Source of the DNA: an uncultured Planctomycetota bacterium
GTDB taxonomy: Bacteria > Planctomycetota > Planctomycetia > Pirellulales > Thermoguttaceae
Assembly: GCA_900318195.1 (NCBI GenBank)
Contig: ONJR01000060.1
Coordinates: 1 to 64,000, forward strand
Length of the DNA stretch: 64,000 bases
Reading direction: 5' to 3'
Every line of letters starts with the position of its first letter. Position 1 is the first letter of the stretch. Position numbers and translations under genes: made by a program. A model generated the notes under the pieces. It had not been told where the DNA came from. It did not search any database and worked only from the letters and a program-made list of their open reading frames with translations. Below are positions 1 through 64,000 of the stretch, piece by piece.

Positions 1-105
1 ATCCCAGCGAAAGCCGTCTTGCCCGAGCGACGCGCGAGCGTGCGCCAACATCGCCGCGCCGACGAAAATAGCGATCAGTATTCCGCACAGAGTATTCTTC
101 ATCAT
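1..105 (-). CDS. Secreted protein, N-terminus only (cut by window edge)
   Basis: Only the first 35 codons are in the window. They read MMKNTLCGILIAIFVGAAML followed by AHARASLGQDGF. This is a short basic start, a hydrophobic core and an Ala-x-Ala style cleavage region, so it is a Sec signal peptide and the product is exported. A GGAG motif lies six bases before the first ATG (105), which decides that start over the ATG at 102. The gene follows yggS on the same strand after about 31 bases, so the two may be cotranscribed. The mature domain is outside the window and no function can be given. Confidence 0.7.
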   Translation of the reverse strand, partial: MMKNTLCGILIAIFVGAAMLAHARASLGQDGFRWD

Positions 106-136
106 TGATTGCTCCAACACCGTTTTTCCAAGCGGT

Positions 137-934
137 CTAACTCGGATATAAACTTGATCCAATACGGACAATCGACGCGCCTTCCTCAATAGCGATTTCA
201 AAATCTCCGCTCATGCCCATGGAAAGCTCCTTAAAATTCGTAGCTTCCGGAAAGCGCTCTTGACACTCGACGAGCGTTTGACGCAATTTAGCGAACTGTC
301 GACGGGTCTCGGATTCAGTTGCGTTTAACCCAGCCATTCCCATGAGACCGCAAACGACGACGCGCTTCATAGCCAACGCGACCTGCAACGCGTTGGCTAT
401 TTCGTCGCATGCAAACCCTTGTTTATTTTCATCTTCCGATATGTGCGCTTCGAGTAGAACGCGCGCAACCTTCGGAAAGACGCCGTTATGCTCTTTCGAG
501 GACTCTTCTTCTAGAATTCGATCGAGCGTTTCGAGCAGTTTCAAGGAATCAACAGAATGAATCAACGTCGCGCACGGTAGTATTCTTCGCGCCTTATTGC
601 GTTGGAGTGTCCCGATAAAATGCCAACGCAATCTGACGTCCGGATCGTTGCGGAGCGGCGAATCGCTCGCAAGCGCTTCAGTCGGCACGAAGCGCCCGTC
701 GTACGTTCCACCCCAGACGTCGACTTTTTCCAGAAGTCGTTGCGGTCGATTTTCTGCAAGGTCGTATAGACCGGCGCCGAGCATCGCTTCCACGATTCCG
801 TCGTTGGGCGTCGCGTACTTCGAGACGCCAACTAACTTAACGGTTTCAGGCGCTCTCCCCGCACGTCGCGCGGCGTCGGCGATTCGCGCGCGGATCAACT
901 CTACTTTTTCCCGAACTTCACGAGCTACGTCCAT
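137..934 (-). CDS. yggS: YggS/PLPBP family pyridoxal-phosphate-binding protein
   Basis: A cytosolic PLP carrier and homeostasis protein with an alanine-racemase-like TIM barrel and no known catalytic activity. At 265 residues it is slightly longer than the usual 230. The PLP lysine is Lys39 in VGVSKYAT. Other family signatures are AENRPQRL, WHFIGTLQRNK, HSVDSL and, near the C-terminus, LSMGMSGDFEIAIEEG with the phosphate-binding VRIGSSLY end. The reading frame stays open upstream, but the ATG at 934 gives the normal family N-terminus (MDVAREV) and has GAGGAAAAG upstream. In many bacteria yggS sits with cell-division or proline-biosynthesis genes; here it precedes a secreted protein instead. 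The family call is secure. Confidence 0.95.
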   Translation of the reverse strand: MDVAREVREKVELIRARIADAARRAGRAPETVKLVGVSKYATPNDGIVEAMLGAGLYDLAENRPQRLLEKVDVWGGTYDGRFVPTEALASDSPLRNDPDVRLRWHFIGTLQRNKARRILPCATLIHSVDSLKLLETLDRILEEESSKEHNGVFPKVARVLLEAHISEDENKQGFACDEIANALQVALAMKRVVVCGLMGMAGLNATESETRRQFAKLRQTLVECQERFPEATNFKELSMGMSGDFEIAIEEGASIVRIGSSLYPS

Positions 935-1003
935 TTTGCTACTTTTCCTCGCTCCACTTCTTCTAACATTAAGACGCCGTCGACGCACAGGCGCGAATTC
1001 GAC

Positions 1004-1040
1004 GACGTCTCGAATCTTGCGCGCGTCTTAACGAGACGTC
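1004..1040 (-). terminator. Hairpin after the Gfo/Idh gene
   Basis: GACGTCTCG (1004-1012) pairs perfectly with CGAGACGTC (1032-1040) around a 19-base loop, just past the stop of the Gfo/Idh gene. There is no following U-run, so it may be a weak or Rho-assisted terminator, or an RNA-stabilising hairpin. Confidence 0.4.
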
Positions 1041-1071
1041 AAGAGCGCGCGGGTTTCAATTTTTTCAGGAC

Positions 1072-2565
<1,494 letters not shown>

Positions 2566-2699
2566 AATAATACCCTTTAATAATAACCGCGCTTGCCAAA
2601 CGCCCTGAGACGCGGCGAAGCGTCGCGCTGACACAATGGACGCGACGCGCGTCCGATAGCACAAGCGACCTACAGCGCTTCGTGTCGCCGTCTAGTTGT

Positions 2700-2727
2700 A
2701 TTGTACCGACCGTAAAATCAAAATCAA
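2700..2727 (-). promoter_or_regulatory. Sigma-70 type promoter of the Gfo/Idh gene
   Basis: On the minus strand, TTGATT (2722-2727) and TACAAT (2700-2705) are separated by 16 bases. The predicted start near 2693 gives a leader of roughly 130 bases. Confidence 0.6.
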
Positions 2728-2755
2728 GATTTTAATAGAGATTTCGCGCAGCGCC

Positions 2756-2783
2756 TTTTGCACACGGCTAAAAGCGCTATAAT
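2756..2783 (+). promoter_or_regulatory. Probable promoter of the methyltransferase-NnrE gene
   Basis: A consensus -10 TATAAT (2778-2783) lies about 50 bases before the ATG at 2832. The -35 is weak (TTTTGC or CTTTTG, 16-17 bases upstream). It is divergent from the Gfo/Idh promoter. Confidence 0.5.
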
Positions 2784-2831
2784 GACCGGCGTTATCGCCA
2801 TGAGCAGGACACAAATAGTAAAGGAAAACCG

Positions 2832-4280
2832 ATGCCAAATTCCGCAGATCGTCCCGATTGGCTCTATAATGAGTTCCAGTTTTCAGGAGTCGACTACGCC
2901 GACCTTGCCACGGCGCGCCAGTTCGACGAACGCCACCAGCGTTTTCGGAATTACCACGACGATTTCATGCGTTTTCAAACTCGCGCGGGTTTAAAACCAA
3001 GCGACGTCGTTATTGATTTAGGTTGCGGCACAGGCGCGTTGCTGGCGCACGCGGCAAAATTCTGCCGCCGCGTTTACGGAATAGATCCTTCGCCGTCAAT
3101 GCTAGCGATCCTGCGCGAGAAACTTACGGCGGCGAATCTTACCAATGTAGAGCTTGAACAAGCGGGTTTTTTAACCTTTACGGCGCCCGAGGAGCCGGTC
3201 GACGCAGTTTTATCGTCGATCGCGTTGCATCACCTACCAGACTTCTGGAAAGGAGTCGCGCTTCAGCGTATAGCGGACGCGCTCAAGCCCGGCGGCGTTC
3301 TTTACCTGTACGACGTTGTCTTTACGTTTCCCGTCTCCGATTGGCGCGCTGGAACTGAACGGTTGTTGCGCGATATGGGCGCCAGCACGAGCGTCGATCA
3401 AACGTTTTCCGAAGCAAAAAAGCATATCTCGTCGGAATTCAGCACGTTTTCTTGGGCGCTGGAAGGGTTGCTCGATCGCGTTGGTCTCGAGCTCGAACGT
3501 TACTACGACGACACGAGCTTCCTTCGCGCGTACGTCTGCCGCAAGCGCGCGCCTTCCGATCGTTCGGCTATTACGCTCACCGTCGAGGAATCGCGCGAGC
3601 TCGACGCCTTCGCGGCTAGCGAACTCGCGTTGCCAACCTCGCTCCTTATGGAAAACGCCGCGCGTTCATGCGCCGACGTTTTTCTCGCAGAAGCGTCGCA
3701 ATTCACTAACGGCTCCCGGCCTCGCAAAGTCCTCGTATGTTGCGGCAAAGGTAATAACGGCGGGGACGGGTTTGCGCTGTTTCGGCGATTATGCGCGCTC
3801 GGACTCGACGCGTGCGTAGTAGCGTACGGCGCGCGCGAAGATTATCGAGGGGACGCTGCTTTGAATTTGCGCATAGTCGAGAAACTCACGCAAAAGTCGC
3901 CGGATAAGCTCGTCTTTTTAGACGATTCCGCAGAGTCGTTACGTCGCCTGCGCGAACTTTCAGAGCGCTCCGACTGGCTCGTGGACGCGTTACTTGGCAC
4001 GGGCTTTCACGGCGAAGTTCGCGCGCCCTACGCCACTGTGATTGACACGATGAACGCTAGCGGTACGCCGATCTATTCGATCGACGTACCAAGCGGTCTC
4101 GACGCAGACAGCGGCGCGAGTTCGTCGCATACGATCCGGGCTACGCTCACAACGACGCTCGGCGCGTATAAACGCGGTCTCGTCGCCCTAGCCGCTCGTC
4201 CTTACGTCGGCGCGCTTTTTGTCGGCGATCTCGGCTTTCCGCTCGACGCGGCGCTTAGCGCGATTCGTTCCAGCAAGTAA
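2832..4280 (+). CDS. Fusion: SAM-dependent methyltransferase plus NAD(P)H-hydrate epimerase
   Basis: A 482-residue cytosolic protein. Residues 1 to about 240 are a class I methyltransferase: motif I is VIDLGCGTGALLAHA near residue 57, followed by the post-I acidic residue in YGIDPS. Residues about 246 to 480 are a YjeF_N/NnrE domain: LTVEESRELD, MENAARSCADVF, the phosphate-loop signature GKGNNGGDGF near residue 304, DALLGTGFHGEVR, and SIDVPSGLDADSG. NnrE interconverts the R and S epimers of hydrated NAD(P)H so that NnrD can dehydrate the S form. No NnrD (YjeF_C) domain is fused or adjacent. AAGGAA lies upstream of the start ATG. The methyl acceptor is unknown. Both domain calls are firm; a functional link between them is only inferred from the fusion. 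Confidence 0.9.
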   Translation: MPNSADRPDWLYNEFQFSGVDYADLATARQFDERHQRFRNYHDDFMRFQTRAGLKPSDVVIDLGCGTGALLAHAAKFCRRVYGIDPSPSMLAILREKLTAANLTNVELEQAGFLTFTAPEEPVDAVLSSIALHHLPDFWKGVALQRIADALKPGGVLYLYDVVFTFPVSDWRAGTERLLRDMGASTSVDQTFSEAKKHISSEFSTFSWALEGLLDRVGLELERYYDDTSFLRAYVCRKRAPSDRSAITLTVEESRELDAFAASELALPTSLLMENAARSCADVFLAEASQFTNGSRPRKVLVCCGKGNNGGDGFALFRRLCALGLDACVVAYGAREDYRGDAALNLRIVEKLTQKSPDKLVFLDDSAESLRRLRELSERSDWLVDALLGTGFHGEVRAPYATVIDTMNASGTPIYSIDVPSGLDADSGASSSHTIRATLTTTLGAYKRGLVALAARPYVGALFVGDLGFPLDAALSAIRSSK

Positions 4281-4308
4281 AGTCGCTTTCCCAACCTTAC
4301 CGAATCCA

Positions 4309-5451
4309 ATGCCAGACCGATCCTCCCCTTGGCGCCGCTCGCGCTGCGGCGCGCGCGTCACACGTCGTGACGCGTTACTGTCTCTTTCGCTTCTTTTGTG
4401 CAGTCGGCATGGTTTGCACGCGGGTGAGTTGAGCGCGCTCGACTCAGATTTAAAGCCGTCCCTTGACGCGCTCGCGTCGCTCCAGAATTCCGACGGTTCT
4501 TTTGGCTCAAGTACAGAACTTTTCGGTCGCGATCCGGGAGTTGCAGGACTTTGCGGGCTTGCATTCATCGCGACGGGGAGTCTTCCCGGTCGCGGGCGCT
4601 ATGGCGCCGAACTTACGCGAACGCTTGATTTCATTTTGTCGCATACTTTGAGCGCTTCAGGTTCGTCGCCACCCGCTCTCGCAGGTTACCTTGCCAGTCG
4701 CGGTCTCACTCGCGCGGAGTTGGACGGACTCATAATTAATTTCGATGAGAAGGGTCAAAAGTCGACGTACGGTCACGGCTACGCAACGCTCTTTCTAGCG
4801 GAATCGCTTGGCGTGTCGCCGCGTTCCGAATTGCGCGCTAGGCTAACGGCGTCGACGCAATTAATCGAGCGCACGCAAAATACCGAGGGCGGTTGGCGCT
4901 ACGAGCCGAAACGCGTGGAAGCGGCGGATCTTTCAGTAACGACGTGTCAGCTTACGGCGTTACGCGCGGCGAAAAACGCCGGTATCCGCGTTTCAAGCGA
5001 CGTAATTGAACGCGGTCTTGCGTTCGTTCGCAGTCTCCAAAACACGGACGGCGGGTTTCGGTATATGTCGACGCCAGGTCCTAGCGGGTACGGACGCACA
5101 GCGTCGGCGATCTGCGCGCTACAATCTGGCGGCGCGGACGCAGACGCCGCGATAGCGCGCGGATTTGAGTACATGGAAACGATCTATCCCGACGCAAACC
5201 AACAGCGAGTCGCAATCGAATATGAACGTTACGCGATGTTCTACGCGTCTCTTGCATATTGGCGCGCATCGAGCGCTCCGGGCGCAAGCAAGCGCCTCGG
5301 TAATTTCTATGATCGCTTACGTCGCGACACTCTCGCGAAACGCGGCTCTGACGGTCTCTGGCGATCGCCAACGTCGACGGAATCCGACACGGCGTTCGCA
5401 ATTCTTTCTCTTGCGCTACCTCGCGAAGGAATCCCTTTCTTCTTGCGATAA
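4309..5451 (+). CDS. Prenyltransferase/squalene-oxidase repeat protein
   Basis: A 380-residue alpha/alpha-toroid protein. At least four QW-like repeats are visible: LQNSDGSFGSS, NTEGGWRYEP, LQNTDGGFRYMS and GSDGLWRSPT. These resemble the structural repeats of squalene-hopene cyclases, but the DxDD catalytic motif of true cyclases is not seen and the length is about half that of a cyclase. The N-terminus has TRRDALLSLSLLL, a possible Tat-like or Sec export signal. The ATG at 4309 was preferred because the longer open frame starts with TTG inside the previous gene. No convincing ribosome site is visible, so translation may be coupled to the NnrE fusion upstream. Planctomycete genomes carry many such proteins of unknown function. 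Confidence 0.75.
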   Translation: MPDRSSPWRRSRCGARVTRRDALLSLSLLLCSRHGLHAGELSALDSDLKPSLDALASLQNSDGSFGSSTELFGRDPGVAGLCGLAFIATGSLPGRGRYGAELTRTLDFILSHTLSASGSSPPALAGYLASRGLTRAELDGLIINFDEKGQKSTYGHGYATLFLAESLGVSPRSELRARLTASTQLIERTQNTEGGWRYEPKRVEAADLSVTTCQLTALRAAKNAGIRVSSDVIERGLAFVRSLQNTDGGFRYMSTPGPSGYGRTASAICALQSGGADADAAIARGFEYMETIYPDANQQRVAIEYERYAMFYASLAYWRASSAPGASKRLGNFYDRLRRDTLAKRGSDGLWRSPTSTESDTAFAILSLALPREGIPFFLR

Positions 5452-5556
5452 TCCTCAATCGAACGCCTAACATATTTACGTGTCTCAGCGTCTCTTGCGG
5501 TAGCGGCTCAGCTTTGAGTTCAGTTATTACGACGTAGCGCGACGCAACACAATTCG

Positions 5557-5593
5557 AAAAAAGCGCCAACCCCAAATTCATCGAGGCTGGCGC
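5557..5593 (-). terminator. Rho-independent terminator of the GH123-like gene
   Basis: On the minus strand GCGCCA (complement of 5588-5593) pairs with TGGCGC (complement of 5563-5568), followed directly by six T (5557-5562). It lies 27 bases past the stop at 5620. Confidence 0.75.
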
Positions 5594-5619
5594 ATATTGA
5601 CTGTATTTTTACGATTCCA

Positions 5620-8600
5620 TTACTTTGCTTTCAGCGTCTGAATCGCTTCTCCGATCTCACGCCGACGTTGCAGTAGAACCTGCGGATCCGCAGTAAAATG
5701 CGTCATATCGGTTGTAATCTCGTCGAAGTCCAACAGGGCTTCGTAGTTCGCTCGTTCCGACGCCTCGAGCAACTCTTGCTTCTCCAAGAGCGCCGCCTTG
5801 AAAAGGAGCATGAGCTCATAATCCTGAACGCCGGCACGTATCATTTCGAGTCGAATACTGGCGTTGGGCGCGTCCATAACCGGTCGACCGTCGTTCATAC
5901 CCGGCACGGCGGCCGTTAGAGGCGGATAGACAAATCGCCCGTCGCCGTTACCCCACGGACGTTTAGTTCCAGCTGGTAATCCATAGCCTGTCATATAGCA
6001 CATGGGGTCAAGATAGGGATTCTGAGCTCCGTCGCCAAATAGCGTCGGACTATTCCAATACGTCGTTTCCCAAATGAGACTTCCAACAATGTCTCTTTCA
6101 AACGCTTGCCAATGCCAAATACGCAATTCCTGAGCCGGATGATCGAGAAATTCGGTACAATAGGGCGCTTTTGGACCAGTACAAACATACCACCAGAATC
6201 TCGACCCATTTGCACGTTGATTTCGCGACAATTCATCGGAATAGCAATTGCTAATGGGGCACCACACGTCGACTTTGGCGTCCTTTTGAGCCAACACGTC
6301 CTCAAATTTCGGAGTCGGCTCTTCTGTCAGCATCCTTGTGATCTCGGGCGCGTACTTTTTGAGTTTTGCGAACTCTCCGGCGACGAATTCGTAATCCTTC
6401 TCCTCGGGCTCGTCAAAACAGTACACATAAGCAGCGTCGAGCAATCCAATTTCGCGCAAATGCTCCTGCAACTTCTTGCCATATTGTGTCATAACGGCGT
6501 CGTACAGTGGCGTTCCCGCCTCGTAGTCTCCCAGCTTGCCTTCGTAACGTTCGGCAAAGGTTCCTCCCCCTAGTCCTCTGAAATCCAGTCTAAAATTGGT
6601 AAAATTGTACTTTTCAAAGACGCGCTTCATTTCACGATCAAAATCTTCAAAGTCGAGTTTTACCTCCGGCGCTTTCTCATCGTTCACGATTTCAACGCGT
6701 ATCGGGTCTAGTGGCGCGGGCGAGTAAATACTCATTCGGTACTCGCCGTAAATTTGCAAGTACTTTTCAAAGATAGCGCGCTTATCTTGCTCCGTCTTGC
6801 AGTTGTGATAGCGCCAAATATTATGCGCCGAACATCCATATGCCGTTTCGAGCGTGTTCTTCTCCGGCAACGCCACGTCCCACACATTAACTCGAAACGG
6901 CACGATCATATCGATAGCGCCGCCGTTCGCAGTGATTTTTACCTTGCCCTCGTATTTGCCAGGCTTCGTGTTCTTCGGAGTCTTTACAGTAACCCACACA
7001 AGAAAATTTCGGTTCGCTTCGGCGCTAATTTTAGCGCCCTTGCCGTCAGCTCCCGCGTCGAACGGAATCAAGGCGTCGGGATAAAAACCGTGCGCGCAAG
7101 TCGTGTCGGTGGGATCGTCGACGTAGTGAAAATAAGCGTAGCGCAAGTTGACGTTCTCGTCGTTAATTGCGTCGCCATTCTCGGAAGTTAGGGACTTGCA
7201 AAGAGTCGCTTGAATATCTTCAATCGGCTTCTCGCGGGACCGAAAGACAATCTGAAAGGACTCGTAATCGTTCTGCGCGGCAAAGAGTTCGACGTCGCGC
7301 TCGGGCAGGATTTTAGTAATCTTCGGGTCGCGCGACACGTGATAGTCAGCGTCGCACCATGACGTTTCCAAGTTTACCGCGTCGTCGCCTGTCAGCGTCA
7401 TTCCCTTGATTCCATTCGTAAAATTCTGGATGTTAAATGGAAAGATCGTGCGAAGAATATTCGCCGGTCGATCAGAGAAAAGCTCGTACTGGACAGCGCT
7501 ATGACGTCCAGGTTGAGAAAGTAAATCAAGCCCTTTAACGTCCGTTTGTAACGCCGTCCAGGGTTCGCTGTATATGCGATCGGAGTCCGAACGAGTTACA
7601 TAGACGTTGAAATCGTCAAAAAATCGGGGCGTCAGGACATGGTCGAAATCTTGCGACGCATCTCGTTCGTTACTAAGATTGGCGTAAAGCGTCTCGCCGC
7701 GACCAATGAAACGGCGCGTCGGATCCTGATTCGTTTGAAGTTCGACGCTAAGCCCGTAAGCCTGCATATTGCATCCGCCAGCGTCGTTGACTTGATCGCC
7801 TGTCAGACGCACCAACAACTCCGAACGAGCGCCTGTTCCCAAAAGCGGCTGCAAATCAAATTGCGGCGCCCCTAATCCGTTAATTTCACCTAGTTTCACC
7901 CAACTCTCATTATCACAGCTCGCTTCGACGACCGTTTTACCGGCTGTATGGTAACCAATATTGACATGAAGGACGCCCGAGGAAAATGTAATCGGTTTCG
8001 CCGACTTGCACAGCGCGCCGCTAGCGGTTTCGCCAACCATTTGAATAGGAACTAAGGCAAAACGGTACACAACATTCGCGCCGTCTGTAAGTATCCATCG
8101 GTTCGTATTATAGTTCGCGGTTATCGAATATAGCGGTCGGTCAAAGTTTGACCTTTCGCGAGACTTGAAGCTCTCAAACCGATAGACGCCAGATTCGTCG
8201 ATCGATTCGCCTTCCCCTAACGTCAAAAATTCAGTTACGTTTGAATCGCGTTCGTCGTCTACTTTTGAAATCCTGCGATACATCGGCGACACAGCGTTGA
8301 GTTGCGGTTCTGCGACGAGATATTCGCGTCGCGTCTGCCACTGCGCAAACCTTACCGGAGAAGAGTATCGTCCGTCTTTACCGTCTGGAGTAAAGAAGAC
8401 GAAGGATCGCTCCTCTTGCGGCGCGTCGCCTGTTGCAACGCCGTTATTGTCGTCATTAGCAAACGGCGTTCCCACGCAGAGATAATCTCCCGCTCCCTCG
8501 CGCGCACAAGAAGCTTTGAATCGTAAACAGTACGCCTTGCGCGATTCCAGACGAATGGGAGCAGAAAGCCATTGCGACGATTCGCCGTTGCCGACGATGG

Positions 8601-8787
8601 AAAGTACCGAACGTCCCAAAGCGTCGGGACGAATCACGTCGTAGTTGGACGATTTCCAGTCGGTCGGCGCCGGGACAGGGTCCGCCGGCGCGTAGAAAAG
8701 TTCATTTGGGACCGCGCCTTGCGACGCTGTGGTCGCGCATAATAAGGTCGTCGTTACAATCAGGAAAGTTTGCAGTCGTAAGTTCAT
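5620..8787 (-). CDS. Secreted DUF4091 (GH123-like) glycoside hydrolase
   Basis: A 1055-residue exported protein. The signal peptide is MNLRLQTFLIVTTTLLCATT, with probable cleavage after ASQG-A. Residues to about 560 look like beta-rich accessory domains. The DUF4091/GH123 catalytic region follows (about 560-1055): the acidic pair lies in YCFDEPEEKDY near residue 790, followed by GSLIWETTYWNSP, DGRFVYPP and the typical end SIRLEMIRAGVQDYELM. GH123 enzymes remove beta-N-acetylgalactosamine using a substrate-assisted Asp-Glu pair; DUF4091 members of unknown specificity share the fold. GGAGA lies upstream of the start. It ends in a strong terminator and has its own promoter, so it is probably monocistronic. 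The substrate is not determined. Confidence 0.85.
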   Translation of the reverse strand: MNLRLQTFLIVTTTLLCATTASQGAVPNELFYAPADPVPAPTDWKSSNYDVIRPDALGRSVLSIVGNGESSQWLSAPIRLESRKAYCLRFKASCAREGAGDYLCVGTPFANDDNNGVATGDAPQEERSFVFFTPDGKDGRYSSPVRFAQWQTRREYLVAEPQLNAVSPMYRRISKVDDERDSNVTEFLTLGEGESIDESGVYRFESFKSRERSNFDRPLYSITANYNTNRWILTDGANVVYRFALVPIQMVGETASGALCKSAKPITFSSGVLHVNIGYHTAGKTVVEASCDNESWVKLGEINGLGAPQFDLQPLLGTGARSELLVRLTGDQVNDAGGCNMQAYGLSVELQTNQDPTRRFIGRGETLYANLSNERDASQDFDHVLTPRFFDDFNVYVTRSDSDRIYSEPWTALQTDVKGLDLLSQPGRHSAVQYELFSDRPANILRTIFPFNIQNFTNGIKGMTLTGDDAVNLETSWCDADYHVSRDPKITKILPERDVELFAAQNDYESFQIVFRSREKPIEDIQATLCKSLTSENGDAINDENVNLRYAYFHYVDDPTDTTCAHGFYPDALIPFDAGADGKGAKISAEANRNFLVWVTVKTPKNTKPGKYEGKVKITANGGAIDMIVPFRVNVWDVALPEKNTLETAYGCSAHNIWRYHNCKTEQDKRAIFEKYLQIYGEYRMSIYSPAPLDPIRVEIVNDEKAPEVKLDFEDFDREMKRVFEKYNFTNFRLDFRGLGGGTFAERYEGKLGDYEAGTPLYDAVMTQYGKKLQEHLREIGLLDAAYVYCFDEPEEKDYEFVAGEFAKLKKYAPEITRMLTEEPTPKFEDVLAQKDAKVDVWCPISNCYSDELSRNQRANGSRFWWYVCTGPKAPYCTEFLDHPAQELRIWHWQAFERDIVGSLIWETTYWNSPTLFGDGAQNPYLDPMCYMTGYGLPAGTKRPWGNGDGRFVYPPLTAAVPGMNDGRPVMDAPNASIRLEMIRAGVQDYELMLLFKAALLEKQELLEASERANYEALLDFDEITTDMTHFTADPQVLLQRRREIGEAIQTLKAK

Positions 8788-8875
8788 GTCTAATCTCCGT
8801 CTCTCCTATAGGTTCTCACGTCGCGACCACTGCGTTGCCAACGTAATGAATCGCGCGAACAATAGCCTACCTTAG

Positions 8876-8903
8876 AGTATAGCGTTCATAGAATCAAATG
8901 CAA
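8876..8903 (-). promoter_or_regulatory. Promoter of the GH123-like gene
   Basis: On the minus strand, TTGCAT (8898-8903) and TATACT (8876-8881) are separated by 16 bases, about 90 bases before the start codon. Confidence 0.55.
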
Positions 8904-8933
8904 ATGTTTCAACTCGTAATCGGCAAGAGACGT

Positions 8934-8984
8934 AAAAGAAAACTCGGCGGCTCAAAATGGTTAGTTGCCATTCGAGCCGCCGAG
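8934..8984 (-). terminator. Strong terminator of the GH99-like gene
   Basis: CTCGGCGGCTC (8943-8953) is the exact reverse complement of GAGCCGCCGAG (8974-8984). The loop can pair further through AATGG/CCATT. On the minus strand a TTTTCTTTT run follows the stem. Confidence 0.88.
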
Positions 8985-9011
8985 AGCGGTAAAAGATAGC
9001 GACGCAAGAAA

Positions 9012-10229
9012 TTACTTCTTCATGACGTCGCGAATCGCTTCTAGGTACCCGTAGCCATTGACAGTGTCAGGCTCCAGATAACTGCCTTCGGTCCATTCGT
9101 TCCAGCAGTTAATATTGAAAATTCGCGGCGCCTTCGGATCGGCAAGAATACGATCTTTTGTAATCTGAATCGCCTGCTTGAAATTTTCGGGAGTATTGTT
9201 GACTATGATATTGGTAAAAGGATAGCCCCAATTGCCAAACGGATCGTCTTGGAAAGTTCGCGGACTGGAGTCCCAGCCCATCGAGACGTTGGGTATATAT
9301 GGAATCGAGAAGCTCGCTCGTGCAGAATCCCAATGTTTAAGGTATTCGTCGCGCACCCAATTGAAATCAGTCTCGCGTTCGTTGAGCGGAACATGGTGGA
9401 TCCAGACATAGGAAGTAACCGAGTCAAATCCCAATCCTTCGATTATCTTGACAGGATCGGTCAGAGTCTGCTCGCCCGGCACAACCGGTCGTCCCCAGTA
9501 TACGGCGTTCAAGTGCAAATCGGGGAAACCCGCCGCCTTGGTCTTTTCACGAAAACGTTCTATTGCCGCCTTAGTCGCGTCAAAGGAGCCGAAATTTTGA
9601 GCGAATTTCGTTAGTTCGTAAATGGAGAAGTACGGCGCGCCGTCAATTTTCCAGTAATTCGGTTGTTTGAAATACTTCTCAATAACGAGATCGCAAATCT
9701 TATCAAAGGTTTCCGGCGTAACTTTTCCAGGATAGATCAAGGAGCTTGGGACGTCCTTGTGCTTCGGGAAGATTTCGACCCAGTCGTGGTTAGCCCACAT
9801 GAGCGCAAACTTAATCTTATCGCGATTCTCCGCCTGTAGGAACCCTTCGTCGATCGTCCTTTCCAGGAACGGACCGTCGTCATAGTAGTACCAATCGAAT
9901 AGAAAGACGTCGACGCCATATTTCGCAGCGGCGTCAATTTTTTGCGCCATATCCTTCGGATTCGCCTCGTCGGTATACCCCCAAAGCGGAACCTTTGGCT
10001 GCTGATGTCCCTCGAACCGCGATCTCGCCTCGCGCACGAGCTTCCATTCCGACCAGCCCTTACCCAGTCGCGCTTCATTGCGCTTATCAAGGTGATAATT
10101 ACCGAAATAGTAGGACACGACTTCTATCTTATCGTCGTTATTCCCCTGCTTCGTTTCTCCAGCTATCGCCGTATTAGCAACGCACGCAAGCGCTGCAACG
10201 GCTAGCGACATGATAACGTTGAATCTCAT
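9012..10229 (-). CDS. Secreted GH99-like / WbsX-type domain protein
   Basis: A 405-residue protein with a Sec signal (MRFNVIMSLAVAALACVANT, cleavage near AIA-G). The mature part matches the WbsX-like/GH99-like TIM-barrel family: VSYYFGNYH near the start, KYGVDVFLFDWYYYDDGPFLERT, KFALMWANHDW, and a C-terminal FNINCWNEWTEGSYLEPD. Related proteins act on bacterial or host polysaccharides (endo-mannosidase-like fold). AAAGGACG precedes the ATG. It is followed by a very strong terminator. It sits next to the GH123-like gene on the same strand, which suggests both serve extracellular glycan use. The exact linkage cleaved is unknown. Confidence 0.82.
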   Translation of the reverse strand: MRFNVIMSLAVAALACVANTAIAGETKQGNNDDKIEVVSYYFGNYHLDKRNEARLGKGWSEWKLVREARSRFEGHQQPKVPLWGYTDEANPKDMAQKIDAAAKYGVDVFLFDWYYYDDGPFLERTIDEGFLQAENRDKIKFALMWANHDWVEIFPKHKDVPSSLIYPGKVTPETFDKICDLVIEKYFKQPNYWKIDGAPYFSIYELTKFAQNFGSFDATKAAIERFREKTKAAGFPDLHLNAVYWGRPVVPGEQTLTDPVKIIEGLGFDSVTSYVWIHHVPLNERETDFNWVRDEYLKHWDSARASFSIPYIPNVSMGWDSSPRTFQDDPFGNWGYPFTNIIVNNTPENFKQAIQITKDRILADPKAPRIFNINCWNEWTEGSYLEPDTVNGYGYLEAIRDVMKK

Positions 10230-10269
10230 CAGACGTCCTTTGTGAAAGCAAAAGTTATTAAAACGGAGA

Positions 10270-11715
10270 CTACAATCTTTTCATCGGTCTAGGCGCGCCG
10301 CTCGGCAAAGCCCCCTTGCGGGATTCTCCCGACGTCGCCGACTGCCGAGTTTCCTTATTCTTTTTTGAATCGTCTGAACTTTCAACTTCCTCAGACGACT
10401 TCTTTACCTTCTTATTCTTCTTTTCACCCGACTTCTTACCGCGCGAGCCTGACGCGCCGTTCATGCACACAATCAAGGCGACGATGAGCGCAACGGCGAC
10501 AAGAAAAGCGCCCAGAAAGGCAAGAATCGGCGTCCATTGCACTGCGTTTGGATCGTTGAGCGCGCTCGGATCAAAGTAGGGACTCAGGCGCACGTTCTGC
10601 AGAATTTGACGCATAGTCGCAAAGCAACCGATAAGAACGAGTTCGCAAAATGTCATGCAACAGGCGAGCGCTCGCCCGCTCATTTTGCGCAACTTGGCGA
10701 TCGAAAGGAAGATGATCGGCAACGCCAACGCCGAGATTGAACCGACAAGCAACGTAATCCACAACGGCTCGCTCCACACTTCAAGTTCGCGCAACTGATT
10801 GGCGGATTGCCACAGATATTGTCCCAGGGTCGGTACGATCGTTATAATACCCAACAGGACGCAGAGGAACGAAATTGAGATCGTCCAGAACTGGAATTTC
10901 GCAGGTTCCTCTTGGATTGGTTTGCGCGCCTTCTTACGACGTTTCTTACCGTCTTCTTCGCCCTCGTCCTCTTCGGCAAGACGATTCTTCATCGCCGCTT
11001 GTTCTTCTTTGGTAAGAGGTCGCGGTCCATTGTAGACGTAGAAGGAGTCGAAGACAACCCACGTCGCGAGCGCATAAAACGCAAGTCCCAAAATACCGCC
11101 GAAGCGTAAATAAATCGACGGATCTTGCCAGTAGTAAGCAAGCCCGCTCGCAGCGCCGTCCCCCCCGAGCTTTAACCCACCGAGAGTCTTGACAGTCTTA
11201 GCTGAAGCGTCCCACAGCCCTGCCCATTCGTAAGGGCGCTCGAAGAGCGTCCATACGCTTGAAAAGACGAGTCCAACGGCAACAAAGCACACGGTCGCGA
11301 CACAGGCCCAAAATGCAGTCGACCATAGCCTTTCTTTTTTGGCGCCAGACGCGCATAAATAACTTGCATAATATGCGACCAACGTCAGCGGTAGAACGCC
11401 GAGCCAATGCCACGAGAGAAGAATCGTCGGAGTATAGAACGCTTTAGGATAGGCAAGCTGAACAAAGAGCAACGGCACAATTCCAAAGTTAATCCCGAGC
11501 GCGATAAAAATAGGAATCTGCTGAAAAATACGTTGCGCTAATCGCTTGCCGTTCACGCTACCGACGCCTAACCAGAACAAAAGCGAAAACGGTAGTCCGA
11601 CAAGAATAATTCCCATCGGAATAAGGTGCAACGCAAACCCAAGCGTTTTAAAGAGCTGAACAAACCAGAACGGCGCTGGCAGTCCTTGCGCCGTAGCGGC
11701 GTCAAACAGTGGCAT
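10270..11715 (-). CDS. Multi-pass membrane protein of unknown function
   Basis: A 481-residue protein I do not recognise. About ten hydrophobic segments are visible, starting with the stretch around ALHLIPMGIILVGLPFSLLF and including paired helices near IPIFIALGINFGIVPLLFV. A cytoplasmic-looking charged loop (AEEDEGEEDGKKRRKKARK) divides it in the middle, and the last 60 residues are a Lys/Ser/Glu-rich tail ending in RPMKRL. The ATG at 11715 was chosen over a GTG at 11724 because AAAGGAG lies eight bases before it. The second helix region has a conserved-looking His (ALHLIPMG) and several Trp/His residues between helices, which could suit a haem or quinone membrane subunit, but that is speculation. 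It lies between a TetR gene and the GH99-like gene. Confidence 0.8.
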   Translation of the reverse strand: MPLFDAATAQGLPAPFWFVQLFKTLGFALHLIPMGIILVGLPFSLLFWLGVGSVNGKRLAQRIFQQIPIFIALGINFGIVPLLFVQLAYPKAFYTPTILLSWHWLGVLPLTLVAYYASYLCASGAKKERLWSTAFWACVATVCFVAVGLVFSSVWTLFERPYEWAGLWDASAKTVKTLGGLKLGGDGAASGLAYYWQDPSIYLRFGGILGLAFYALATWVVFDSFYVYNGPRPLTKEEQAAMKNRLAEEDEGEEDGKKRRKKARKPIQEEPAKFQFWTISISFLCVLLGIITIVPTLGQYLWQSANQLRELEVWSEPLWITLLVGSISALALPIIFLSIAKLRKMSGRALACCMTFCELVLIGCFATMRQILQNVRLSPYFDPSALNDPNAVQWTPILAFLGAFLVAVALIVALIVCMNGASGSRGKKSGEKKNKKVKKSSEEVESSDDSKKNKETRQSATSGESRKGALPSGAPRPMKRL

Positions 11716-11779
11716 AAAGTACACTCCTTTTATCTTATCGCGCGATCCCTCTCGTCAAGAGCGGCGTCTGCGCCGCCTT

Positions 11780-12421
11780 CTAGTTCGCGCAAGTGTTCCG
11801 GTTTAATGGACAAAGATCGGCGTTCGATAAGCGCCCAAGATCGTCAAGGCACGAATCGATAATTGCCAGACACTCGTTGCGTCCCATGGAATCAGTTACC
11901 GTCAGATTAAGCACATACGCTTCTAGAATGCAATATAATCTAGAAGCTATTACGCTAGGATCCCCCGGTCGAAAGAGCTTCTCTTTGATCGCGTCGCCTA
12001 CTAACCTCGTAAGTAGGAACTTGAAACCAAAGGTACGCGACCGCGCTTTTCGTCGAACGTCGGCGCCCGACGTTTTAAGCGAGGTCAAGTAGTCAAGCAC
12101 AACCGAGAGAAAGACGCGATTTTCATACAGCATTTTCACGGTAAGTCGTAAAATGCGACGCAACTTTTCCGCCGAGGTGAGATCAGAACGCTCAACCACC
12201 TTTTTCGCAATCGCTGAAATTTTATCAGTTGAACGCTTAATCGCGTAGATAAAGATCTGATCCTTGTCTTTAAAATACTTATAGATTGACGTTCTCGATA
12301 TGCCGCAACGCGTCGCTATCTTCTGGTACGTTACGCCAGCGAATCCTTCTTCCGCGAAAAGTTCAAACGCGCGCTCCAAAATTAAATTTCGCCGCTGCGT
12401 ATGATCCACCAAGACAGTCAT
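11780..12421 (-). CDS. TetR/AcrR family transcriptional regulator
   Basis: A repressor of about 213 residues. The N-terminal HTH is complete: RNLILERAFELFAEEGFAGV, then TYQKIATRCGISRTSIYKYFKDKDQIF, the classic TetR recognition helix and Tyr-Lys-Tyr-Phe end. The C-terminal all-helical part is the usual variable ligand or dimer domain and gives no clue to the inducer. Two ATG codons are possible (12421 or 12454); neither has a strong ribosome site and the shorter was kept. It lies downstream of the ABC transporter operon on the same strand, beyond a hairpin, and upstream of the unknown membrane protein. Its target could be either neighbour. Confidence 0.92.
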   Translation of the reverse strand: MTVLVDHTQRRNLILERAFELFAEEGFAGVTYQKIATRCGISRTSIYKYFKDKDQIFIYAIKRSTDKISAIAKKVVERSDLTSAEKLRRILRLTVKMLYENRVFLSVVLDYLTSLKTSGADVRRKARSRTFGFKFLLTRLVGDAIKEKLFRPGDPSVIASRLYCILEAYVLNLTVTDSMGRNECLAIIDSCLDDLGRLSNADLCPLNRNTCAN

Positions 12422-12523
12422 AGTTGCGTATAATCCGTTATTCGTATGTCCCATTGAAGAGCGTGTGAAAAAACGCGCCGGCAAATCCAAGCGGATCTAC
12501 AAGCGAGTTTTTCAATCACAAAG

Positions 12524-12555
12524 CGCCGGAGCCCGCAAGGTCGCGGACTTCGGCG
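12524..12555 (-). terminator. Terminator of the ABC transporter operon
   Basis: An imperfect GC-rich stem with arms CGCCGAAGTCCGC and GCGGGCTCCGGCG on the minus strand (one mismatch, one G-U pair, six-base loop), 33 bases past the stop at 12589. No clean U-run. Confidence 0.6.
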
Positions 12556-12588
12556 ATTAAACAACAGAAGCGAGTTCTAACTCGACGA

Positions 12589-14967
12589 TCATGAACCACT
12601 ACTAGCGCTCATGAAATCCTTAAGCGGAAAGTCCTCCGGCGCCGTCTTATTCTGCTTCTGCAACTCCATGTAGTACTCTTGAATCGTATTTTGGATCTTA
12701 CCAGTAATTTCCGATTCAGGATCATATTTGAGAATAGGCGCTTCTTCAACAATTTTCGCCCAGAGCTGAACCTCTTGTTCGAGCGCTTCCAAATTCTTAT
12801 CAGGCTCGTTCATTCTCATAACTTCAAGCTCTTCGATCTTCTGGTACTCGTCGTTGCGCTTCTGGATCATGAATTCAATGAAGACCTTGCACGGATAACC
12901 TGTGAAAGCGCCGCTCTGCTTAGCAAGCTCTAGTTCAGAACTTGGAGTCGCTTCCCAAGCTCTTACCCATAGACGCATCGAATCGAAAACAGCGTCGACG
13001 GTTTCCGGCAACGGTCCCAATTCAAAAGCTTTGCTATCCTCATTGAAGTTTCTCCATCCGAGCAAGAGCAGTTCGGCATGCTCGCGCGCTTCCTTGTACT
13101 TGCCGTCGGCAAGCTCCTTCTCGATATACTCCTTCGATTCCTTCATTCCCTTAAGTCTAGTCGTCACCATTTGATCGCGGCGCACGACCTCTTGGAACGA
13201 ATATTCCTTCGGGAAGATCGTTTCGAGCTGTTCGAGAACGATGACGTACTTTTCAAGTTCGTCCATCATTTCGGACTGCAACTGCGGCATATACTTCAGT
13301 TTGGGGAAATCTTCGCGATTGAGAAGTTTTACCCACGAATCAAAGGAGCTTAGAAACTCGTTGTTCGCTTCCTCAAATTGCGCGGCGTAGTATCGATCGC
13401 GAACGTTCTGACGATGGCGCCTCGCGTCGCGCGCTTCCTGAGTTTGCTCGAACGCTACTTCGATTTCATGATAGTCGGCGCCCATGATATCGCGGAACAT
13501 TCTTGAAAAGCTCTCTTCACGCTGCAACTTACGAATTTCAGCGACGATATCTCTCGCCTCCGCGCTCTTGTCGGGCGTAACGTTATCGGCGAGGACCTCA
13601 GGAGTCGCATTGAGCAAAGTCTGAGCGCGTCCCTGCCATTCGTTGAGTCTTTCGTACGCGCCTTGGTACGTTTTCTCCTCGTCGCTTGAAAGAATCAAGG
13701 TAGGAATCTGCGCAACGTCGCGGACGTCCTCGTCGATATAGGACATACGCAAGTTATAGAGCTTGGTTCGCCAATCCTTCCATTCAGGTTGCTCTCCGTG
13801 TTCGCCTTCGAGGTACGCGTGCACGACGCGATTAGCGTAGGCGTTTTTGCCAAGATTGTAGTTATTCTCGTCGAACGGTTCGAGAACCGACTCGTACAAC
13901 GACGCGCGCTGTTTGTCGTCGAGTTCGTTGTTCCAACGATCCCAGATGATCGACTCTTTGGTAACGCCCTCGGGCAAGTAGGAAATAAGTTGTTTCTCGT
14001 ACTCGTCCATCTGCTCAGACACTTCACGCATGGTATCGAGCGAGGTTTGACGATAGGAACCTTCGTTCTGATCGTCTGGAATCGTGGTAACCACGACGCG
14101 ATTCGAATAGAGCTTCCATTCGTCTTCCGCGAGCTTCCAGGCTTCTTCACTCTTCTCGTTAAAGAGCGGCGTATTGTCCTTCGTAAGTCCGCAGCCGTCG
14201 ATACTCATCCATTCGCTGTAACGAATGCGATTGAGCGGCGCGCGCCCGTAGAATAGCAATCGGGTCTCGTTCCCGATGTCGCCGCCGTCCTCGTACAGCG
14301 CTTCCGCACGCTTGTAGAACGCGTGTCCTAGTAGCCAGTTGTCGCGATTAGAGACGTGAATCTCGCGCGTCGCTTGGCGTTCAGCGAGTTCGTCGTCCTC
14401 ACGGAAAAGTCGACGATACTGCTTCTTTTCGTCTGCGATACCTACCTTTTGCGAGATCGTCCAACCAGTTCTAACGTACAACTTCGGCGCGTTCTTGTTA
14501 TAGACCGTACCGTCTTGGACGAACTCGAACCCGCGAATAACCCAGCGGTATCTTTCACGATAGTCGTCGAACATTGCGGACGCATTATAAGCAAGTTGCC
14601 ATCCGACGAAGTCCCAAATCGTGATAAAGTGAGGCTCCAGCGTAATGATCTGATTCGCCGTTGCCACGACGTTGTCCCAGTCCGCGCGCTTTTCATACTC
14701 TTGCGAGCGATGCCATAGTAGCGAAATGGCGACGCCTCGCATGCCAAAGGTTGCGAGCTTCATAGCGCTGCCAGTCGGGTCTATCTTTCCGAAGTTCGCT
14801 TCGGCGAGTCCGGCTTGCGCGCGACTCTTGGCAAGGGTTCCGCCGTCGGTCATAGCGCCTCCCGACTTACGTTGCGCCGGATTACCTAGAATATAGATTG
14901 GAACCAACAAGACCACGATCAAAACGATCAACACGATCTTTTGGTAAAATTGCTTCTGTTGCGTCAT
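12589..14967 (-). CDS. Membrane-anchored TPR-like protein, partner of the ABC transporter
   Basis: A 792-residue protein with one N-terminal membrane anchor (IVLIVLIVVLLVPIYILG) and a long, mostly helical charged ectodomain. Residues about 60-140 resemble a TPR-type pair: ISLLWHRSQEYEKRADWDNV, then TLEPHFITIWDFVGWQLAYN. The rest is Glu/Lys-rich with coiled-coil character (for example EELEVMRMNEPDKNLEALEQ). No catalytic motif was recognised. Its start overlaps the permease stop by four bases (ATGA), so the two are translationally coupled. I infer that it works with the ABC transporter as an assembly or substrate-capture factor. Similar large proteins are found beside such transporters in Planctomycetota, where they are unnamed. 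Confidence 0.78.
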   Translation of the reverse strand: MTQQKQFYQKIVLIVLIVVLLVPIYILGNPAQRKSGGAMTDGGTLAKSRAQAGLAEANFGKIDPTGSAMKLATFGMRGVAISLLWHRSQEYEKRADWDNVVATANQIITLEPHFITIWDFVGWQLAYNASAMFDDYRERYRWVIRGFEFVQDGTVYNKNAPKLYVRTGWTISQKVGIADEKKQYRRLFREDDELAERQATREIHVSNRDNWLLGHAFYKRAEALYEDGGDIGNETRLLFYGRAPLNRIRYSEWMSIDGCGLTKDNTPLFNEKSEEAWKLAEDEWKLYSNRVVVTTIPDDQNEGSYRQTSLDTMREVSEQMDEYEKQLISYLPEGVTKESIIWDRWNNELDDKQRASLYESVLEPFDENNYNLGKNAYANRVVHAYLEGEHGEQPEWKDWRTKLYNLRMSYIDEDVRDVAQIPTLILSSDEEKTYQGAYERLNEWQGRAQTLLNATPEVLADNVTPDKSAEARDIVAEIRKLQREESFSRMFRDIMGADYHEIEVAFEQTQEARDARRHRQNVRDRYYAAQFEEANNEFLSSFDSWVKLLNREDFPKLKYMPQLQSEMMDELEKYVIVLEQLETIFPKEYSFQEVVRRDQMVTTRLKGMKESKEYIEKELADGKYKEAREHAELLLLGWRNFNEDSKAFELGPLPETVDAVFDSMRLWVRAWEATPSSELELAKQSGAFTGYPCKVFIEFMIQKRNDEYQKIEELEVMRMNEPDKNLEALEQEVQLWAKIVEEAPILKYDPESEITGKIQNTIQEYYMELQKQNKTAPEDFPLKDFMSASSGS

Positions 14968-16865
14968 TGTTTAGCCACCTCGCGATTTCTAAGAACGACA
15001 TACCCTGCAATGAAGAGCGGAATCACATAGGCAAAGGTCGTAACCAAATGCACACAGATTGAGTTCCATGGGATATTATAGCCGTTTGCGACACAGTCCG
15101 CATAGTAGTTGAAGTCGCTAAAGGACGGCAACGCCAAACCGATGATACTGAGGAAACCGCCCGCGATGTAGTCGAACCCTTGTCCAACGTGGGTCGAGAC
15201 CGTATTGGGCAAGTCGACCATCATATTCTCGTGCGTAACCAGTCTATTCAAGGACTCGATCGGACCGCCGCCAAGCGCCTGGAGGTGCGCGATTTCAAGG
15301 AAGAGCGTCTTGCAGAACCCGGCAATGAGTATGCCAAAGGTTGACGCCATCGCAACGGGTCCGCTAAGGAACGAGCTAAAGAGAACGCCGAACGCGATTA
15401 GAATCAGCATCTGTTGCCAGACGCCTAAATAGCCCTTAACGAAGTTAAAGAAGACGTTTCCGTCAGGACCGCGCAAATACAGGTCTGGTTCTGCGGCGCC
15501 AAAGTACTGCTGACTATCGAGGCACTGTAGCCAAATTTCGAGCTTTCCGTCGACGACAAAATCCTCGAAGAGATCGTAGACTTCCTTCTGCGGCAGATTC
15601 GCGCTCGGAGTCGCTTCAAAGGAGTCCTTATCGCCCATTTTCTTAACAAGCCACGGCTTCGACTTTACTTTGGACTTGTCGATCTCGCGCGGAATATGTA
15701 GCGCTTTCGTGGCGTATTTTTCCGAGTTAAAGACGTGAGTCTCGGCGATCATTCCGGTAACGGGATTGCGCACGTACAGAGCGCCCATAATCGTCTGCTC
15801 AATATTGCCCATATGAGTTCTGAAGACGCTGATCGTCATTTCGACCGGCAATCCGTCGGCGAATCTTTCGGGCGTAACGTCGTCAAAAGTCCATATAATG
15901 GCTTCGTCTGAAGCGCCTTCGATATAGCTTCTGTAGCCCCATTCCTCGCCGACGTTGATTCCGCGCTCACGCTCGGCGGAGTCGGCGTTGCGGAACTTGA
16001 TCTTGCCATAAAGGGGCGACTTCGCTTGCATCGCGCCCTGCGAATTACCAATTTTATAACGAACGAGATCGCCCTCTTTGACTTCCGAAATCGAGTGCGT
16101 ATGACCGTTTTCTTCAAAGATACGAAGTTCGCCGCTCGCGTACTTTTCAACCTGGTGCTTGTGTCCGTTCGCGATACGCGTGTAGCCCTTCGCAACCACA
16201 GTTTCAGGCGGCAAGTTGGCAATTTCGTCACGATCGACCACGTATGCGAGGTCTTCCTTATCGTTGAGCACGTGCGTGTGATCGAGCGTATTGGAGACGA
16301 AGAAGTAACTGCAGACCGCCATGATCGCGAGAACGCCAGAACCGATCACGCCAACCCCGATAATTCGACCGAGGATAATTTCGCTCGCGCGCACGGGCTT
16401 GGTCACGATCGTATAAATCGTCTTCGTTTTGAAATCAGCCGGCAAGCTCAACGAGCTCAGAAAGAGCGCAAGTAGCAGAACCAGATAGGTTGTCGTCTGA
16501 TACACAAAAGACGCGCATAGTCTGGCGGGGTCTTTACTATTGGGATCAAGGAACCATCCGGCAAACATGAGCAGAATGAGAAAGACAACGCACACGACAA
16601 CGACCTTCTTGCGAATCGATTCTCTAATCGCAAGCGAAGCCATAGCGCCGCATCGTCGGAATGAAAATAGCTTGACGTCCTTTATCGCTTCTCGAATGCA
16701 CGCGGCAAAAACCTTCATTCCTTGACTTGCGCCGTGGCGCAGTAGCAAGAAGAGGAATGAAACAATGAACGCGAGCGCGAGCAAAGCAAGGACGGAAAGA
16801 GCCCAGTTTAGCGCGGCGCCGCCAATCCATTCAAAGAAGGGCGGAATTGGATTTTCTAGAATCAT
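14964..16865 (-). CDS. ABC-2 type transporter permease with large extracytoplasmic insert
   Basis: A 633-residue permease. Two membrane helices lie at the N-terminus (LNWALSVLALLALAFIVSFL and VVVVCVVFLILLMFAGWFL), with an ABC-2-type block LSLPADFKTKTIYTIVTKPV near residue 155. A soluble insert of about 250 residues follows, and more helices lie after residue 470. The insert carries three HxH motifs: DHTHVL, NGHKHQVE and NGHTHSISE. The GTKP/VTKP 'coupling' region (KPVRASEIILGRIIGVG) is typical of export permeases in which the ATPase is separate. The start overlaps the ATPase stop by one base and the stop overlaps the next start by four bases, giving a tight operon. Export of a macromolecule or lipid is inferred; the substrate is unknown. 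Confidence 0.88.
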   Translation of the reverse strand: MILENPIPPFFEWIGGAALNWALSVLALLALAFIVSFLFLLLRHGASQGMKVFAACIREAIKDVKLFSFRRCGAMASLAIRESIRKKVVVVCVVFLILLMFAGWFLDPNSKDPARLCASFVYQTTTYLVLLLALFLSSLSLPADFKTKTIYTIVTKPVRASEIILGRIIGVGVIGSGVLAIMAVCSYFFVSNTLDHTHVLNDKEDLAYVVDRDEIANLPPETVVAKGYTRIANGHKHQVEKYASGELRIFEENGHTHSISEVKEGDLVRYKIGNSQGAMQAKSPLYGKIKFRNADSAERERGINVGEEWGYRSYIEGASDEAIIWTFDDVTPERFADGLPVEMTISVFRTHMGNIEQTIMGALYVRNPVTGMIAETHVFNSEKYATKALHIPREIDKSKVKSKPWLVKKMGDKDSFEATPSANLPQKEVYDLFEDFVVDGKLEIWLQCLDSQQYFGAAEPDLYLRGPDGNVFFNFVKGYLGVWQQMLILIAFGVLFSSFLSGPVAMASTFGILIAGFCKTLFLEIAHLQALGGGPIESLNRLVTHENMMVDLPNTVSTHVGQGFDYIAGGFLSIIGLALPSFSDFNYYADCVANGYNIPWNSICVHLVTTFAYVIPLFIAGYVVLRNREVAKQ

Positions 16866-17761
16866 TATTCAGCCTCACCTCCGCGAACGCGATAGCCGGG
16901 TCGCGCCTCGCTATCAGCAATGATATTATGGAAGAGATCTTCGAGAGAGGTCGTCGGATTACCGCAGAAGACGAGCTCGGCGTTGTCGTCCGCAATGATC
17001 TTTTCAATCTTCTTCTTTGCGTCTTCGCTTAGTCCGGACGCGCGAATTTCCGTCTGTTTTTCAACTTTGAGGAGGTCTTCCACACGTCCCAATTCTTTGA
17101 GCTCACCTTGATACAAGATACCGACGCGATCGCACACGTCCTGAACGTCGCCTAGCAAGTGGCTCGACATAATAATCGTCTTACCGCGCTTCTTAAGGTC
17201 GAGAATGAGATCCTTCATATTGCGCGTACCGATCGGGTCGAGCCCGCTCGTAGGCTCGTCCAAGAAGATCAAGTCAGGGTCGTTGATGAGCGCTTGCGCC
17301 AGACCAATACGCCTTGTCATACCCTTTGAATATTCGCGCAACTGACGCTTTTTCGAGGATTCCAGCCCAACCATACTGATAAGTTGCGCGACGCGCTGTC
17401 GCCGCACGGTCGAGGGAATATCGAAAAGCCTTCCGTAGAAGTCTAGCGTCTCTTCTGCGTTGAGGAATTTGTAGAGATACGACTCCTCTGGCAGATAGCC
17501 TAATCTTTCGTTTTTAGCGACGTCCGAGGCCGGTCGTCCCAGAATATTGACCTCTCCGCTTGTCGGAAATAGCAGTCCCAGCATCAATTTAATGGTCGTG
17601 GTTTTACCCGATCCATTCGGACCGAGCAAACCGAAAATCTCGCCGCGATGAATTTCCAGGTCGAGCGCTTTTAGCGCGCGTACTTTCTGCCGCCCCCAAA
17701 AGTCGCGGTAGGTTTTAGTCAGGTTTTTTGTCTCGACAATGACGTCGGATTCATTTGCCAT
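16865..17761 (-). CDS. ABC transporter ATP-binding protein
   Basis: A 298-residue ATPase that powers the permease encoded directly downstream. Walker A is [15 protein letters not shown] (about residues 43-57), the Q-loop region is [11 protein letters not shown], the signature is [13 protein letters not shown], Walker B is [14 protein letters not shown], and the H-loop is [11 protein letters not shown]. The variant signature (YSKGM rather than LSGGQ) is normal for ABC-2 exporters. A C-terminal extension of about 60 residues follows the nucleotide-binding domain. The ATG at 17761 has GAGG seven bases upstream and a TTGCTG/TATTAT promoter about 85 bases upstream. The first gene of the operon. 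Confidence 0.96.
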
Positions 17762-17845
17762 TGAATCGCCTCGTTAAATGTTACACTGCGCCGCGTCGCC
17801 GCGCCGCTGAAACCGAAAGTTGCAACGTCGTGCGCGCGGAGTACT

Positions 17846-17873
17846 ATAATAGGACGTCGAGTCGCCTCAGCAA
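17846..17873 (-). promoter_or_regulatory. Promoter of the ABC transporter operon
   Basis: On the minus strand, TTGCTG (17868-17873) and TATTAT (17846-17851) are separated by 16 bases, ending about 85 bases before the ATG. Confidence 0.5.
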
Positions 17874-18165
17874 CGTCGAAACCGTCGCAAATTAACGTCG
17901 TTTTAGCGCTTCGACTCGCGAGAAGCCGTAGCAAACGCAACGTCTTTGACGTCCGGGCGCGCGAGAAGTTCCTAGAACCATCGCGCGCGCCGCCATAAAG
18001 CGCGGCGTCCGGTCGAACAATGACGCGACATATACTATTATTACCAAAATTAACTCTTTTGTCTATATCTCGCTCTAAAAACAAGCGTTTTTTTTGAGAA
18101 AGGCGCATATTCACGGCGATATGTATATCTCCTCTGCGCAGAAAGAACGATTTTATCGACGGCGC

Positions 18166-18194
18166 TTGAAAAAAACGTCGCAAGCCGGTACAAT
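18166..18194 (+). promoter_or_regulatory. Promoter of the UDP-sugar pyrophosphorylase gene
   Basis: TTGAAA (18166-18171), 17 bases, TACAAT (18189-18194). The leader would be about 115 bases. The same hexamers are used by the tRNA-Pro promoter at 55450. Confidence 0.65.
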
Positions 18195-18316
18195 ATCGTC
18201 GAGCGTTGGGCGGTCGCCGCGCGCTCGATTCATAGATTGCACGACGCGCACGCTAAGCGAGCATTACGCGCGGCGTCGCGCGCTCTCATCAGAAAGTGTA
18301 GAAAAGAGGTCTTCAA

Positions 18317-19888
18317 ATGGATAAGCGTGAGACGCTTCTCGCGAAACTTGCCCCGCACGGTCAAGAACAACTTTTAACATTCTGGGACGAGCTGAACGCC
18401 GAAGAGCGCGAATCGCTCGCCCAACAGATCGAAGCGATTGACTTCGATTATCTTGACAAACTCTTTGTCCACCGTTACGATCCTCCAGCAGCCGCAGCGC
18501 TTGCCGATCGAGCGGAGGATCCCACGGCGTTCAAGCTGAGCGATCTTCGCGATTACGACGAATCGCCCGCGTCCAGCTTTCCGAAGTCCCCTGTAACGCA
18601 ACTAGACGAGACGACCGACGAAATCACGCCCCTTAAAGCCGTTGCGGCAGGCGAGGACTATTTGCGTCGGCACAAGCTGGCGATCGTTGTCGTTGCCGGC
18701 GGTCAGGGCACGCGTCTGGACTTCCATCACGCGAAAGGATTGTATCCGATCGGACCACTTTCCAACGCGACGCTCTTTCAGATCCACATAGAACGCATTC
18801 GCGCCATGTGCCGCAAGTACGACACGCGACTGCCGTTCTGCATTCAAACGAGTCCGGCTACACACGAAGAAACGATTCAGTTCTTTAAAGAGAACGACAA
18901 CTTCGGTCTTGCGCCGGAAGACGTCCTTATCTTCTGCCAAGGCACGATGCCGTCCGTCGATTTTAACACGGGTAAAGTCTTGCTAGCAAGCAAATCGCAG
19001 ATTGCGCGAAGTCCTGACGGGCACGGTGGGATGCTAGCCGCCATCAACTCTCCTCAGCCCGATTCGCCGTTGCCGACCGTTCGTAAGAAAGGTATCCTCA
19101 CCGAACTGAAGAATCGCGGGATTGAGGAAATCTTTTATTTCCAAATCGACAATCCGATCATCGATATTTGCAGTCCCGAATTCATCGGCTACCACGTCCT
19201 GAGCGGTTCGGAATTCGCCACGCAGGTTATTCGCAAGCAAGATCCGAAAGATCGCGTTGGCAATATGGTTATGGTCGACGGTAAGTTGCACGTTATTGAG
19301 TACAGCGACCTACCTGACTCCGCCGGCGCGCGGCGCAAACCCGACGGCTCTCTAGTCATTTGGGCGGGCTCAATCGCTGTTCACATGATGAACGTCGATC
19401 TCCTTCAGAAGAACGCGTCCTACTCCAGTTCGCTTCCCTTCCATCTCGCGAAAAAGAAGGTTCCGTACGTCGTGCTTGACAAAACCCTGACGGACGAGTC
19501 TGGAGCGCCGTTGTACGGTCAGCGCGTTAAGCCGGAAACGCCGAACGCAATTAAGTACGAGAAGTTCATCTTCGACCTACTGCCGATCGCTAAAAATCCA
19601 ATTGTAGTCGAAATCGAAGAGGAAACCTGTTTCGGTCCGCTGAAAAACCATCCTCGCGAGGCGAAGGACACGCCGAAAACCGTGCGCGAGCATCTAGTCG
19701 GTCTTTACAAAAGGTGGCTGTCTCACCTCGGAATCGAGGTCGTTGGAGACGCTATCGTTGAAATTTCACCGCTCTTTGCCAATAGTTGCACCGAACTTGC
19801 GGCGCGGCTTGCTGAAAACGATATGTTCCCGAAGGACGGTAAAATAACGGAATCGACCTACTGGTCGCTCGATTCCATTAAGAAATAG
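18317..19888 (+). CDS. UDPGP-family UDP-sugar pyrophosphorylase (UDP-GlcNAc/UDP-Glc type)
   Basis: A 523-residue cytosolic nucleotidyltransferase that joins UTP and a sugar 1-phosphate to give UDP-sugar and pyrophosphate. The nucleotide-binding loop is VVVAGGQGTRLDFHHAKGLY (from about residue 121), followed by PIGPLSNATLFQIH. The central SPDGHGGMLAAI matches the uridine-binding stretch, and EEIFYFQIDNPIIDIC and IEYSDLPD match eukaryotic-type UDP-N-acetylhexosamine pyrophosphorylases more than bacterial GalU or GlmU. AAGAGG lies before the ATG. A hairpin terminator follows. The product is probably UDP-GlcNAc or UDP-glucose for envelope polymers; sequence alone does not settle which. Confidence 0.9.
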   Translation: MDKRETLLAKLAPHGQEQLLTFWDELNAEERESLAQQIEAIDFDYLDKLFVHRYDPPAAAALADRAEDPTAFKLSDLRDYDESPASSFPKSPVTQLDETTDEITPLKAVAAGEDYLRRHKLAIVVVAGGQGTRLDFHHAKGLYPIGPLSNATLFQIHIERIRAMCRKYDTRLPFCIQTSPATHEETIQFFKENDNFGLAPEDVLIFCQGTMPSVDFNTGKVLLASKSQIARSPDGHGGMLAAINSPQPDSPLPTVRKKGILTELKNRGIEEIFYFQIDNPIIDICSPEFIGYHVLSGSEFATQVIRKQDPKDRVGNMVMVDGKLHVIEYSDLPDSAGARRKPDGSLVIWAGSIAVHMMNVDLLQKNASYSSSLPFHLAKKKVPYVVLDKTLTDESGAPLYGQRVKPETPNAIKYEKFIFDLLPIAKNPIVVEIEEETCFGPLKNHPREAKDTPKTVREHLVGLYKRWLSHLGIEVVGDAIVEISPLFANSCTELAARLAENDMFPKDGKITESTYWSLDSIKK

Positions 19889-19904
19889 TCCCGTTTTCCG
19901 TAAT

Positions 19905-19936
19905 GGGACGCGTTCTTCGCGTCCCGTCTTATATTT
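19905..19936 (+). terminator. Terminator after the UDP-sugar pyrophosphorylase gene
   Basis: GGGACGCG (19905-19912) pairs with CGCGTCCC (19918-19925) around a five-base loop. A T-rich tail (GTCTTATATTTT) follows, 16 bases past the stop. Confidence 0.85.
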
Positions 19937-19963
19937 TAGACAAGTGTTAATCGCTGTAACCTC

Positions 19964-20668
19964 ATGACGTCAGAATCTACGACTCCCACGCGCCAAGACG
20001 CGAAACCCAAACCGCGCGCCCATGGCGCCAAACGCGTAGTTACGCGTTCGCACGCGATGTGGTATCACTTCTGTCAGGGCGTTCTGTACCTTGGCATGAA
20101 GCTGTATTTCCGAATTAAGTACATTAATTCGCGCAACGTTCCCAAATCGGGACCAACCCTGCTCGTCTCCAATCACCAGAGTTTCCTCGATCCTCCCGCG
20201 ATCGGTTGCGGTTATTTCCGTATGACGAATTTTCTTGCGCGTAAAACGCTCTTTAAATTCAAGCCGTTCGGCAAACTCATCGATTCGGTCGACGCAATTC
20301 CTCTCGAAACAGAGGGCTTGGGCTTCGCCGGCATTAAAGAAACCTTGCGTCGTTTAAAGAATAACGAAGCGGTTTTGATCTTTCCAGAGGGCAGCCGTTG
20401 CTACGACGGCGAGCTGGCGCCCTTTACGGCAGGTTACGCGTCGATCGCTGCGAAATCGAACGCGACAATCGTTCCTGTAGCGATAGCCGGCGCCTTTGAA
20501 GCCTACCCGCGAACGCGAGCCTTTCCCTCGCCTTTCAAGAAACGCGTTAAAGTTGAATATGGCGCGCCGATTCTCCCGTCGGAATACGCAGGCAAAAGCG
20601 ACGAGGAAGTAAACAACCTTGTCGTCTCGCGAATCAAAGAGATGTACGAACGAATTCGACCGCATTAA
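19964..20668 (+). CDS. 1-acyl-glycerol-3-phosphate acyltransferase (PlsC family)
   Basis: A 234-residue membrane-associated enzyme that transfers a second acyl chain to lysophosphatidate to give phosphatidate. The catalytic HX4D is in VSNHQSFLDPPAIG near residue 70. The second block is LIFPEGSRCYDGEL near residue 138, and PVAIAGAFEAYPR is the fourth motif. The first 40 residues are basic and probably cytosolic, with a short hydrophobic stretch around MWYHFCQGVLYLGMKLYF. The window also encodes a PlsC domain inside the trifunctional protein at 50518, so phospholipid acylation is served by two genes here. Confidence 0.93.
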   Translation: MTSESTTPTRQDAKPKPRAHGAKRVVTRSHAMWYHFCQGVLYLGMKLYFRIKYINSRNVPKSGPTLLVSNHQSFLDPPAIGCGYFRMTNFLARKTLFKFKPFGKLIDSVDAIPLETEGLGFAGIKETLRRLKNNEAVLIFPEGSRCYDGELAPFTAGYASIAAKSNATIVPVAIAGAFEAYPRTRAFPSPFKKRVKVEYGAPILPSEYAGKSDEEVNNLVVSRIKEMYERIRPH

Positions 20669-20727
20669 TTAGGTCAGCGTTATACTTGAAACATACGCCA
20701 TCACCATCTTAAATAGAGGACGTCTAA

Positions 20728-22035
20728 ATGAAATCATTCTTTGTCGCCCTGTTCTCATCATTCGCGCTCCTCGTTTGTAACGCGGCGCAAGCGGCCGAGA
20801 AGGACGTTAATATTACCCCGCCGAACAATGACGGCGCGCGCGTCAATGTGCGCGATTTCGGCGCTGTCGGCGACGGTCAAGCGGACGAAACTTCGGCGTT
20901 CCAAGCCGCGCTCAATTCGCTTGGACCAAGCGGCGGCGTCGTCGAGATTCCACAGGGTATGTACCGATTTTCCGGCTCGCTCAATATACCGCAAAGCGTA
21001 ACGTTACGCGGTCCTTGGAACTCCGTTACGGCGCACAACGGATGTCGCGATCGCGGGTTACCGAAACCGACCGACGACGGCGCTACCTTGCTCGTTACTT
21101 GCGACGCCGGCACGGAGGAAGACGGGCGCGCGTTCATTACGCTCAATACAAACAGCGTCTTACAGGGCGTCGTGATGTATTGGCCGGAACAAAAGATCGA
21201 CGACGTTCCCGTCGCATACCCTTGGGCAATTCAAATGCGCGGTAAAAATCCCGCTGTGCTTGACGTCGAGTTGCTCAATCCTTACAACGGAATCGACGCG
21301 TCCCGCAACGAACGCGCTCTAATTCGCAACGTGCATGGTCAGCCCTTGCGGCGCGGTATTTTCGTCGATCAGATTTACGATATCGGTCGGATCGAAAACG
21401 TGCATTTCAACCCCTGGTGGAGTATGCGCCCTAAACTCTTCGAGTGGCAACTTGCAAACGGCGAAGCGTTTATTTTCAAACGCACCGACTGGCATTATGT
21501 TCTCAACACGTTCTGCTTCGGCTATCGCGTCGGTTACGCGTTTGGCGGTAGCGACGACGGCGTTTGCAACGGCAACTTTCTTGGAATCGGCGCCGACTGT
21601 TGCCATACCTCCGTGCTAGTAGAACAGAGCGCAATCTTCGGAATCCTAATAACGAACGGCGAGTTCGTCGCAATGCGCGGCGAGAATCCGACCGAAGTCG
21701 TGGTCGGCAAGGAGAACTACGGTTCCGTGAGATTCTCGAACTGCGCGTTTTGGGGACCTAGCGAACAAATAGCGCGCGTCGACGGTCGCGGTACGGTCGC
21801 GTTTAGCGATTGCGAGTTCTGCGAGTGGGATCGCAATAATCAAGGCAAGCCGGCGATCGAAGTTAAGGGCGGAAGCGTAATGATTCGAGGTTGCAACTTC
21901 CAAGCGGACAAGCCGCAGGTCAAGTTGGAAAAGTCGACTAAACGCGCCGTGATAACAGACAACTTCGTACGCGGGAAAGTTCGAATCGATTCCGATTGCG
22001 CCAACGTTCGAATCGACGGCAATCTCGGCGATTAG
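20728..22035 (+). CDS. Secreted pectate-lyase-3-type right-handed beta-helix protein
   Basis: A 435-residue exported protein. The signal is FFVALFSSFALLVCNAAQA-A. The mature start VNVRDFGAVGDGQADETSAF is the classic N-cap of the Pectate_lyase_3/GH28-like superfamily, and GGVVEIPQGMYRFSG is the first beta-helix turn. Later residues show the expected Asn/Gly-rich coils, such as VRFSNCAFWGPSEQ and GGSVMIRGCNFQAD. No clear GH28 catalytic Asp triad was seen, so it may be a lyase or a binding protein. AGAGGACG lies before the ATG. It is terminated by a shared hairpin. It fits with the other secreted carbohydrate-active genes in the window. Confidence 0.85.
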   Translation: MKSFFVALFSSFALLVCNAAQAAEKDVNITPPNNDGARVNVRDFGAVGDGQADETSAFQAALNSLGPSGGVVEIPQGMYRFSGSLNIPQSVTLRGPWNSVTAHNGCRDRGLPKPTDDGATLLVTCDAGTEEDGRAFITLNTNSVLQGVVMYWPEQKIDDVPVAYPWAIQMRGKNPAVLDVELLNPYNGIDASRNERALIRNVHGQPLRRGIFVDQIYDIGRIENVHFNPWWSMRPKLFEWQLANGEAFIFKRTDWHYVLNTFCFGYRVGYAFGGSDDGVCNGNFLGIGADCCHTSVLVEQSAIFGILITNGEFVAMRGENPTEVVVGKENYGSVRFSNCAFWGPSEQIARVDGRGTVAFSDCEFCEWDRNNQGKPAIEVKGGSVMIRGCNFQADKPQVKLEKSTKRAVITDNFVRGKVRIDSDCANVRIDGNLGD

Positions 22036-22075
22036 CGATTAACGATCTTTAGTAGCGCTTTGTTCAATTCGCTAA

Positions 22076-22111
22076 AAAAGCCGTTCGCAACATGACGTGC
22101 GAACGGCTTTT
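22076..22111. terminator. Bidirectional terminator between convergent genes
   Basis: AAAAGCCGTTCGCA (22076-22089) and TGCGAACGGCTTTT (22098-22111) are exact inverse complements around an eight-base loop. A and T runs flank both arms, so it can stop transcription from both sides. Confidence 0.93.
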
Positions 22112-22135
22112 GCTGTGGAAAGCTGGGATAGCGCG

Positions 22136-22987
22136 CTATTCGTGAATCTTGATCTTTCCAATATAGAGCGCCATTTTGGGATCCATTTCGTCGTATATCG
22201 TGCTCTTGCCGGTATCGAGCGTTGCGATTTGCTCCATGTCATCGGCGTCGAGCGCAAAGTCAAAGACCGCGATATTCTCGAGCATACGCTCTTTGCGCAC
22301 CGTCTTGGGAATGACGACTATTCCGCGTTGAATCAACCAACGCAACATCACTTGTCCAGTCGTTTTACCGTGCTTTGCGGCGATCGCCCGCAAGAGAGGC
22401 GCGCGAAAGACGTCGTTGTTGCCCTCGGCAAAGGGCGCCCACGCCTCATGCTGAACGCCGTGCTCCGCCATGAACGCGCTCGCGGTACGCTGTTGGAACC
22501 ATACGTTCGTTTCGACCTGATTGACAGCCGGTTTAATCTCGTTACAGTTGAACAAATCGGCGAGTCTTTCATTCCAGAAGCTCGTAACGCCAATCGCGCG
22601 AATACGACCTTCACGGTACAACTTCTCCAACGCTCGCCATGCGCCGTAATAATCCCCGTAGGGCTTGTGCAAGAGGTACAAGTCCAGAACGTCGAGCCCC
22701 AGTTTCTTCATAGAAACGTCGAACGCCTTCAACGCGTTCTCATACCCGTAATCCTGCACCCATAGTTTCGTCGTAATAAAGAGGTCGTCACGACTGACCC
22801 CGCTACTTTTAATCGCGGCGCCGACCGCTTCTTCATTCATGTACGACGACGCCGTGTCTATGAGTCGGTAGCCCGAAGCCAACGCGTCGGCAACAGCTCG
22901 CTCCGCTTCCGCTAATTCGGAAACTTGATACACGCCAAATCCCAGCATCGGCATTTTCACACCGTTATTGAGCGTTACATAATCCAT
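22136..22987 (-). CDS. Aldo/keto reductase
   Basis: A 283-residue NADPH-dependent reductase with the single-domain TIM barrel. Visible motifs are MPMLGFGVYQVSE, LIDTASSYMNEEAVG (catalytic Asp and Tyr), FITTKLWVQD (catalytic Lys), LDLYLLHKPYGD (catalytic His) and the cofactor site near the C-terminus VVIPKTVRKERMLENI. It resembles 2,5-diketo-D-gluconate reductase/AKR5-type enzymes. AAAGGA lies upstream of the ATG. It follows the flavoprotein gene by 32 bases on the same strand, so both are likely one transcript with redox or detoxifying roles. Confidence 0.95.
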   Translation of the reverse strand: MDYVTLNNGVKMPMLGFGVYQVSELAEAERAVADALASGYRLIDTASSYMNEEAVGAAIKSSGVSRDDLFITTKLWVQDYGYENALKAFDVSMKKLGLDVLDLYLLHKPYGDYYGAWRALEKLYREGRIRAIGVTSFWNERLADLFNCNEIKPAVNQVETNVWFQQRTASAFMAEHGVQHEAWAPFAEGNNDVFRAPLLRAIAAKHGKTTGQVMLRWLIQRGIVVIPKTVRKERMLENIAVFDFALDADDMEQIATLDTGKSTIYDEMDPKMALYIGKIKIHE

Positions 22988-23019
22988 GCAGTCGTTCCTT
23001 TCTGATATGCAAGCGCGCG

Positions 23020-23637
23020 CTAGCGAATAAAATTCGTCATTGTAGCCGGCTCTTTTTCCGGTAGTCCAAACTTTTCCTTGCCAAGCGCGATACTCTTCAT
23101 TAAGAAGACCATATTTCGCGCCAGGGTTCGTAGCCCTTGCATTCCCTCTTCGTCGCGCGCAGCCTCCCCAGGCTCGCGTCCATGGACGCTATTCCAATAC
23201 TGTCCGCTAGCGATCGGCATACCGCTAATGCCAAAATACTTATTGATCTCGTCATAAGTTGAGGAAAGTCCACCGCGCCGCGCGACAACAACGCTCGCGC
23301 CGACCTTCATTGTCTTGTCAAAAGACGCCGAAAAGAAAAGCCGATCCAGGAATGAAATCAAAGTTCCGTTCGCAGACGCATAATATACCGGAGACGCGAG
23401 CACAAGTCCGTCGCTCTCTTGAAATTTAACAGCCGCTTCGTTCACTTGATCGTCGAAAGCGCACTTACCGCTCTTGCGACACGCGCCGCAAGCGACGCAT
23501 CCTCGAATTGGTTTGTTACCGATCGTCATGACCTCCGCTTCGACTTTCGACTCGTTAAAAATCTTGACCATTTCGTCAAGCGCGAGCGCCGTATTGCCAT
23601 GCGGACGCGGACTGCCGTTAATTAGTAGTACTTTCAT
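23020..23637 (-). CDS. Iron-sulfur flavoprotein / flavodoxin-family NAD(P)H oxidoreductase
   Basis: A 205-residue FMN protein. The phosphate loop is INGSPRPHGNTALALDEM at the N-terminus. The compact cysteine motif GCVACGACRKSGKCAFDD near residue 47 (C-x2-C-x2-C-x5-C) matches the [4Fe-4S] site of iron-sulfur flavoproteins. LASPVYYASANGTLISFLDR is the flavin-binding loop. Such proteins pass electrons from ferredoxin or NAD(P)H to small acceptors such as O2, H2O2 or quinones. It is the first of two genes with the aldo/keto reductase. The physiological partner is unknown. Confidence 0.88.
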   Translation of the reverse strand: MKVLLINGSPRPHGNTALALDEMVKIFNESKVEAEVMTIGNKPIRGCVACGACRKSGKCAFDDQVNEAAVKFQESDGLVLASPVYYASANGTLISFLDRLFFSASFDKTMKVGASVVVARRGGLSSTYDEINKYFGISGMPIASGQYWNSVHGREPGEAARDEEGMQGLRTLARNMVFLMKSIALGKEKFGLPEKEPATMTNFIR

Positions 23638-23706
23638 TGTGATTCTTTCTCGGTTGGTAGGTTTTACAGCGACGTGGCGCCAACATATAGGTTTGACTCA
23701 TAGAGC

Positions 23707-24927
23707 TTAAACGATCTCGCGCCCGCGCCACAAAACGTTTGCCAATTCAAATCGTCCTGTCTTGAACGCGCCGCCGTCAAGTATTCCCAACACTCCCAAT
23801 TGCGCGGGCTCTAGATCAAAGATTATAAAATCAGCGTCCGCTCCAATCTCCAGAAAATCGCCGTCGCCGTTGCTAAATCTGGGCGCGCCTAGGAAAGTTG
23901 CGGGCGCGGTCGACGCTAGAGGATAGACTTGCGCAAGCGTAAGATTTTCGATCGCCATTAAATTTGCAACGCCGTTCGATACTGGAAAGGAAGCGCAGGC
24001 AAGTAGATTTGGATCGCCCGCCAAGGTTACTTTCCCGTTCGGCTGAATTTCAAAATCGCACAGTTCCATAGAATATTTCCCCGGCGGGTAACCGGCTAAC
24101 GGCGATTGATCGCTTATCAAAATGACGCGCTCTAGCCCCTTAGCGCGCGTTATTATGCGTATAAGCTCAGGCGAGATATGAAATCCGTCGACGATTAAAC
24201 TCGCGTATAACCCGTCGTTCGCAAGTTGTGCGAAGAAGTAATTCTCCCACTTTGGCAGTAGATGGCGCGTCGCGTTGCTTAAATGAGTCGAGAGCGTTGC
24301 GCCCGCGCGCGTCGCCTCGACGATTTGCGCCGCGTTGGCGTTTGTGTGTCCAATCGCCACCTTCACGCCTTGCGCATATAAATAGCGAACAAACTCGCCA
24401 ACGTTAGGATACTCCGGCGAAAGCGTAACTATTTTGACGAGTCCGCCGCACGCGCTTTGAATTGCTTCAAATAGTCCCTTGGAATAGGGCGTGCAAAATC
24501 TCTTAGGATGCGCGCCGATCGCGCCCTCCGCAGTTGAGATGAAAGGTCCCTCTAAATGTATTCCCCACACGACCGGCTGAAGCTCTGGGCGGCTTTTCAG
24601 CGCGTTCGCAATTGTACGCGCCGCCTCAATCATAACCTCGGGCGCGTTCGTAGTCAGTGTCGGACAGCATCGAAAGACGCCGTCGCGCAACATTTTTTCA
24701 AGCGTCTTTAGAACGCCGTCGACAGTTAGTTTCGAGGATGAAAACTCGACGCCGACCGCGCCGTTTACCTGAAGGTCAAAGAGTCCTGGCGCGATATAAG
24801 GCGCCTTCTCTGCGGTATGCGCGTCGATAGCCTCCACCGAGGCTATCTTCCCACCACAGACGCGAACGCGCACAACGTCTCCGGTATCGTAACGTCGCCC
24901 CAGATATTCACGTATTGAATTCGACAT
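23707..24927 (-). CDS. nagA: N-acetylglucosamine-6-phosphate deacetylase
   Basis: A 406-residue amidohydrolase that removes acetate from GlcNAc-6-P to give GlcN-6-P. Motifs seen: APGLFDLQVNGAVGVEF near residue 46, metal and substrate site WGIHLEGPFIS, GHTNANAAQ and LSTHLSNATRH (metal His residues), and the catalytic Asp in ILISDQSPLAGYPPG. The usual Phe-Asn-Ala-Met after the second His is SNAT here. GGAG precedes the ATG. It begins 16 bases after fabI, so both are one transcriptional unit, which is an unusual pairing of amino-sugar recycling with fatty-acid synthesis. No nagB or glmS is in the window. Confidence 0.92.
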   Translation of the reverse strand: MSNSIREYLGRRYDTGDVVRVRVCGGKIASVEAIDAHTAEKAPYIAPGLFDLQVNGAVGVEFSSSKLTVDGVLKTLEKMLRDGVFRCCPTLTTNAPEVMIEAARTIANALKSRPELQPVVWGIHLEGPFISTAEGAIGAHPKRFCTPYSKGLFEAIQSACGGLVKIVTLSPEYPNVGEFVRYLYAQGVKVAIGHTNANAAQIVEATRAGATLSTHLSNATRHLLPKWENYFFAQLANDGLYASLIVDGFHISPELIRIITRAKGLERVILISDQSPLAGYPPGKYSMELCDFEIQPNGKVTLAGDPNLLACASFPVSNGVANLMAIENLTLAQVYPLASTAPATFLGAPRFSNGDGDFLEIGADADFIIFDLEPAQLGVLGILDGGAFKTGRFELANVLWRGREIV

Positions 24928-24943
24928 ACACGTTCGCTCCGCG

Positions 24944-25741
24944 TTATTTTACGACCTTATCTACGATAGCCTTATCGAAATAATTCGTCGACATTGCAGC
25001 GTCGACGACAATCTTCTGGGCCGCAATGCCGCTCGAACGGGGACTCAACAGAAAGACGGCGACCGCCGCCGCTTCCTCGGTCTGCAACGCGCGCTTACGC
25101 GGTATCGCCTGCTCAGCGAAGAGATACGAGTCCAAGTATCCCGGAATGCCAGCGGACGCCGACGTCTTTAACAGCGACGGCGCCACCGCGTTGAACCGAA
25201 TCTCCGAGAACGCAGAAAAGGACTTCGTTAAAAATGCGAGAGAAGAATCGAGCGCCGCTTTAATTGGCGCCATATAGCCGTAATTTTCACTCGCCATAGT
25301 CGTAGTCGAAATCGACATTGTTACAACGGAAGCGTTCGGTTTCAAGAGGTCGGAAAACGCGCGCGCTATTTCAACGAGCGAAAAACACGAAATATCGAGC
25401 GCCTGTAAAAAAGCGCGCTTGGGCGTCTCATGAAACGGTTTCATTCCTTCGGAATAGTCTGCGAACGCTATCGAATGAAGTATGCCGTCGAATTCGGTAT
25501 ACCGAGCGCCCACCGCTTCGCGCAGCGCGACAATCTCCTCTTCCTTCTCAACGTCGCACGCGAAAAAATCCGACTCCGGAAAGAGCTTGCCAACTTTCTC
25601 TAAGATCGCCTGATTCTGCACGACAAAGACACACTCGGCGCCCTCGTCAATTAGAATTCTCGAAACGGCGTAGGCGACGCTCTTCTTATTAGCAACGCCA
25701 AAAATCAAAAAACGTTTATTCGTCAGTTGTAAAAAATCCAC
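24944..25741 (-). CDS. fabI: Enoyl-ACP reductase (FabI type), GTG start
   Basis: A 265-residue enzyme that performs the final reduction in each fatty-acid elongation cycle. The SDR nucleotide motif is FLIFGVANKKSVAYAVS, with DILHSIAFAD-like GILHSIAFADYSEGMKP next. The catalytic Tyr and Lys are in ENYGYMAPIKAALDSS. Family length is about 260. The open frame runs 52 codons further upstream, but that stretch is not FabI-like. The GTG at 25741 gives a normal N-terminus and has a perfect GGAGG eight bases upstream, so it was chosen. It is followed closely by nagA. A candidate -10 (TATAAT) lies about 80 bases upstream. Confidence 0.92.
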   Translation of the reverse strand: MDFLQLTNKRFLIFGVANKKSVAYAVSRILIDEGAECVFVVQNQAILEKVGKLFPESDFFACDVEKEEEIVALREAVGARYTEFDGILHSIAFADYSEGMKPFHETPKRAFLQALDISCFSLVEIARAFSDLLKPNASVVTMSISTTTMASENYGYMAPIKAALDSSLAFLTKSFSAFSEIRFNAVAPSLLKTSASAGIPGYLDSYLFAEQAIPRKRALQTEEAAAVAVFLLSPRSSGIAAQKIVVDAAMSTNYFDKAIVDKVVK

Positions 25742-25849
25742 ACTACCGTCCTCCGACGCACAATTCACGTCTCTTACGTCGCTCAAACCCGAAAACTCCG
25801 TAACGGAGCATATCACTATTATAATTACGTTCGAGCTATAATTGTCCTT

Positions 25850-25891
25850 TAAATAAAAGAATCGTCCATTCCGAACGGAACGAACGATTCT
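25850..25891 (-). terminator. Rho-independent terminator of pyrG
   Basis: On the minus strand AGAATCGT (complement of 25884-25891) pairs with ACGATTCT (complement of 25858-25865). An inner TTCCG/CGGAA hairpin sits in the loop, and TTTTATTT follows the stem. It lies 34 bases past the pyrG stop. Confidence 0.8.
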
Positions 25892-25924
25892 GACCAATCT
25901 TGTCGCGTCGTCAAACGCTTCTAT

Positions 25925-27892
<1,968 letters not shown>

Positions 27893-29998
27893 TTAGTGAA
27901 GTCTCATGCCCGGGGCCGCGCCTTCGTCGGGCGAAGTTACAAAGACGTCGGGTCCGCCGGGTCCAGCGGCGACAATCATTCCTTCGCTCAATCCAAACTT
28001 CATCTGGCGCGGCTGCAGATTAGCGACAAAAACGACGAGTCGTCCAATGAGCTTCTCGGGCTCCGGATAAGCGGCTTTAATTCCGGCAAAGACTTGACGA
28101 GTTTCGTTACCTCCTAGCGAGAGTTTGAGTCTTAGCAGCTTACGCGCCTCTTTTACCTGTTCCGCTTCCACGATTCTTCCTACGCGCAAGTCAACCTTCA
28201 TAAAGTCGTCGATCGTGATCGTTTCGCTCAACGGTTCCGCTTCAAGATGCTCTTTTGAATCGAACCACGGCGCGATACCTTCCTTGCCGCCGTTATTCTC
28301 GTCTTCCGGCTTCTGATCCGTTTCCACGCTTTCTTCTAACATGGCTTGAATTCCTTCTTTCGGAACGCGCGTCATCATGTGCTCGTACTCGCTAACCTTT
28401 GCGCCCAGTAGCGGCGTCTGCGCGTCGTCCCAGTTGGTTATAGGGGTGTTAAGTAGTTTCTCGGTCTTTTTGACCAGTTCGGGCAGTATTGGCGCGAGAT
28501 ATACGATAATCTGGCGGAAGAGGTTCAATCCAATCGTAGCGGCGTCCTGCAACTTTTTCCGCGCTTCCTGACGCGCCTCTTCCGTAGCGTTCTCGTCCTT
28601 CTCGAGGTTCGTTAGAGCCTTCTTGAGCGTCCAAGGCGCGACTGTCTCAATAAACTGATTCGCACGATATGCGCATTCCAGAGTAATCCGGATCGCCTTG
28701 CCGAAATCACACGCCTCGTAAGCTGCGGCGATTTCTTCCGATTTCGACGCCGCTTCCTGGAAGAGTCCTCCATCGTCCGGATAGGCGTCCGACAATCCCG
28801 TCGCATTGGCAAACTTCGCCGTACGACTCGCAAGATTGACAACGGCGCCAATAAGGTCGGCGTTCACTTTATTCTCAAACTCTTCCAGATTCAGATCAAG
28901 ATCGTCGACGCGACCAGTCGTCTTCGAGGAGAAGTAGTAGCGCAAATAGGAGGGATCCAAGTGATTCAGATAGGAGCGCGCGAGAATAAAGGTTCCTTTC
29001 GACTTCGACATCTTCTCGCCGTTGACCGTGAGAAACCCATGAATGTGTACTTTTTTCGGCAGATTAAAGCCCGCCGCATTCAGCGTCGTCGGCCAGAAGA
29101 GCGTATGGAAGTACGTTATGTCCTTACCAATGAAGTGATGTATCTCCGCATTGGGATTCTGCCACCAATCTTCGACCTTCTCGCCGTTCTTCTCGCACCA
29201 CTGCGCGGTCGAGCCAACATATCCAATCGGGGCGTCGTACCAGACGTACCAATAATTACCTGGGAAATCGGGGATTTCAAACCCAAAATACGGCGCCGGT
29301 CTCGAGATATCCCACGGCCATAGCTCGTCTGATAGGAACTGTCCTTTGAGATAGTTGGCAACTTCAGGCTGAAGAGCGTCGCTCTTATCGATCCAATCGG
29401 CGAGAAACGCGCGCGCTTTTTCGATCTCGACGAAGAGGTGCTTTGATTTCCTCAGCTCGGGAGTTGCGCCAGAAAACACGCTCTTGGGATTAATAAGTTC
29501 CGTCGGGGAATACACGGCGCCGCATTCGCAACTGTCGCCGTACTGATCCGGCTTACCGCACTTTGGACAGGTTCCCTTAACGAACCGATCGGCGAGGAAA
29601 CGTTTCGCCTCAGGGTCGTAGAGTTGCTCAATTTCTTTTTCCGCGACGAGCCTAGAGGCGCGCAACGCGGTCCAGAACCTGTTGCAATATTCCCTCGTTT
29701 GCGGAGAATTCGTACTGCCATAGTTATCGAACTGAATACCGAAATCATTAAAATCCGCGAGGTGCGCGACGCGCACACCGTCGATGAATTCTTCTTCGGT
29801 AACGCCCTTCTTCTGCGCGGAGATCGTTATAGCGGCGCCATGCGTGTCGTCCGCACAGAAATACCGGCAATTCTCGCCGCGCATCTTTTGAAAACGAACC
29901 CACACGTCCGTCTGAATGTATTCGACAAGGTGCCCTATATGAATGTTGCCGTTCGCATAAGGCAACGCGCTGGTTACTAGTATTCTGCGACCGCTCAT
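27893..29998 (-). CDS. metG: Methionyl-tRNA synthetase with C-terminal tRNA-binding domain
   Basis: A 701-residue class I synthetase that charges tRNA-Met. The HIGH motif is in [16 protein letters not shown] near residue 15, a zinc knuckle is [17 protein letters not shown], and the KMSKS motif is [11 protein letters not shown]. An anticodon-binding helical region follows. Residues about 590-701 are the EMAP/Trbp111-type tRNA-binding OB domain ([20 protein letters not shown] and [18 protein letters not shown]). Length and order match long-form MetG. The loop between catalytic core and OB domain contains an Asp/Glu/Asn-rich spacer. Confidence 0.98.
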
Positions 29999-30073
29999 AG
30001 CCTACTCCACTTTAATTTGATTATTGTTCCTAGTTGCGCGCCGCGTACGAGCGCAATCTAAACCGGTATTATA

Positions 30074-30115
30074 CCGACGGCGCGTAATTCGTCAACACAT
30101 TTAGCGCGCCGTCGG
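30074..30115. terminator. Strong hairpin between metG start and the FGE-domain gene end
   Basis: CCGACGGCGCG (30074-30084) is the exact reverse complement of CGCGCCGTCGG (30105-30115), loop 20 bases. It lies 13 bases past the stop of the gene at 30128 and likely ends its transcript, although no long U-run follows. Confidence 0.7.
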
Positions 30116-30127
30116 CGTCATTCGCTT

Positions 30128-33100
30128 TTATTGCGCGTCTTGCGGCTCGTCGCACAGAATGCGAAAACCGACGTCGAAAACGCGCTGCCATGGATAGTAT
30201 GATTCTCTGAACGTCGCCGTCGCGCGATACGGTCGGTCATGCCACGAACCGCCGCGCGCGACGCGTGCCGAAGAGCGTTTGTCCATAAAATCAAGTCCGT
30301 AGGTCGGCGCGACTGTAGTCGACGTCCATTCGGCAACGTTGCCGCTCATGTCGTAGAGTCCCCATGCGTTCGGAAGATAGCGCCCAGGTCGCTCGGACAG
30401 GAACCCGTTGTCGCAGAATCGTCGGTCTTTCGGAACCCAGTCGTCGTAATAGGTAACGTTCGGCAATGGAACTCGTTTGCGGAAGTAGTTATCAGAGATA
30501 AATTCGATCAGCATTTGATCGGCAAGATTGGCATACTTGGTGAAATCGACTCCCCAATCCCCGAAATAATACGGGGTCGTCGAACCCGCGCGATATGCGC
30601 GTTCCCATTCCTGTTCCGTCGGCAGTCTAAATCGTTTACCGGTCTTCGCGGAAAGCCATTCGCAAAACGCAACGGCTTCATTCCAAGACACACGGCATAC
30701 AGGCAATTCCGGCTCGTTGACAAAGAACCCTCTGAACCCATGCGAAAGTCCCTGGCGCGACTCGACGCCCGAATCGTGATTAGGATCAAACACCTCAAAC
30801 TGCGCGTTCGTAACTTCCCACTCACCGACCCAAAGCGCTCGTTCGGAGCCTGCTTCCTTTGGAATCGCCTTTAGCCGCATAACAACGTCGTCGTTCATCG
30901 AGACGGTCATGACGTCAAACTGTCCTTCCCGACTCTTAGTAACGGTAACGCGCGCGTCGTTCGGATTCGGTTTCGGCTTGTCAGGCTCGTTCGGCACGAG
31001 ATACGGCTCGCTCATATGCCAGACTTCCGTTTTACGCGCTTTGCGATCCCAGTCGGTACGATTGGGGACTTCCCATCCTACTTCAAGAGGCTTGCCTTGC
31101 GCCTCTTGCGCGTCGAGCGTCTTGATTTCACGTTCGAAGCGTTCTCGGAGTTCTTCGCCGCTCGGGAACGCGCGTTTACCCTGCGAGACTTCGCGAAGAA
31201 TCTGCCGTTCCCAGTCTGTCGCGTTATTGTTCACTGGTATCTTGATCCATTCGAGCTCGAGCGTCGCGCCCGATTTCGACGGATCATATTTCTCGCCGCG
31301 CGCCTCCTCAGATTCGTCGTCGAAATTAGCGTACAACTCAAGCAACTCTTTCCTATGTTTGTTCCACTTCTCAACGCGTTCTGCGCCCGCAAACTCGGTC
31401 CACGTGCCATGATACGGCGCGTTCATATCGATCCAAGTTATTATGCGATCCCACGCGTCGGCGTCCATTTGCAGACCGTAGTGTCCGTTTGCAAGGATCT
31501 GATAAAGCTCCGTCGTGTTCGCGCTGAATTCCATCGGATTGAGCAAAAAGTAATCGCTCTCAATTCCAGGTCGCCGTACGAACGCCTGAAGATTCATATA
31601 CGAAGTCGAAAACTTACCGCAACGATCGCGCGGTTCGCCCATTTGCAATGCGGTTACAAAATCTGTAATGATCTTGCCCGACCGGAGATCGAACGGCGTA
31701 GCGCCCCATCCTCGATCCTTGCCGTCGTGGCATGCGACGCAGTAATGATCCAAGACAGGCTGAACCTCGCGCTCGAAGGAGAATCCGCGCATAGGACCGT
31801 TCCAAGGTCGAATCTCCTGCGCAGCGTCCGCTTTGAACGCGACGTTCGCAGTCGAACTCGTCGAATTTTCATCTTCATGACATCCCACGCAAGCGAGCGT
31901 TTCTCCCGGCATGGCGGTAAACCACGACCGCATCTGTTGCAACGCTTGCCCATTTTCATCGAGCGGCTGAATGGCGATCGGCACGTTCGCGGGCACGCGG
32001 AAGAGTACGGAGCCGTCCTCGTTTACCGGCACGGTTCCAATCGTCTGTCGCACGTCCCAAGGACCGTCGACTCCGATAATAGAGGTCGCGCCGCCTATCA
32101 TAGGATAGAGATAGCTGTATGAAAAGACGCGTAAATTCTTCACGGTACCGCGCGGCACGTCCTTGAGACCGTCGCCGAAATAGACGTCGGCGCAGTAAAC
32201 GGTCGCGTCGTTTTTAGTGAGATCAACTCGCTCGCGTAAGACGGGCGGTCGTTCCGTTTCACGCCATGGAGTCGGTTCAAAGAACGCGTACTCTTCAGAC
32301 TCGGCGAGCAGGTACATATTGTCGAATCGATCTACGAGATAGAGCCCCCAGAGCGCGTCGTAATCGGGTTTCGCCGCGACGAGATAGTAGTCTTCGCTTA
32401 GCGGATAGGGGTGCAGGTATTTCGGCCAACTTTCGTCCGCGATATTATCGCCCCACAAGGTCGAATGGTATTTGGGATCGGTTCGCGACTCAACCTTTTT
32501 CGGATAGCCGCAAATTCTCTCGACGGCGCCCTGCGTCTCCTTGCGTCCTTGCAGTACGTCGAATAGAACCAACTCTCCCATTCGTGATACGCCATGATGA
32601 CCGGTAACAATACAGCAGAACTTTGAATTGGAGCCTGGAATAGGGCGCGCGTACATCATCGAGACGGGCCATAACGAATTCGAGGCGTAATACGCACGTT
32701 GATTCGTTCCGTCTGGATTCATTTCAAAGAGCAGTCTTCCTGGCACGTGCGGAATGTCAGTATATTCCCAGCGCAGATATAACACTCTTCCGTCCGGCAT
32801 GAGAGTCGGACACCAGTTATGCTCTTGGTCAAAAGTGAGCCTACGTATTGTGTTCGTTTCGGCGTCTAGTCTAAACGTATTGGTGACGCGAGTTGTTCCC
32901 GAAACGCAAGGGACGGCAATGTAGCACGCCGTCGAGGTAAAGATAACGGAATCGTCCGGCATATAACACGCGTCGTAGCTGTCGGCGTCGGGAAAATTGG
33001 GTAGTTTCGGGGTCATGACGTCGTCCGTCGCCTTATTCTCAGCGGCAGCGTTGAGGTCTAGTTCGTATACGTTCCATCGCCGTTCGCGATCCATAGAAGA

Positions 33101-34537
33101 GACGAGCGCTTTTTCCGCGTCGAAATGAAGATCGAGATCGCCGAGAAAAGTCGGATAATCCGGTTTGAACAGGGACGCAATTTTGGGCGCGACGTCATCG
33201 TCGTTCGAGATCTGCTCGTCAATTTCTTCCGGATCCATTTGATCAAAGACGAAAGGATTGGCAAGCGTTTTAAGTTCGTCGTCAAACCCATTTGGATTGA
33301 GAACGCAATTGCTCTGATAATTTTGCGGCAAACCTAAGTCGCGCGCATGACGTTGAACAAAGATCGTCTTATCAAAATCGAGTAGCGGATTAGCCCAGCC
33401 GACGCGAGAATATAACCTGATCGCCGTCAGATAGAGCGCGGCGAATTCATTTAAAGACTGTTCGTTAAAGGTTGAGCCGACTTGCGCCAGTTCCTCCGCG
33501 CGCTCGCGTAGCGCGCGACATTTTTCAAGGGACTTCGCTAGATATTCCTCGTCGCCGACGTCCTGACGGTATCTCTCGATCGTCGCGTTCGTACGCTCGC
33601 AGAGCTTATTCAATTTTGCAAGATCCGCGACAAACAGAATCGACTTCGGAGGACGTGAAACAGAGTCGTCGTCGGTCTCGTCAATCGTTGCTCGACAGTA
33701 TGCGGTAAGCGCGCCAGTCGCGCCTTGGATTTCGTCGCTGAACATTTTGGGAGTATAGGTCAGTTCGTCATAAACGTCGACCTTAGCGTTCGTATCCACG
33801 TCGCTCCATGGGGTTGCGGAAACGTCGAGCGTAATTCTCTCGCGGGGCACGAGCGCCAAGGCGGTTTCTCGCGCAAAATGGTCGTCGAACGTCTCGCCGC
33901 TTTCACGGCGTTCATAGCGATCGCGCGCAATATACTCGTACCATCCTCCACTCCATGGACTAGGTCGCCACGACGACTGAGCTAGAATTTTTTCCTTTGC
34001 TATTTCGCGCGGCACGTTCCAGGTCGTTGTCATTTTGAATTTTGGCACGAGTCGGAAGGCGCTGAAATGCGGAATATCAGGCGAATGGGCGCGAACGGTA
34101 AGCGTGTGCTTGCCTGCGTCGACATTTTTCAGTTCCACTTGCCGTTCCCAAGTCGACTCGCTCGTTAGCCAACTCCTATTTACGCCGGCAAGCGCTTTCG
34201 CGGCAACCAACTTGCCGTCGAATTCCAATTCAAGAGGTCGCGAATCACACGCGCTATAAAACGCCCAGAGTTCATAGTCGCCTTTCTCAGGGAAATCAAG
34301 CTCGAAGTCGGCGTGCGAATCGGCGGCGTTGGCGCCGGGACTGAGCGCAACGTAGCGATCAGAATACGGCAGTCCTCGCAACGTCATATCGCCGGCGTTA
34401 AACCACTCGGCGCGAAAAGTAAAAGATTGACTCGTCTCATGAGCGTCCTGCGCGTTAAGGTTAGCCGCCGCGCCACAACACGCCATGAACGCGAGAACGC
34501 TACGACATATCGTGTTCAGCCAGTAAAACCGCGTCAT
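30128..34537 (-). CDS. Secreted HZS-alpha-like, di-CxxCH, formylglycine-enzyme-domain protein
   Basis: A 1469-residue exported protein. After a Sec signal (LNTICRSVLAFMACCGAAAN, cleavage near LNA-Q), residues about 35-170 look like a carbohydrate-binding beta-sandwich (FRAEWFNAGDMT, GDYELWAFYS). The middle (about 480-800) resembles the hydrazine-synthase alpha middle region/PD40 propeller: DADSYDACYMPDDSVIFTST, LMPDGRVLYLRWEYTDIPHV, IVTGHHGVSRMGE. Two c-type haem motifs follow, CVGCH near residue 882 and CVACH near 934. Residues about 1215-1469 are a SUMF1/EgtB/PvdO (FGE) domain: VGEWEVTNAQFEVF, FRLPTEQEWERAYRAGSTTP, NAWGLYDMSGNVAEWTST and RVARGGSWHDRPYRATATFR. The ATG at 34537 starts the signal and has AAGAGG upstream. 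Such fusions occur in Planctomycetota outside anammox species; hydrazine synthesis is not implied. Confidence 0.85.
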   Translation of the reverse strand: MTRFYWLNTICRSVLAFMACCGAAANLNAQDAHETSQSFTFRAEWFNAGDMTLRGLPYSDRYVALSPGANAADSHADFELDFPEKGDYELWAFYSACDSRPLELEFDGKLVAAKALAGVNRSWLTSESTWERQVELKNVDAGKHTLTVRAHSPDIPHFSAFRLVPKFKMTTTWNVPREIAKEKILAQSSWRPSPWSGGWYEYIARDRYERRESGETFDDHFARETALALVPRERITLDVSATPWSDVDTNAKVDVYDELTYTPKMFSDEIQGATGALTAYCRATIDETDDDSVSRPPKSILFVADLAKLNKLCERTNATIERYRQDVGDEEYLAKSLEKCRALRERAEELAQVGSTFNEQSLNEFAALYLTAIRLYSRVGWANPLLDFDKTIFVQRHARDLGLPQNYQSNCVLNPNGFDDELKTLANPFVFDQMDPEEIDEQISNDDDVAPKIASLFKPDYPTFLGDLDLHFDAEKALVSSMDRERRWNVYELDLNAAAENKATDDVMTPKLPNFPDADSYDACYMPDDSVIFTSTACYIAVPCVSGTTRVTNTFRLDAETNTIRRLTFDQEHNWCPTLMPDGRVLYLRWEYTDIPHVPGRLLFEMNPDGTNQRAYYASNSLWPVSMMYARPIPGSNSKFCCIVTGHHGVSRMGELVLFDVLQGRKETQGAVERICGYPKKVESRTDPKYHSTLWGDNIADESWPKYLHPYPLSEDYYLVAAKPDYDALWGLYLVDRFDNMYLLAESEEYAFFEPTPWRETERPPVLRERVDLTKNDATVYCADVYFGDGLKDVPRGTVKNLRVFSYSYLYPMIGGATSIIGVDGPWDVRQTIGTVPVNEDGSVLFRVPANVPIAIQPLDENGQALQQMRSWFTAMPGETLACVGCHEDENSTSSTANVAFKADAAQEIRPWNGPMRGFSFEREVQPVLDHYCVACHDGKDRGWGATPFDLRSGKIITDFVTALQMGEPRDRCGKFSTSYMNLQAFVRRPGIESDYFLLNPMEFSANTTELYQILANGHYGLQMDADAWDRIITWIDMNAPYHGTWTEFAGAERVEKWNKHRKELLELYANFDDESEEARGEKYDPSKSGATLELEWIKIPVNNNATDWERQILREVSQGKRAFPSGEELRERFEREIKTLDAQEAQGKPLEVGWEVPNRTDWDRKARKTEVWHMSEPYLVPNEPDKPKPNPNDARVTVTKSREGQFDVMTVSMNDDVVMRLKAIPKEAGSERALWVGEWEVTNAQFEVFDPNHDSGVESRQGLSHGFRGFFVNEPELPVCRVSWNEAVAFCEWLSAKTGKRFRLPTEQEWERAYRAGSTTPYYFGDWGVDFTKYANLADQMLIEFISDNYFRKRVPLPNVTYYDDWVPKDRRFCDNGFLSERPGRYLPNAWGLYDMSGNVAEWTSTTVAPTYGLDFMDKRSSARVARGGSWHDRPYRATATFRESYYPWQRVFDVGFRILCDEPQDAQ

Positions 34538-34625
34538 AACTCGCCTCTTGTAGAATGGTAACATCGAAGGTTCACGTCTGCTTAACGCGCCGAGAGCGCC
34601 TCGCCGCACAAACGCACACTAGTCT

Positions 34626-34653
34626 ATTTTAGCGAATCCGGTCTCAAATTCAA
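34626..34653 (-). promoter_or_regulatory. Promoter of the FGE-domain gene
   Basis: On the minus strand, TTGAAT (34648-34653) and TAAAAT (34626-34631) are separated by 16 bases, about 85 bases before the ATG at 34537. Confidence 0.6.
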
Positions 34654-34692
34654 CTCTTTCGCGCCGTTTCTTGTAAAAAGGACGCGACGACG

Positions 34693-36645
34693 TTATGCAA
34701 CCTCGTTCTGCGGCACAAGCGCGACGTTATGAACCCCTTGAATCTCTTTCACAGGCTCACGAGTTGCCCTCTTACGGCTCGGTAGCAGTCGTAACGAATT
34801 CAGTATAGTCGCAAGCGAACTGGCATTATGAACAAGGGCGCCCGTTACAGGAGAAAGCACGCCAAGTACCGCCAAAGAAACGCCGAGCGCGTTCAAAACG
34901 GTCGAGAGAATCAGGTTGCTCTTGACCGTCTTTACAGCGCGCCGCGCTAACGACGCCGCAAATGGCAATTCAGAAATCTCGTCTCGATACAGAACAATAT
35001 CCGACGCTTCAGTTGCAATATTCGAACCGACCCCGCCAAGGCTAACGCCTACGTCGGCGCGCTTCAAAGCCGGCGCGTCGTTAAAACCGTCCCCTACCAT
35101 GCACACAACTCTTCCCGCACGTCGTAGCTCGTCGATCGCATCGCTCTTATTGACTGGCAACAATCGAGCTCGACACTCTTCTATCCCCAAACGTTCGGCA
35201 ACAGCATGAACAGCCTCGACCGAGTCTCCGGATAAAAGAAGGACACGAAGTCCTAAACTGCGTAGGCGCGCAACCGTTTCTGCAGCAGACTCGCGAATTG
35301 TGTCGGAAATTGCCACACAACCGACTAAGCGTCCTTCAACGCTGACAAACACGACGCTCGCCTGATCAGACCAGCCGTTACGCGCGACTACCTCGCGACC
35401 GTTAAACGGCAACGTCCCATTCGCCGTCACAAAAGAGTCGGTTCCAACGCACACCAAGCGTCCGTCGATATAGCCGGAGACGCCTCGTCCAGGAGTCGAA
35501 CTGAAGCGTTCGACCTTTTCGATAAGCTCGTCGACGCCTTCTCGACTTATCGCAATAGCGCGTCCGACCGGATGCTCTGAACGTGCTTCAAGCGCCGCCG
35601 CAACGTCCCAAACTTCGTCCGTCGACATATCGTCAACTAGACTCTTCACCCCCGTAACGTTCATTTTTCCTTCTGTTAGAGTCCCAGTCTTGTCGAACGC
35701 CACGCAGTCGACTTTAGCAAGACGCTCCAACGTGTCCGCAGACTTCAGGAAAACGCGTCGTCGAGTCGCCGCGCTCAGCGCCGCTAAAAGCGCCGTCGGG
35801 GTAGCTAACACAAAGGCGCAGGGACAAAAAACGACGAGAACGGTCGCGGTGCGTCTCAAATCACGGGTTATCAGATACGTTACAATCGCCGTCGCAAGCG
35901 AGCAGAAGACGAGAATAGTCGCCCAACGATCCGCAATTCGTACAAACCGCACGTCGTCGACGTCAGCCGAACGAACAAGACTGACGACACGCTGGTAACT
36001 ACTATCGGCGGCTTCTTTCTCGACAACCATATCAAAAGAACCGCAGAGATTAATCGATCCGCTAAAAACCTTGCTTGAAACGCTCTTCTCCACCGGGGTC
36101 GACTCGCCGGTCAACGCCTGTTCGTCAATTGTCGTGTCGCCGGAAAGAATACGCCCGTCGACAGGAATACGCTCGCCTGGCGCAATCCGAACCACGTCGC
36201 CCACGCGCAATTCTTCAACTTCAACGACGCGTTCGTTTCCCAAAGAATTTAGTAAACGAGCTCTCAATGGTATCTGCTCGGACATACCGGATATTTCCGA
36301 ACGCGCACGCGAAGTAGCCCAATCTTCCAACGTTTCGCCGAGCTTCATAATGAACGCCACCTCGCCTGCGGCAAAATATTCCTCGAGATAAATCGACGCC
36401 GCCATTGCGATTACGACCAGTAGATCAGCCTTAACGTCGGCTCTGGTCGTAAGGGCGCGCGTCGCCTCCCAGAAGATCGGAGCGCCGCACAAGAGAATCG
36501 CTATCCAAACTGGATCGACGCCTTTTACGGAAACCGACGCCAAGCTCAAAACAAGCGCGACCGCCGAGACAGCCGCTACGGTAAATTTGCCTTTGAGACC
36601 ACCGTATTCTACGGCTTCGTCAATAGCGTGAACTAAACGTTTCAT
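34693..36645 (-). CDS. Heavy-metal P1B-type ATPase, probable copper exporter
   Basis: A 650-residue membrane pump without an N-terminal metal-binding domain. Motifs in order: TGES (QALTGESTPVEKS), the ion-site CPC (VVFCPCAFVLATPTA), the phosphorylation Asp in AFDKTGTLTEGKMN, the nucleotide-site HP (RSEHPVGRAIA), and the hinge GDGFNDAPALKRADVG. The last helix has LVHNASSLATILNSLRLL, which lacks the M-x2-SS of typical CopA pumps, so the metal is not fixed by the pump alone. The adjacent CsoR repressor with the exact copper triad points to Cu(I). The ATG at 36645 was chosen because AAAGGCG lies seven bases upstream; the ATG at 36660 has none. It has its own promoter overlapped by a perfect palindrome. 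Confidence 0.93.
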   Translation of the reverse strand: MKRLVHAIDEAVEYGGLKGKFTVAAVSAVALVLSLASVSVKGVDPVWIAILLCGAPIFWEATRALTTRADVKADLLVVIAMAASIYLEEYFAAGEVAFIMKLGETLEDWATSRARSEISGMSEQIPLRARLLNSLGNERVVEVEELRVGDVVRIAPGERIPVDGRILSGDTTIDEQALTGESTPVEKSVSSKVFSGSINLCGSFDMVVEKEAADSSYQRVVSLVRSADVDDVRFVRIADRWATILVFCSLATAIVTYLITRDLRRTATVLVVFCPCAFVLATPTALLAALSAATRRRVFLKSADTLERLAKVDCVAFDKTGTLTEGKMNVTGVKSLVDDMSTDEVWDVAAALEARSEHPVGRAIAISREGVDELIEKVERFSSTPGRGVSGYIDGRLVCVGTDSFVTANGTLPFNGREVVARNGWSDQASVVFVSVEGRLVGCVAISDTIRESAAETVARLRSLGLRVLLLSGDSVEAVHAVAERLGIEECRARLLPVNKSDAIDELRRAGRVVCMVGDGFNDAPALKRADVGVSLGGVGSNIATEASDIVLYRDEISELPFAASLARRAVKTVKSNLILSTVLNALGVSLAVLGVLSPVTGALVHNASSLATILNSLRLLPSRKRATREPVKEIQGVHNVALVPQNEVA

Positions 36646-36664
36646 TGAATCGCCTTTCATTTAA

Positions 36665-36692
36665 TGTATACCATACCCAGGTATGGTATACA
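36665..36692. promoter_or_regulatory. Perfect 28-base palindrome, probable CsoR operator
   Basis: The half site TGTATACCATACC (36665-36677) is followed by CA and then by its exact reverse complement GGTATGGTATACA (36680-36692). It covers the expected transcription start and touches the -10 of the P-type ATPase gene, 20 bases before the start codon. CsoR operators are known as GC-tract palindromes with TACC/GGTA cores, and the centre (TACCCAGGTA) fits that. Confidence 0.85.
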
Positions 36693-36719
36693 TTGTATCA
36701 CGCTACAGAACTCCGTCAA
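36692..36719 (-). promoter_or_regulatory. Promoter of the metal P-type ATPase gene
   Basis: On the minus strand TTGACG (36714-36719) and TACAAT (36692-36697) are separated by 16 bases, a near-consensus promoter. The downstream palindrome begins on the last base of the -10, so a bound repressor would block initiation. Confidence 0.8.
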
Positions 36720-36756
36720 GGTCATTAATTTTGCGCTTCTAGAAAATCCTTTTAGG

Positions 36757-37032
36757 CTACTGCATATTGGCGAATCTCTCGACGGCGACAATAAAGCGAT
36801 CCACAGCCTCGTCGGCGTCGCCGCGTGCAAAGCTGTCCTTGATACAGTGATTCACGTGCCCTTCAAGGACAATTTGCGCAACCTTATTGAGCGCGCCTTT
36901 GGCGGCGCTAATTTGGGTGAGCACGTCTTCGCATGGCGAATCGCCGTCTATCATGCGGTCGATCGCCTGAACTTGCCCTATTATCTTCTTGAGTCGTACG
37001 TGTAGCTTTGCCGTGTCTATACACTTTTCCAT
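36757..37032 (-). CDS. csoR: CsoR-family copper-sensing repressor
   Basis: A 91-residue all-helical repressor of the DUF156 (CsoR/RcnR/FrmR) family. The copper triad is present at exact CsoR spacing: Cys34 (DSPCEDVL), His59 and Cys63 (EGHVNHC), 25 and 4 residues apart. Cu(I) binding releases DNA. The start at 37032 (MEKCIDTAK) was chosen because AGGAGG lies six bases upstream; the ATG at 37038 would have no spacing. It lies just upstream of the ATPase on the same strand, and the palindrome between the genes is the expected target. It probably also represses itself by read-through or through a second site, but that is not visible. Confidence 0.94.
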   Translation of the reverse strand: MEKCIDTAKLHVRLKKIIGQVQAIDRMIDGDSPCEDVLTQISAAKGALNKVAQIVLEGHVNHCIKDSFARGDADEAVDRFIVAVERFANMQ

Positions 37033-37350
37033 TTCCATCCTCCTATTGAATCACACGCAAACAACAGCTGCAACCTAGTCGTCGCTCCATTGTACCACAA
37101 CGTAAGCAAAACAACAGTAGTCGAGAGCAACCAAGGAGCCAGAGACTCCGACGTCAAACGCATTCATGGCGTCGCTTAGCGCCTCAAAATGCCTCGCACG
37201 GCAATGAACACTATTTTAAAAGAAAAAGATTGACTTTGGCGCGACCCTCTTTAAAATGTAGTCGTCGGGGTCGAGTTACAATTTCGTCGCCGCCGACAAG
37301 CAGGAGCTCTAGTTGCGCTTAAATCCAACCTTGTTTTTAGAGGGTATTCC
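37033..37350. other. Divergent intergenic region, 318 bases
   Basis: It separates csoR (leftward) from the NPF-repeat protein (rightward). It holds the rightward promoter at 37230-37257 and a TACAAT hexamer on the minus strand at 37089-37094 that may be the csoR -10. No palindrome like the one upstream of the ATPase is seen here. No gene found. Confidence 0.5.
37230..37257 (+). promoter_or_regulatory. Promoter of the NPF-repeat secreted protein gene
   Basis: TTGACT (37230-37235), 16 bases, TAAAAT (37252-37257). Predicted leader about 87 bases. Confidence 0.6.
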
Positions 37351-39039
37351 ATGACACGTTCGTCAACTCAACGCCGAGTTGCCTCAGGAGCGACGCGCTT
37401 GCGCCGTTTAGCCGTAGGTCTTTTCCTTTGCGGAATCGCGTTGGCTCTATTTACAGCGATTCCAGCCACGACGCGCGCGCAGACGGCGAAGCCTACGCCG
37501 AAGCGCGCGGCGGCTAAGTCAGAATCATGTCTAGCGCCTATTAAGGATTTCGTGAATAAGGACACGCTCGCCGTAGCGCGCGTCAGTCTCGATCAAGTGG
37601 ACGCCGAGCAACTTGCTCAAACGCTCGAGGGCGCTTTCAGTCAAGCGCTCGCGCTCTTTGAATTTCCCTCCGCCTCCGAATCCTCATGCCTAAAAGAATT
37701 TCATAAGACGATCGCCGCGCTTCAAGCCGACGTGAAACTTGCTCAAAGCGAATTTCTCAAGGAATACGGCGCCTCGGAAGCGTTTGTCGTGTTGCAAACG
37801 TTACGAGGCGACGGCGCGTGCTTGATCATCCCGGTTCAGGGAATCTCCGAATCGCAACTCGCCTCACTGAAAGCGCTCGTAAAAGAGCGTCTTAAACTCA
37901 CCGCCGCCGTATATCAGAAGAAATATCTTATAGCGTCGCAGACTCCGTTGAAGGAAATTGGCGCGTTCTATCAGAGCTTTACGCCGGGCGCTAATGAGAA
38001 GCTCGAAGATTTCTTCCGCCAACATCAAGACAAGCTCTTCGCCGCGTACGTCGGTCGCGTTAAGATTCGTCCTTTACTCCACTCTACAAGTCCGACAGAC
38101 GAAGAAGCGAAGACCGGTAGAATTCGTCAGTACGATCCGTTCGCCAACTCGCCGCAATCGGTCAAGACGCTGGTCGAAGTCTTCGATTCTTCGTTCATCA
38201 GCGGAAGCGCGTACGTCGATCTCTCGACCCTTAGCGCCAACTGCAAGCTTACGTTCAACACGCCCGCAAGCGCCGGACAATTTCGCGACAGCCTCTCCGA
38301 TTCTATTGAAACTTTCAATAGTTTCTACTTCAAACTGCTAGAAGGTTCAGAACCCGGGACGCGCTCCAGTCAGTTCGCGCCGGGAGCAAGTCTTGCAAGA
38401 CGTTCCAAGGCAACGGCGACGAAATATTATATGTACCAATGGACGCGCGACGTATGGACGGGTCGAATGCGCCGCTACCTTCCTACCCAAGACCAAGACA
38501 GCCTTGTCTTCAGTCTTTCATTGCAAAATGAGATTCAAAAGTTGGGTATTAATACAATCGCAGTGTGGCTCTACACAACCAACACGGATCTCGTTTCCCC
38601 GATGTTACTCGGTCGCGCGCGCGGAGTCGACACGTCGTCCACCGTGCCGCAGAGTCCTTTTGTTCTCACCACGAAGGCTCGCAAACGTACGGGCGAGCTG
38701 AATGCAAATCCGTTTGAATCCAATGTTGTCGAGGAAGCGGAAGCGGCGCCAGCGGAGCAGGAACCCGAGGGCAATCCCTTTGAAAACGTCGTAGCCGACG
38801 CCCAACCGAGCGAGTCGTCTAAGCAAGACGACGAGATCGTCTTCGATGAAAACGATCCGAATTCGACAGCGTCTGAAACGAAAACCGACCAATCCAACGT
38901 CAATCCCTTCGAAGCGGGCGTCGAGTCAGAAAGTCCTAGCGGCGAAGATTCAGAGAATCCGTTCGACACAGGTCTAGAAGACTCGGAGAATCCATTCGAC
39001 GCCGGTCTAGTAGAAGGTGAAAACGAGCCTGGCAAATAA
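37351..39039 (+). CDS. Secreted protein of unknown function with five NPF motifs
   Basis: A 562-residue exported protein. A basic region (TRSSTQRRVASGATRLRRL) precedes the hydrophobic core AVGLFLCGIALALFTAIPAT, with cleavage near TRA-Q. The mature core (about 60-445) is alpha/beta and begins with APIKDFVNKDTLAVARVSLD; it has no recognised catalytic motif. The last 115 residues are acidic, Ser/Glu-rich and disordered, with five repeats of Asn-Pro-Phe followed by Glu or Asp (ANPFES, GNPFEN, VNPFEA, ENPFDT, ENPFDA). The next gene encodes a shorter paralogue without this tail. I do not recognise the family; it looks typical of planctomycete-specific exported proteins. Confidence 0.85.
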   Translation: MTRSSTQRRVASGATRLRRLAVGLFLCGIALALFTAIPATTRAQTAKPTPKRAAAKSESCLAPIKDFVNKDTLAVARVSLDQVDAEQLAQTLEGAFSQALALFEFPSASESSCLKEFHKTIAALQADVKLAQSEFLKEYGASEAFVVLQTLRGDGACLIIPVQGISESQLASLKALVKERLKLTAAVYQKKYLIASQTPLKEIGAFYQSFTPGANEKLEDFFRQHQDKLFAAYVGRVKIRPLLHSTSPTDEEAKTGRIRQYDPFANSPQSVKTLVEVFDSSFISGSAYVDLSTLSANCKLTFNTPASAGQFRDSLSDSIETFNSFYFKLLEGSEPGTRSSQFAPGASLARRSKATATKYYMYQWTRDVWTGRMRRYLPTQDQDSLVFSLSLQNEIQKLGINTIAVWLYTTNTDLVSPMLLGRARGVDTSSTVPQSPFVLTTKARKRTGELNANPFESNVVEEAEAAPAEQEPEGNPFENVVADAQPSESSKQDDEIVFDENDPNSTASETKTDQSNVNPFEAGVESESPSGEDSENPFDTGLEDSENPFDAGLVEGENEPGK

Positions 39040-39129
39040 CGCGACTCTGTCGGCGCGTTGAGTCTAAGTTCGCACGCCGACGTTGTTCGTTCTGAAACAA
39101 GATTTTTCCAAGCGCATTAAGAAAATCTC

Positions 39130-40284
39130 ATGAAACATAAAATTATATCGTTTGTGGTCGCGTTACTGCCGCTTTTATCACTCAACGTAGCGCTCGCTCA
39201 ACCAGTGAACTCGACTAATTCGTCGCCAAAACCGAAACAGTCGATAGCAGTTACAGCATACTCTCGAATAGCGCCGTTCGTTAACCCAGAAACATTCTTC
39301 GTCGCACGCGTCGATCTGGACACGCTCGATTCCAACGCTTTCCTGCAAACCATCGACGACATATTCGTCGGCTTCCTCAAAGAGCAGGGTTTCGACAGAA
39401 AAAATATCCTCGGAGTGAATCGCGATTTCCGACGCGCGCTCGACGAGCTTAAGAGTGAAATAGACGCTTTAATCGCATTTAAATCGACTTTCAAGGTTCG
39501 CGAGATATTCGTATTGATACAAAACCAGAACGACGAGCACTTTCGCGTCTTCGTTCCCTTTTCCTCAGCGAATCGCGACGCAGCTAAGGAAGCGCTCTCG
39601 GGTCTACTAAGCGACGGAGACGCCTCGTTTGCGTTTGTTAACGCGCCTGGCGGGCTTGTTATAACCAATAACGCAACCTTAGACGAGAGTAAGTACGCGA
39701 ACCTTGAGATTCGTCCGAACGCCGCGCTTCAGAAATTTTTCGAACGCACAGCCGGCTCAACGGTTCAAATTTACATTTCGTACCTTAAGTTGGAAAAGCT
39801 CTATAAAACGGGTCTCGGCTTGTGTAAGCGCCCGACGGCGCGCGTACTTTCCGATCTTCCGACAGCGGCGCAAAAGTCGTTCGAGGTATTCGACTCTTTC
39901 GCCCAAGAGACGACCTTAACGTTCGACGTCAACAGTCTCGCGTTAAAAGGCGAAATGGTTTTTATTACGTCGGCGCACGCAAAAGAGTTTCGTAACGGAC
40001 TAGAAGAATTCGTCAATCTTAAAATCGACGAATTCTTTGATTCCAATGTCGAGGAGACGCGCGCGCTCTTTCCGGAAGTCTCCGACGAAGACTTCGAGAA
40101 ATACAACCTCCTGAACCTCTCTCGTGAAATTGCGCGCGCTTCCTCTCTCAAACTCATTCCGACTCAATCTGGTAGCGCCCTAACCTTTGAAATAACGCCT
40201 CAAACCAAGGATCTGCTTCACAACTCCTGCTTCTGGCAGATCCTCTTCATTCCGCTCGTGATTTCGCAAGCGAACGACCAATAA
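39130..40284 (+). CDS. Secreted protein of unknown function, paralogue of the preceding gene
   Basis: A 384-residue exported protein. Signal: KHKIISFVVALLPLLSLNVA, cleavage near LA-Q. The mature start IAPFVNPETFFVARVDLDTLD aligns with IKDFVNKDTLAVARVSLDQVD of the 562-residue neighbour, and both continue with a helix ending before a region of hydrophobic strands (IFVLIQNQN versus AFVVLQTLR). It lacks the acidic NPF tail. Ninety bases separate the two genes on the same strand, so they are probably cotranscribed after a tandem duplication. No function can be assigned. Confidence 0.85.
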   Translation: MKHKIISFVVALLPLLSLNVALAQPVNSTNSSPKPKQSIAVTAYSRIAPFVNPETFFVARVDLDTLDSNAFLQTIDDIFVGFLKEQGFDRKNILGVNRDFRRALDELKSEIDALIAFKSTFKVREIFVLIQNQNDEHFRVFVPFSSANRDAAKEALSGLLSDGDASFAFVNAPGGLVITNNATLDESKYANLEIRPNAALQKFFERTAGSTVQIYISYLKLEKLYKTGLGLCKRPTARVLSDLPTAAQKSFEVFDSFAQETTLTFDVNSLALKGEMVFITSAHAKEFRNGLEEFVNLKIDEFFDSNVEETRALFPEVSDEDFEKYNLLNLSREIARASSLKLIPTQSGSALTFEITPQTKDLLHNSCFWQILFIPLVISQANDQ

Positions 40285-40339
40285 TGCTAATGCTATTTTG
40301 GTTGTTTAACGCATAACGCTTACTTGAGAACACAGTCTT

Positions 40340-41755
40340 ATGACGACAGAAGTAAAAGAAACGAGCGACAAAAAGCTCGTAGCTGAAATTATATCGATCG
40401 GCGACGAAATTTGTTGCGGCGCTATTGTCGATACGAACGCGCCATATTTGAGCGAATCGCTCGCAGAGATAGGCGTTCGCACGCTCTATCATTCCACGAT
40501 CGGGGACGACGCGGACGCAATGGAATCTGCGTTCGCGCTCGCGTTCCATCGCGCGGACGTAATCGTATGCACCGGCGGACTTGGACCGACGCAAGACGAT
40601 CTTACGCGTCAGATAGCAGCAAAGGTTCTCGACGTAGAACTCGAATTCGATCAGGCGTCTTTCGAGCATACGTCGCGTCTCTTCGAGCGTCGCGGTCGAG
40701 TCATGCCAGACTCCAATCGGATTCAAGCGTATTTCCCCAGCGGCTCGCGCGTCATAGCGAACCCGAACGGCACGGCGCCCGGTTTCATTATTGAATCGAC
40801 TCCAAGCGCGCTGCCGCCCTTCGCCAACCATTTCCTGCAAATGAAGGGCGTCGAGGATTCTCGTCCCTTTATCGCGCTCTTTTTCCCAGGCGTGCCCGCT
40901 GAAATGAAGGAAATGTGGCGCGGCGCTAACGGTCGCGCGGCAATAGAGCGTTTCGTACAGACAAATGTCGAAAATAAGCGAGTCTATCGCACCAAGTTGA
41001 TTCACTCCTTCGGTCTTGGCGAAAGCGCTGTTGAAGCGAAACTGCCGAATCTTATCGCGCGCGATCATTTCCCACCGGTTGGAATTACGGCTAAGAATAG
41101 CGTTATTACGCTGCGTATCTTTGCCGAAGGAGCGACTTCTGACGTCTGCGACGAGCAGATTCGTGAGATATCAGAGATAATCTACGACGCGATCGGCGAC
41201 TATGTCTTCGGGGAAGACGCAGATACTTATTCGTGCGTTTTCAGCCATATTTTGCGCGCGCAGAGTCTTAAAGTCGGCGTTCTCGAATGGGGTACGCAAG
41301 GCGCGCTCGCTCAAATCATCGAGCCTGACGTACTCGCGTTCGGCGAAGTCTTTGGAGACGCGCCTTCTGATCGCGCGCTCTTTACAGATCTCTTCGGCGA
41401 CTCTTTCGCCGAGCCGGAAGAGAATCGTCGCCGTTCTCACGGCGCCGAAACGTTCGGCGCGTCGTATTACGTCGAAGGAACCGCGTCCGAGAAGTTGGTT
41501 GAATTCTGTAAGAATCGCGCCAATAGTCGTCAAACAGACTTCTTCTTAGCGATCGGACCGTATCCAACGTCGCGCGAAAACGTTAATCTCGTCTCGCAGG
41601 GAACAGATTCGCGCGGCGTCGACGTCGTTTTCGTCGATTGCCGTCCGGGCTCGTGGCGCGTTAGACGCGAGACGTTCGTTTTCGGCGGTCAACCGGCGAT
41701 GATCGACGCGCTATTTTGTAATCGCGCCTTTTCGATACTACTCAAGAACCACTAG
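40340..41755 (+). CDS. cinA: CinA-like protein with degenerate PncC domain
   Basis: A 471-residue cytosolic protein. Residues 1 to about 180 are a MoCF/MoaB-like domain: EIISIGDEICCGAIVDTNAPY, DVIVCTGGLGPTQDDLTRQ near residue 74, and NPNGTAPGF, which in the family acts on ADP-ribose or oxidised pyridine nucleotides. A middle KH-like region follows. Residues about 290-471 align with the nicotinamide-nucleotide amidase (PncC) domain, but the catalytic AESCTGG-type loop reads LEWGTQGALAQ: the Ser-Cys-Thr-Gly-Gly core is lost. The amidase is thus probably inactive here. It lies downstream of the secreted paralogues without a clear operon link. Confidence 0.85.
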   Translation: MTTEVKETSDKKLVAEIISIGDEICCGAIVDTNAPYLSESLAEIGVRTLYHSTIGDDADAMESAFALAFHRADVIVCTGGLGPTQDDLTRQIAAKVLDVELEFDQASFEHTSRLFERRGRVMPDSNRIQAYFPSGSRVIANPNGTAPGFIIESTPSALPPFANHFLQMKGVEDSRPFIALFFPGVPAEMKEMWRGANGRAAIERFVQTNVENKRVYRTKLIHSFGLGESAVEAKLPNLIARDHFPPVGITAKNSVITLRIFAEGATSDVCDEQIREISEIIYDAIGDYVFGEDADTYSCVFSHILRAQSLKVGVLEWGTQGALAQIIEPDVLAFGEVFGDAPSDRALFTDLFGDSFAEPEENRRRSHGAETFGASYYVEGTASEKLVEFCKNRANSRQTDFFLAIGPYPTSRENVNLVSQGTDSRGVDVVFVDCRPGSWRVRRETFVFGGQPAMIDALFCNRAFSILLKNH

Positions 41756-41778
41756 ATTTCATACAACGCCAAATAACC

Positions 41779-41813
41779 GACGCCGCGCTATTCAGATAGA
41801 ACAGCGCGGCGTC
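41779..41813. terminator. Hairpin between convergent cinA and sugar isomerase genes
   Basis: GACGCCGCGCT (41779-41789) and AGCGCGGCGTC (41803-41813) are exact inverse complements with a 13-base loop. It can act for both convergent genes, although U-runs are short. Confidence 0.75.
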
Positions 41814-41838
41814 CTCAAATGATGCGAAATCAGTGAGA

Positions 41839-42720
41839 TTAGAGATCGCACAGTTTAATCGCGTTATAGAGTGAATCGAGTCCGTGTTTCGGCGAGAATT
41901 CATGGGCTATGAAGCCTTTGAAGCCGAGCTCCTTAATCGCGCGGATGATCGCCGGATAATACAGCTCTTGCTGATCGTCAAGGTCGCGGCGTCCTGGATT
42001 GCCGGCGGTGTGGAAGTGCCCAATGCAGTCAAATGCGCGGCGAATGTTGTTGATAACGTCGCCTTCCATGCGGTGCATATGGTAAATATCGAAGAGAATC
42101 TTAACGCGTTCGCTACCGACGCCCTTAATGAGATCAATTCCCCATTGCACGCTATCCGCCATATAGTCGTCGTGATCTTTCGAATTGAGGAGCTCGAGGC
42201 ACACGTTTACCTTATTCGCTTCCGCTACTTTTGCAACTCTCTTGAGCGCCTTGACACAGTTCGCCAACCCCGCCTGGTCGTCGAGTCCTTTGCGATCGCC
42301 AGACAGAGAAATCACATTCGGCACGCCCAGCTCCGCCGCCATTGGAATGTACTTCTCGTACGACGCGACGATACGATCGTGATTCTCCTCACGGTTGATC
42401 CCAACGCGAATTTGTACCTCCGGCACGTTGCCCATGGTAACGGTGAGCCCATGGTCGCGTACGAGCGCCCAATCCTTCGGATCAACGAGGTCCACCCCAA
42501 CGAGCCCCATCTTCTTGACCGTGTCGCAAAATTCCGCCATCGGATAAGACCCGAAGCACCATTTGCAGACCGATTGCTTAACTTCACCCTTGAACCCCTC
42601 GGGCAACTCGTAATTGTCCTTATCGTCAGCCAACGCGAACCCTCCTATCGAACTTAGCGTTGCGGCGCCAACAATTGACGCGCCCAACATTTCACGACGC
42701 GTTATATTGCTTTTCGTCAT
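41839..42720 (-). CDS. Tat-exported sugar-phosphate isomerase/epimerase-like TIM barrel
   Basis: A 293-residue protein related to hydroxypyruvate isomerase/AP-endonuclease-2 barrels. The N-terminus NITRREMLGASIVGAATLSS is a twin-arginine signal, so the enzyme is probably folded before export. Core motifs: KQSVCKWCFGSYPM, the metal ligand Glu in VNVCLELLNSKDH, ILFDIYHMHRMEGD (Asp and His), GHFHTAGNPGRRDLDD and GFIAHEFSPK (metal Glu). AAGGGGAG lies before the ATG. It resembles planctomycete proteins annotated as hydroxypyruvate isomerase; the real substrate may be a ketose released by secreted glycan degradation. Tat export is shared with the Gfo/Idh enzyme at 1072. Confidence 0.9.
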   Translation of the reverse strand: MTKSNITRREMLGASIVGAATLSSIGGFALADDKDNYELPEGFKGEVKQSVCKWCFGSYPMAEFCDTVKKMGLVGVDLVDPKDWALVRDHGLTVTMGNVPEVQIRVGINREENHDRIVASYEKYIPMAAELGVPNVISLSGDRKGLDDQAGLANCVKALKRVAKVAEANKVNVCLELLNSKDHDDYMADSVQWGIDLIKGVGSERVKILFDIYHMHRMEGDVINNIRRAFDCIGHFHTAGNPGRRDLDDQQELYYPAIIRAIKELGFKGFIAHEFSPKHGLDSLYNAIKLCDL

Positions 42721-42868
42721 GACGCTCCCCTTCTTGTTGTTTTAGTCTATATGTATCGTGTCAATTTGCTCTTTCTTCTTGCTCGCTTGAATCACGCACA
42801 GCTCGTCGCGCACATACCGAACCAGAAGTCGATTGCGCCGCAGCATACGACGCCGCGCGCACAGCGCC

Positions 42869-42897
42869 ATTATACACTAAAACGTTCTCCAATGCAA
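42869..42897 (-). promoter_or_regulatory. Promoter of the exported sugar isomerase gene
   Basis: On the minus strand TTGCAT (42892-42897), 17 bases, TATAAT (42869-42874). Leader about 140 bases. Confidence 0.65.
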
Positions 42898-42954
42898 ACG
42901 ATTCACTGGCAGTTGTCCCCTCGCTTCGCTCATAATAGATCGCGGTCTTTTTCC

Positions 42955-42982
42955 TTGACGTTCTGGCAAAAGCGAGTAGAAT
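42955..42982 (+). promoter_or_regulatory. Promoter of the HTH-EIIA gene
   Basis: TTGACG (42955-42960), 16 bases, TAGAAT (42977-42982). It is divergent from the sugar isomerase promoter, with about 57 bases between the two -35 boxes. Confidence 0.65.
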
Positions 42983-43065
42983 AACTCAACGTTTGTCGCG
43001 CAATAAGTTCGCCGCAGGTCAACGCGACTACTTGCCTTTAACCTTATTTCCACGAGAACGATATT

Positions 43066-43776
43066 ATGCAACGCACCTATACGCTTTCCGAGTTGTCAAC
43101 GTTCCTTCGCCGTCCAGAACGCGAACTAAAAACGCTCGCAGAAAAGGGGGTCTTACATGGACGCGTCCGTCAGGGCGAATGGGTTTTTGATCTACCTAGC
43201 GTCGCTGAATGGATGGAAGAAGAAATAACGCGAGCCGATCTCGCAATGAGTAAAAAGCTAGAAAACGCCGTAGCAAACGCGTCGGACGAAATTTTAGACG
43301 ACGACAACTTTTTACGCAATATGATGAGCGTCGATCTGATCGACCTACAGTTTGCCGCGCGCACCAAAGCGTCCGCGCTTTCAAGGATGGCGCTATTGGC
43401 GGAAAATTGCGGGCGCTTATGGGACGCCGCCGCTATGACAAACGCGCTACGCGAACGCGAAGAAATGAGTTCGACCGCGTTTGACGAGGGATTCGCTATA
43501 CTGCACCCTCGACGACCACAGCCTGACATCTTACCCGAAAATTTCCTAGCCGTCGGAATTAGTCCGGGCGGTATTCCGTTTGGCGCGGCGCGCGGCAGTC
43601 GTACCAAAGTCTTTTTTCTATTGTGTTGTCAGTCGGACGAGAGCTATCTTCGCGCGCTCGGTAGACTGACGCGTATCCTGAAACACCCGGGTTTTCTCGA
43701 TCAACTCCTCGAGTGCAAGACTCCTTTCGAGACGCTCAATCTTTTCGAAGACGCGGAAACAGCGACACTCGATTAG
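43066..43776 (+). CDS. HTH - PTS EIIA (PtsN-like) regulatory fusion
   Basis: A 236-residue protein. Residues 1-50 are an excisionase/MerR-like helix-turn-helix (TYTLSELSTFLRRPERELKT, then a wing-like GVLHGRVRQGEWVF). Residues about 85-236 are a fructose/nitrogen-type EIIA domain: ALREREEMSSTAFDEGFAIL followed by His147 (ILHPRR). In canonical EIIA the motif reads Ile-Pro-His; here Pro is Leu, but the phosphoryl-accepting His is kept. The late LLCCQSDESYLRALGRLTRIL matches the second half of the EIIA fold. It likely binds DNA or a partner in response to phosphorylation from HPr/EI or EI-Ntr. No HPr or EI gene is in the window. Confidence 0.85.
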   Translation: MQRTYTLSELSTFLRRPERELKTLAEKGVLHGRVRQGEWVFDLPSVAEWMEEEITRADLAMSKKLENAVANASDEILDDDNFLRNMMSVDLIDLQFAARTKASALSRMALLAENCGRLWDAAAMTNALREREEMSSTAFDEGFAILHPRRPQPDILPENFLAVGISPGGIPFGAARGSRTKVFFLLCCQSDESYLRALGRLTRILKHPGFLDQLLECKTPFETLNLFEDAETATLD

Positions 43777-43819
43777 AGTCGAGCTATTATCGGCATGAAG
43801 CGCCCTCTATGTAAACGGC

Positions 43820-43850
43820 GCGAGGGACGTTGTATTCCAACGTCCCTCGC
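43820..43850. terminator. Perfect hairpin between convergent genes
   Basis: GCGAGGGACGTTG (43820-43832) is exactly complementary to CAACGTCCCTCGC (43838-43850), loop five bases. It serves the convergent HTH-EIIA and DtxR genes. Confidence 0.8.
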
Positions 43851-43885
43851 GTATAAAGCGTTCAGTTTGCTAACGCGTCAAACGG

Positions 43886-44668
43886 CTATTCGCATGGAAT
43901 AACTTCAATCTTTTCAGCGTCGGCAATCTCCACGTTGAAGAGCTGATCGTCTATTCTAACGGCGAGTCGAGCGTCTCCTTCAGGATCGCTCTTGATAAGA
44001 TGGAGCGTTTTATTCGGTCGCCAGTATCTTGACGAGAATTCCTCGCGCTCCATGAGTTCTTCTGCAAGTTGCACGAGAATGAGCGTCTCATGCCCCTCGC
44101 GCAACTCCGCTAACGACTTCGACTCTCGGTGAACGCCAGAAAGGTCGACGGTCCGTCCCGAATGAACGATCTCATCCAGACAACCGTGAATACACATCGC
44201 GCAATACTGATCGTTATTCTTCTCGCGGCAATGATAGTCTGATCGTCTAAAAAGAGACGCGCCTACTCTCGGACAACTGTCGACAAACTCGACAAACTCA
44301 ACCAACCTTGTCGTAACTTCGTCGTTCATGGCATGCTCAAGCCGGCATGCCAGCTCATGCGATTCCTCATTCTCGACTCCGAGTATTCTTTCGAGGAAGA
44401 TTTCCATCGCTTTGTGTCGACGTATAATCTTCTTAGCCTCGATTTCACCTAGTTCCGTTAAGGTAATAGGGACATATGGCAAATAAACGACAAGCCCCTT
44501 TTCGGCGAGCGATCGCAAGGCGCTCGTCACAGACGGTCGTCTTACTTGCAGGCGATCGGCAATACTGCTACTGCGCACCGTTTTAGTTTCGCTCGTGAGT
44601 TCGTAAATCGCTTCCAAATAGTCTTCGAGACTTTGCGTTAATTCATGGTTTTCGTCTAGCTCGCGCAT
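43886..44668 (-). CDS. DtxR/MntR-family metal-dependent regulator with FeoA-like domain
   Basis: A 260-residue repressor. The winged helix is residues about 10-70 (SLEDYLEAIYELTSETKTVR, then VRRPSVTSALRSLAEKGLVV). The metal and dimer domain has RRHKAMEIFLERILGVENEE and ACRLEHAMNDEV with the usual His/Glu ligands. A Cys-rich segment follows (DSCPRVG, DYHCREK, QYCAMCIHGC), five cysteines in about 45 residues, not a standard DtxR feature. The C-terminus (about 185-260) is FeoA/SH3-like. It is downstream of the FAH gene on the same strand. It most likely senses Fe or Mn; the Cys cluster might add Zn or redox sensing. Confidence 0.9.
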   Translation of the reverse strand: MRELDENHELTQSLEDYLEAIYELTSETKTVRSSSIADRLQVRRPSVTSALRSLAEKGLVVYLPYVPITLTELGEIEAKKIIRRHKAMEIFLERILGVENEESHELACRLEHAMNDEVTTRLVEFVEFVDSCPRVGASLFRRSDYHCREKNNDQYCAMCIHGCLDEIVHSGRTVDLSGVHRESKSLAELREGHETLILVQLAEELMEREEFSSRYWRPNKTLHLIKSDPEGDARLAVRIDDQLFNVEIADAEKIEVIPCE

Positions 44669-44727
44669 ACGTTCGCTCTTCCGTATAAACGTTTAATCTA
44701 TTCCCAGGCAGATCGCCGACGTTTATC

Positions 44728-45741
44728 TCAATTCTCATTATCCGACACTACGATGCGCTGCCATTGCGGGGTCGGTTTCCGCCATTCACAGTTTTGTCCC
44801 GACGAATCGCAGACATAATTCACCAGCTTGCCGATCTTTTCAATTTCGACGGTTATCTTGTCGCCATGTTGCAGATATATCGGTGGGTTACGCGCGTCCC
44901 CCACGCCGCTTGGCGTGCCGGTAAAGATGAGATCGCCGGGATATAGCGTCATGACCTTGGAAATATAGGCTATCAGTTGCGGTATTTTAAAGATGAAATT
45001 CTTTGTCGACGAGGCCTGAACAACTTGTTCGTTGAGTTTTGTAACGATCTCTAGATCGTTCGGATCGCCGACCTCGTCTTTCGTGACAAAGACCGGACCA
45101 ATTGGCGCAAACGTGTCAAACGACTTTCCCAGAAGCCACTGTCCCGCCGGCTTATCCTTCTGCCAATCGCGCGCCGATACGTCGTTACCAACGCAGTATC
45201 CCGCGACGAACTCCATAGCTTCGTCCTCGTCGACGTTATGACAGACGTCTCCAATGACAACAACCAGTTCGCCTTCATAGTCAACTCGCGCCGAAGAGTC
45301 AGGTAGAATGATCATCCCGTTCTGACAATTTAACGCCGAAGACGCTTTGGAGAAGATAACAGGTTCCGTCGGTCGGTCGTTGTTGAATTCTTTAACGTGT
45401 TCGGCATAATTCAGTCCTACGCAGAGTATCTTCGCGTTGGTCGAAAATAACGGGATATAGGGAATCGTTTCGCCGTATTTTCCTATAACCACATAATCCT
45501 CGTCAGAAAGCGACGGCAGTTTGTTAATCCATGTGTTGATATAATCGTAAATCGGCGCCGGTCGTTTGCTACTGTTGACATGAAGTCGATTGTGATCGAG
45601 TAACATATCGATCGTTTCGACGGAGAAATCCCATGGACACAAATCTATGCCGTCCGTATCGACCCAGCCTCCTACTGAGTCGGACCAGACTAGCAAGGTC
45701 GAGTATTGCAATTCAGAAAAATAACATCTTGTAAACCGCAT
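44728..45741 (-). CDS. Fumarylacetoacetate-hydrolase (FAH) family protein
   Basis: A 337-residue enzyme of the FAH fold, which hydrolyses or decarboxylates 2-oxo acids with a divalent metal. Motifs: ILCVGLNYAEHVKEF, SARVDYEGELVVVIG (metal Glu residues), CVGNDVSARDWQKDKPAGQW, and LIFTGTPSGVGDAR. The first 100 residues are a less conserved N-terminal domain. AAGGAA lies before the ATG. The substrate could be acylpyruvate or a ureidoglycolate-type acid; sequence does not decide. It precedes the DtxR gene by 59 bases. Confidence 0.94.
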   Translation of the reverse strand: MRFTRCYFSELQYSTLLVWSDSVGGWVDTDGIDLCPWDFSVETIDMLLDHNRLHVNSSKRPAPIYDYINTWINKLPSLSDEDYVVIGKYGETIPYIPLFSTNAKILCVGLNYAEHVKEFNNDRPTEPVIFSKASSALNCQNGMIILPDSSARVDYEGELVVVIGDVCHNVDEDEAMEFVAGYCVGNDVSARDWQKDKPAGQWLLGKSFDTFAPIGPVFVTKDEVGDPNDLEIVTKLNEQVVQASSTKNFIFKIPQLIAYISKVMTLYPGDLIFTGTPSGVGDARNPPIYLQHGDKITVEIEKIGKLVNYVCDSSGQNCEWRKPTPQWQRIVVSDNEN

Positions 45742-45808
45742 TGTTAAATTCCTTATAACCGGCTCAACGCATACGTCGGTAATGATCGGTTGCGTGAATA
45801 TCCCAAGA

Positions 45809-45854
45809 GCGGGGCGCCTGCAAAGATCGAAAACCGATTATGCAAGAGCCCCGC
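45809..45854 (-). terminator. Structured hairpin after pgk
   Basis: GCGGGGC (45809-45815) pairs with GCCCCGC (45848-45854); inside, GCA/TGC and ATCG-type pairing can extend the stem. It lies about 65 bases past the pgk stop. No clear U-run. Confidence 0.5.
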
Positions 45855-45920
45855 CTTATGCTAGATCGACGCGTTCTGCAATCGACCGTGATGTAGTGAG
45901 AAGCGTCAATCGTTCAAAGT

Positions 45921-47114
45921 TTAGGCTTCGTCGATCTCGTCGAGCGCCTGGAATTTCTTGCCTTCTAGCATTTCCAGGCTGGCGCCGCCGCCTGTGCTAA
46001 CGTGCGAAACCTTATCCGCAAACCCCAGTTTCTGGATGGCCGCCGCGCTGTCGCCGCCGCCAATGATAGAGACAGCGCCGCTGTCTGCGATAGCCTGCGC
46101 GACCGTCTTCGTTCCGAAATCGAATGGGGGCATTTCAGAGACGCCCATCGGACCGTTCCATACGACCGTCTTAGCGCCCTTGACGATTTCGGCGTACTTC
46201 TTAGCCGTTTCAGGACCGATATCGAGCCCTTCGAAATCATCCGGAATCTGCCCGGCGGGCACGACGACCTTATTGCAGTCTGCGGAGAAATCGTCGCCAC
46301 AATGGACGTCGACTGGTAGTACGAGCTTGTCGCCGCCTTCGGCGAGCAACTCTTTCGCGAGATCCACTTTGTCCGGCTCAACGAGACTCTTACCTGTCTT
46401 GCCGCCGGTAGCAAGCGAGAAAGTGTACGCCATCGCGCCGCCAATAAGAACCTTGTCGCAAATACCGAGCAGATTCTTAATGACCATGATCTTGTCGGAA
46501 ACCTTCTTACCGCCGATGATCGCGATGAAGGGACGTTCAGGCGAGCTGATCGCGTCGGTTAGGTACTTGATTTCCTTTTCAACGAGGAAGCCGCAAACGC
46601 GCGGCTTTCCCTGCGCGCCCATTGCCTTCGGAACGGCGTACATAGAGGCGTCGGTGCGGTGACACGTACCGAAAGCGTCGTTTACATAGACGTCGCCGAA
46701 TGCGGCGAGTTTCGCGGCGAATTCGTCACACCCCTTCTTCTCGCCAGGTTGGAAACGAAGATTCTCGAGCACGACGATTCCGCCGTCCTGCAAGGCGGCG
46801 ACCTTCGCTTGCGCGTCGTCGCCAACCGTATCGGTCGCAAACTCGACCTTAACGCCTGGCAATAGTTCCGCCAAACGTAGCGCGGTCGGTTTCAGTGTAA
46901 ATTTCGGATCCGGAGCGTCCTTCGGACGTCCAAGGTGGCTCATCAGAATCAGCTTGCCGCCCCGTTCGAGCACGGACTTAATCGTCGGTAACGCCATCTG
47001 GATACGACGGTCGTCGGTAATGTTACCATTGTCGTCGAGCGGCACGTTGAAATCGACGCGAACCAATACTTTCTTATCGGCAACGTCAACGTTAGCGATC
47101 GTTTTCTTCGCCAT
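45921..47114 (-). CDS. pgk: Phosphoglycerate kinase
   Basis: A 397-residue glycolytic enzyme that moves phosphate between 1,3-bisphosphoglycerate and ADP. Motifs: [86 protein letters not shown] and the nucleotide loop [15 protein letters not shown]. The open frame extends 50 codons upstream, but the ATG at 47114 gives the exact PGK start ([20 protein letters not shown]) and has AGGAAGGA before it. Length is the family norm. Two -10-like TATAAT hexamers on opposite strands lie around 47281-47293 in the 295-base gap upstream, one probably for pgk and one for the channel gene. Confidence 0.98.
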
Positions 47115-47409
47115 TGATATTCCTTCCTGGTCTCTCAAATGATGAAATATGGAAGAGCCCTGCGATCCACACGTGTTCGCAACTTTGCGCGTCGCACGCT
47201 CATCTGGGGCTAAAAATTTTATTTTACCCTTTTTTAGGCGTTTTAACTTCTCGTAGTCTGTCAAAACGCGCCAAAGGCAATATAATAATTATACTGTATT
47301 TTCGTGCGCATGGGAAGGGGGCGTGCCAACAAGCGCGTTTTGGCGCTCGATCCTCTTCCGAACGTCGCGCGACGTAACCTCACACTTTGCGTCATGAAAC
47401 CAACCGTTT

Positions 47410-48450
47410 ATGCGAACCTCATCCTCCGCCCTAATTCGTATTCGCGCGCTTCGTCTCGCGTTACTCGTCGCAATCTTTTTCGCGCTGTCGTCTGCGTTAT
47501 TATGCGTTTCGTCATCGTTGCAACGTTGTGCCGACGCTTTTGGTCAGGAACTCGATCTTAGCGCGCTTGACGACGACGCGCGCGCCGCGACGGACGACGC
47601 GGCGCCTCCGGTCGAGGCGGCTCCTTCCGACTCGTCGAGCGTCGAAGTTTCGTCGCCGCCGTCCTCAGTTGGTCGCGCCCGATTTCTCGACCTGCTTCTC
47701 GCCAGCGGATGGATAGGTCTTGTTCTTTTAGCGGCGTCTATCGTTGCCGTTTCCCTCATAATTCGTTTGGCTCTTGCGCTTCGCCGTTCGTCTTTCATTC
47801 CGTTGGATCTGGCGCGCGAGTTGCGCGACCGACTGTCGCGTCGCGAACTTGACGGCGCGTTGCAACTCGCTAACGAGTCGCCGTCTTTTGTGGGCGCGGT
47901 TGTCGCTCAGGGACTAAAAGAAAGTTCGAGAGGTTGGACCGCTATTGAGAAAGCGGTCGAAGACGCGGCCGCCGATTACGCCAGTCGAACATTCCGTCGC
48001 TCCGAACCTCTCGCAACGATTGGCAACGTCGCCCCTATGCTCGGACTACTCGGCACCGTCATAGGTATGGTAACAACGTTTGGCGAAATAGCGGTCTCCG
48101 ACGGTTCAGGTCGCAATCTTGCCAACGGTATTTATTTCGCGCTCGTTACAACAGTCGACGGTCTTATCGTCGCCATTCCAGCGCTTGTCGCCCACTCCAT
48201 GATCAACGCGCGAATTGCAACGCTTGTTTCCGAAGGAATCGAGATGATCAATGCGATCTTTGATCCGCTCAAACCGGGCGCTTCTCAACGCGTTGCTACT
48301 CGAGAAGACGCTAGCGCAAGTTCGACCGCCGAAAGCGCGCCAACGCTCGGACTACGTGAAATTCCGTCAGACCGTTCTTCTGCACGAGCAGAACGTCCGC
48401 GCCAGCGTCCCGCTCTGACGCTTCCCCCCACGCGCACCGATCCAGAATAA
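47410..48450 (+). CDS. MotA/TolQ/ExbB-type proton channel protein
   Basis: A 346-residue inner-membrane protein. An N-terminal signal or helix (ALRLALLVAIFFALSSALLC) is followed by an Asp/Ser/Pro-rich stretch, a helix at GWIGLVLLAASIVAVSLIIR, the family motif SFVGAVVAQGLKESSRGWTA, and the conserved pair TIGNVAPMLGLLGTVIGMVT and LANGIYFALVTTVDGLIVAI. This matches TolQ/ExbB, which uses the proton gradient to drive outer-membrane work. The usual ExbD/TolR gene is not next to it; rpoN follows 50 bases on instead. The Pro-rich C-terminal tail (RPRQRPALTLPPTRTDPE) is extra. Its partner must lie elsewhere. Confidence 0.92.
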   Translation: MRTSSSALIRIRALRLALLVAIFFALSSALLCVSSSLQRCADAFGQELDLSALDDDARAATDDAAPPVEAAPSDSSSVEVSSPPSSVGRARFLDLLLASGWIGLVLLAASIVAVSLIIRLALALRRSSFIPLDLARELRDRLSRRELDGALQLANESPSFVGAVVAQGLKESSRGWTAIEKAVEDAAADYASRTFRRSEPLATIGNVAPMLGLLGTVIGMVTTFGEIAVSDGSGRNLANGIYFALVTTVDGLIVAIPALVAHSMINARIATLVSEGIEMINAIFDPLKPGASQRVATREDASASSTAESAPTLGLREIPSDRSSARAERPRQRPALTLPPTRTDPE

Positions 48451-48499
48451 TCGCACTCCTTTCGCACACTCATCCAACCACAGAATACAATCCAGATCA

Positions 48500-50305
48500 A
48501 TGTCAAGTTCATTCGGCGGTCCTCGCTTCGGGTTCGGGCTTTCAGAAGAGCGTCGCATCGCTCTGCAACGCGTCAATAAACTGAAGCAAGAATTGTACGC
48601 GCAACAGAAAAAGATTCAATTCTCGAATCTACTAGAGCGCTCGAACCAAGACGTCGAAACTTATGTTGAATCTCAAGACAACGTTTTTCTAGGCAGAAGT
48701 CGTAGCTCAACCCCTTCTCGATCGAGCGCCCCCAACGGCGAGCTTGGTTCGACTCAACCGGAAGTCGGTTACGATGAGTCTCCCGAGCCAGAGGACGTCG
48801 GCGCCTACTTAACGCCTCGCGCTTTTATCTCCGCACGCGCGCCGTCCCGCGAATATTCCTATCATTCCGACGAAGACGCGTATTTTGATCCCGTGGCTCC
48901 TCAGCAAGAGACGTTACGCGATCATCTGCTCGAACAGCTAGAACTGGACGGCAAATTTAGTCGTCTTACGCCCGAGACCAAAGCGCTATGTCGCGTCATT
49001 ATCGACAACCTCGACTCTTCCGGCTATTTAAAGTCCGAAGCCGAATCTCCGCTTGACGGTCCCGCCGAACCGGATTCCGCTTCAAACGCAGACGCCGAGT
49101 CGGTTCGCGCTATTGTTGAATTCGATAGTCTTTTCGACATGATTTCAACTGCCGAATTGCGCGCGCGCGCGAAAAAGGCGCTAGACGACTACTATTCCAT
49201 TAAGAGCGTTTCGAAGTCGTCCCGGCGTCTTGCTCGCGAGGAATTTGACTCGATCGTCGGCAAAAAAACCACCAAGGAAGAACGCGATCTCGCTCGCAAA
49301 GCGTTAGACGCCATTCAACAGCCTCAGCATGAGCTCGACCCGCTCGACGCGCTCTTTCCACACAAGCCGAGCCCCGAAGAGCGCAAGCGAGCAGAAGCGG
49401 CGCTCAAAATCGTCCAAGAGATGGATCCTCCCGGCGTAGGCGCGCGCAATATGCGCGAAAGTCTACTATTGCGTCTTAAACCCGACGCAGAATTTCACGA
49501 TCAGCTCAAACTTATCATAACGCGCCATTTTGACGATTTCATTAAGAAACGCCTCGGCGCGCTCTCCAGTCAGACGGGTATCACGCACGACGAACTCATG
49601 CAGATCTTCGCCGCCCCTTTTCCGTTCTACCCTTCGCCGAGCGAACTCTTCGCAGAGTCCCCCGCGCAACTCAACTGGATACAGCCAGAAATCTTCGTCG
49701 AAAAGAACAGTCAAGGTCGCTGGATCGTTAAACTCGACGATTCGAGCGACGATCTCGAACTTGATCCGTATTACAGTAAGCTCCTCTTTTCCAAACGAGT
49801 CGATAAAAAGACCAAAGAGTACTTGCGCCGACAGTATGTAGAGGCTCAAGCGCTTGTCGACGCGTTGCGCAATAGAAAATCGACGCTCCTTCGCGTCGCC
49901 AAGGCGATCGTCGACTTCCAATCCGATTACTTCGACGATCCAACGAGCTTCCCCAAGCCGCTCACTCAGCAACAAATAGGCGATAAACTTGGTCTCGATT
50001 CTTCCACCATATCGCGCGCGTGCAATAATAAATGGCTTGCGACGCCTCGCGGCTTCGCCTCGTTTCGGGACTTCTTTCCCAAAGCGGTCGCAGGGGACGC
50101 GACGAGTTCTAACGTTGCTGAAAAGATCCGCGAGCTCGTGGCTCAGGAAGTCAAAAGCCAACCTCTTAGCGACGAGGCGCTAGCCGCAGAACTCAAGCGC
50201 AAGTATTCGCTCGACGTGAGTCGCAAGACCGTTCAGGAACACCGTGATCGCCTCGGAATCCCCAATAGTCGCGAACGCAGGCGTCTTGCCAAGACTTCGC
50301 AATAA
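48500..50305 (+). CDS. rpoN: RNA polymerase sigma-54 factor, divergent N-terminus
   Basis: A 601-residue factor for enhancer-dependent transcription. The core-binding region includes LRDHLLEQLEL, CRVIIDNLDSSGYLKS and MDPPGVGARNMRESLLLRL. The HTH region is PLTQQQIGDKLGLDSSTISR with NKWLATPRGF. The RpoN box near residue 573 is SRKTVQEHRDRLGIPNSRER, the canonical -24 reader. Region I is hard to find: the N-terminus (SEERRIALQRVNKLKQELYA then IQFSNLLERSNQDVETYVES) only weakly resembles the Gln/Leu-rich activator-interacting segment. Two Lys/Arg/Glu-rich inserts lengthen it beyond the usual 480. It lies 50 bases after the channel gene on the same strand. Confidence 0.93.
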   Translation: MSSSFGGPRFGFGLSEERRIALQRVNKLKQELYAQQKKIQFSNLLERSNQDVETYVESQDNVFLGRSRSSTPSRSSAPNGELGSTQPEVGYDESPEPEDVGAYLTPRAFISARAPSREYSYHSDEDAYFDPVAPQQETLRDHLLEQLELDGKFSRLTPETKALCRVIIDNLDSSGYLKSEAESPLDGPAEPDSASNADAESVRAIVEFDSLFDMISTAELRARAKKALDDYYSIKSVSKSSRRLAREEFDSIVGKKTTKEERDLARKALDAIQQPQHELDPLDALFPHKPSPEERKRAEAALKIVQEMDPPGVGARNMRESLLLRLKPDAEFHDQLKLIITRHFDDFIKKRLGALSSQTGITHDELMQIFAAPFPFYPSPSELFAESPAQLNWIQPEIFVEKNSQGRWIVKLDDSSDDLELDPYYSKLLFSKRVDKKTKEYLRRQYVEAQALVDALRNRKSTLLRVAKAIVDFQSDYFDDPTSFPKPLTQQQIGDKLGLDSSTISRACNNKWLATPRGFASFRDFFPKAVAGDATSSNVAEKIRELVAQEVKSQPLSDEALAAELKRKYSLDVSRKTVQEHRDRLGIPNSRERRRLAKTSQ

Positions 50306-50353
50306 CGACTGACTTAACGTTTGCATACGCGTCCTTCCCATTTTGACGCTTTG

Positions 50354-50387
50354 AAGATGACAAAATTTAAAAAAATGTCATTTTCAG
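50354..50387 (+). terminator. Weak terminator after rpoN
   Basis: ATGACA (50357-50362) pairs with TGTCAT (50376-50381) across an A-rich 13-base loop, followed by TTTC. Confidence 0.5.
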
Positions 50388-50399
50388 TTCTCTTCACCC

Positions 50400-50428
50400 T
50401 TGTCAATCTTGCCCAATATGGTTATCAT
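50400..50428 (+). promoter_or_regulatory. Promoter of the trifunctional acyltransferase gene
   Basis: TTGTCA (50400-50405), 17 bases, TATCAT (50423-50428), about 90 bases before the ATG. Confidence 0.5.
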
Positions 50429-50517
50429 ATCTGCGTTGTTAGAGTACGCGTTCTTAGCTGTCCCAGCGGAACGCTGTTCAAAGTTCACGTTATTAGCAAA
50501 CGGAAGTCATTGTTATT

Positions 50518-53500
50518 ATGGAAAAGCAGGCGTCTCTCCACGCAGAAGCGCATGAGGAGCAACTCCCTCCGCTCTGGACAAAAGGTTTTACAGCGCTTCT
50601 CGTCACACAATTTTTGGTCGCATTAAACGACAACATCTTCCGTTGGCTGATCATTCCGATCGGTAAGTGCGCGGTCGGTTGGGCCGACAAACAAGACACG
50701 ATCCGCGGAATAGGCTCACTTGCGTTCCTCGTTCCGTTCCTCCTCTTCGCCACCTACGCCGGATACTGTTGCGATCGTTTCAATAGGCGCAAGGTCATCA
50801 TCTGGTGTAAGGCGGCCGAACTTTTCGTTATGCTGTTAGGCACAGTAGCGATTCTCGTGCAATCGGTGCCGTTCATGCTTGTAACGCTCTTTCTTATGGC
50901 GACCCAAAGCGCGTTCTTCAGTCCTGCGAAATACGGCAGCATACCTAATATCGTGCCACAATCACGTATTTCCGAAGCGAACGGCTTTGTTACAATGACG
51001 ACAATGATCGCGTGCATAGGCGGTCAGGTCTTGGGAGGCGTTCTGTTCGTTCTCACGACGTTCAATGCGAAGAAACCGATTGAAGGCTCGGGCGGTATGA
51101 CGAATTGGATAATTTGGGCGAGCGTCATCATCGGAGTCGCCGTGCTCGGTCTCATTTCGAGCTTTTTCCTACCGTCGATTAAAGCGGCGGATCCTTCTGC
51201 GCGCTTTCCTGTCAATCCTATCGAACAAACGTGCGCGGATCTCAAACTTCTCGTGAACAACCGGTATCTCTTCTGGATCAGTATTGCAAGTTCTTTCTTC
51301 TGGGGAGTCGGCGCGCTTGCCCAACTTAATATAGACAAATTCGCAACAGAATATCTGAACGTCCGTCAAGATTGGGCAATGTTGTTGCTCGTAGCGCTTT
51401 CGGCTGGTCTTGCGCTCGGCGCGCTTATCGCCGGGAAACTTTCACGCGGACGCATAGAACTCGGTCTCGTTCCCTTCGGTGCGCTCGCGATTATAGTCTT
51501 TTCGTTCATTTTATATTTCACGCCGTTCGTTCCTCACGAAATTGCGTCGCCTAAATCTTTCGGCTTTATCTTCGGAGGGTTCGGCTTATTTTTACTTGGT
51601 CTTTCGGCTTCGATGTACGACCTTCCGCTCGTCGCGGTACTTCAGACAGAAAGTCCCGTCGAGCATCGCGGTCGAATTTTAGCGGCGTACAACTTCTTTT
51701 CCTTTGCGGCAATGGCGCTCTTTGCGATGTTCCAAAGCACGCTCGGCAGTCTCCCGTTACGTCAAACCGTCAATTCAGAGGGCAAAACGGTTATGACCGG
51801 ACTAAACGGGGCAGAAATCTGGCTTGTAACGTCGATTATAAGCATCCCAGCGCTCTATTTCACACTGCGCGCGTTCGCCATCCCTGTTTTGCGCGTACTC
51901 GTTATCAATTGGCTCAAGTTAGTCTACGGTATGCGCGAATATGGAGTCGGCAATATTCCTAAGGAAGGTCCGGTTCTACTCCTCGGCAATCACGTCTCCT
52001 TCTTAGACGCTTTGATCGTCTACACAACTTCGTCCAGACCCGTCCGGTTCATCTCTGACCAAAATTTCCTGCCGGCGAAGAGTAAACTTGCCAACTTCGT
52101 TATTCGGAAAACAGGAGTCATACGGTTTGACCCCAATTCGCGGAAATCAACCGCGTATATGTTGCGCGAAGCTCAGACTGCGCTCCAAAACGGGGAAGTT
52201 GTGTGCATCTTCCCCGAAGGCGCCATAACACGCGACGGTCAAACGCGCGCTTTCAAACCCGGCTTCCTTGCTCTACTTCGCAAGACGCCGAACGCGCCAA
52301 TTATACCGTTTGCAATAACAGGTCTCTACGGCTCGCGCTTCGCCTACGCCGGTCCCAAGGGTTATAAACGCCGTACACCTTATCGACTGACTATTTCCTA
52401 CGGCGCGCCTTATTCAGTCGAAGCCGAACGCGCCAAGGGCTGTAGCGACGCTCATATTATGCAGAAACTCCTGCACATCGTTCAGGAACTCAATATTGAC
52501 GCAGTCGATTACCGTAAACACCCTAAAAACGTCTTCCTCTATACTCCAGCGCGCGGTGCAATTCGCGGCTTACGCCTTTCAGGCTCCCGCCGACATTTCG
52601 GCGATTCCACCGGTAAAGAAGTAACGGGTAAGGAGGCGCTTCTTCAAATCCTAGTCCTTCGCAGGTTGCTCCATCGTATTCTTCCTAGCGAAAAGTTCGT
52701 TGGAGTTTTATTGCCAACTTCGGTTGCCGGCGTACTAGTCAACGCGGCGCTCGCCTTCGATCGTCGTATTCCGATCAATTTGAATTATACGTTCACCAAC
52801 GACGTGAATAACTATTGTATTCACAAAGTCGGAATTAAGACAATAGTCGCGTCTTCTCAACTTCTCAAGAAATTGCCCAAGCTTGATCTGGAAGCCGAGA
52901 TTCTTCCGCTCGAAGAAGTTGCGAAGGAGCAAATCCGCACGAGCGATAAACTCGTCGGTTTTCTCGAATCGCTTCTCCCCACGTGGATACTAGAACGCGT
53001 TCTTGGACTAACGAAAGAAAAGCTGTCAGATATCAATACGATCGTCTTCACCAGCGGCTCGACCGGTCTTCCGAAGGGCGCTGTTCTTACAAACGCGAAC
53101 GTTTCGGCCAACGCCCAGAGTTTCGCGCAATCCGCTATGCCGGCCTACAATCTGAGTCTCGCGGGCGTGCTTCCCTTCTTCCATTCTTTTGGGTACACGG
53201 TAACCGTATGGTTCCCTCTATACCATCCGTACGCCTGTTACTACCATTACAATCCGCTCGATTATAAGGGGGTCGCCTCCGTTACGAAAAAATATCGTCC
53301 CCACTTGTTTGTAGCGACGCCAACGTTCATGCGCACCTACCTTCGCAAGTGTTCTAAAGAGGACTTTGAATCCGTATACTTTCCAATCGTCGGCGCAGAA
53401 AAGGCGCCAGCGCAACTCTACGAAGACTGGAAAGAAAAGTTTGGCGTCTCGCTAAACGAAGGGTACGGCGCAACTGAACTCTCGCCGGTTATGAGCCACA

Positions 53501-54168
53501 ACATACCCGAATCGGACGCGCCCGATAATATAACGCCCTATCACAAGGATTTTTCAATCGGTTGTCCAGACCCTAACTTCGTTGCCAAAGTGGTCGACCC
53601 CGAAACTTGGGAAGAGTTACCGCCTAATACGCCCGGGATGATGCTCGTTAAAAGCAACTCCGTTACCGTAGGATATTATCAGGATCAAGAAAGAACGCGT
53701 TCGATCTTTAAGGACGGCTGGTACATAACGGGCGACATTGCGAAAATCGACGAAGACAACTTCATCTTCATCACGGGTCGCGAAACGCGCATTTCGAAGA
53801 TCGGCGGCGAAATGGCGCCGCACGCCTTCATCGAAGAAAAATTGCAAGAGGCGCTTCAAGAAATGTCGAGCGTTGCCACCCTCGAAAAGACCGACGACGA
53901 TTCGACCAATTCCAGCGCGCTTAATCTTGTAGTAACCGCCGTTCCTGACGAACGCAAGGGCGAAAAACTCGTCGTACTGTACGTCAACCTCCCCTGCGCG
54001 CCTGAAGAGCTATGCAAGCGAGTTTCCGAGATTGGAACGTTGCCGCAACTCTGGATTCCTTCCCCTGTCAACTTCAAACAAGTCCCCGAAATCCCTGTTC
54101 TAGGCACAGGAAAACTGAACCTCAAAGAAGTGCGCGACACGGCGAAACGACTCTACGGTCTTGAATAA
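50518..54168 (+). CDS. Trifunctional LplT - PlsC - acyl-ACP/CoA ligase fusion (Aas-like)
   Basis: A 1216-residue membrane protein that combines three steps of lysophospholipid recycling. Residues about 15-440 are an MFS transporter of the LplT type (LVTQFLVALNDNIFRWLIIP, twelve helices). Residues about 470-670 are a PlsC acyltransferase: LLGNHVSFLDALIVYT (HX4D near 489) and VVCIFPEGAITRDGQ (near 560). Residues about 700-1216 are an AMP-forming acyl ligase: NTIVFTSGSTGLPKGAVLTN (near 842), LNEGYGATELSPVMSHN and GWYITGDIAKIDEDNFIFIT. Flippase, acyl ligase and acyltransferase would import lyso-lipid, activate a fatty acid and re-acylate. E. coli splits this between LplT and Aas; the triple fusion is known in other phyla. 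Confidence 0.95.
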   Translation: MEKQASLHAEAHEEQLPPLWTKGFTALLVTQFLVALNDNIFRWLIIPIGKCAVGWADKQDTIRGIGSLAFLVPFLLFATYAGYCCDRFNRRKVIIWCKAAELFVMLLGTVAILVQSVPFMLVTLFLMATQSAFFSPAKYGSIPNIVPQSRISEANGFVTMTTMIACIGGQVLGGVLFVLTTFNAKKPIEGSGGMTNWIIWASVIIGVAVLGLISSFFLPSIKAADPSARFPVNPIEQTCADLKLLVNNRYLFWISIASSFFWGVGALAQLNIDKFATEYLNVRQDWAMLLLVALSAGLALGALIAGKLSRGRIELGLVPFGALAIIVFSFILYFTPFVPHEIASPKSFGFIFGGFGLFLLGLSASMYDLPLVAVLQTESPVEHRGRILAAYNFFSFAAMALFAMFQSTLGSLPLRQTVNSEGKTVMTGLNGAEIWLVTSIISIPALYFTLRAFAIPVLRVLVINWLKLVYGMREYGVGNIPKEGPVLLLGNHVSFLDALIVYTTSSRPVRFISDQNFLPAKSKLANFVIRKTGVIRFDPNSRKSTAYMLREAQTALQNGEVVCIFPEGAITRDGQTRAFKPGFLALLRKTPNAPIIPFAITGLYGSRFAYAGPKGYKRRTPYRLTISYGAPYSVEAERAKGCSDAHIMQKLLHIVQELNIDAVDYRKHPKNVFLYTPARGAIRGLRLSGSRRHFGDSTGKEVTGKEALLQILVLRRLLHRILPSEKFVGVLLPTSVAGVLVNAALAFDRRIPINLNYTFTNDVNNYCIHKVGIKTIVASSQLLKKLPKLDLEAEILPLEEVAKEQIRTSDKLVGFLESLLPTWILERVLGLTKEKLSDINTIVFTSGSTGLPKGAVLTNANVSANAQSFAQSAMPAYNLSLAGVLPFFHSFGYTVTVWFPLYHPYACYYHYNPLDYKGVASVTKKYRPHLFVATPTFMRTYLRKCSKEDFESVYFPIVGAEKAPAQLYEDWKEKFGVSLNEGYGATELSPVMSHNIPESDAPDNITPYHKDFSIGCPDPNFVAKVVDPETWEELPPNTPGMMLVKSNSVTVGYYQDQERTRSIFKDGWYITGDIAKIDEDNFIFITGRETRISKIGGEMAPHAFIEEKLQEALQEMSSVATLEKTDDDSTNSSALNLVVTAVPDERKGEKLVVLYVNLPCAPEELCKRVSEIGTLPQLWIPSPVNFKQVPEIPVLGTGKLNLKEVRDTAKRLYGLE

Positions 54169-54208
54169 TCGTCCGCACACGTCTCGTTCATGACGTTCGT
54201 ACTATACT

Positions 54209-54249
54209 AACCGGCAAGGCGCCTCTCGTAGCCTCGCCGGTTATTTTTT
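54209..54249. terminator. Terminator between convergent genes
   Basis: AACCGGC (54209-54215) pairs with GCCGGTT (54236-54242), with an inner GGC/GCC step, followed by six T (54244-54249). Serves the Aas-like gene and probably the convergent methyltransferase gene. Confidence 0.85.
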
Positions 54250-54260
54250 GCGCTCGCGTT

Positions 54261-55274
54261 TTAACGTAAAACCGCCAACGCCAAATCGCCGCACGGCAAT
54301 ACGCCGTTGAACTTCGATCTAATACCCAGAGGTTGCGACAGATATTCGCCTTTTGCCGCGCTCGCGCCAAATCGCGCGCTTAAACTCGAACGCAACATTC
54401 TTTCCAGAACATGAGCTTCAAACCCCTGCGTGTGTCCCGTTAGCATGATGAAAGAAAAGGAATCGTTAAGAGCGCGAGCGCAGTTGGCAAGCAACGGTTC
54501 AAGATCGCGCGCTAATCTCCACACTTCGCCGCGCGCGCCATGCCCGTAGGTCGGAGGATCCAAAATAATCGCGTCGTACCTCGACTCGCGCTTGAGTTCG
54601 CGTTTAACAAACTTAACAGCGTCGTCGACGATCCACCTAGCGACTATCCCGTCCCCGTTCGCCGCCGCTTCTGGAAACGAAAGCGAAGCGTTGCGCTTCG
54701 CTTGAGCAACTATATTGCGCGCCGCGTCTAAATGCGTTGTCTCTGCGCGCGCCGCTAGCGCGGCAAGCGCGCTTCCGCCCGTATAGCCAAAGAGATTCAA
54801 GACTCGCAAGGGACGTCCTAACTTTTCGCGCCCTTCGCAACACAGGTCATAGATTCGACGCCAGTTGCTCGACTGTTCGGGAAAAACGCCAAGATGTCCA
54901 AAAGGGGATCCCTTGAGTTCGAGCAGGAATAACCCGCCGACAGCCAGTTCCCATGACTGCGTCGCCTGCATTGGTTCGGTTGCGTTGTCACACGCGCTAT
55001 TTTCGGCAATTTCAGGAAAATAATAAGCTCCGCGCGTTGTGATCGGGCGCCAGTATCCACGAAATCCGAAAGAACTTGTCGTAGCCTTTGGCGAATTTTT
55101 CGACTCTCTCTTGCGTTCGACGAATATAGCGTCCGCCTCTTTCCACTGATTTTGCGCTCCCTGTCGTATTCCCAATGCAGTCGGACAAGGTCGATCTAAG
55201 ATCAAGTCTTTAAAACGTTCCAATCGCCTTCCGGCGCCAAAATCGATGAGTTCATACTCAGCTTTCTCTAACAT
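54261..55274 (-). CDS. SAM-dependent rRNA methyltransferase (RlmI/RlmK-like)
   Basis: A 337-residue protein of the PF10672 type, related to 23S rRNA m5C/m7G enzymes. Motifs: GVFPEQSSNWRRIYDL, the SAM loop VLNLFGYTGGSALAALAARA near residue 160, DAARNIVAQAKRNASL, and the catalytic-loop LDPPTYGHGARGEVWRL. No N-terminal PUA domain is visible, unlike RlmI. The target base is not determined by sequence. Upstream of its start lies the 214-base region that holds the tRNA promoter. Confidence 0.88.
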   Translation of the reverse strand: MLEKAEYELIDFGAGRRLERFKDLILDRPCPTALGIRQGAQNQWKEADAIFVERKRESKNSPKATTSSFGFRGYWRPITTRGAYYFPEIAENSACDNATEPMQATQSWELAVGGLFLLELKGSPFGHLGVFPEQSSNWRRIYDLCCEGREKLGRPLRVLNLFGYTGGSALAALAARAETTHLDAARNIVAQAKRNASLSFPEAAANGDGIVARWIVDDAVKFVKRELKRESRYDAIILDPPTYGHGARGEVWRLARDLEPLLANCARALNDSFSFIMLTGHTQGFEAHVLERMLRSSLSARFGASAAKGEYLSQPLGIRSKFNGVLPCGDLALAVLR

Positions 55275-55449
55275 AAGTCCACCTTCGCCCAGTTGTTCAG
55301 GTTAAGATTTCCAGTCTATTATACGCGGTCCCGATAAGTTGCCCAGACGTTACGAGGCTTTCCTCACTTGAAATAATCGTTTTCCATACGAGTTACGGCT
55401 ATTCGACCTCGACTCCTCTTGAAAGATCAAAATAAAAATAAAAAGGGGG

Positions 55450-55477
55450 TTGAAAAAAACGCGTTCAGCTATACAAT
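55450..55477 (+). promoter_or_regulatory. Promoter of the tRNA-Pro pair
   Basis: TTGAAA (55450-55455), 16 bases, TACAAT (55472-55477). The expected start lies about five bases before the first tRNA. Confidence 0.75.
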
Positions 55478-55488
55478 ATCTGGAACTA

Positions 55489-55564
55489 CGGGGCATGGCG
55501 CAGTCTGGTTTAGCGCGTTTGACTGGGGGTCAAAAGGTCGCTGGTTCGAATCCAGTTGCCCCGA
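55489..55564 (+). tRNA. tRNA-Pro (anticodon GGG), first copy
   Basis: A complete 76-base cloverleaf. Acceptor CGGGGCA pairs with TGCCCCG, with a C1-G72 pair and discriminator A typical of bacterial tRNA-Pro. The anticodon stem is TTTGA/TCAAA with loop CTGGGGG, giving anticodon GGG. The T arm is CTGG/CCAG around TTCGAAT. CCA is not encoded. An identical copy follows at 55620. Between the copies, CAAGAGA and TCTCTTG can form a hairpin that may help processing. Confidence 0.95.
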
Positions 55565-55619
55565 CTATAACAAGAGACGTTAAGATTCGCTCTCTTGGCG
55601 GTATTTGTGATTTTAAGTT

Positions 55620-55695
55620 CGGGGCATGGCGCAGTCTGGTTTAGCGCGTTTGACTGGGGGTCAAAAGGTCGCTGGTTCGAATCCAGTTGCCCCGA
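55620..55695 (+). tRNA. tRNA-Pro (anticodon GGG), second identical copy
   Basis: The sequence is identical over all 76 bases to the copy at 55489, and the identity runs a few bases past the 3' end. The pair shares one promoter and one terminator, so it is a tandem duplication of a single transcription unit. Confidence 0.95.
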
Positions 55696-55703
55696 CTAAG
55701 AGA

Positions 55704-55733
55704 GCCGACGGTAGTATTATCGTCGGCTTTTTT
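55704..55733 (+). terminator. Terminator of the tRNA-Pro pair
   Basis: GCCGACG (55704-55710) pairs with CGTCGGC (55721-55727), followed by six T. Nine bases past the second tRNA. Confidence 0.9.
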
Positions 55734-55777
55734 GTTGTCGCGACCATTCTAGAGATAATACGCTAAATCTCTCTCGA

Positions 55778-58378
55778 TTATTCTTCAGAGGCGCTCGCGT
55801 CTTGATAAGTAACCTTTAAGAGCTCCTTGAATAGTTTGGCGTCGAATCGCGCGTCGTCGCGGCAACGTAAATACAACGAATCGCGCTTAGGATCAGAATC
55901 GTCAAGCTCTGGCTCAAACCCGAGGCTCTGATACTGCCGCAATTTAAACAGCCCCTTTGCGGCGTCGAGCTGAACGCATATAAAGTCCTTGTTCTTCGTA
56001 AAAACCTGCGCCCATAACGCGCCCTTTCGCGTTCTGAATTCTACGGTCGTTCTCTTGTTCCACACCGTCTTGCCAGCTTTATTGACGAGTTCAACTGTAT
56101 TGAGCGTTTCTTCTAACAGCTCTTGCGGCCATTGCGGCGCCTCGCTCGTTCCTGTACGCCCCTCTTGCGAAAGGTGCCAGGCTCGTCCGTCGCGCCGCCA
56201 CGGCGTCAGATCAAGGTCGTCCTTTTGCGAGTCGTTGACACGCGCGGCAAAACGCTCGACGGCGAAATTAAGAAACCGCCAAAATTCAGGCGTGTCAATT
56301 TCGTCGTACGAAAAGACCGTGATCTCAAGTTCCTGCCATGCGCCTATATTCTCCACCTTAATTCGCGACTGAGTGCCGCAAAGCGGAATCTCATCGATTT
56401 CACTGAGCGGTTTGAGCGCCAATCGCTTACTCAACGCGTCCCGATTGAACGTGTTCTTCGGAACGCGAAATTTCAATTTCAAAAGCCATTCGTCCGAGGT
56501 ATACGCTCGCATAAACCATCCGAACGACTTTTCAAGCGCGCGCGTTTCAACGAGAGTACGCGAACTCCAGTCTGTGTCCGTAAAAACTTCGTTCTCTTCG
56601 AGCTTCTCAACGATATCGGCGAGTATCTTAGAACTCCATCGTCGTAACTTTGCCGGCGCTTCGAGATGCCACCGCCGCCCGTCCAATTCCCAAGGTCGAC
56701 TCTCTTCAGCGCCTCGTGTCACACTTGCGACAACTTCCTCTTCTGCTGCCAGTCCCACAGAGCTTGTCGGAGGTTCCTTCGCCGTCCAAAACTGTCGCTC
56801 GGCAAAGGATCCGCGTTCAAAGACGCGGAAAAGCGCCTCGCCGGTGTAGCTACGCAATCCTGTGCGAGACGATTCGTCGGCGCGATAATATGCGTCGACA
56901 TACTGCAACAACTGTTCAGGGGTTCCCGCAAATACCAGCTTACCCCCTTGTGCGCCCGCTTCAGGACCAATATCTAGTATCCAATCTGCATTTTTAATCA
57001 CGTCCATATTGTGCTCGATCACAACTACCGTATTGCCGAGATCAACTAGACGATGCAGAACGTTGAGAAGTTTGCGAACGTCGGAAAAGTGAAGTCCAGT
57101 CGTCGGTTCGTCCAGTACGTAGAGCGTGTGTCCTGAATCGACGCGCGAAAGCTCAGCCGCGAGTTTAACACGTTGCGCTTCGCCTCCGGAAAGCGTAGTC
57201 GCCGCTTGACCGAGCGGTAAATAATCAAGTCCGACGTCGCACAGCGTCTGGAGAATGCGTTGCATCGGCGCCACGTCGGCAAAAAGTTTCATTGCCTCGC
57301 CGCACGTCGTTTCGAGCGCGTCGGCAATCGATTTGCCGCGATATTTGACTTGTAGCGTCTCCGCGTCGTAACGCTTACCGTTGCACGCGTCGCAAGTTAC
57401 CCATATGTCGGCAAGAAAATGCATCTCAACTTTAATCAGTCCCGCGCCCTGGCACTTCTCGCAACGCCCGCCTTCAACGTTAAAACTAAAATGTCGATGC
57501 GTATAGCCGCGAAGTTGCGATTCAGGAAGCTTCGAATATAGCAATCGAATCAATTCGAAAAGTCCCGTATAAGTCGCGGGATTCGAGTTCGGGGACGCGC
57601 CGATCGGACTCTGATCAACGCGCACGACCTTGTTAAGCGCGTCGACGCCAATAATACCGTTACACGCGTCATTTGGAAAAGCTAAACGATTAAGATCGGC
57701 GAAAACCCCCTTATAAAGAACGTCCTCAACCAGCGTGCTCTTACCGCTCCCACTTACGCCGGTTACTACGGTAAACGCAGAGAGCGGGATCGGAGCGTCC
57801 ACCATTTGTAAATTATGTCGCCGCGCGCCGCGAATAAGCATCCATCCCGGCTCCCACCGAGGCAACGCGCCGGAATAAAATCTCTCGGCTTCCGAAGGCG
57901 TTGTACGCTCGTTGCGGGATTTGACTCGCTTGCGCCGCTCGCGCTCTCCCATCGAAAGCGTTACGTCGGCGATCTTCTGTAAAATCTTTTGCGAATCGAA
58001 CTGAATCGTTGAGGCTTGTTGCGACTCCTTGTCGCTCATGACGTCGCTAACCTCCTGCTTAGACTTGGCGTCCTTACGTCGCGCTCGAGAAGCAGTCGTC
58101 TTCGTAGCACGTTTAACGCTCGTCGCCTTACGCGCGCTTTTTTTACCCTCTCGCGGCTCGCTCTCTTCTAAAAGCTCCAGCAAGGGCGCGTCCTGACGTT
58201 GCGGCGCGTCGTCTGTCTTACGCGTGGTTTTTTTCGCCCGTTTCGGCTTCTTTATCGACGCGGCGGTATTTTCTTGCTTTGCAACGCGTTTCGTCCTCTT
58301 TCGGTCAGGCGCGGCGCTCGCCGCATTCTCGCCGTCGGTTTCGTTCGTGGAACCGGTGTTGTGAAAGCTTTTCTTCAT
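55778..58378 (-). CDS. C-terminal half of a second UvrA copy, with basic tail and extra C-terminal domain
   Basis: An 866-residue protein that continues the UvrA encoded upstream. Residues 1 to about 175 are an unusual Lys/Arg/Ala tail ([20 protein letters not shown] is typical). Residues about 180-490 are the second ABC half of Uvr[21 protein letters not shown], Walker [15 protein letters not shown] near 205, the zinc module [16 protein letters not shown] ending [12 protein letters not shown], signature [16 protein letters not shown] and Walker [15 protein letters not shown]. Residues about 495-866 are an additional domain with two DGRxWHL repeats ([10 protein letters not shown] and [10 protein letters not shown]). 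The ATG at 58378 was chosen over an upstream start in the same frame because it opens the tail (MKKSFHNTG). It follows the tandem UvrA gene by 140 bases in a different frame. Confidence 0.9.
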
Positions 58379-58518
58379 GAAAGCGCCTAACCCCTTATAT
58401 CGCCAAAACGTCAGTTTCGAGCGCCGTATAAAATGTCGACGCCGCACACTTAAAATTCGTCTGCCAGCGCCCAACGACGCCAGTCGAATCAGTAATTATA
58501 ACGATTTTTCCATTACGC

Positions 58519-61500
58519 TCAAGGCATGATTCTCCGATTCACAGGAATAGGAATCGATTCGCGCCCTGAGAGATACGCGCCTGTTACAGAAGCCTCGTTA
58601 TGGCGCACCTCGTCAGGCGCGCCGGTCGCAACGATTAGCCCGCCTTGCGCGCCAGCTTTCGGACCAAAGTCGACAAGAAAGTCGGCGCTCTCTATCACGT
58701 CTTGGTCATGCTCGACGACCAACAATGTGTTGCCCAAGTCGCGTAGCTTCTTCATAGCTGAAATCAAACGATTGTTGTCGCGTGGATGCAACCCGATCGT
58801 CGGCTCGTCCAAGACGTAAAGAACGCCTACCAGCCCGCTTCCAATTTGAGACGCAAGACGTATGCGTTGCGCTTCTCCGCCAGAAAGCGTACTAGCCGAA
58901 CGCGACAGCGTCAAATACTCGACGCCGACGTCTACCAAAAATCGCAAACGAGCGACAATCTCGCTTATCAAATCTCCCGCCACCTCGCGCTCTAGCTCGT
59001 TAAGTTCGAGCGATTCAAAAAAGTATGTCAATTCGTCGAGCGGCGTGCGACATATCTGATCGAGCGTGAGAGAATGAAAGCGTACTGCGGCGACGTCGTC
59101 GCGCAAACGACTTCCCAAGCAGCTCGAACACTCGCAATCGTCCTCCTGTATTTCCAGACGCCTACGATAGACCGGCGCAAGTCGTCCCGCCTCTTCCAAC
59201 GAAGGATAAAGTCCTTTATATTGGAACCGATACGCGACATTGTTGCCCGGATCCTTCGCGTTTGTCGACGCTTCCAGCTGAGCGCCGCGCTCTGCCGGCG
59301 TTTTGGCGGTCCTTGCAATTTCCAAATCGCGTTGCAACACGTCAAACCAACGTTCTCCAGCGCCATTGAGAACAATGCGTCTAAATCTCGAATCCAAACG
59401 CTCAAAGGGCGTGTCAAGCGGTAATCCGACGCCGCGCGCTAACGCGCGCATTGTCGCGAGAGTGGTCGGACTCTCGAAATCCGACCACAACGAAATAGCG
59501 CCCTCCAATAACGACAGTTTGGGATCGCGAATTAAGCTACGAGAACTAAATCCTACTTGAACGCCGCGTCCCTCGCACTGCGGACAACGTCCTAGCGGAC
59601 TGTTGAAGGAAAAATGACGCGGCGTAAGCGCCTCGAAGGCTCGACCACACCGTTCGCACGAGAGCTTTTGACTAAGCGTCTTCGTCTCCCAACTCCTCTC
59701 GTCTCGCGTCTCGTCGACAATAGCGATTCGCACCTCCTTATTGCCCCACTCGAGCGCTGTTTCTACGCTACTGGCAACGCGCCCCCGCAACTTCTTGCGT
59801 TCTTTGGCGTCCATTGCCGCTTTAATCTGTACGCGATCAACGACCGCTTCGATTACATAGACGCTCTTAGGGGCGAGCTCTGGCGGCTCGTCGAGCGTGA
59901 AGACGCGCCCGTTGACGCGCGCGCGCGCAAACCCTTGCGCTTTGAGTCGTTCCCACAACCTCGCGTAGCTCTCTCCTGATTCCGGCGTAATCGGGGCCAT
60001 GATCATTAATTTGCAATCGTCTTGCCCTCCAACGCGCATAACGCGCGCGACGATTTCGTCAATTGACTGTGCGCCGACGGGCAGATCGCAATCAGGACAG
60101 TATGGTGTCCCAAGTCTTGCAAAGACCACGCGTAGATAATCTAGAATTTCCGTAATCGTTCCGACGGTTGATCGCGTCGATCGACTCGTTGTCTTTTGCT
60201 CGATGGCTATAGCGGGCGAGATACCGATCATTTGGTCGACGTCGGGCTTTTGTATCTGCCCAATAAATTGCCGCGCATAACTCGAGAGACTCTCGACGTA
60301 GCGTCGTCTTCCCTCAGCGTACGCGACGTCAATCGCTAACGACGATTTACCGCTACCGCTCGGACCGCAACAGACAGTCAATTTATTCCGCGGAATAGCA
60401 AGCGAAACGTTTTGAAGATTGTGTTCTCGCGCGCCGCGTATTATAATGGCGTCGTCGCTCGCGTCTCGACTTTCCGCCCCTTGACGTTCGTGTTCTCTCT
60501 CAATCAACTTGTCAAGTATCTTAGCGCGATCACGCTCCAAGTACTCCTTGAGCGCGCGACCAGTATGAGATTCTGGACAATTAGCAATATCCTCCGGCGT
60601 TCCTTGCGCGACAATCCGACCTCCCGCTTCCCCTCCTTCGGGTCCCAAATCGATAACCCAGTCCGCCGTTTTAATAACGTCGAGATTGTGCTCGACAATG
60701 AGTACGGAGTTGCCAAGATCGGCGAAATTATGAAGGACGTTGAGCAACGTTTTAATATCGGCAAAATGCAGTCCCGTCGTCGGCTCGTCTAGTAAATAAA
60801 TCGTTTTACCATAGCTCTTTTTGGCAAGTTCCTTCGCTAACTTAACGCGTTGCGCCTCGCCTCCCGATAGGGTTGGCGACGGCTGTCCCAGCTTCATGTA
60901 ACCTAGTCCAACGTCGCGCAAAGTCTCAAGCTTCTCGCGAATCCTTGGGATATTCTCAAAGATCTCGAGCGCCGTTTCGACCTCCAAATCCAGAACTTGA
61001 TCGATCGACAATCCTTTGAATTTCACAGCGCGCGTGTCTTGGTTAAATCTCGCGCCCCCGCACACTGAACAAGTCGCCCACACATCGGCAAGAAAGTCCA
61101 TCTCAACTTTTATTGCGCCGTTTCCCTCACACGCCTCACAGCGTCCTCCAGGAACGTTAAAACTGAAGCGTCCAGGCGCGAATCCCTTCGCGCGAGCTTC
61201 CGGCGTCTCGGAATACAGCTTGCGAATATCGTCGAACAACTTAATGTACGTCGCCGGATTAGAACGCGGCGTACGACCAATAGGCGTCTGATCGATCGAA
61301 ATCAGCTTCTTCAAATGCTCGACGCCGTCGATTCTGTCGTGCTCGCCAGGATAGCCAATCGCATGATTGAGTTCACGTCCAAGCGCTTCGCGCAAAATAT
61401 CGTTGACAAGCGAACTTTTACCACTACCGCTCACGCCCGTAATGCAAACAACGCCGCCCAATGGGATGTGAACGTCAATGTTTTTAAGATTATGATGACG

Positions 61501-63540
61501 CGCGCCGCGCACGACAAGTTGCGGTCCGTCGAGCTTGCGTCTCTCGCGCGGAGTCTCTATTTTGTCTTTTCCGACCAAGAAACGAATAGTCGAACTCTCC
61601 TCTGGTTCCGCCGCGAGCGTCTCGGCGACGGTTCCACTGGCTACGACGCGTCCTCCGCGCGAACCCGGTCCGGGTCCAAAGTCAACCAGATAATCCGCCG
61701 CCAACATTGCGTCTTCGTCGTGTTCTACTAAAATGATCGAATTACCGAGATCTCGTAATTTCGTTAGAGTCGAAATGAGTCGATCATTATCGCGAGGATG
61801 TAACCCGATAGAAGGCTCGTCCAGCACATACAGCGCGCCAACTAGCCCGCCGCCGATCTGCCCGGCAAGGCGAATGCGTTGCATTTCTCCGCCCGACAAT
61901 GTAGGCGCGGGACGTCCCAAACATAGGTAGCTCAGTCCGACGTCGGCAAGAAACCCGAGCCGAGAATTGATCTCTTTAAGAAGCTCACGTGCAATGATCT
62001 GACCTGAATCTGTTAGTTTCAGCCCGGAGAAAAACTCCATAGCGTCGGTAATTGAAAGTTGCGCAACCTCAGGTAACGATAGCTCGCGCTTAGCGGCGAA
62101 AATATGCGCTTTCGAAGTCGTTTCCAACCTTACGGCGCGCGCCTGCTCATTGAGACGCATCCCATGACAGAATGAACACGGAATAGTCGCCATAAAACGT
62201 TCCATGATCTCTAGCTGAGCTCGATTCGTCGTCTCATGGTACTGCTTTTCCATCTTAGGAATAAGCCCTTCGAAACGTCCATTCCACTTGTGCTCGTTCC
62301 CAGCCGTCTTCCATGAATATGAGACGGGAATATTACCGACGCCCCACAACCAATCTCGTCGCACGTTTTCATCTAGCTCGTCCCATGCGGTTTCCAAGAC
62401 GTCGCTCGGTTCAAGCCCATGCTTCTCAGCAATCGCCGTCGCTATCCCTAAATAGATATGTTGCTTCCAGCTACTAAGATCCTGCCACTTACCAATCGGG
62501 ACAACACACCCCTGCTGGAAAGATCGCGATTTATCCGGAATGAGCAAATCCGGATCAAACGTGTAAGAGTACCCCATTCCCTGACAGTAGGGGCACATTC
62601 CCTGCGGATTGTTAAAACTGAACATCTGCGGGGATGGTCGCTCGTAACTCACGCCGCAGTGCGAGCATGCATAGTCAGAGCTAAAATAGAGTTCATTGTT
62701 TTTATTTTCAGAGCTAACGCCTTCGATAAAATCAACAGGATCAAAGTTCGGGTCGTCGGAGTCAAAGTCAAAAAGCGCGTCGTTTCTTTCTTTGAATTGC
62801 GTCTCGGAAGTATCGTTTTCATCGCGTTGATCGAGAATGATTATCATTCTTCCGCGCCCAAGTCTAAGCGCCGTGTCGACCGCGTCTGTAACGCGCCGAT
62901 AGTTTGCGTCAGATTGCACAACTCGATCAATAACGACGTCAATAGAGTGTCGCGCTTGACGATCAAGCTCAATTTCATGATCAAGCGAGACAAAGCGTCC
63001 GTCAATTCGCGCGCGCCTATAGCCATTGCGACGCATGGAATTCAAGAATTCGACACACCGCCCCTTCTGGTTGCGCGCCAAGGGGGCAAGAAATGTTATC
63101 TTGACGTCTTCCGGAACGACTTTGATGTGTTCGAGTATTTGTAGCCGCGTCTGCGCTTCTATCTTGCGTCCACAAGTTGGACAGTAGCCCGTGCCAACGC
63201 GCGCGTATAACACGCGCAGAAAGTCGGCGATTTCTGTAACAGTGCCAACGGTCGAACGCGTATTCTGCGCGCCTGTCTTTTGCGAAATTGAAATAGCGGG
63301 GCTCAGACCAAAAATTTGATCAACGTCCGGCTTAGGAAGTTGCCCTAGAAATTGCCGCGCGTAGCTCGACAGACTCTCGACATAGCGTCGTTGTCCCTCG
63401 GCATATATAGTGTCAAACGCCAACGAACTCTTACCGCTACCGCTCACGCCAGTAAAACAAATAAGTTTCGAATTAGGCAAACTTAAATCGACGTTGTCCA
63501 GATTATGCTCGCGAGCGCCGCGAATCGTTATTTTAGACAT
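58519..63540 (-). CDS. uvrA: Tandem UvrA: one full copy plus the N-terminal half of a second
   Basis: A 1673-residue excinuclease subunit for nucleotide-excision repair. Residues 1 to about 1000 are a complete UvrA: Walker [15 protein letters not shown], zinc cysteines CPTC and CSHC, CPYCQGMGYSY, signature LSGGEMQRIRLAGQIG, Walker B LYVLDEPSIGLHPRDN, then the second ABC half with [30 protein letters not shown] and [16 protein letters not shown]. Residues about 1026-1673 repeat the first ABC half ([49 protein letters not shown]) and end at the hinge (TGAYLSGRESIPIP). In other Planctomycetota the two copies form one longer protein; here the fourth ABC half is a separate gene. Confidence 0.95.
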   Translation of the reverse strand: MSKITIRGAREHNLDNVDLSLPNSKLICFTGVSGSGKSSLAFDTIYAEGQRRYVESLSSYARQFLGQLPKPDVDQIFGLSPAISISQKTGAQNTRSTVGTVTEIADFLRVLYARVGTGYCPTCGRKIEAQTRLQILEHIKVVPEDVKITFLAPLARNQKGRCVEFLNSMRRNGYRRARIDGRFVSLDHEIELDRQARHSIDVVIDRVVQSDANYRRVTDAVDTALRLGRGRMIIILDQRDENDTSETQFKERNDALFDFDSDDPNFDPVDFIEGVSSENKNNELYFSSDYACSHCGVSYERPSPQMFSFNNPQGMCPYCQGMGYSYTFDPDLLIPDKSRSFQQGCVVPIGKWQDLSSWKQHIYLGIATAIAEKHGLEPSDVLETAWDELDENVRRDWLWGVGNIPVSYSWKTAGNEHKWNGRFEGLIPKMEKQYHETTNRAQLEIMERFMATIPCSFCHGMRLNEQARAVRLETTSKAHIFAAKRELSLPEVAQLSITDAMEFFSGLKLTDSGQIIARELLKEINSRLGFLADVGLSYLCLGRPAPTLSGGEMQRIRLAGQIGGGLVGALYVLDEPSIGLHPRDNDRLISTLTKLRDLGNSIILVEHDEDAMLAADYLVDFGPGPGSRGGRVVASGTVAETLAAEPEESSTIRFLVGKDKIETPRERRKLDGPQLVVRGARHHNLKNIDVHIPLGGVVCITGVSGSGKSSLVNDILREALGRELNHAIGYPGEHDRIDGVEHLKKLISIDQTPIGRTPRSNPATYIKLFDDIRKLYSETPEARAKGFAPGRFSFNVPGGRCEACEGNGAIKVEMDFLADVWATCSVCGGARFNQDTRAVKFKGLSIDQVLDLEVETALEIFENIPRIREKLETLRDVGLGYMKLGQPSPTLSGGEAQRVKLAKELAKKSYGKTIYLLDEPTTGLHFADIKTLLNVLHNFADLGNSVLIVEHNLDVIKTADWVIDLGPEGGEAGGRIVAQGTPEDIANCPESHTGRALKEYLERDRAKILDKLIEREHERQGAESRDASDDAIIIRGAREHNLQNVSLAIPRNKLTVCCGPSGSGKSSLAIDVAYAEGRRRYVESLSSYARQFIGQIQKPDVDQMIGISPAIAIEQKTTSRSTRSTVGTITEILDYLRVVFARLGTPYCPDCDLPVGAQSIDEIVARVMRVGGQDDCKLMIMAPITPESGESYARLWERLKAQGFARARVNGRVFTLDEPPELAPKSVYVIEAVVDRVQIKAAMDAKERKKLRGRVASSVETALEWGNKEVRIAIVDETRDERSWETKTLSQKLSCERCGRAFEALTPRHFSFNSPLGRCPQCEGRGVQVGFSSRSLIRDPKLSLLEGAISLWSDFESPTTLATMRALARGVGLPLDTPFERLDSRFRRIVLNGAGERWFDVLQRDLEIARTAKTPAERGAQLEASTNAKDPGNNVAYRFQYKGLYPSLEEAGRLAPVYRRRLEIQEDDCECSSCLGSRLRDDVAAVRFHSLTLDQICRTPLDELTYFFESLELNELEREVAGDLISEIVARLRFLVDVGVEYLTLSRSASTLSGGEAQRIRLASQIGSGLVGVLYVLDEPTIGLHPRDNNRLISAMKKLRDLGNTLLVVEHDQDVIESADFLVDFGPKAGAQGGLIVATGAPDEVRHNEASVTGAYLSGRESIPIPVNRRIMP

Positions 63541-63633
63541 TACACGCTAACATGATAAAGGCTAGGGTTTCAAGAGCGCCCGTCTCGGCGTCATCCATAA
63601 CAATAAAGTAAACCATACACTGACGCGCAGGAC

Positions 63634-63656
63634 GCGCCGCTCATAATAAACGGCGC
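63634..63656 (-). terminator. Small hairpin after dapL
   Basis: GCGCCG (63634-63639) pairs with CGGCGC (63651-63656), loop 11 bases, between the dapL stop and the uvrA start. No U-run; possible terminator. Confidence 0.35.
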
Positions 63657-63689
63657 TTCCCACACTGATATGTCAATAAAGTTAGTTAG

Positions 63690-64000
63690 CTAGAAAACAA
63701 ACTCAATCTTAGCCAGTCGGTCGGCGAGGCTCGCCATGAGTTCGTCTTCCTTCTCTTCCGTATCGGCGAGATAGGTAACCGAGAACCGCAGATACGCGCC
63801 TGCGTTGTCCCAGGGCACCGTGCAGACCGACTGCTCCGTAATGAGGAATTGCCCGACCTCTTCGGCGTTCGTAAAGGTTCGCCCACTCTTCAATCCCTTT
63901 GGCGCACGCGCGTATAGGAAGTACGTGCCGCCCGGAACTTCACAATCGAATCCAAATTTATTAAGCGTGTCGACTAATTTCTGAAGACGTCGCAGATACT
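63690..64000 (-). CDS. dapL: LL-diaminopimelate aminotransferase, C-terminus (cut by window edge)
   Basis: The last 103 codons are visible and run off the window edge. They read PGGTYFLYARAPKGLKSGRT then FTNAEEVGQFLITEQSVCTV, PWDNAGAYLRFSVTYLADTE and ADRLAKIEFVF. This closely matches the end of DapL, a class I PLP aminotransferase that makes LL-diaminopimelate from tetrahydrodipicolinate in one step for lysine and peptidoglycan. The PLP lysine is outside the window. It lies upstream of uvrA on the same strand. Confidence 0.85.
   Translation of the reverse strand, partial: YLRRLQKLVDTLNKFGFDCEVPGGTYFLYARAPKGLKSGRTFTNAEEVGQFLITEQSVCTVPWDNAGAYLRFSVTYLADTEEKEDELMASLADRLAKIEFVF

Follow-up and report, generated by a model that had tools for sequence, protein, structure and literature searches.

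Diverged region I and altered RpoN box in the sigma-54 factor of a planctomycete genus

The sigma-54 factor (RpoN) encoded in the window analysed here, a 64-kb stretch of DNA from an uncultured planctomycete, belongs to a genus whose proteins carry an N-terminal stretch that standard domain searches miss. Sequence comparison indicates that this stretch is a region I homologue under constraint, which has diverged past Pfam detection and has not been lost. We consider it likely that the protein, the single sigma-54 of its genus, is an activator-dependent factor whose region I has diverged strongly. The unexpected result is that R456 of the RpoN box has changed twice in one family, alongside a changed region I. 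The genome of origin (4.18 Mb) is 86% complete, and its relatives in public databases are genomes of uncultured planctomycetes and Thermoguttaceae, several of them recorded as coming from rumen, colon or rectum. The features discussed below are the following:

47410-48450, + strand: MotA/TolQ/ExbB-type gene, directly 5' of rpoN
48500-50305, + strand: rpoN (sigma-54), 601 residues, the only copy found in the genome; TIGR02395 score 281.7 bits, over the equivalog cut-off of 277.35
48542-48697, + strand: diverged region I, residues 15-66, with the core KQELYAQQKKIQFSNLLER; matched by the region I HMM over residues ~18-58, conserved in 18/18 proteins, predicted helix 16-59
48698-48889, + strand: fast-changing region II linker, residues 67-130; identity 0.24, pLDDT < 50 over residues 59-134
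49040-49369, + strand: insertion in the core-binding domain, residues 181-290, specific to the genus and predicted to be helical
49373-49768, + strand: best stretch of the Pfam core-binding domain (CBD), residues 292-423
49817-50284, + strand: Pfam DNA-binding domain (DBD), residues 440-595; long helix 436-473
49967-50023, + strand: helix-turn-helix reading the -12 element, residues 490-508; R383 kept, H377 replaced by Asp
50219-50248, + strand: altered RpoN box SRKTVQEHRD, residues 574-583; R456 replaced by Lys, K460 by Glu

The rpoN frame follows the MotA/ExbB-type gene after ~50 bases, the short gap pointed out in the first-pass annotation. The order pgk (minus strand), exbB-type gene, rpoN and a fusion gene recurs in those loci of the genus that hold enough DNA to tell. 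The fusion, immediately 3' of rpoN at window positions 50518-54168, joins an MFS transporter, an acyltransferase and an AMP-binding (AMP-ligase) enzyme in 1216 residues and is kept across the genus. The search for a second rpoN that the same annotation had proposed returned none in the 86% complete genome. A misplaced start codon with a canonical region I hidden upstream of it has next to no probability. The 27 codons that stay open 5' of the ATG in the window would leave room for one; none of them is an in-frame start codon, and for 9 of the 12 genus RpoN that begin with ATG, the window protein included, a stop closes the upstream frame no more than 10 codons away. The missing upstream start and the nearby stops lead us to conclude that the annotated start is right and that there is no hidden longer N-terminus. 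Together with a six-frame PF00309 search that recovered nothing near the rpoN start, they were the grounds for rejecting such an extension. The remaining six of the 18 genus rpoN (L020-L025) have TTG as their sole start, at a common position.

The first-pass annotation had described the N-terminus as lacking a recognisable region I, and a standard search agrees with it: the Pfam model Sigma54_AID (PF00309) does not match the window RpoN even at E ≤ 10. Nothing in the genome exceeds the PF00309 cut-off of 23.8, the best score being 11.8 bits at another place. The model scored none of the three genus N-termini tried and all five N-termini from other genera, three of them divergent. In a sister subclade with an intermediate region I, the model still scores 27 and 33.9 bits for the two members tried. 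A model built from the family, however, does detect region I. We constructed an HMM from 41 region I sequences of other genera, four of which represent the divergent sister subclade; a further sequence (L129, one of 42) was left out for want of a matched end motif. All 18 RpoN proteins of the genus are matched by this HMM in a co-linear manner around residues 18-58; calculated for a search of one sequence, the full-sequence E-values range from 1.4e-5 to 0.023. When the first 75 residues were shuffled, the score was reached in 0 of 500 shuffles for 17 proteins and in 1 of 500 for the remaining one. The same columns are brought together by MAFFT, which places the IQ of RMIQSMEILQL on the IQ of KKIQFSNLLER. 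A profile-to-profile comparison of the genus and its relatives with hhalign is weak (P 0.011, probability 3.9%). Compared with the relatives, region I of the genus has ~16 extra N-terminal residues and lacks two residues near its end. The segments IQFSNLLERS and QDVETYVESQ, spotted earlier as a "weak echo" of region I, are thus more than an echo and belong to the actual, diverged region I. The alignment with relatives that had been suggested reveals a conserved homologous stretch, which on the annotation's own terms refutes a loss.

Conservation among the 18 RpoN of the genus is strong over the first 60-70 residues. Residues 27-50 form the best-conserved part of the N-terminus, with a mean pairwise identity of 0.83 and 14 of 24 columns invariant, which comes near the RpoN box (0.85). 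In the linker (residues 67-130) of the same 18 proteins the identity drops to 0.24, and none of the 64 columns is invariant. The ratio of nonsynonymous to synonymous divergence (omega) between the window gene and its closest relative reaches 0.288 in the linker, as against 0.048 for region I, 0.093 for the CBD and 0.043 for the DBD. Among the eight pairs analysed, region I omega is defined and greater than zero in four, where it ranges from 0.035 to 0.105; dS is saturated in three pairs and dN is zero in one. AlphaFold2, run with 15 sequences, predicts region I as one helix (residues 16-59) with a pLDDT of ~85 over residues 21-40; at a pTM of 0.34, the model speaks for this helix and not for its packing or docking. 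All 31 Foldseek matches with E < 0.001 are sigma-54 chains.

The position of P17 in E. coli region I aligns with a Gln in the genus. Replacement of P17 by Ala abolishes interaction with the activator in E. coli, according to the accessible part of PMC9770992. Loss of P17 was rejected as a trait of the genus, since Gln also occurs there in sister genera with a Pfam-detectable region I.

The genome encodes two strong AAA+ bacterial enhancer-binding proteins (bEBPs), one of the response-regulator type, whose loop is GAFTDA, and one of the FHA type, whose loop is GAFTGA, so that the activator search proposed in the first-pass annotation was fruitful. Between one and three strong bEBPs are present in each of the 20 genus genomes. 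Of the genus loci examined, all 14 of the NtrC type have the loop GAFTDA and all 15 of the FHA type have GAFTGA, so that 29 of the 30 bEBP loci carry one of the two motifs. Part of the genus, a subclade, also encodes a third bEBP-like type (L105 and similar, E ~1e-50), of which the single locus examined has a degenerate loop, GAIPGV. We also considered that GAFTDA had changed together with the new region I. This was rejected because GAFTDA is found in genera with a canonical box as well, and because the NtrC-type bEBPs of the group with Thr at R456, described below, have GAFTGA in the four loci examined (three other members of its genus, g18, have GAFTDA).

It is very unlikely that region I is functionally lost and that the factor works without activators. 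Such a loss would account for the failure of the Pfam model and for the missing Pro at the P17 position, but it is at odds with the strong purifying selection on the stretch, with its homology to region I and with the retention of activators in all 20 genomes, their loops being intact in 29 of the 30 loci examined. It also conflicts with PMC4551910, the available portion of which reports that no rpoN-bearing bacterium lacking a cognate activator had been found, and that deletion of region I gives little bypass in vivo. The activator-independent transcription envisaged in the first-pass annotation is therefore improbable for these bacteria. Under the activator-dependent reading, with the roles of region I, of its N-terminal peptide and of the GAFTGA loop taken from excerpts of PMC9770992, the region I helix would pack and keep the holoenzyme closed. 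Its N-terminus would be offered to the GAFTGA and GAFTDA loops of the two remaining AAA+ activators, which would release the closed state. The changes in region I may have followed a rebuilt core-binding domain and a small number of partners.

The RpoN box and the core-binding domain have changed in the same lineage as region I. Both the core-binding and the DNA-binding domains are recovered by Pfam in the window RpoN (116.7 and 140.9 bits), as had been stated earlier; the RpoN box, also described there as intact, is only nearly so, since it reads SRKTVQEHRD, with Lys at R456 and Glu at K460. We aligned 68 RpoN proteins: 18 from the genus, four from a subclade of g18, 38 others from the family or order and eight from Bacteroidota. 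R456 is Lys in all 18 genus proteins, Thr in all four of the g18 subclade, and Arg in the 38 other family or order members and the eight Bacteroidota. K460 is Glu in the 18 genus proteins, against Lys in the 50 remaining ones, and all 68 retain R455 and R383. In the part of PMC9770992 available to us, R455 and R456 are called invariant and assigned to the -24 element. This pair is not retained in the genus, where R455 is kept and R456 is replaced. The g18 subclade (L131, L132, L133 and L137) has the RpoN box ARTTINKYR and a diverged region I of its own, and other g18 members have Arg. Replacement of H377 by Asp was dismissed as a genus trait, as it is shared by five of the 38 other family or order members and by all eight Bacteroidota. 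The core-binding domain of all 18 genus RpoN contains an insertion of ~97 residues. The interval corresponding to positions 176-296 of P0001 spans 116-126 residues in the genus versus a mean of 22 (range 17-74) in the 38 others; over all 50 remaining proteins the range is likewise 17-74 residues.

We counted matches to TGGYAC-N5-TTGCW, a pattern for the -24/-12 consensus, in 119 genomes of the family, using the reversed pattern as a control. The genus of the window (g1) has 31 matches versus 136 for the control in 20 genomes, and the subclade with Thr at R456 has 11 versus 53 in four genomes. The g18 members with Arg have 19 versus 29 in three genomes, and one g18 genome in which RpoN was not found has 12 versus 15. 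In the other 91 genomes there are 994 matches versus 752 for the control. Because the reversed control is biased by composition, we give more weight to Markov expectations, which are based on 28-177 kb of DNA per group. In the genome of the window, two matches were seen versus 3.1 expected, and both overlap long open frames. The expectation for g1, from the DNA of its loci, is 1.0 per 4.18 Mb versus 31 matches in 20 genomes; for the Thr group it is 2.7 versus 11 matches in four genomes; for the other genera it is 3.9 per 4.18 Mb versus a mean of 10.9 seen per genome. Consensus sites are accordingly about 2- to 3-fold enriched in the 91 other genomes, an estimate taken from the expectation per 4.18 Mb with genome sizes unsummed, and are at chance in the genome of the window, in g1 and in the Thr group. 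Sorted by the residue at R456, the observed and expected counts show enrichment of consensus sites with Arg, but no clear enrichment with Lys or Thr.

Upstream of an ECF sigma factor gene, we scored sigma-54-like sites with a matrix whose weights are our own assumption, using a cut-off of 11 that was set after the scores were known. Such a site was found at 32 of 37 loci of other genera, mostly at a similar distance; on the opposite strand, 5 of the 37 had one. One additional locus was dropped because its anchor motif was not found. In the genus, none of seven relatives has the site, and one of seven has it on the opposite strand; the ECF proteins of the genus are only 40-43% identical to the query, which makes their orthology uncertain. 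One g18 genome with Arg at R456 (G036) likewise has no ECF upstream site. The presence of the site a few hundred bases 5' of the ECF gene in many related genera (L201-L230, L241, L244-L246) suggests a cascade from sigma-54 to the ECF factor in them. All seven ECF genes of the genus (L231-L237) are preceded by a near-identical block of ~40 bases that contains GYCGTTTCCNTTGTATACTC, with one mismatch in two of them. Elsewhere in the window and in the DNA of genus loci (372 kb, counting overlapping copies), GYCGTTTCCNTTGTATACTC does not occur with three or fewer mismatches, and occurs once with four. It can be forced into the -24/-12 register but also resembles an ordinary -10 region, and we make no claim that sigma-54 binds there. 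A new promoter element was also sought upstream of the NtrC-type bEBP gene, where an alignment showed nothing common across the genus, and 3' of the FHA bEBP gene, where inspection by eye showed nothing consistent.

These counts bear on the possibility that the whole module is decaying (its regulon reduced, selection on it relaxed, its sigma-54 heading for loss), which we regard as improbable. Chance-level consensus promoters and the GAIPGV loop would fit such a decay. So would the few activators, versus 5-24 bEBPs in 17 genomes of other genera of the family, but a low count is only partly upheld as a trait of the genus, as other gut genera have just 2-6 bEBPs and a canonical RpoN box. rpoN is present in 18 of the 20 genus genomes, and the two in which it was not found are only 65% and 82% complete. 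Its open reading frame is intact in 18/18 proteins, many CBD and DBD columns are invariant, and the low omega of region I and the DBD is at odds with relaxed selection.

With an activator-dependent factor as the preferred reading, a smaller regulon is probable, and a shift of the promoter consensus is possible. A changed promoter reading in the genus is plausible. The Lys and Thr forms might recognise another -24 element, or there might simply be few sites left in the regulon, and degenerate ones; we are less sure of this point. Only tentatively, and with the odds somewhat against it, do we propose that promoter reading was rewired twice in one gut-planctomycete family, with R456 turning into Lys in one genus and into Thr in a sister subclade, each time together with a remodelling of region I and a disappearance of consensus -24/-12 sites. 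The altered control suspected in the first-pass annotation would not come from a loss of region I, and it draws some support from the R456 change and the unenriched consensus sites. If promoter reading was indeed rewired, the family would hold naturally orthogonal sigma-54 systems, each with its own -24/-12 element. Even a changed reading as such would provide a natural experiment on the co-evolution of sigma factor and promoter, and sigma-54 parts possibly free of cross-talk with the canonical one. Among the matches listed in the open-access literature (including PMC9770992, PMC12316311, PMC4551910 and PMC11929135), the accessible text nowhere describes a diverged region I or RpoN box in gut Planctomycetota.

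The absence of an AID domain from a database scan need not equal a loss of activator control. A survey of sigma-54 factors (PMC12316311), as its available part describes, sorts RpoN by matches to PF00309, PF04963 and PF04552, and a protein like the window RpoN would fall among the AID-lacking ones in that scheme. The window RpoN resembles canonical RpoN of Planctomycetota and E. coli in its succession of region I, region II linker, CBD, long helix, helix-turn-helix and RpoN box, in passing TIGR02395 and in the presence of bEBPs in the same genome. It differs from them in a region I below Pfam detection, in the ~97 extra residues of the CBD, and in R456K and K460E. With the activator-bypass forms of sigma-54 made by deletion of region I, as far as the excerpt of PMC4551910 goes, it shares a region I that the standard model does not recognise; unlike them, the genus has a conserved region I, and its activators remain. 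A parallel exists within the same family, in the four g18 genomes with R456T, where R456 is changed, region I is diverged and consensus promoters are at chance. There the substituted residue is Thr and not Lys, K460 is kept, region I is Pfam-detectable in the two members tested, and the CBD has no insertion.
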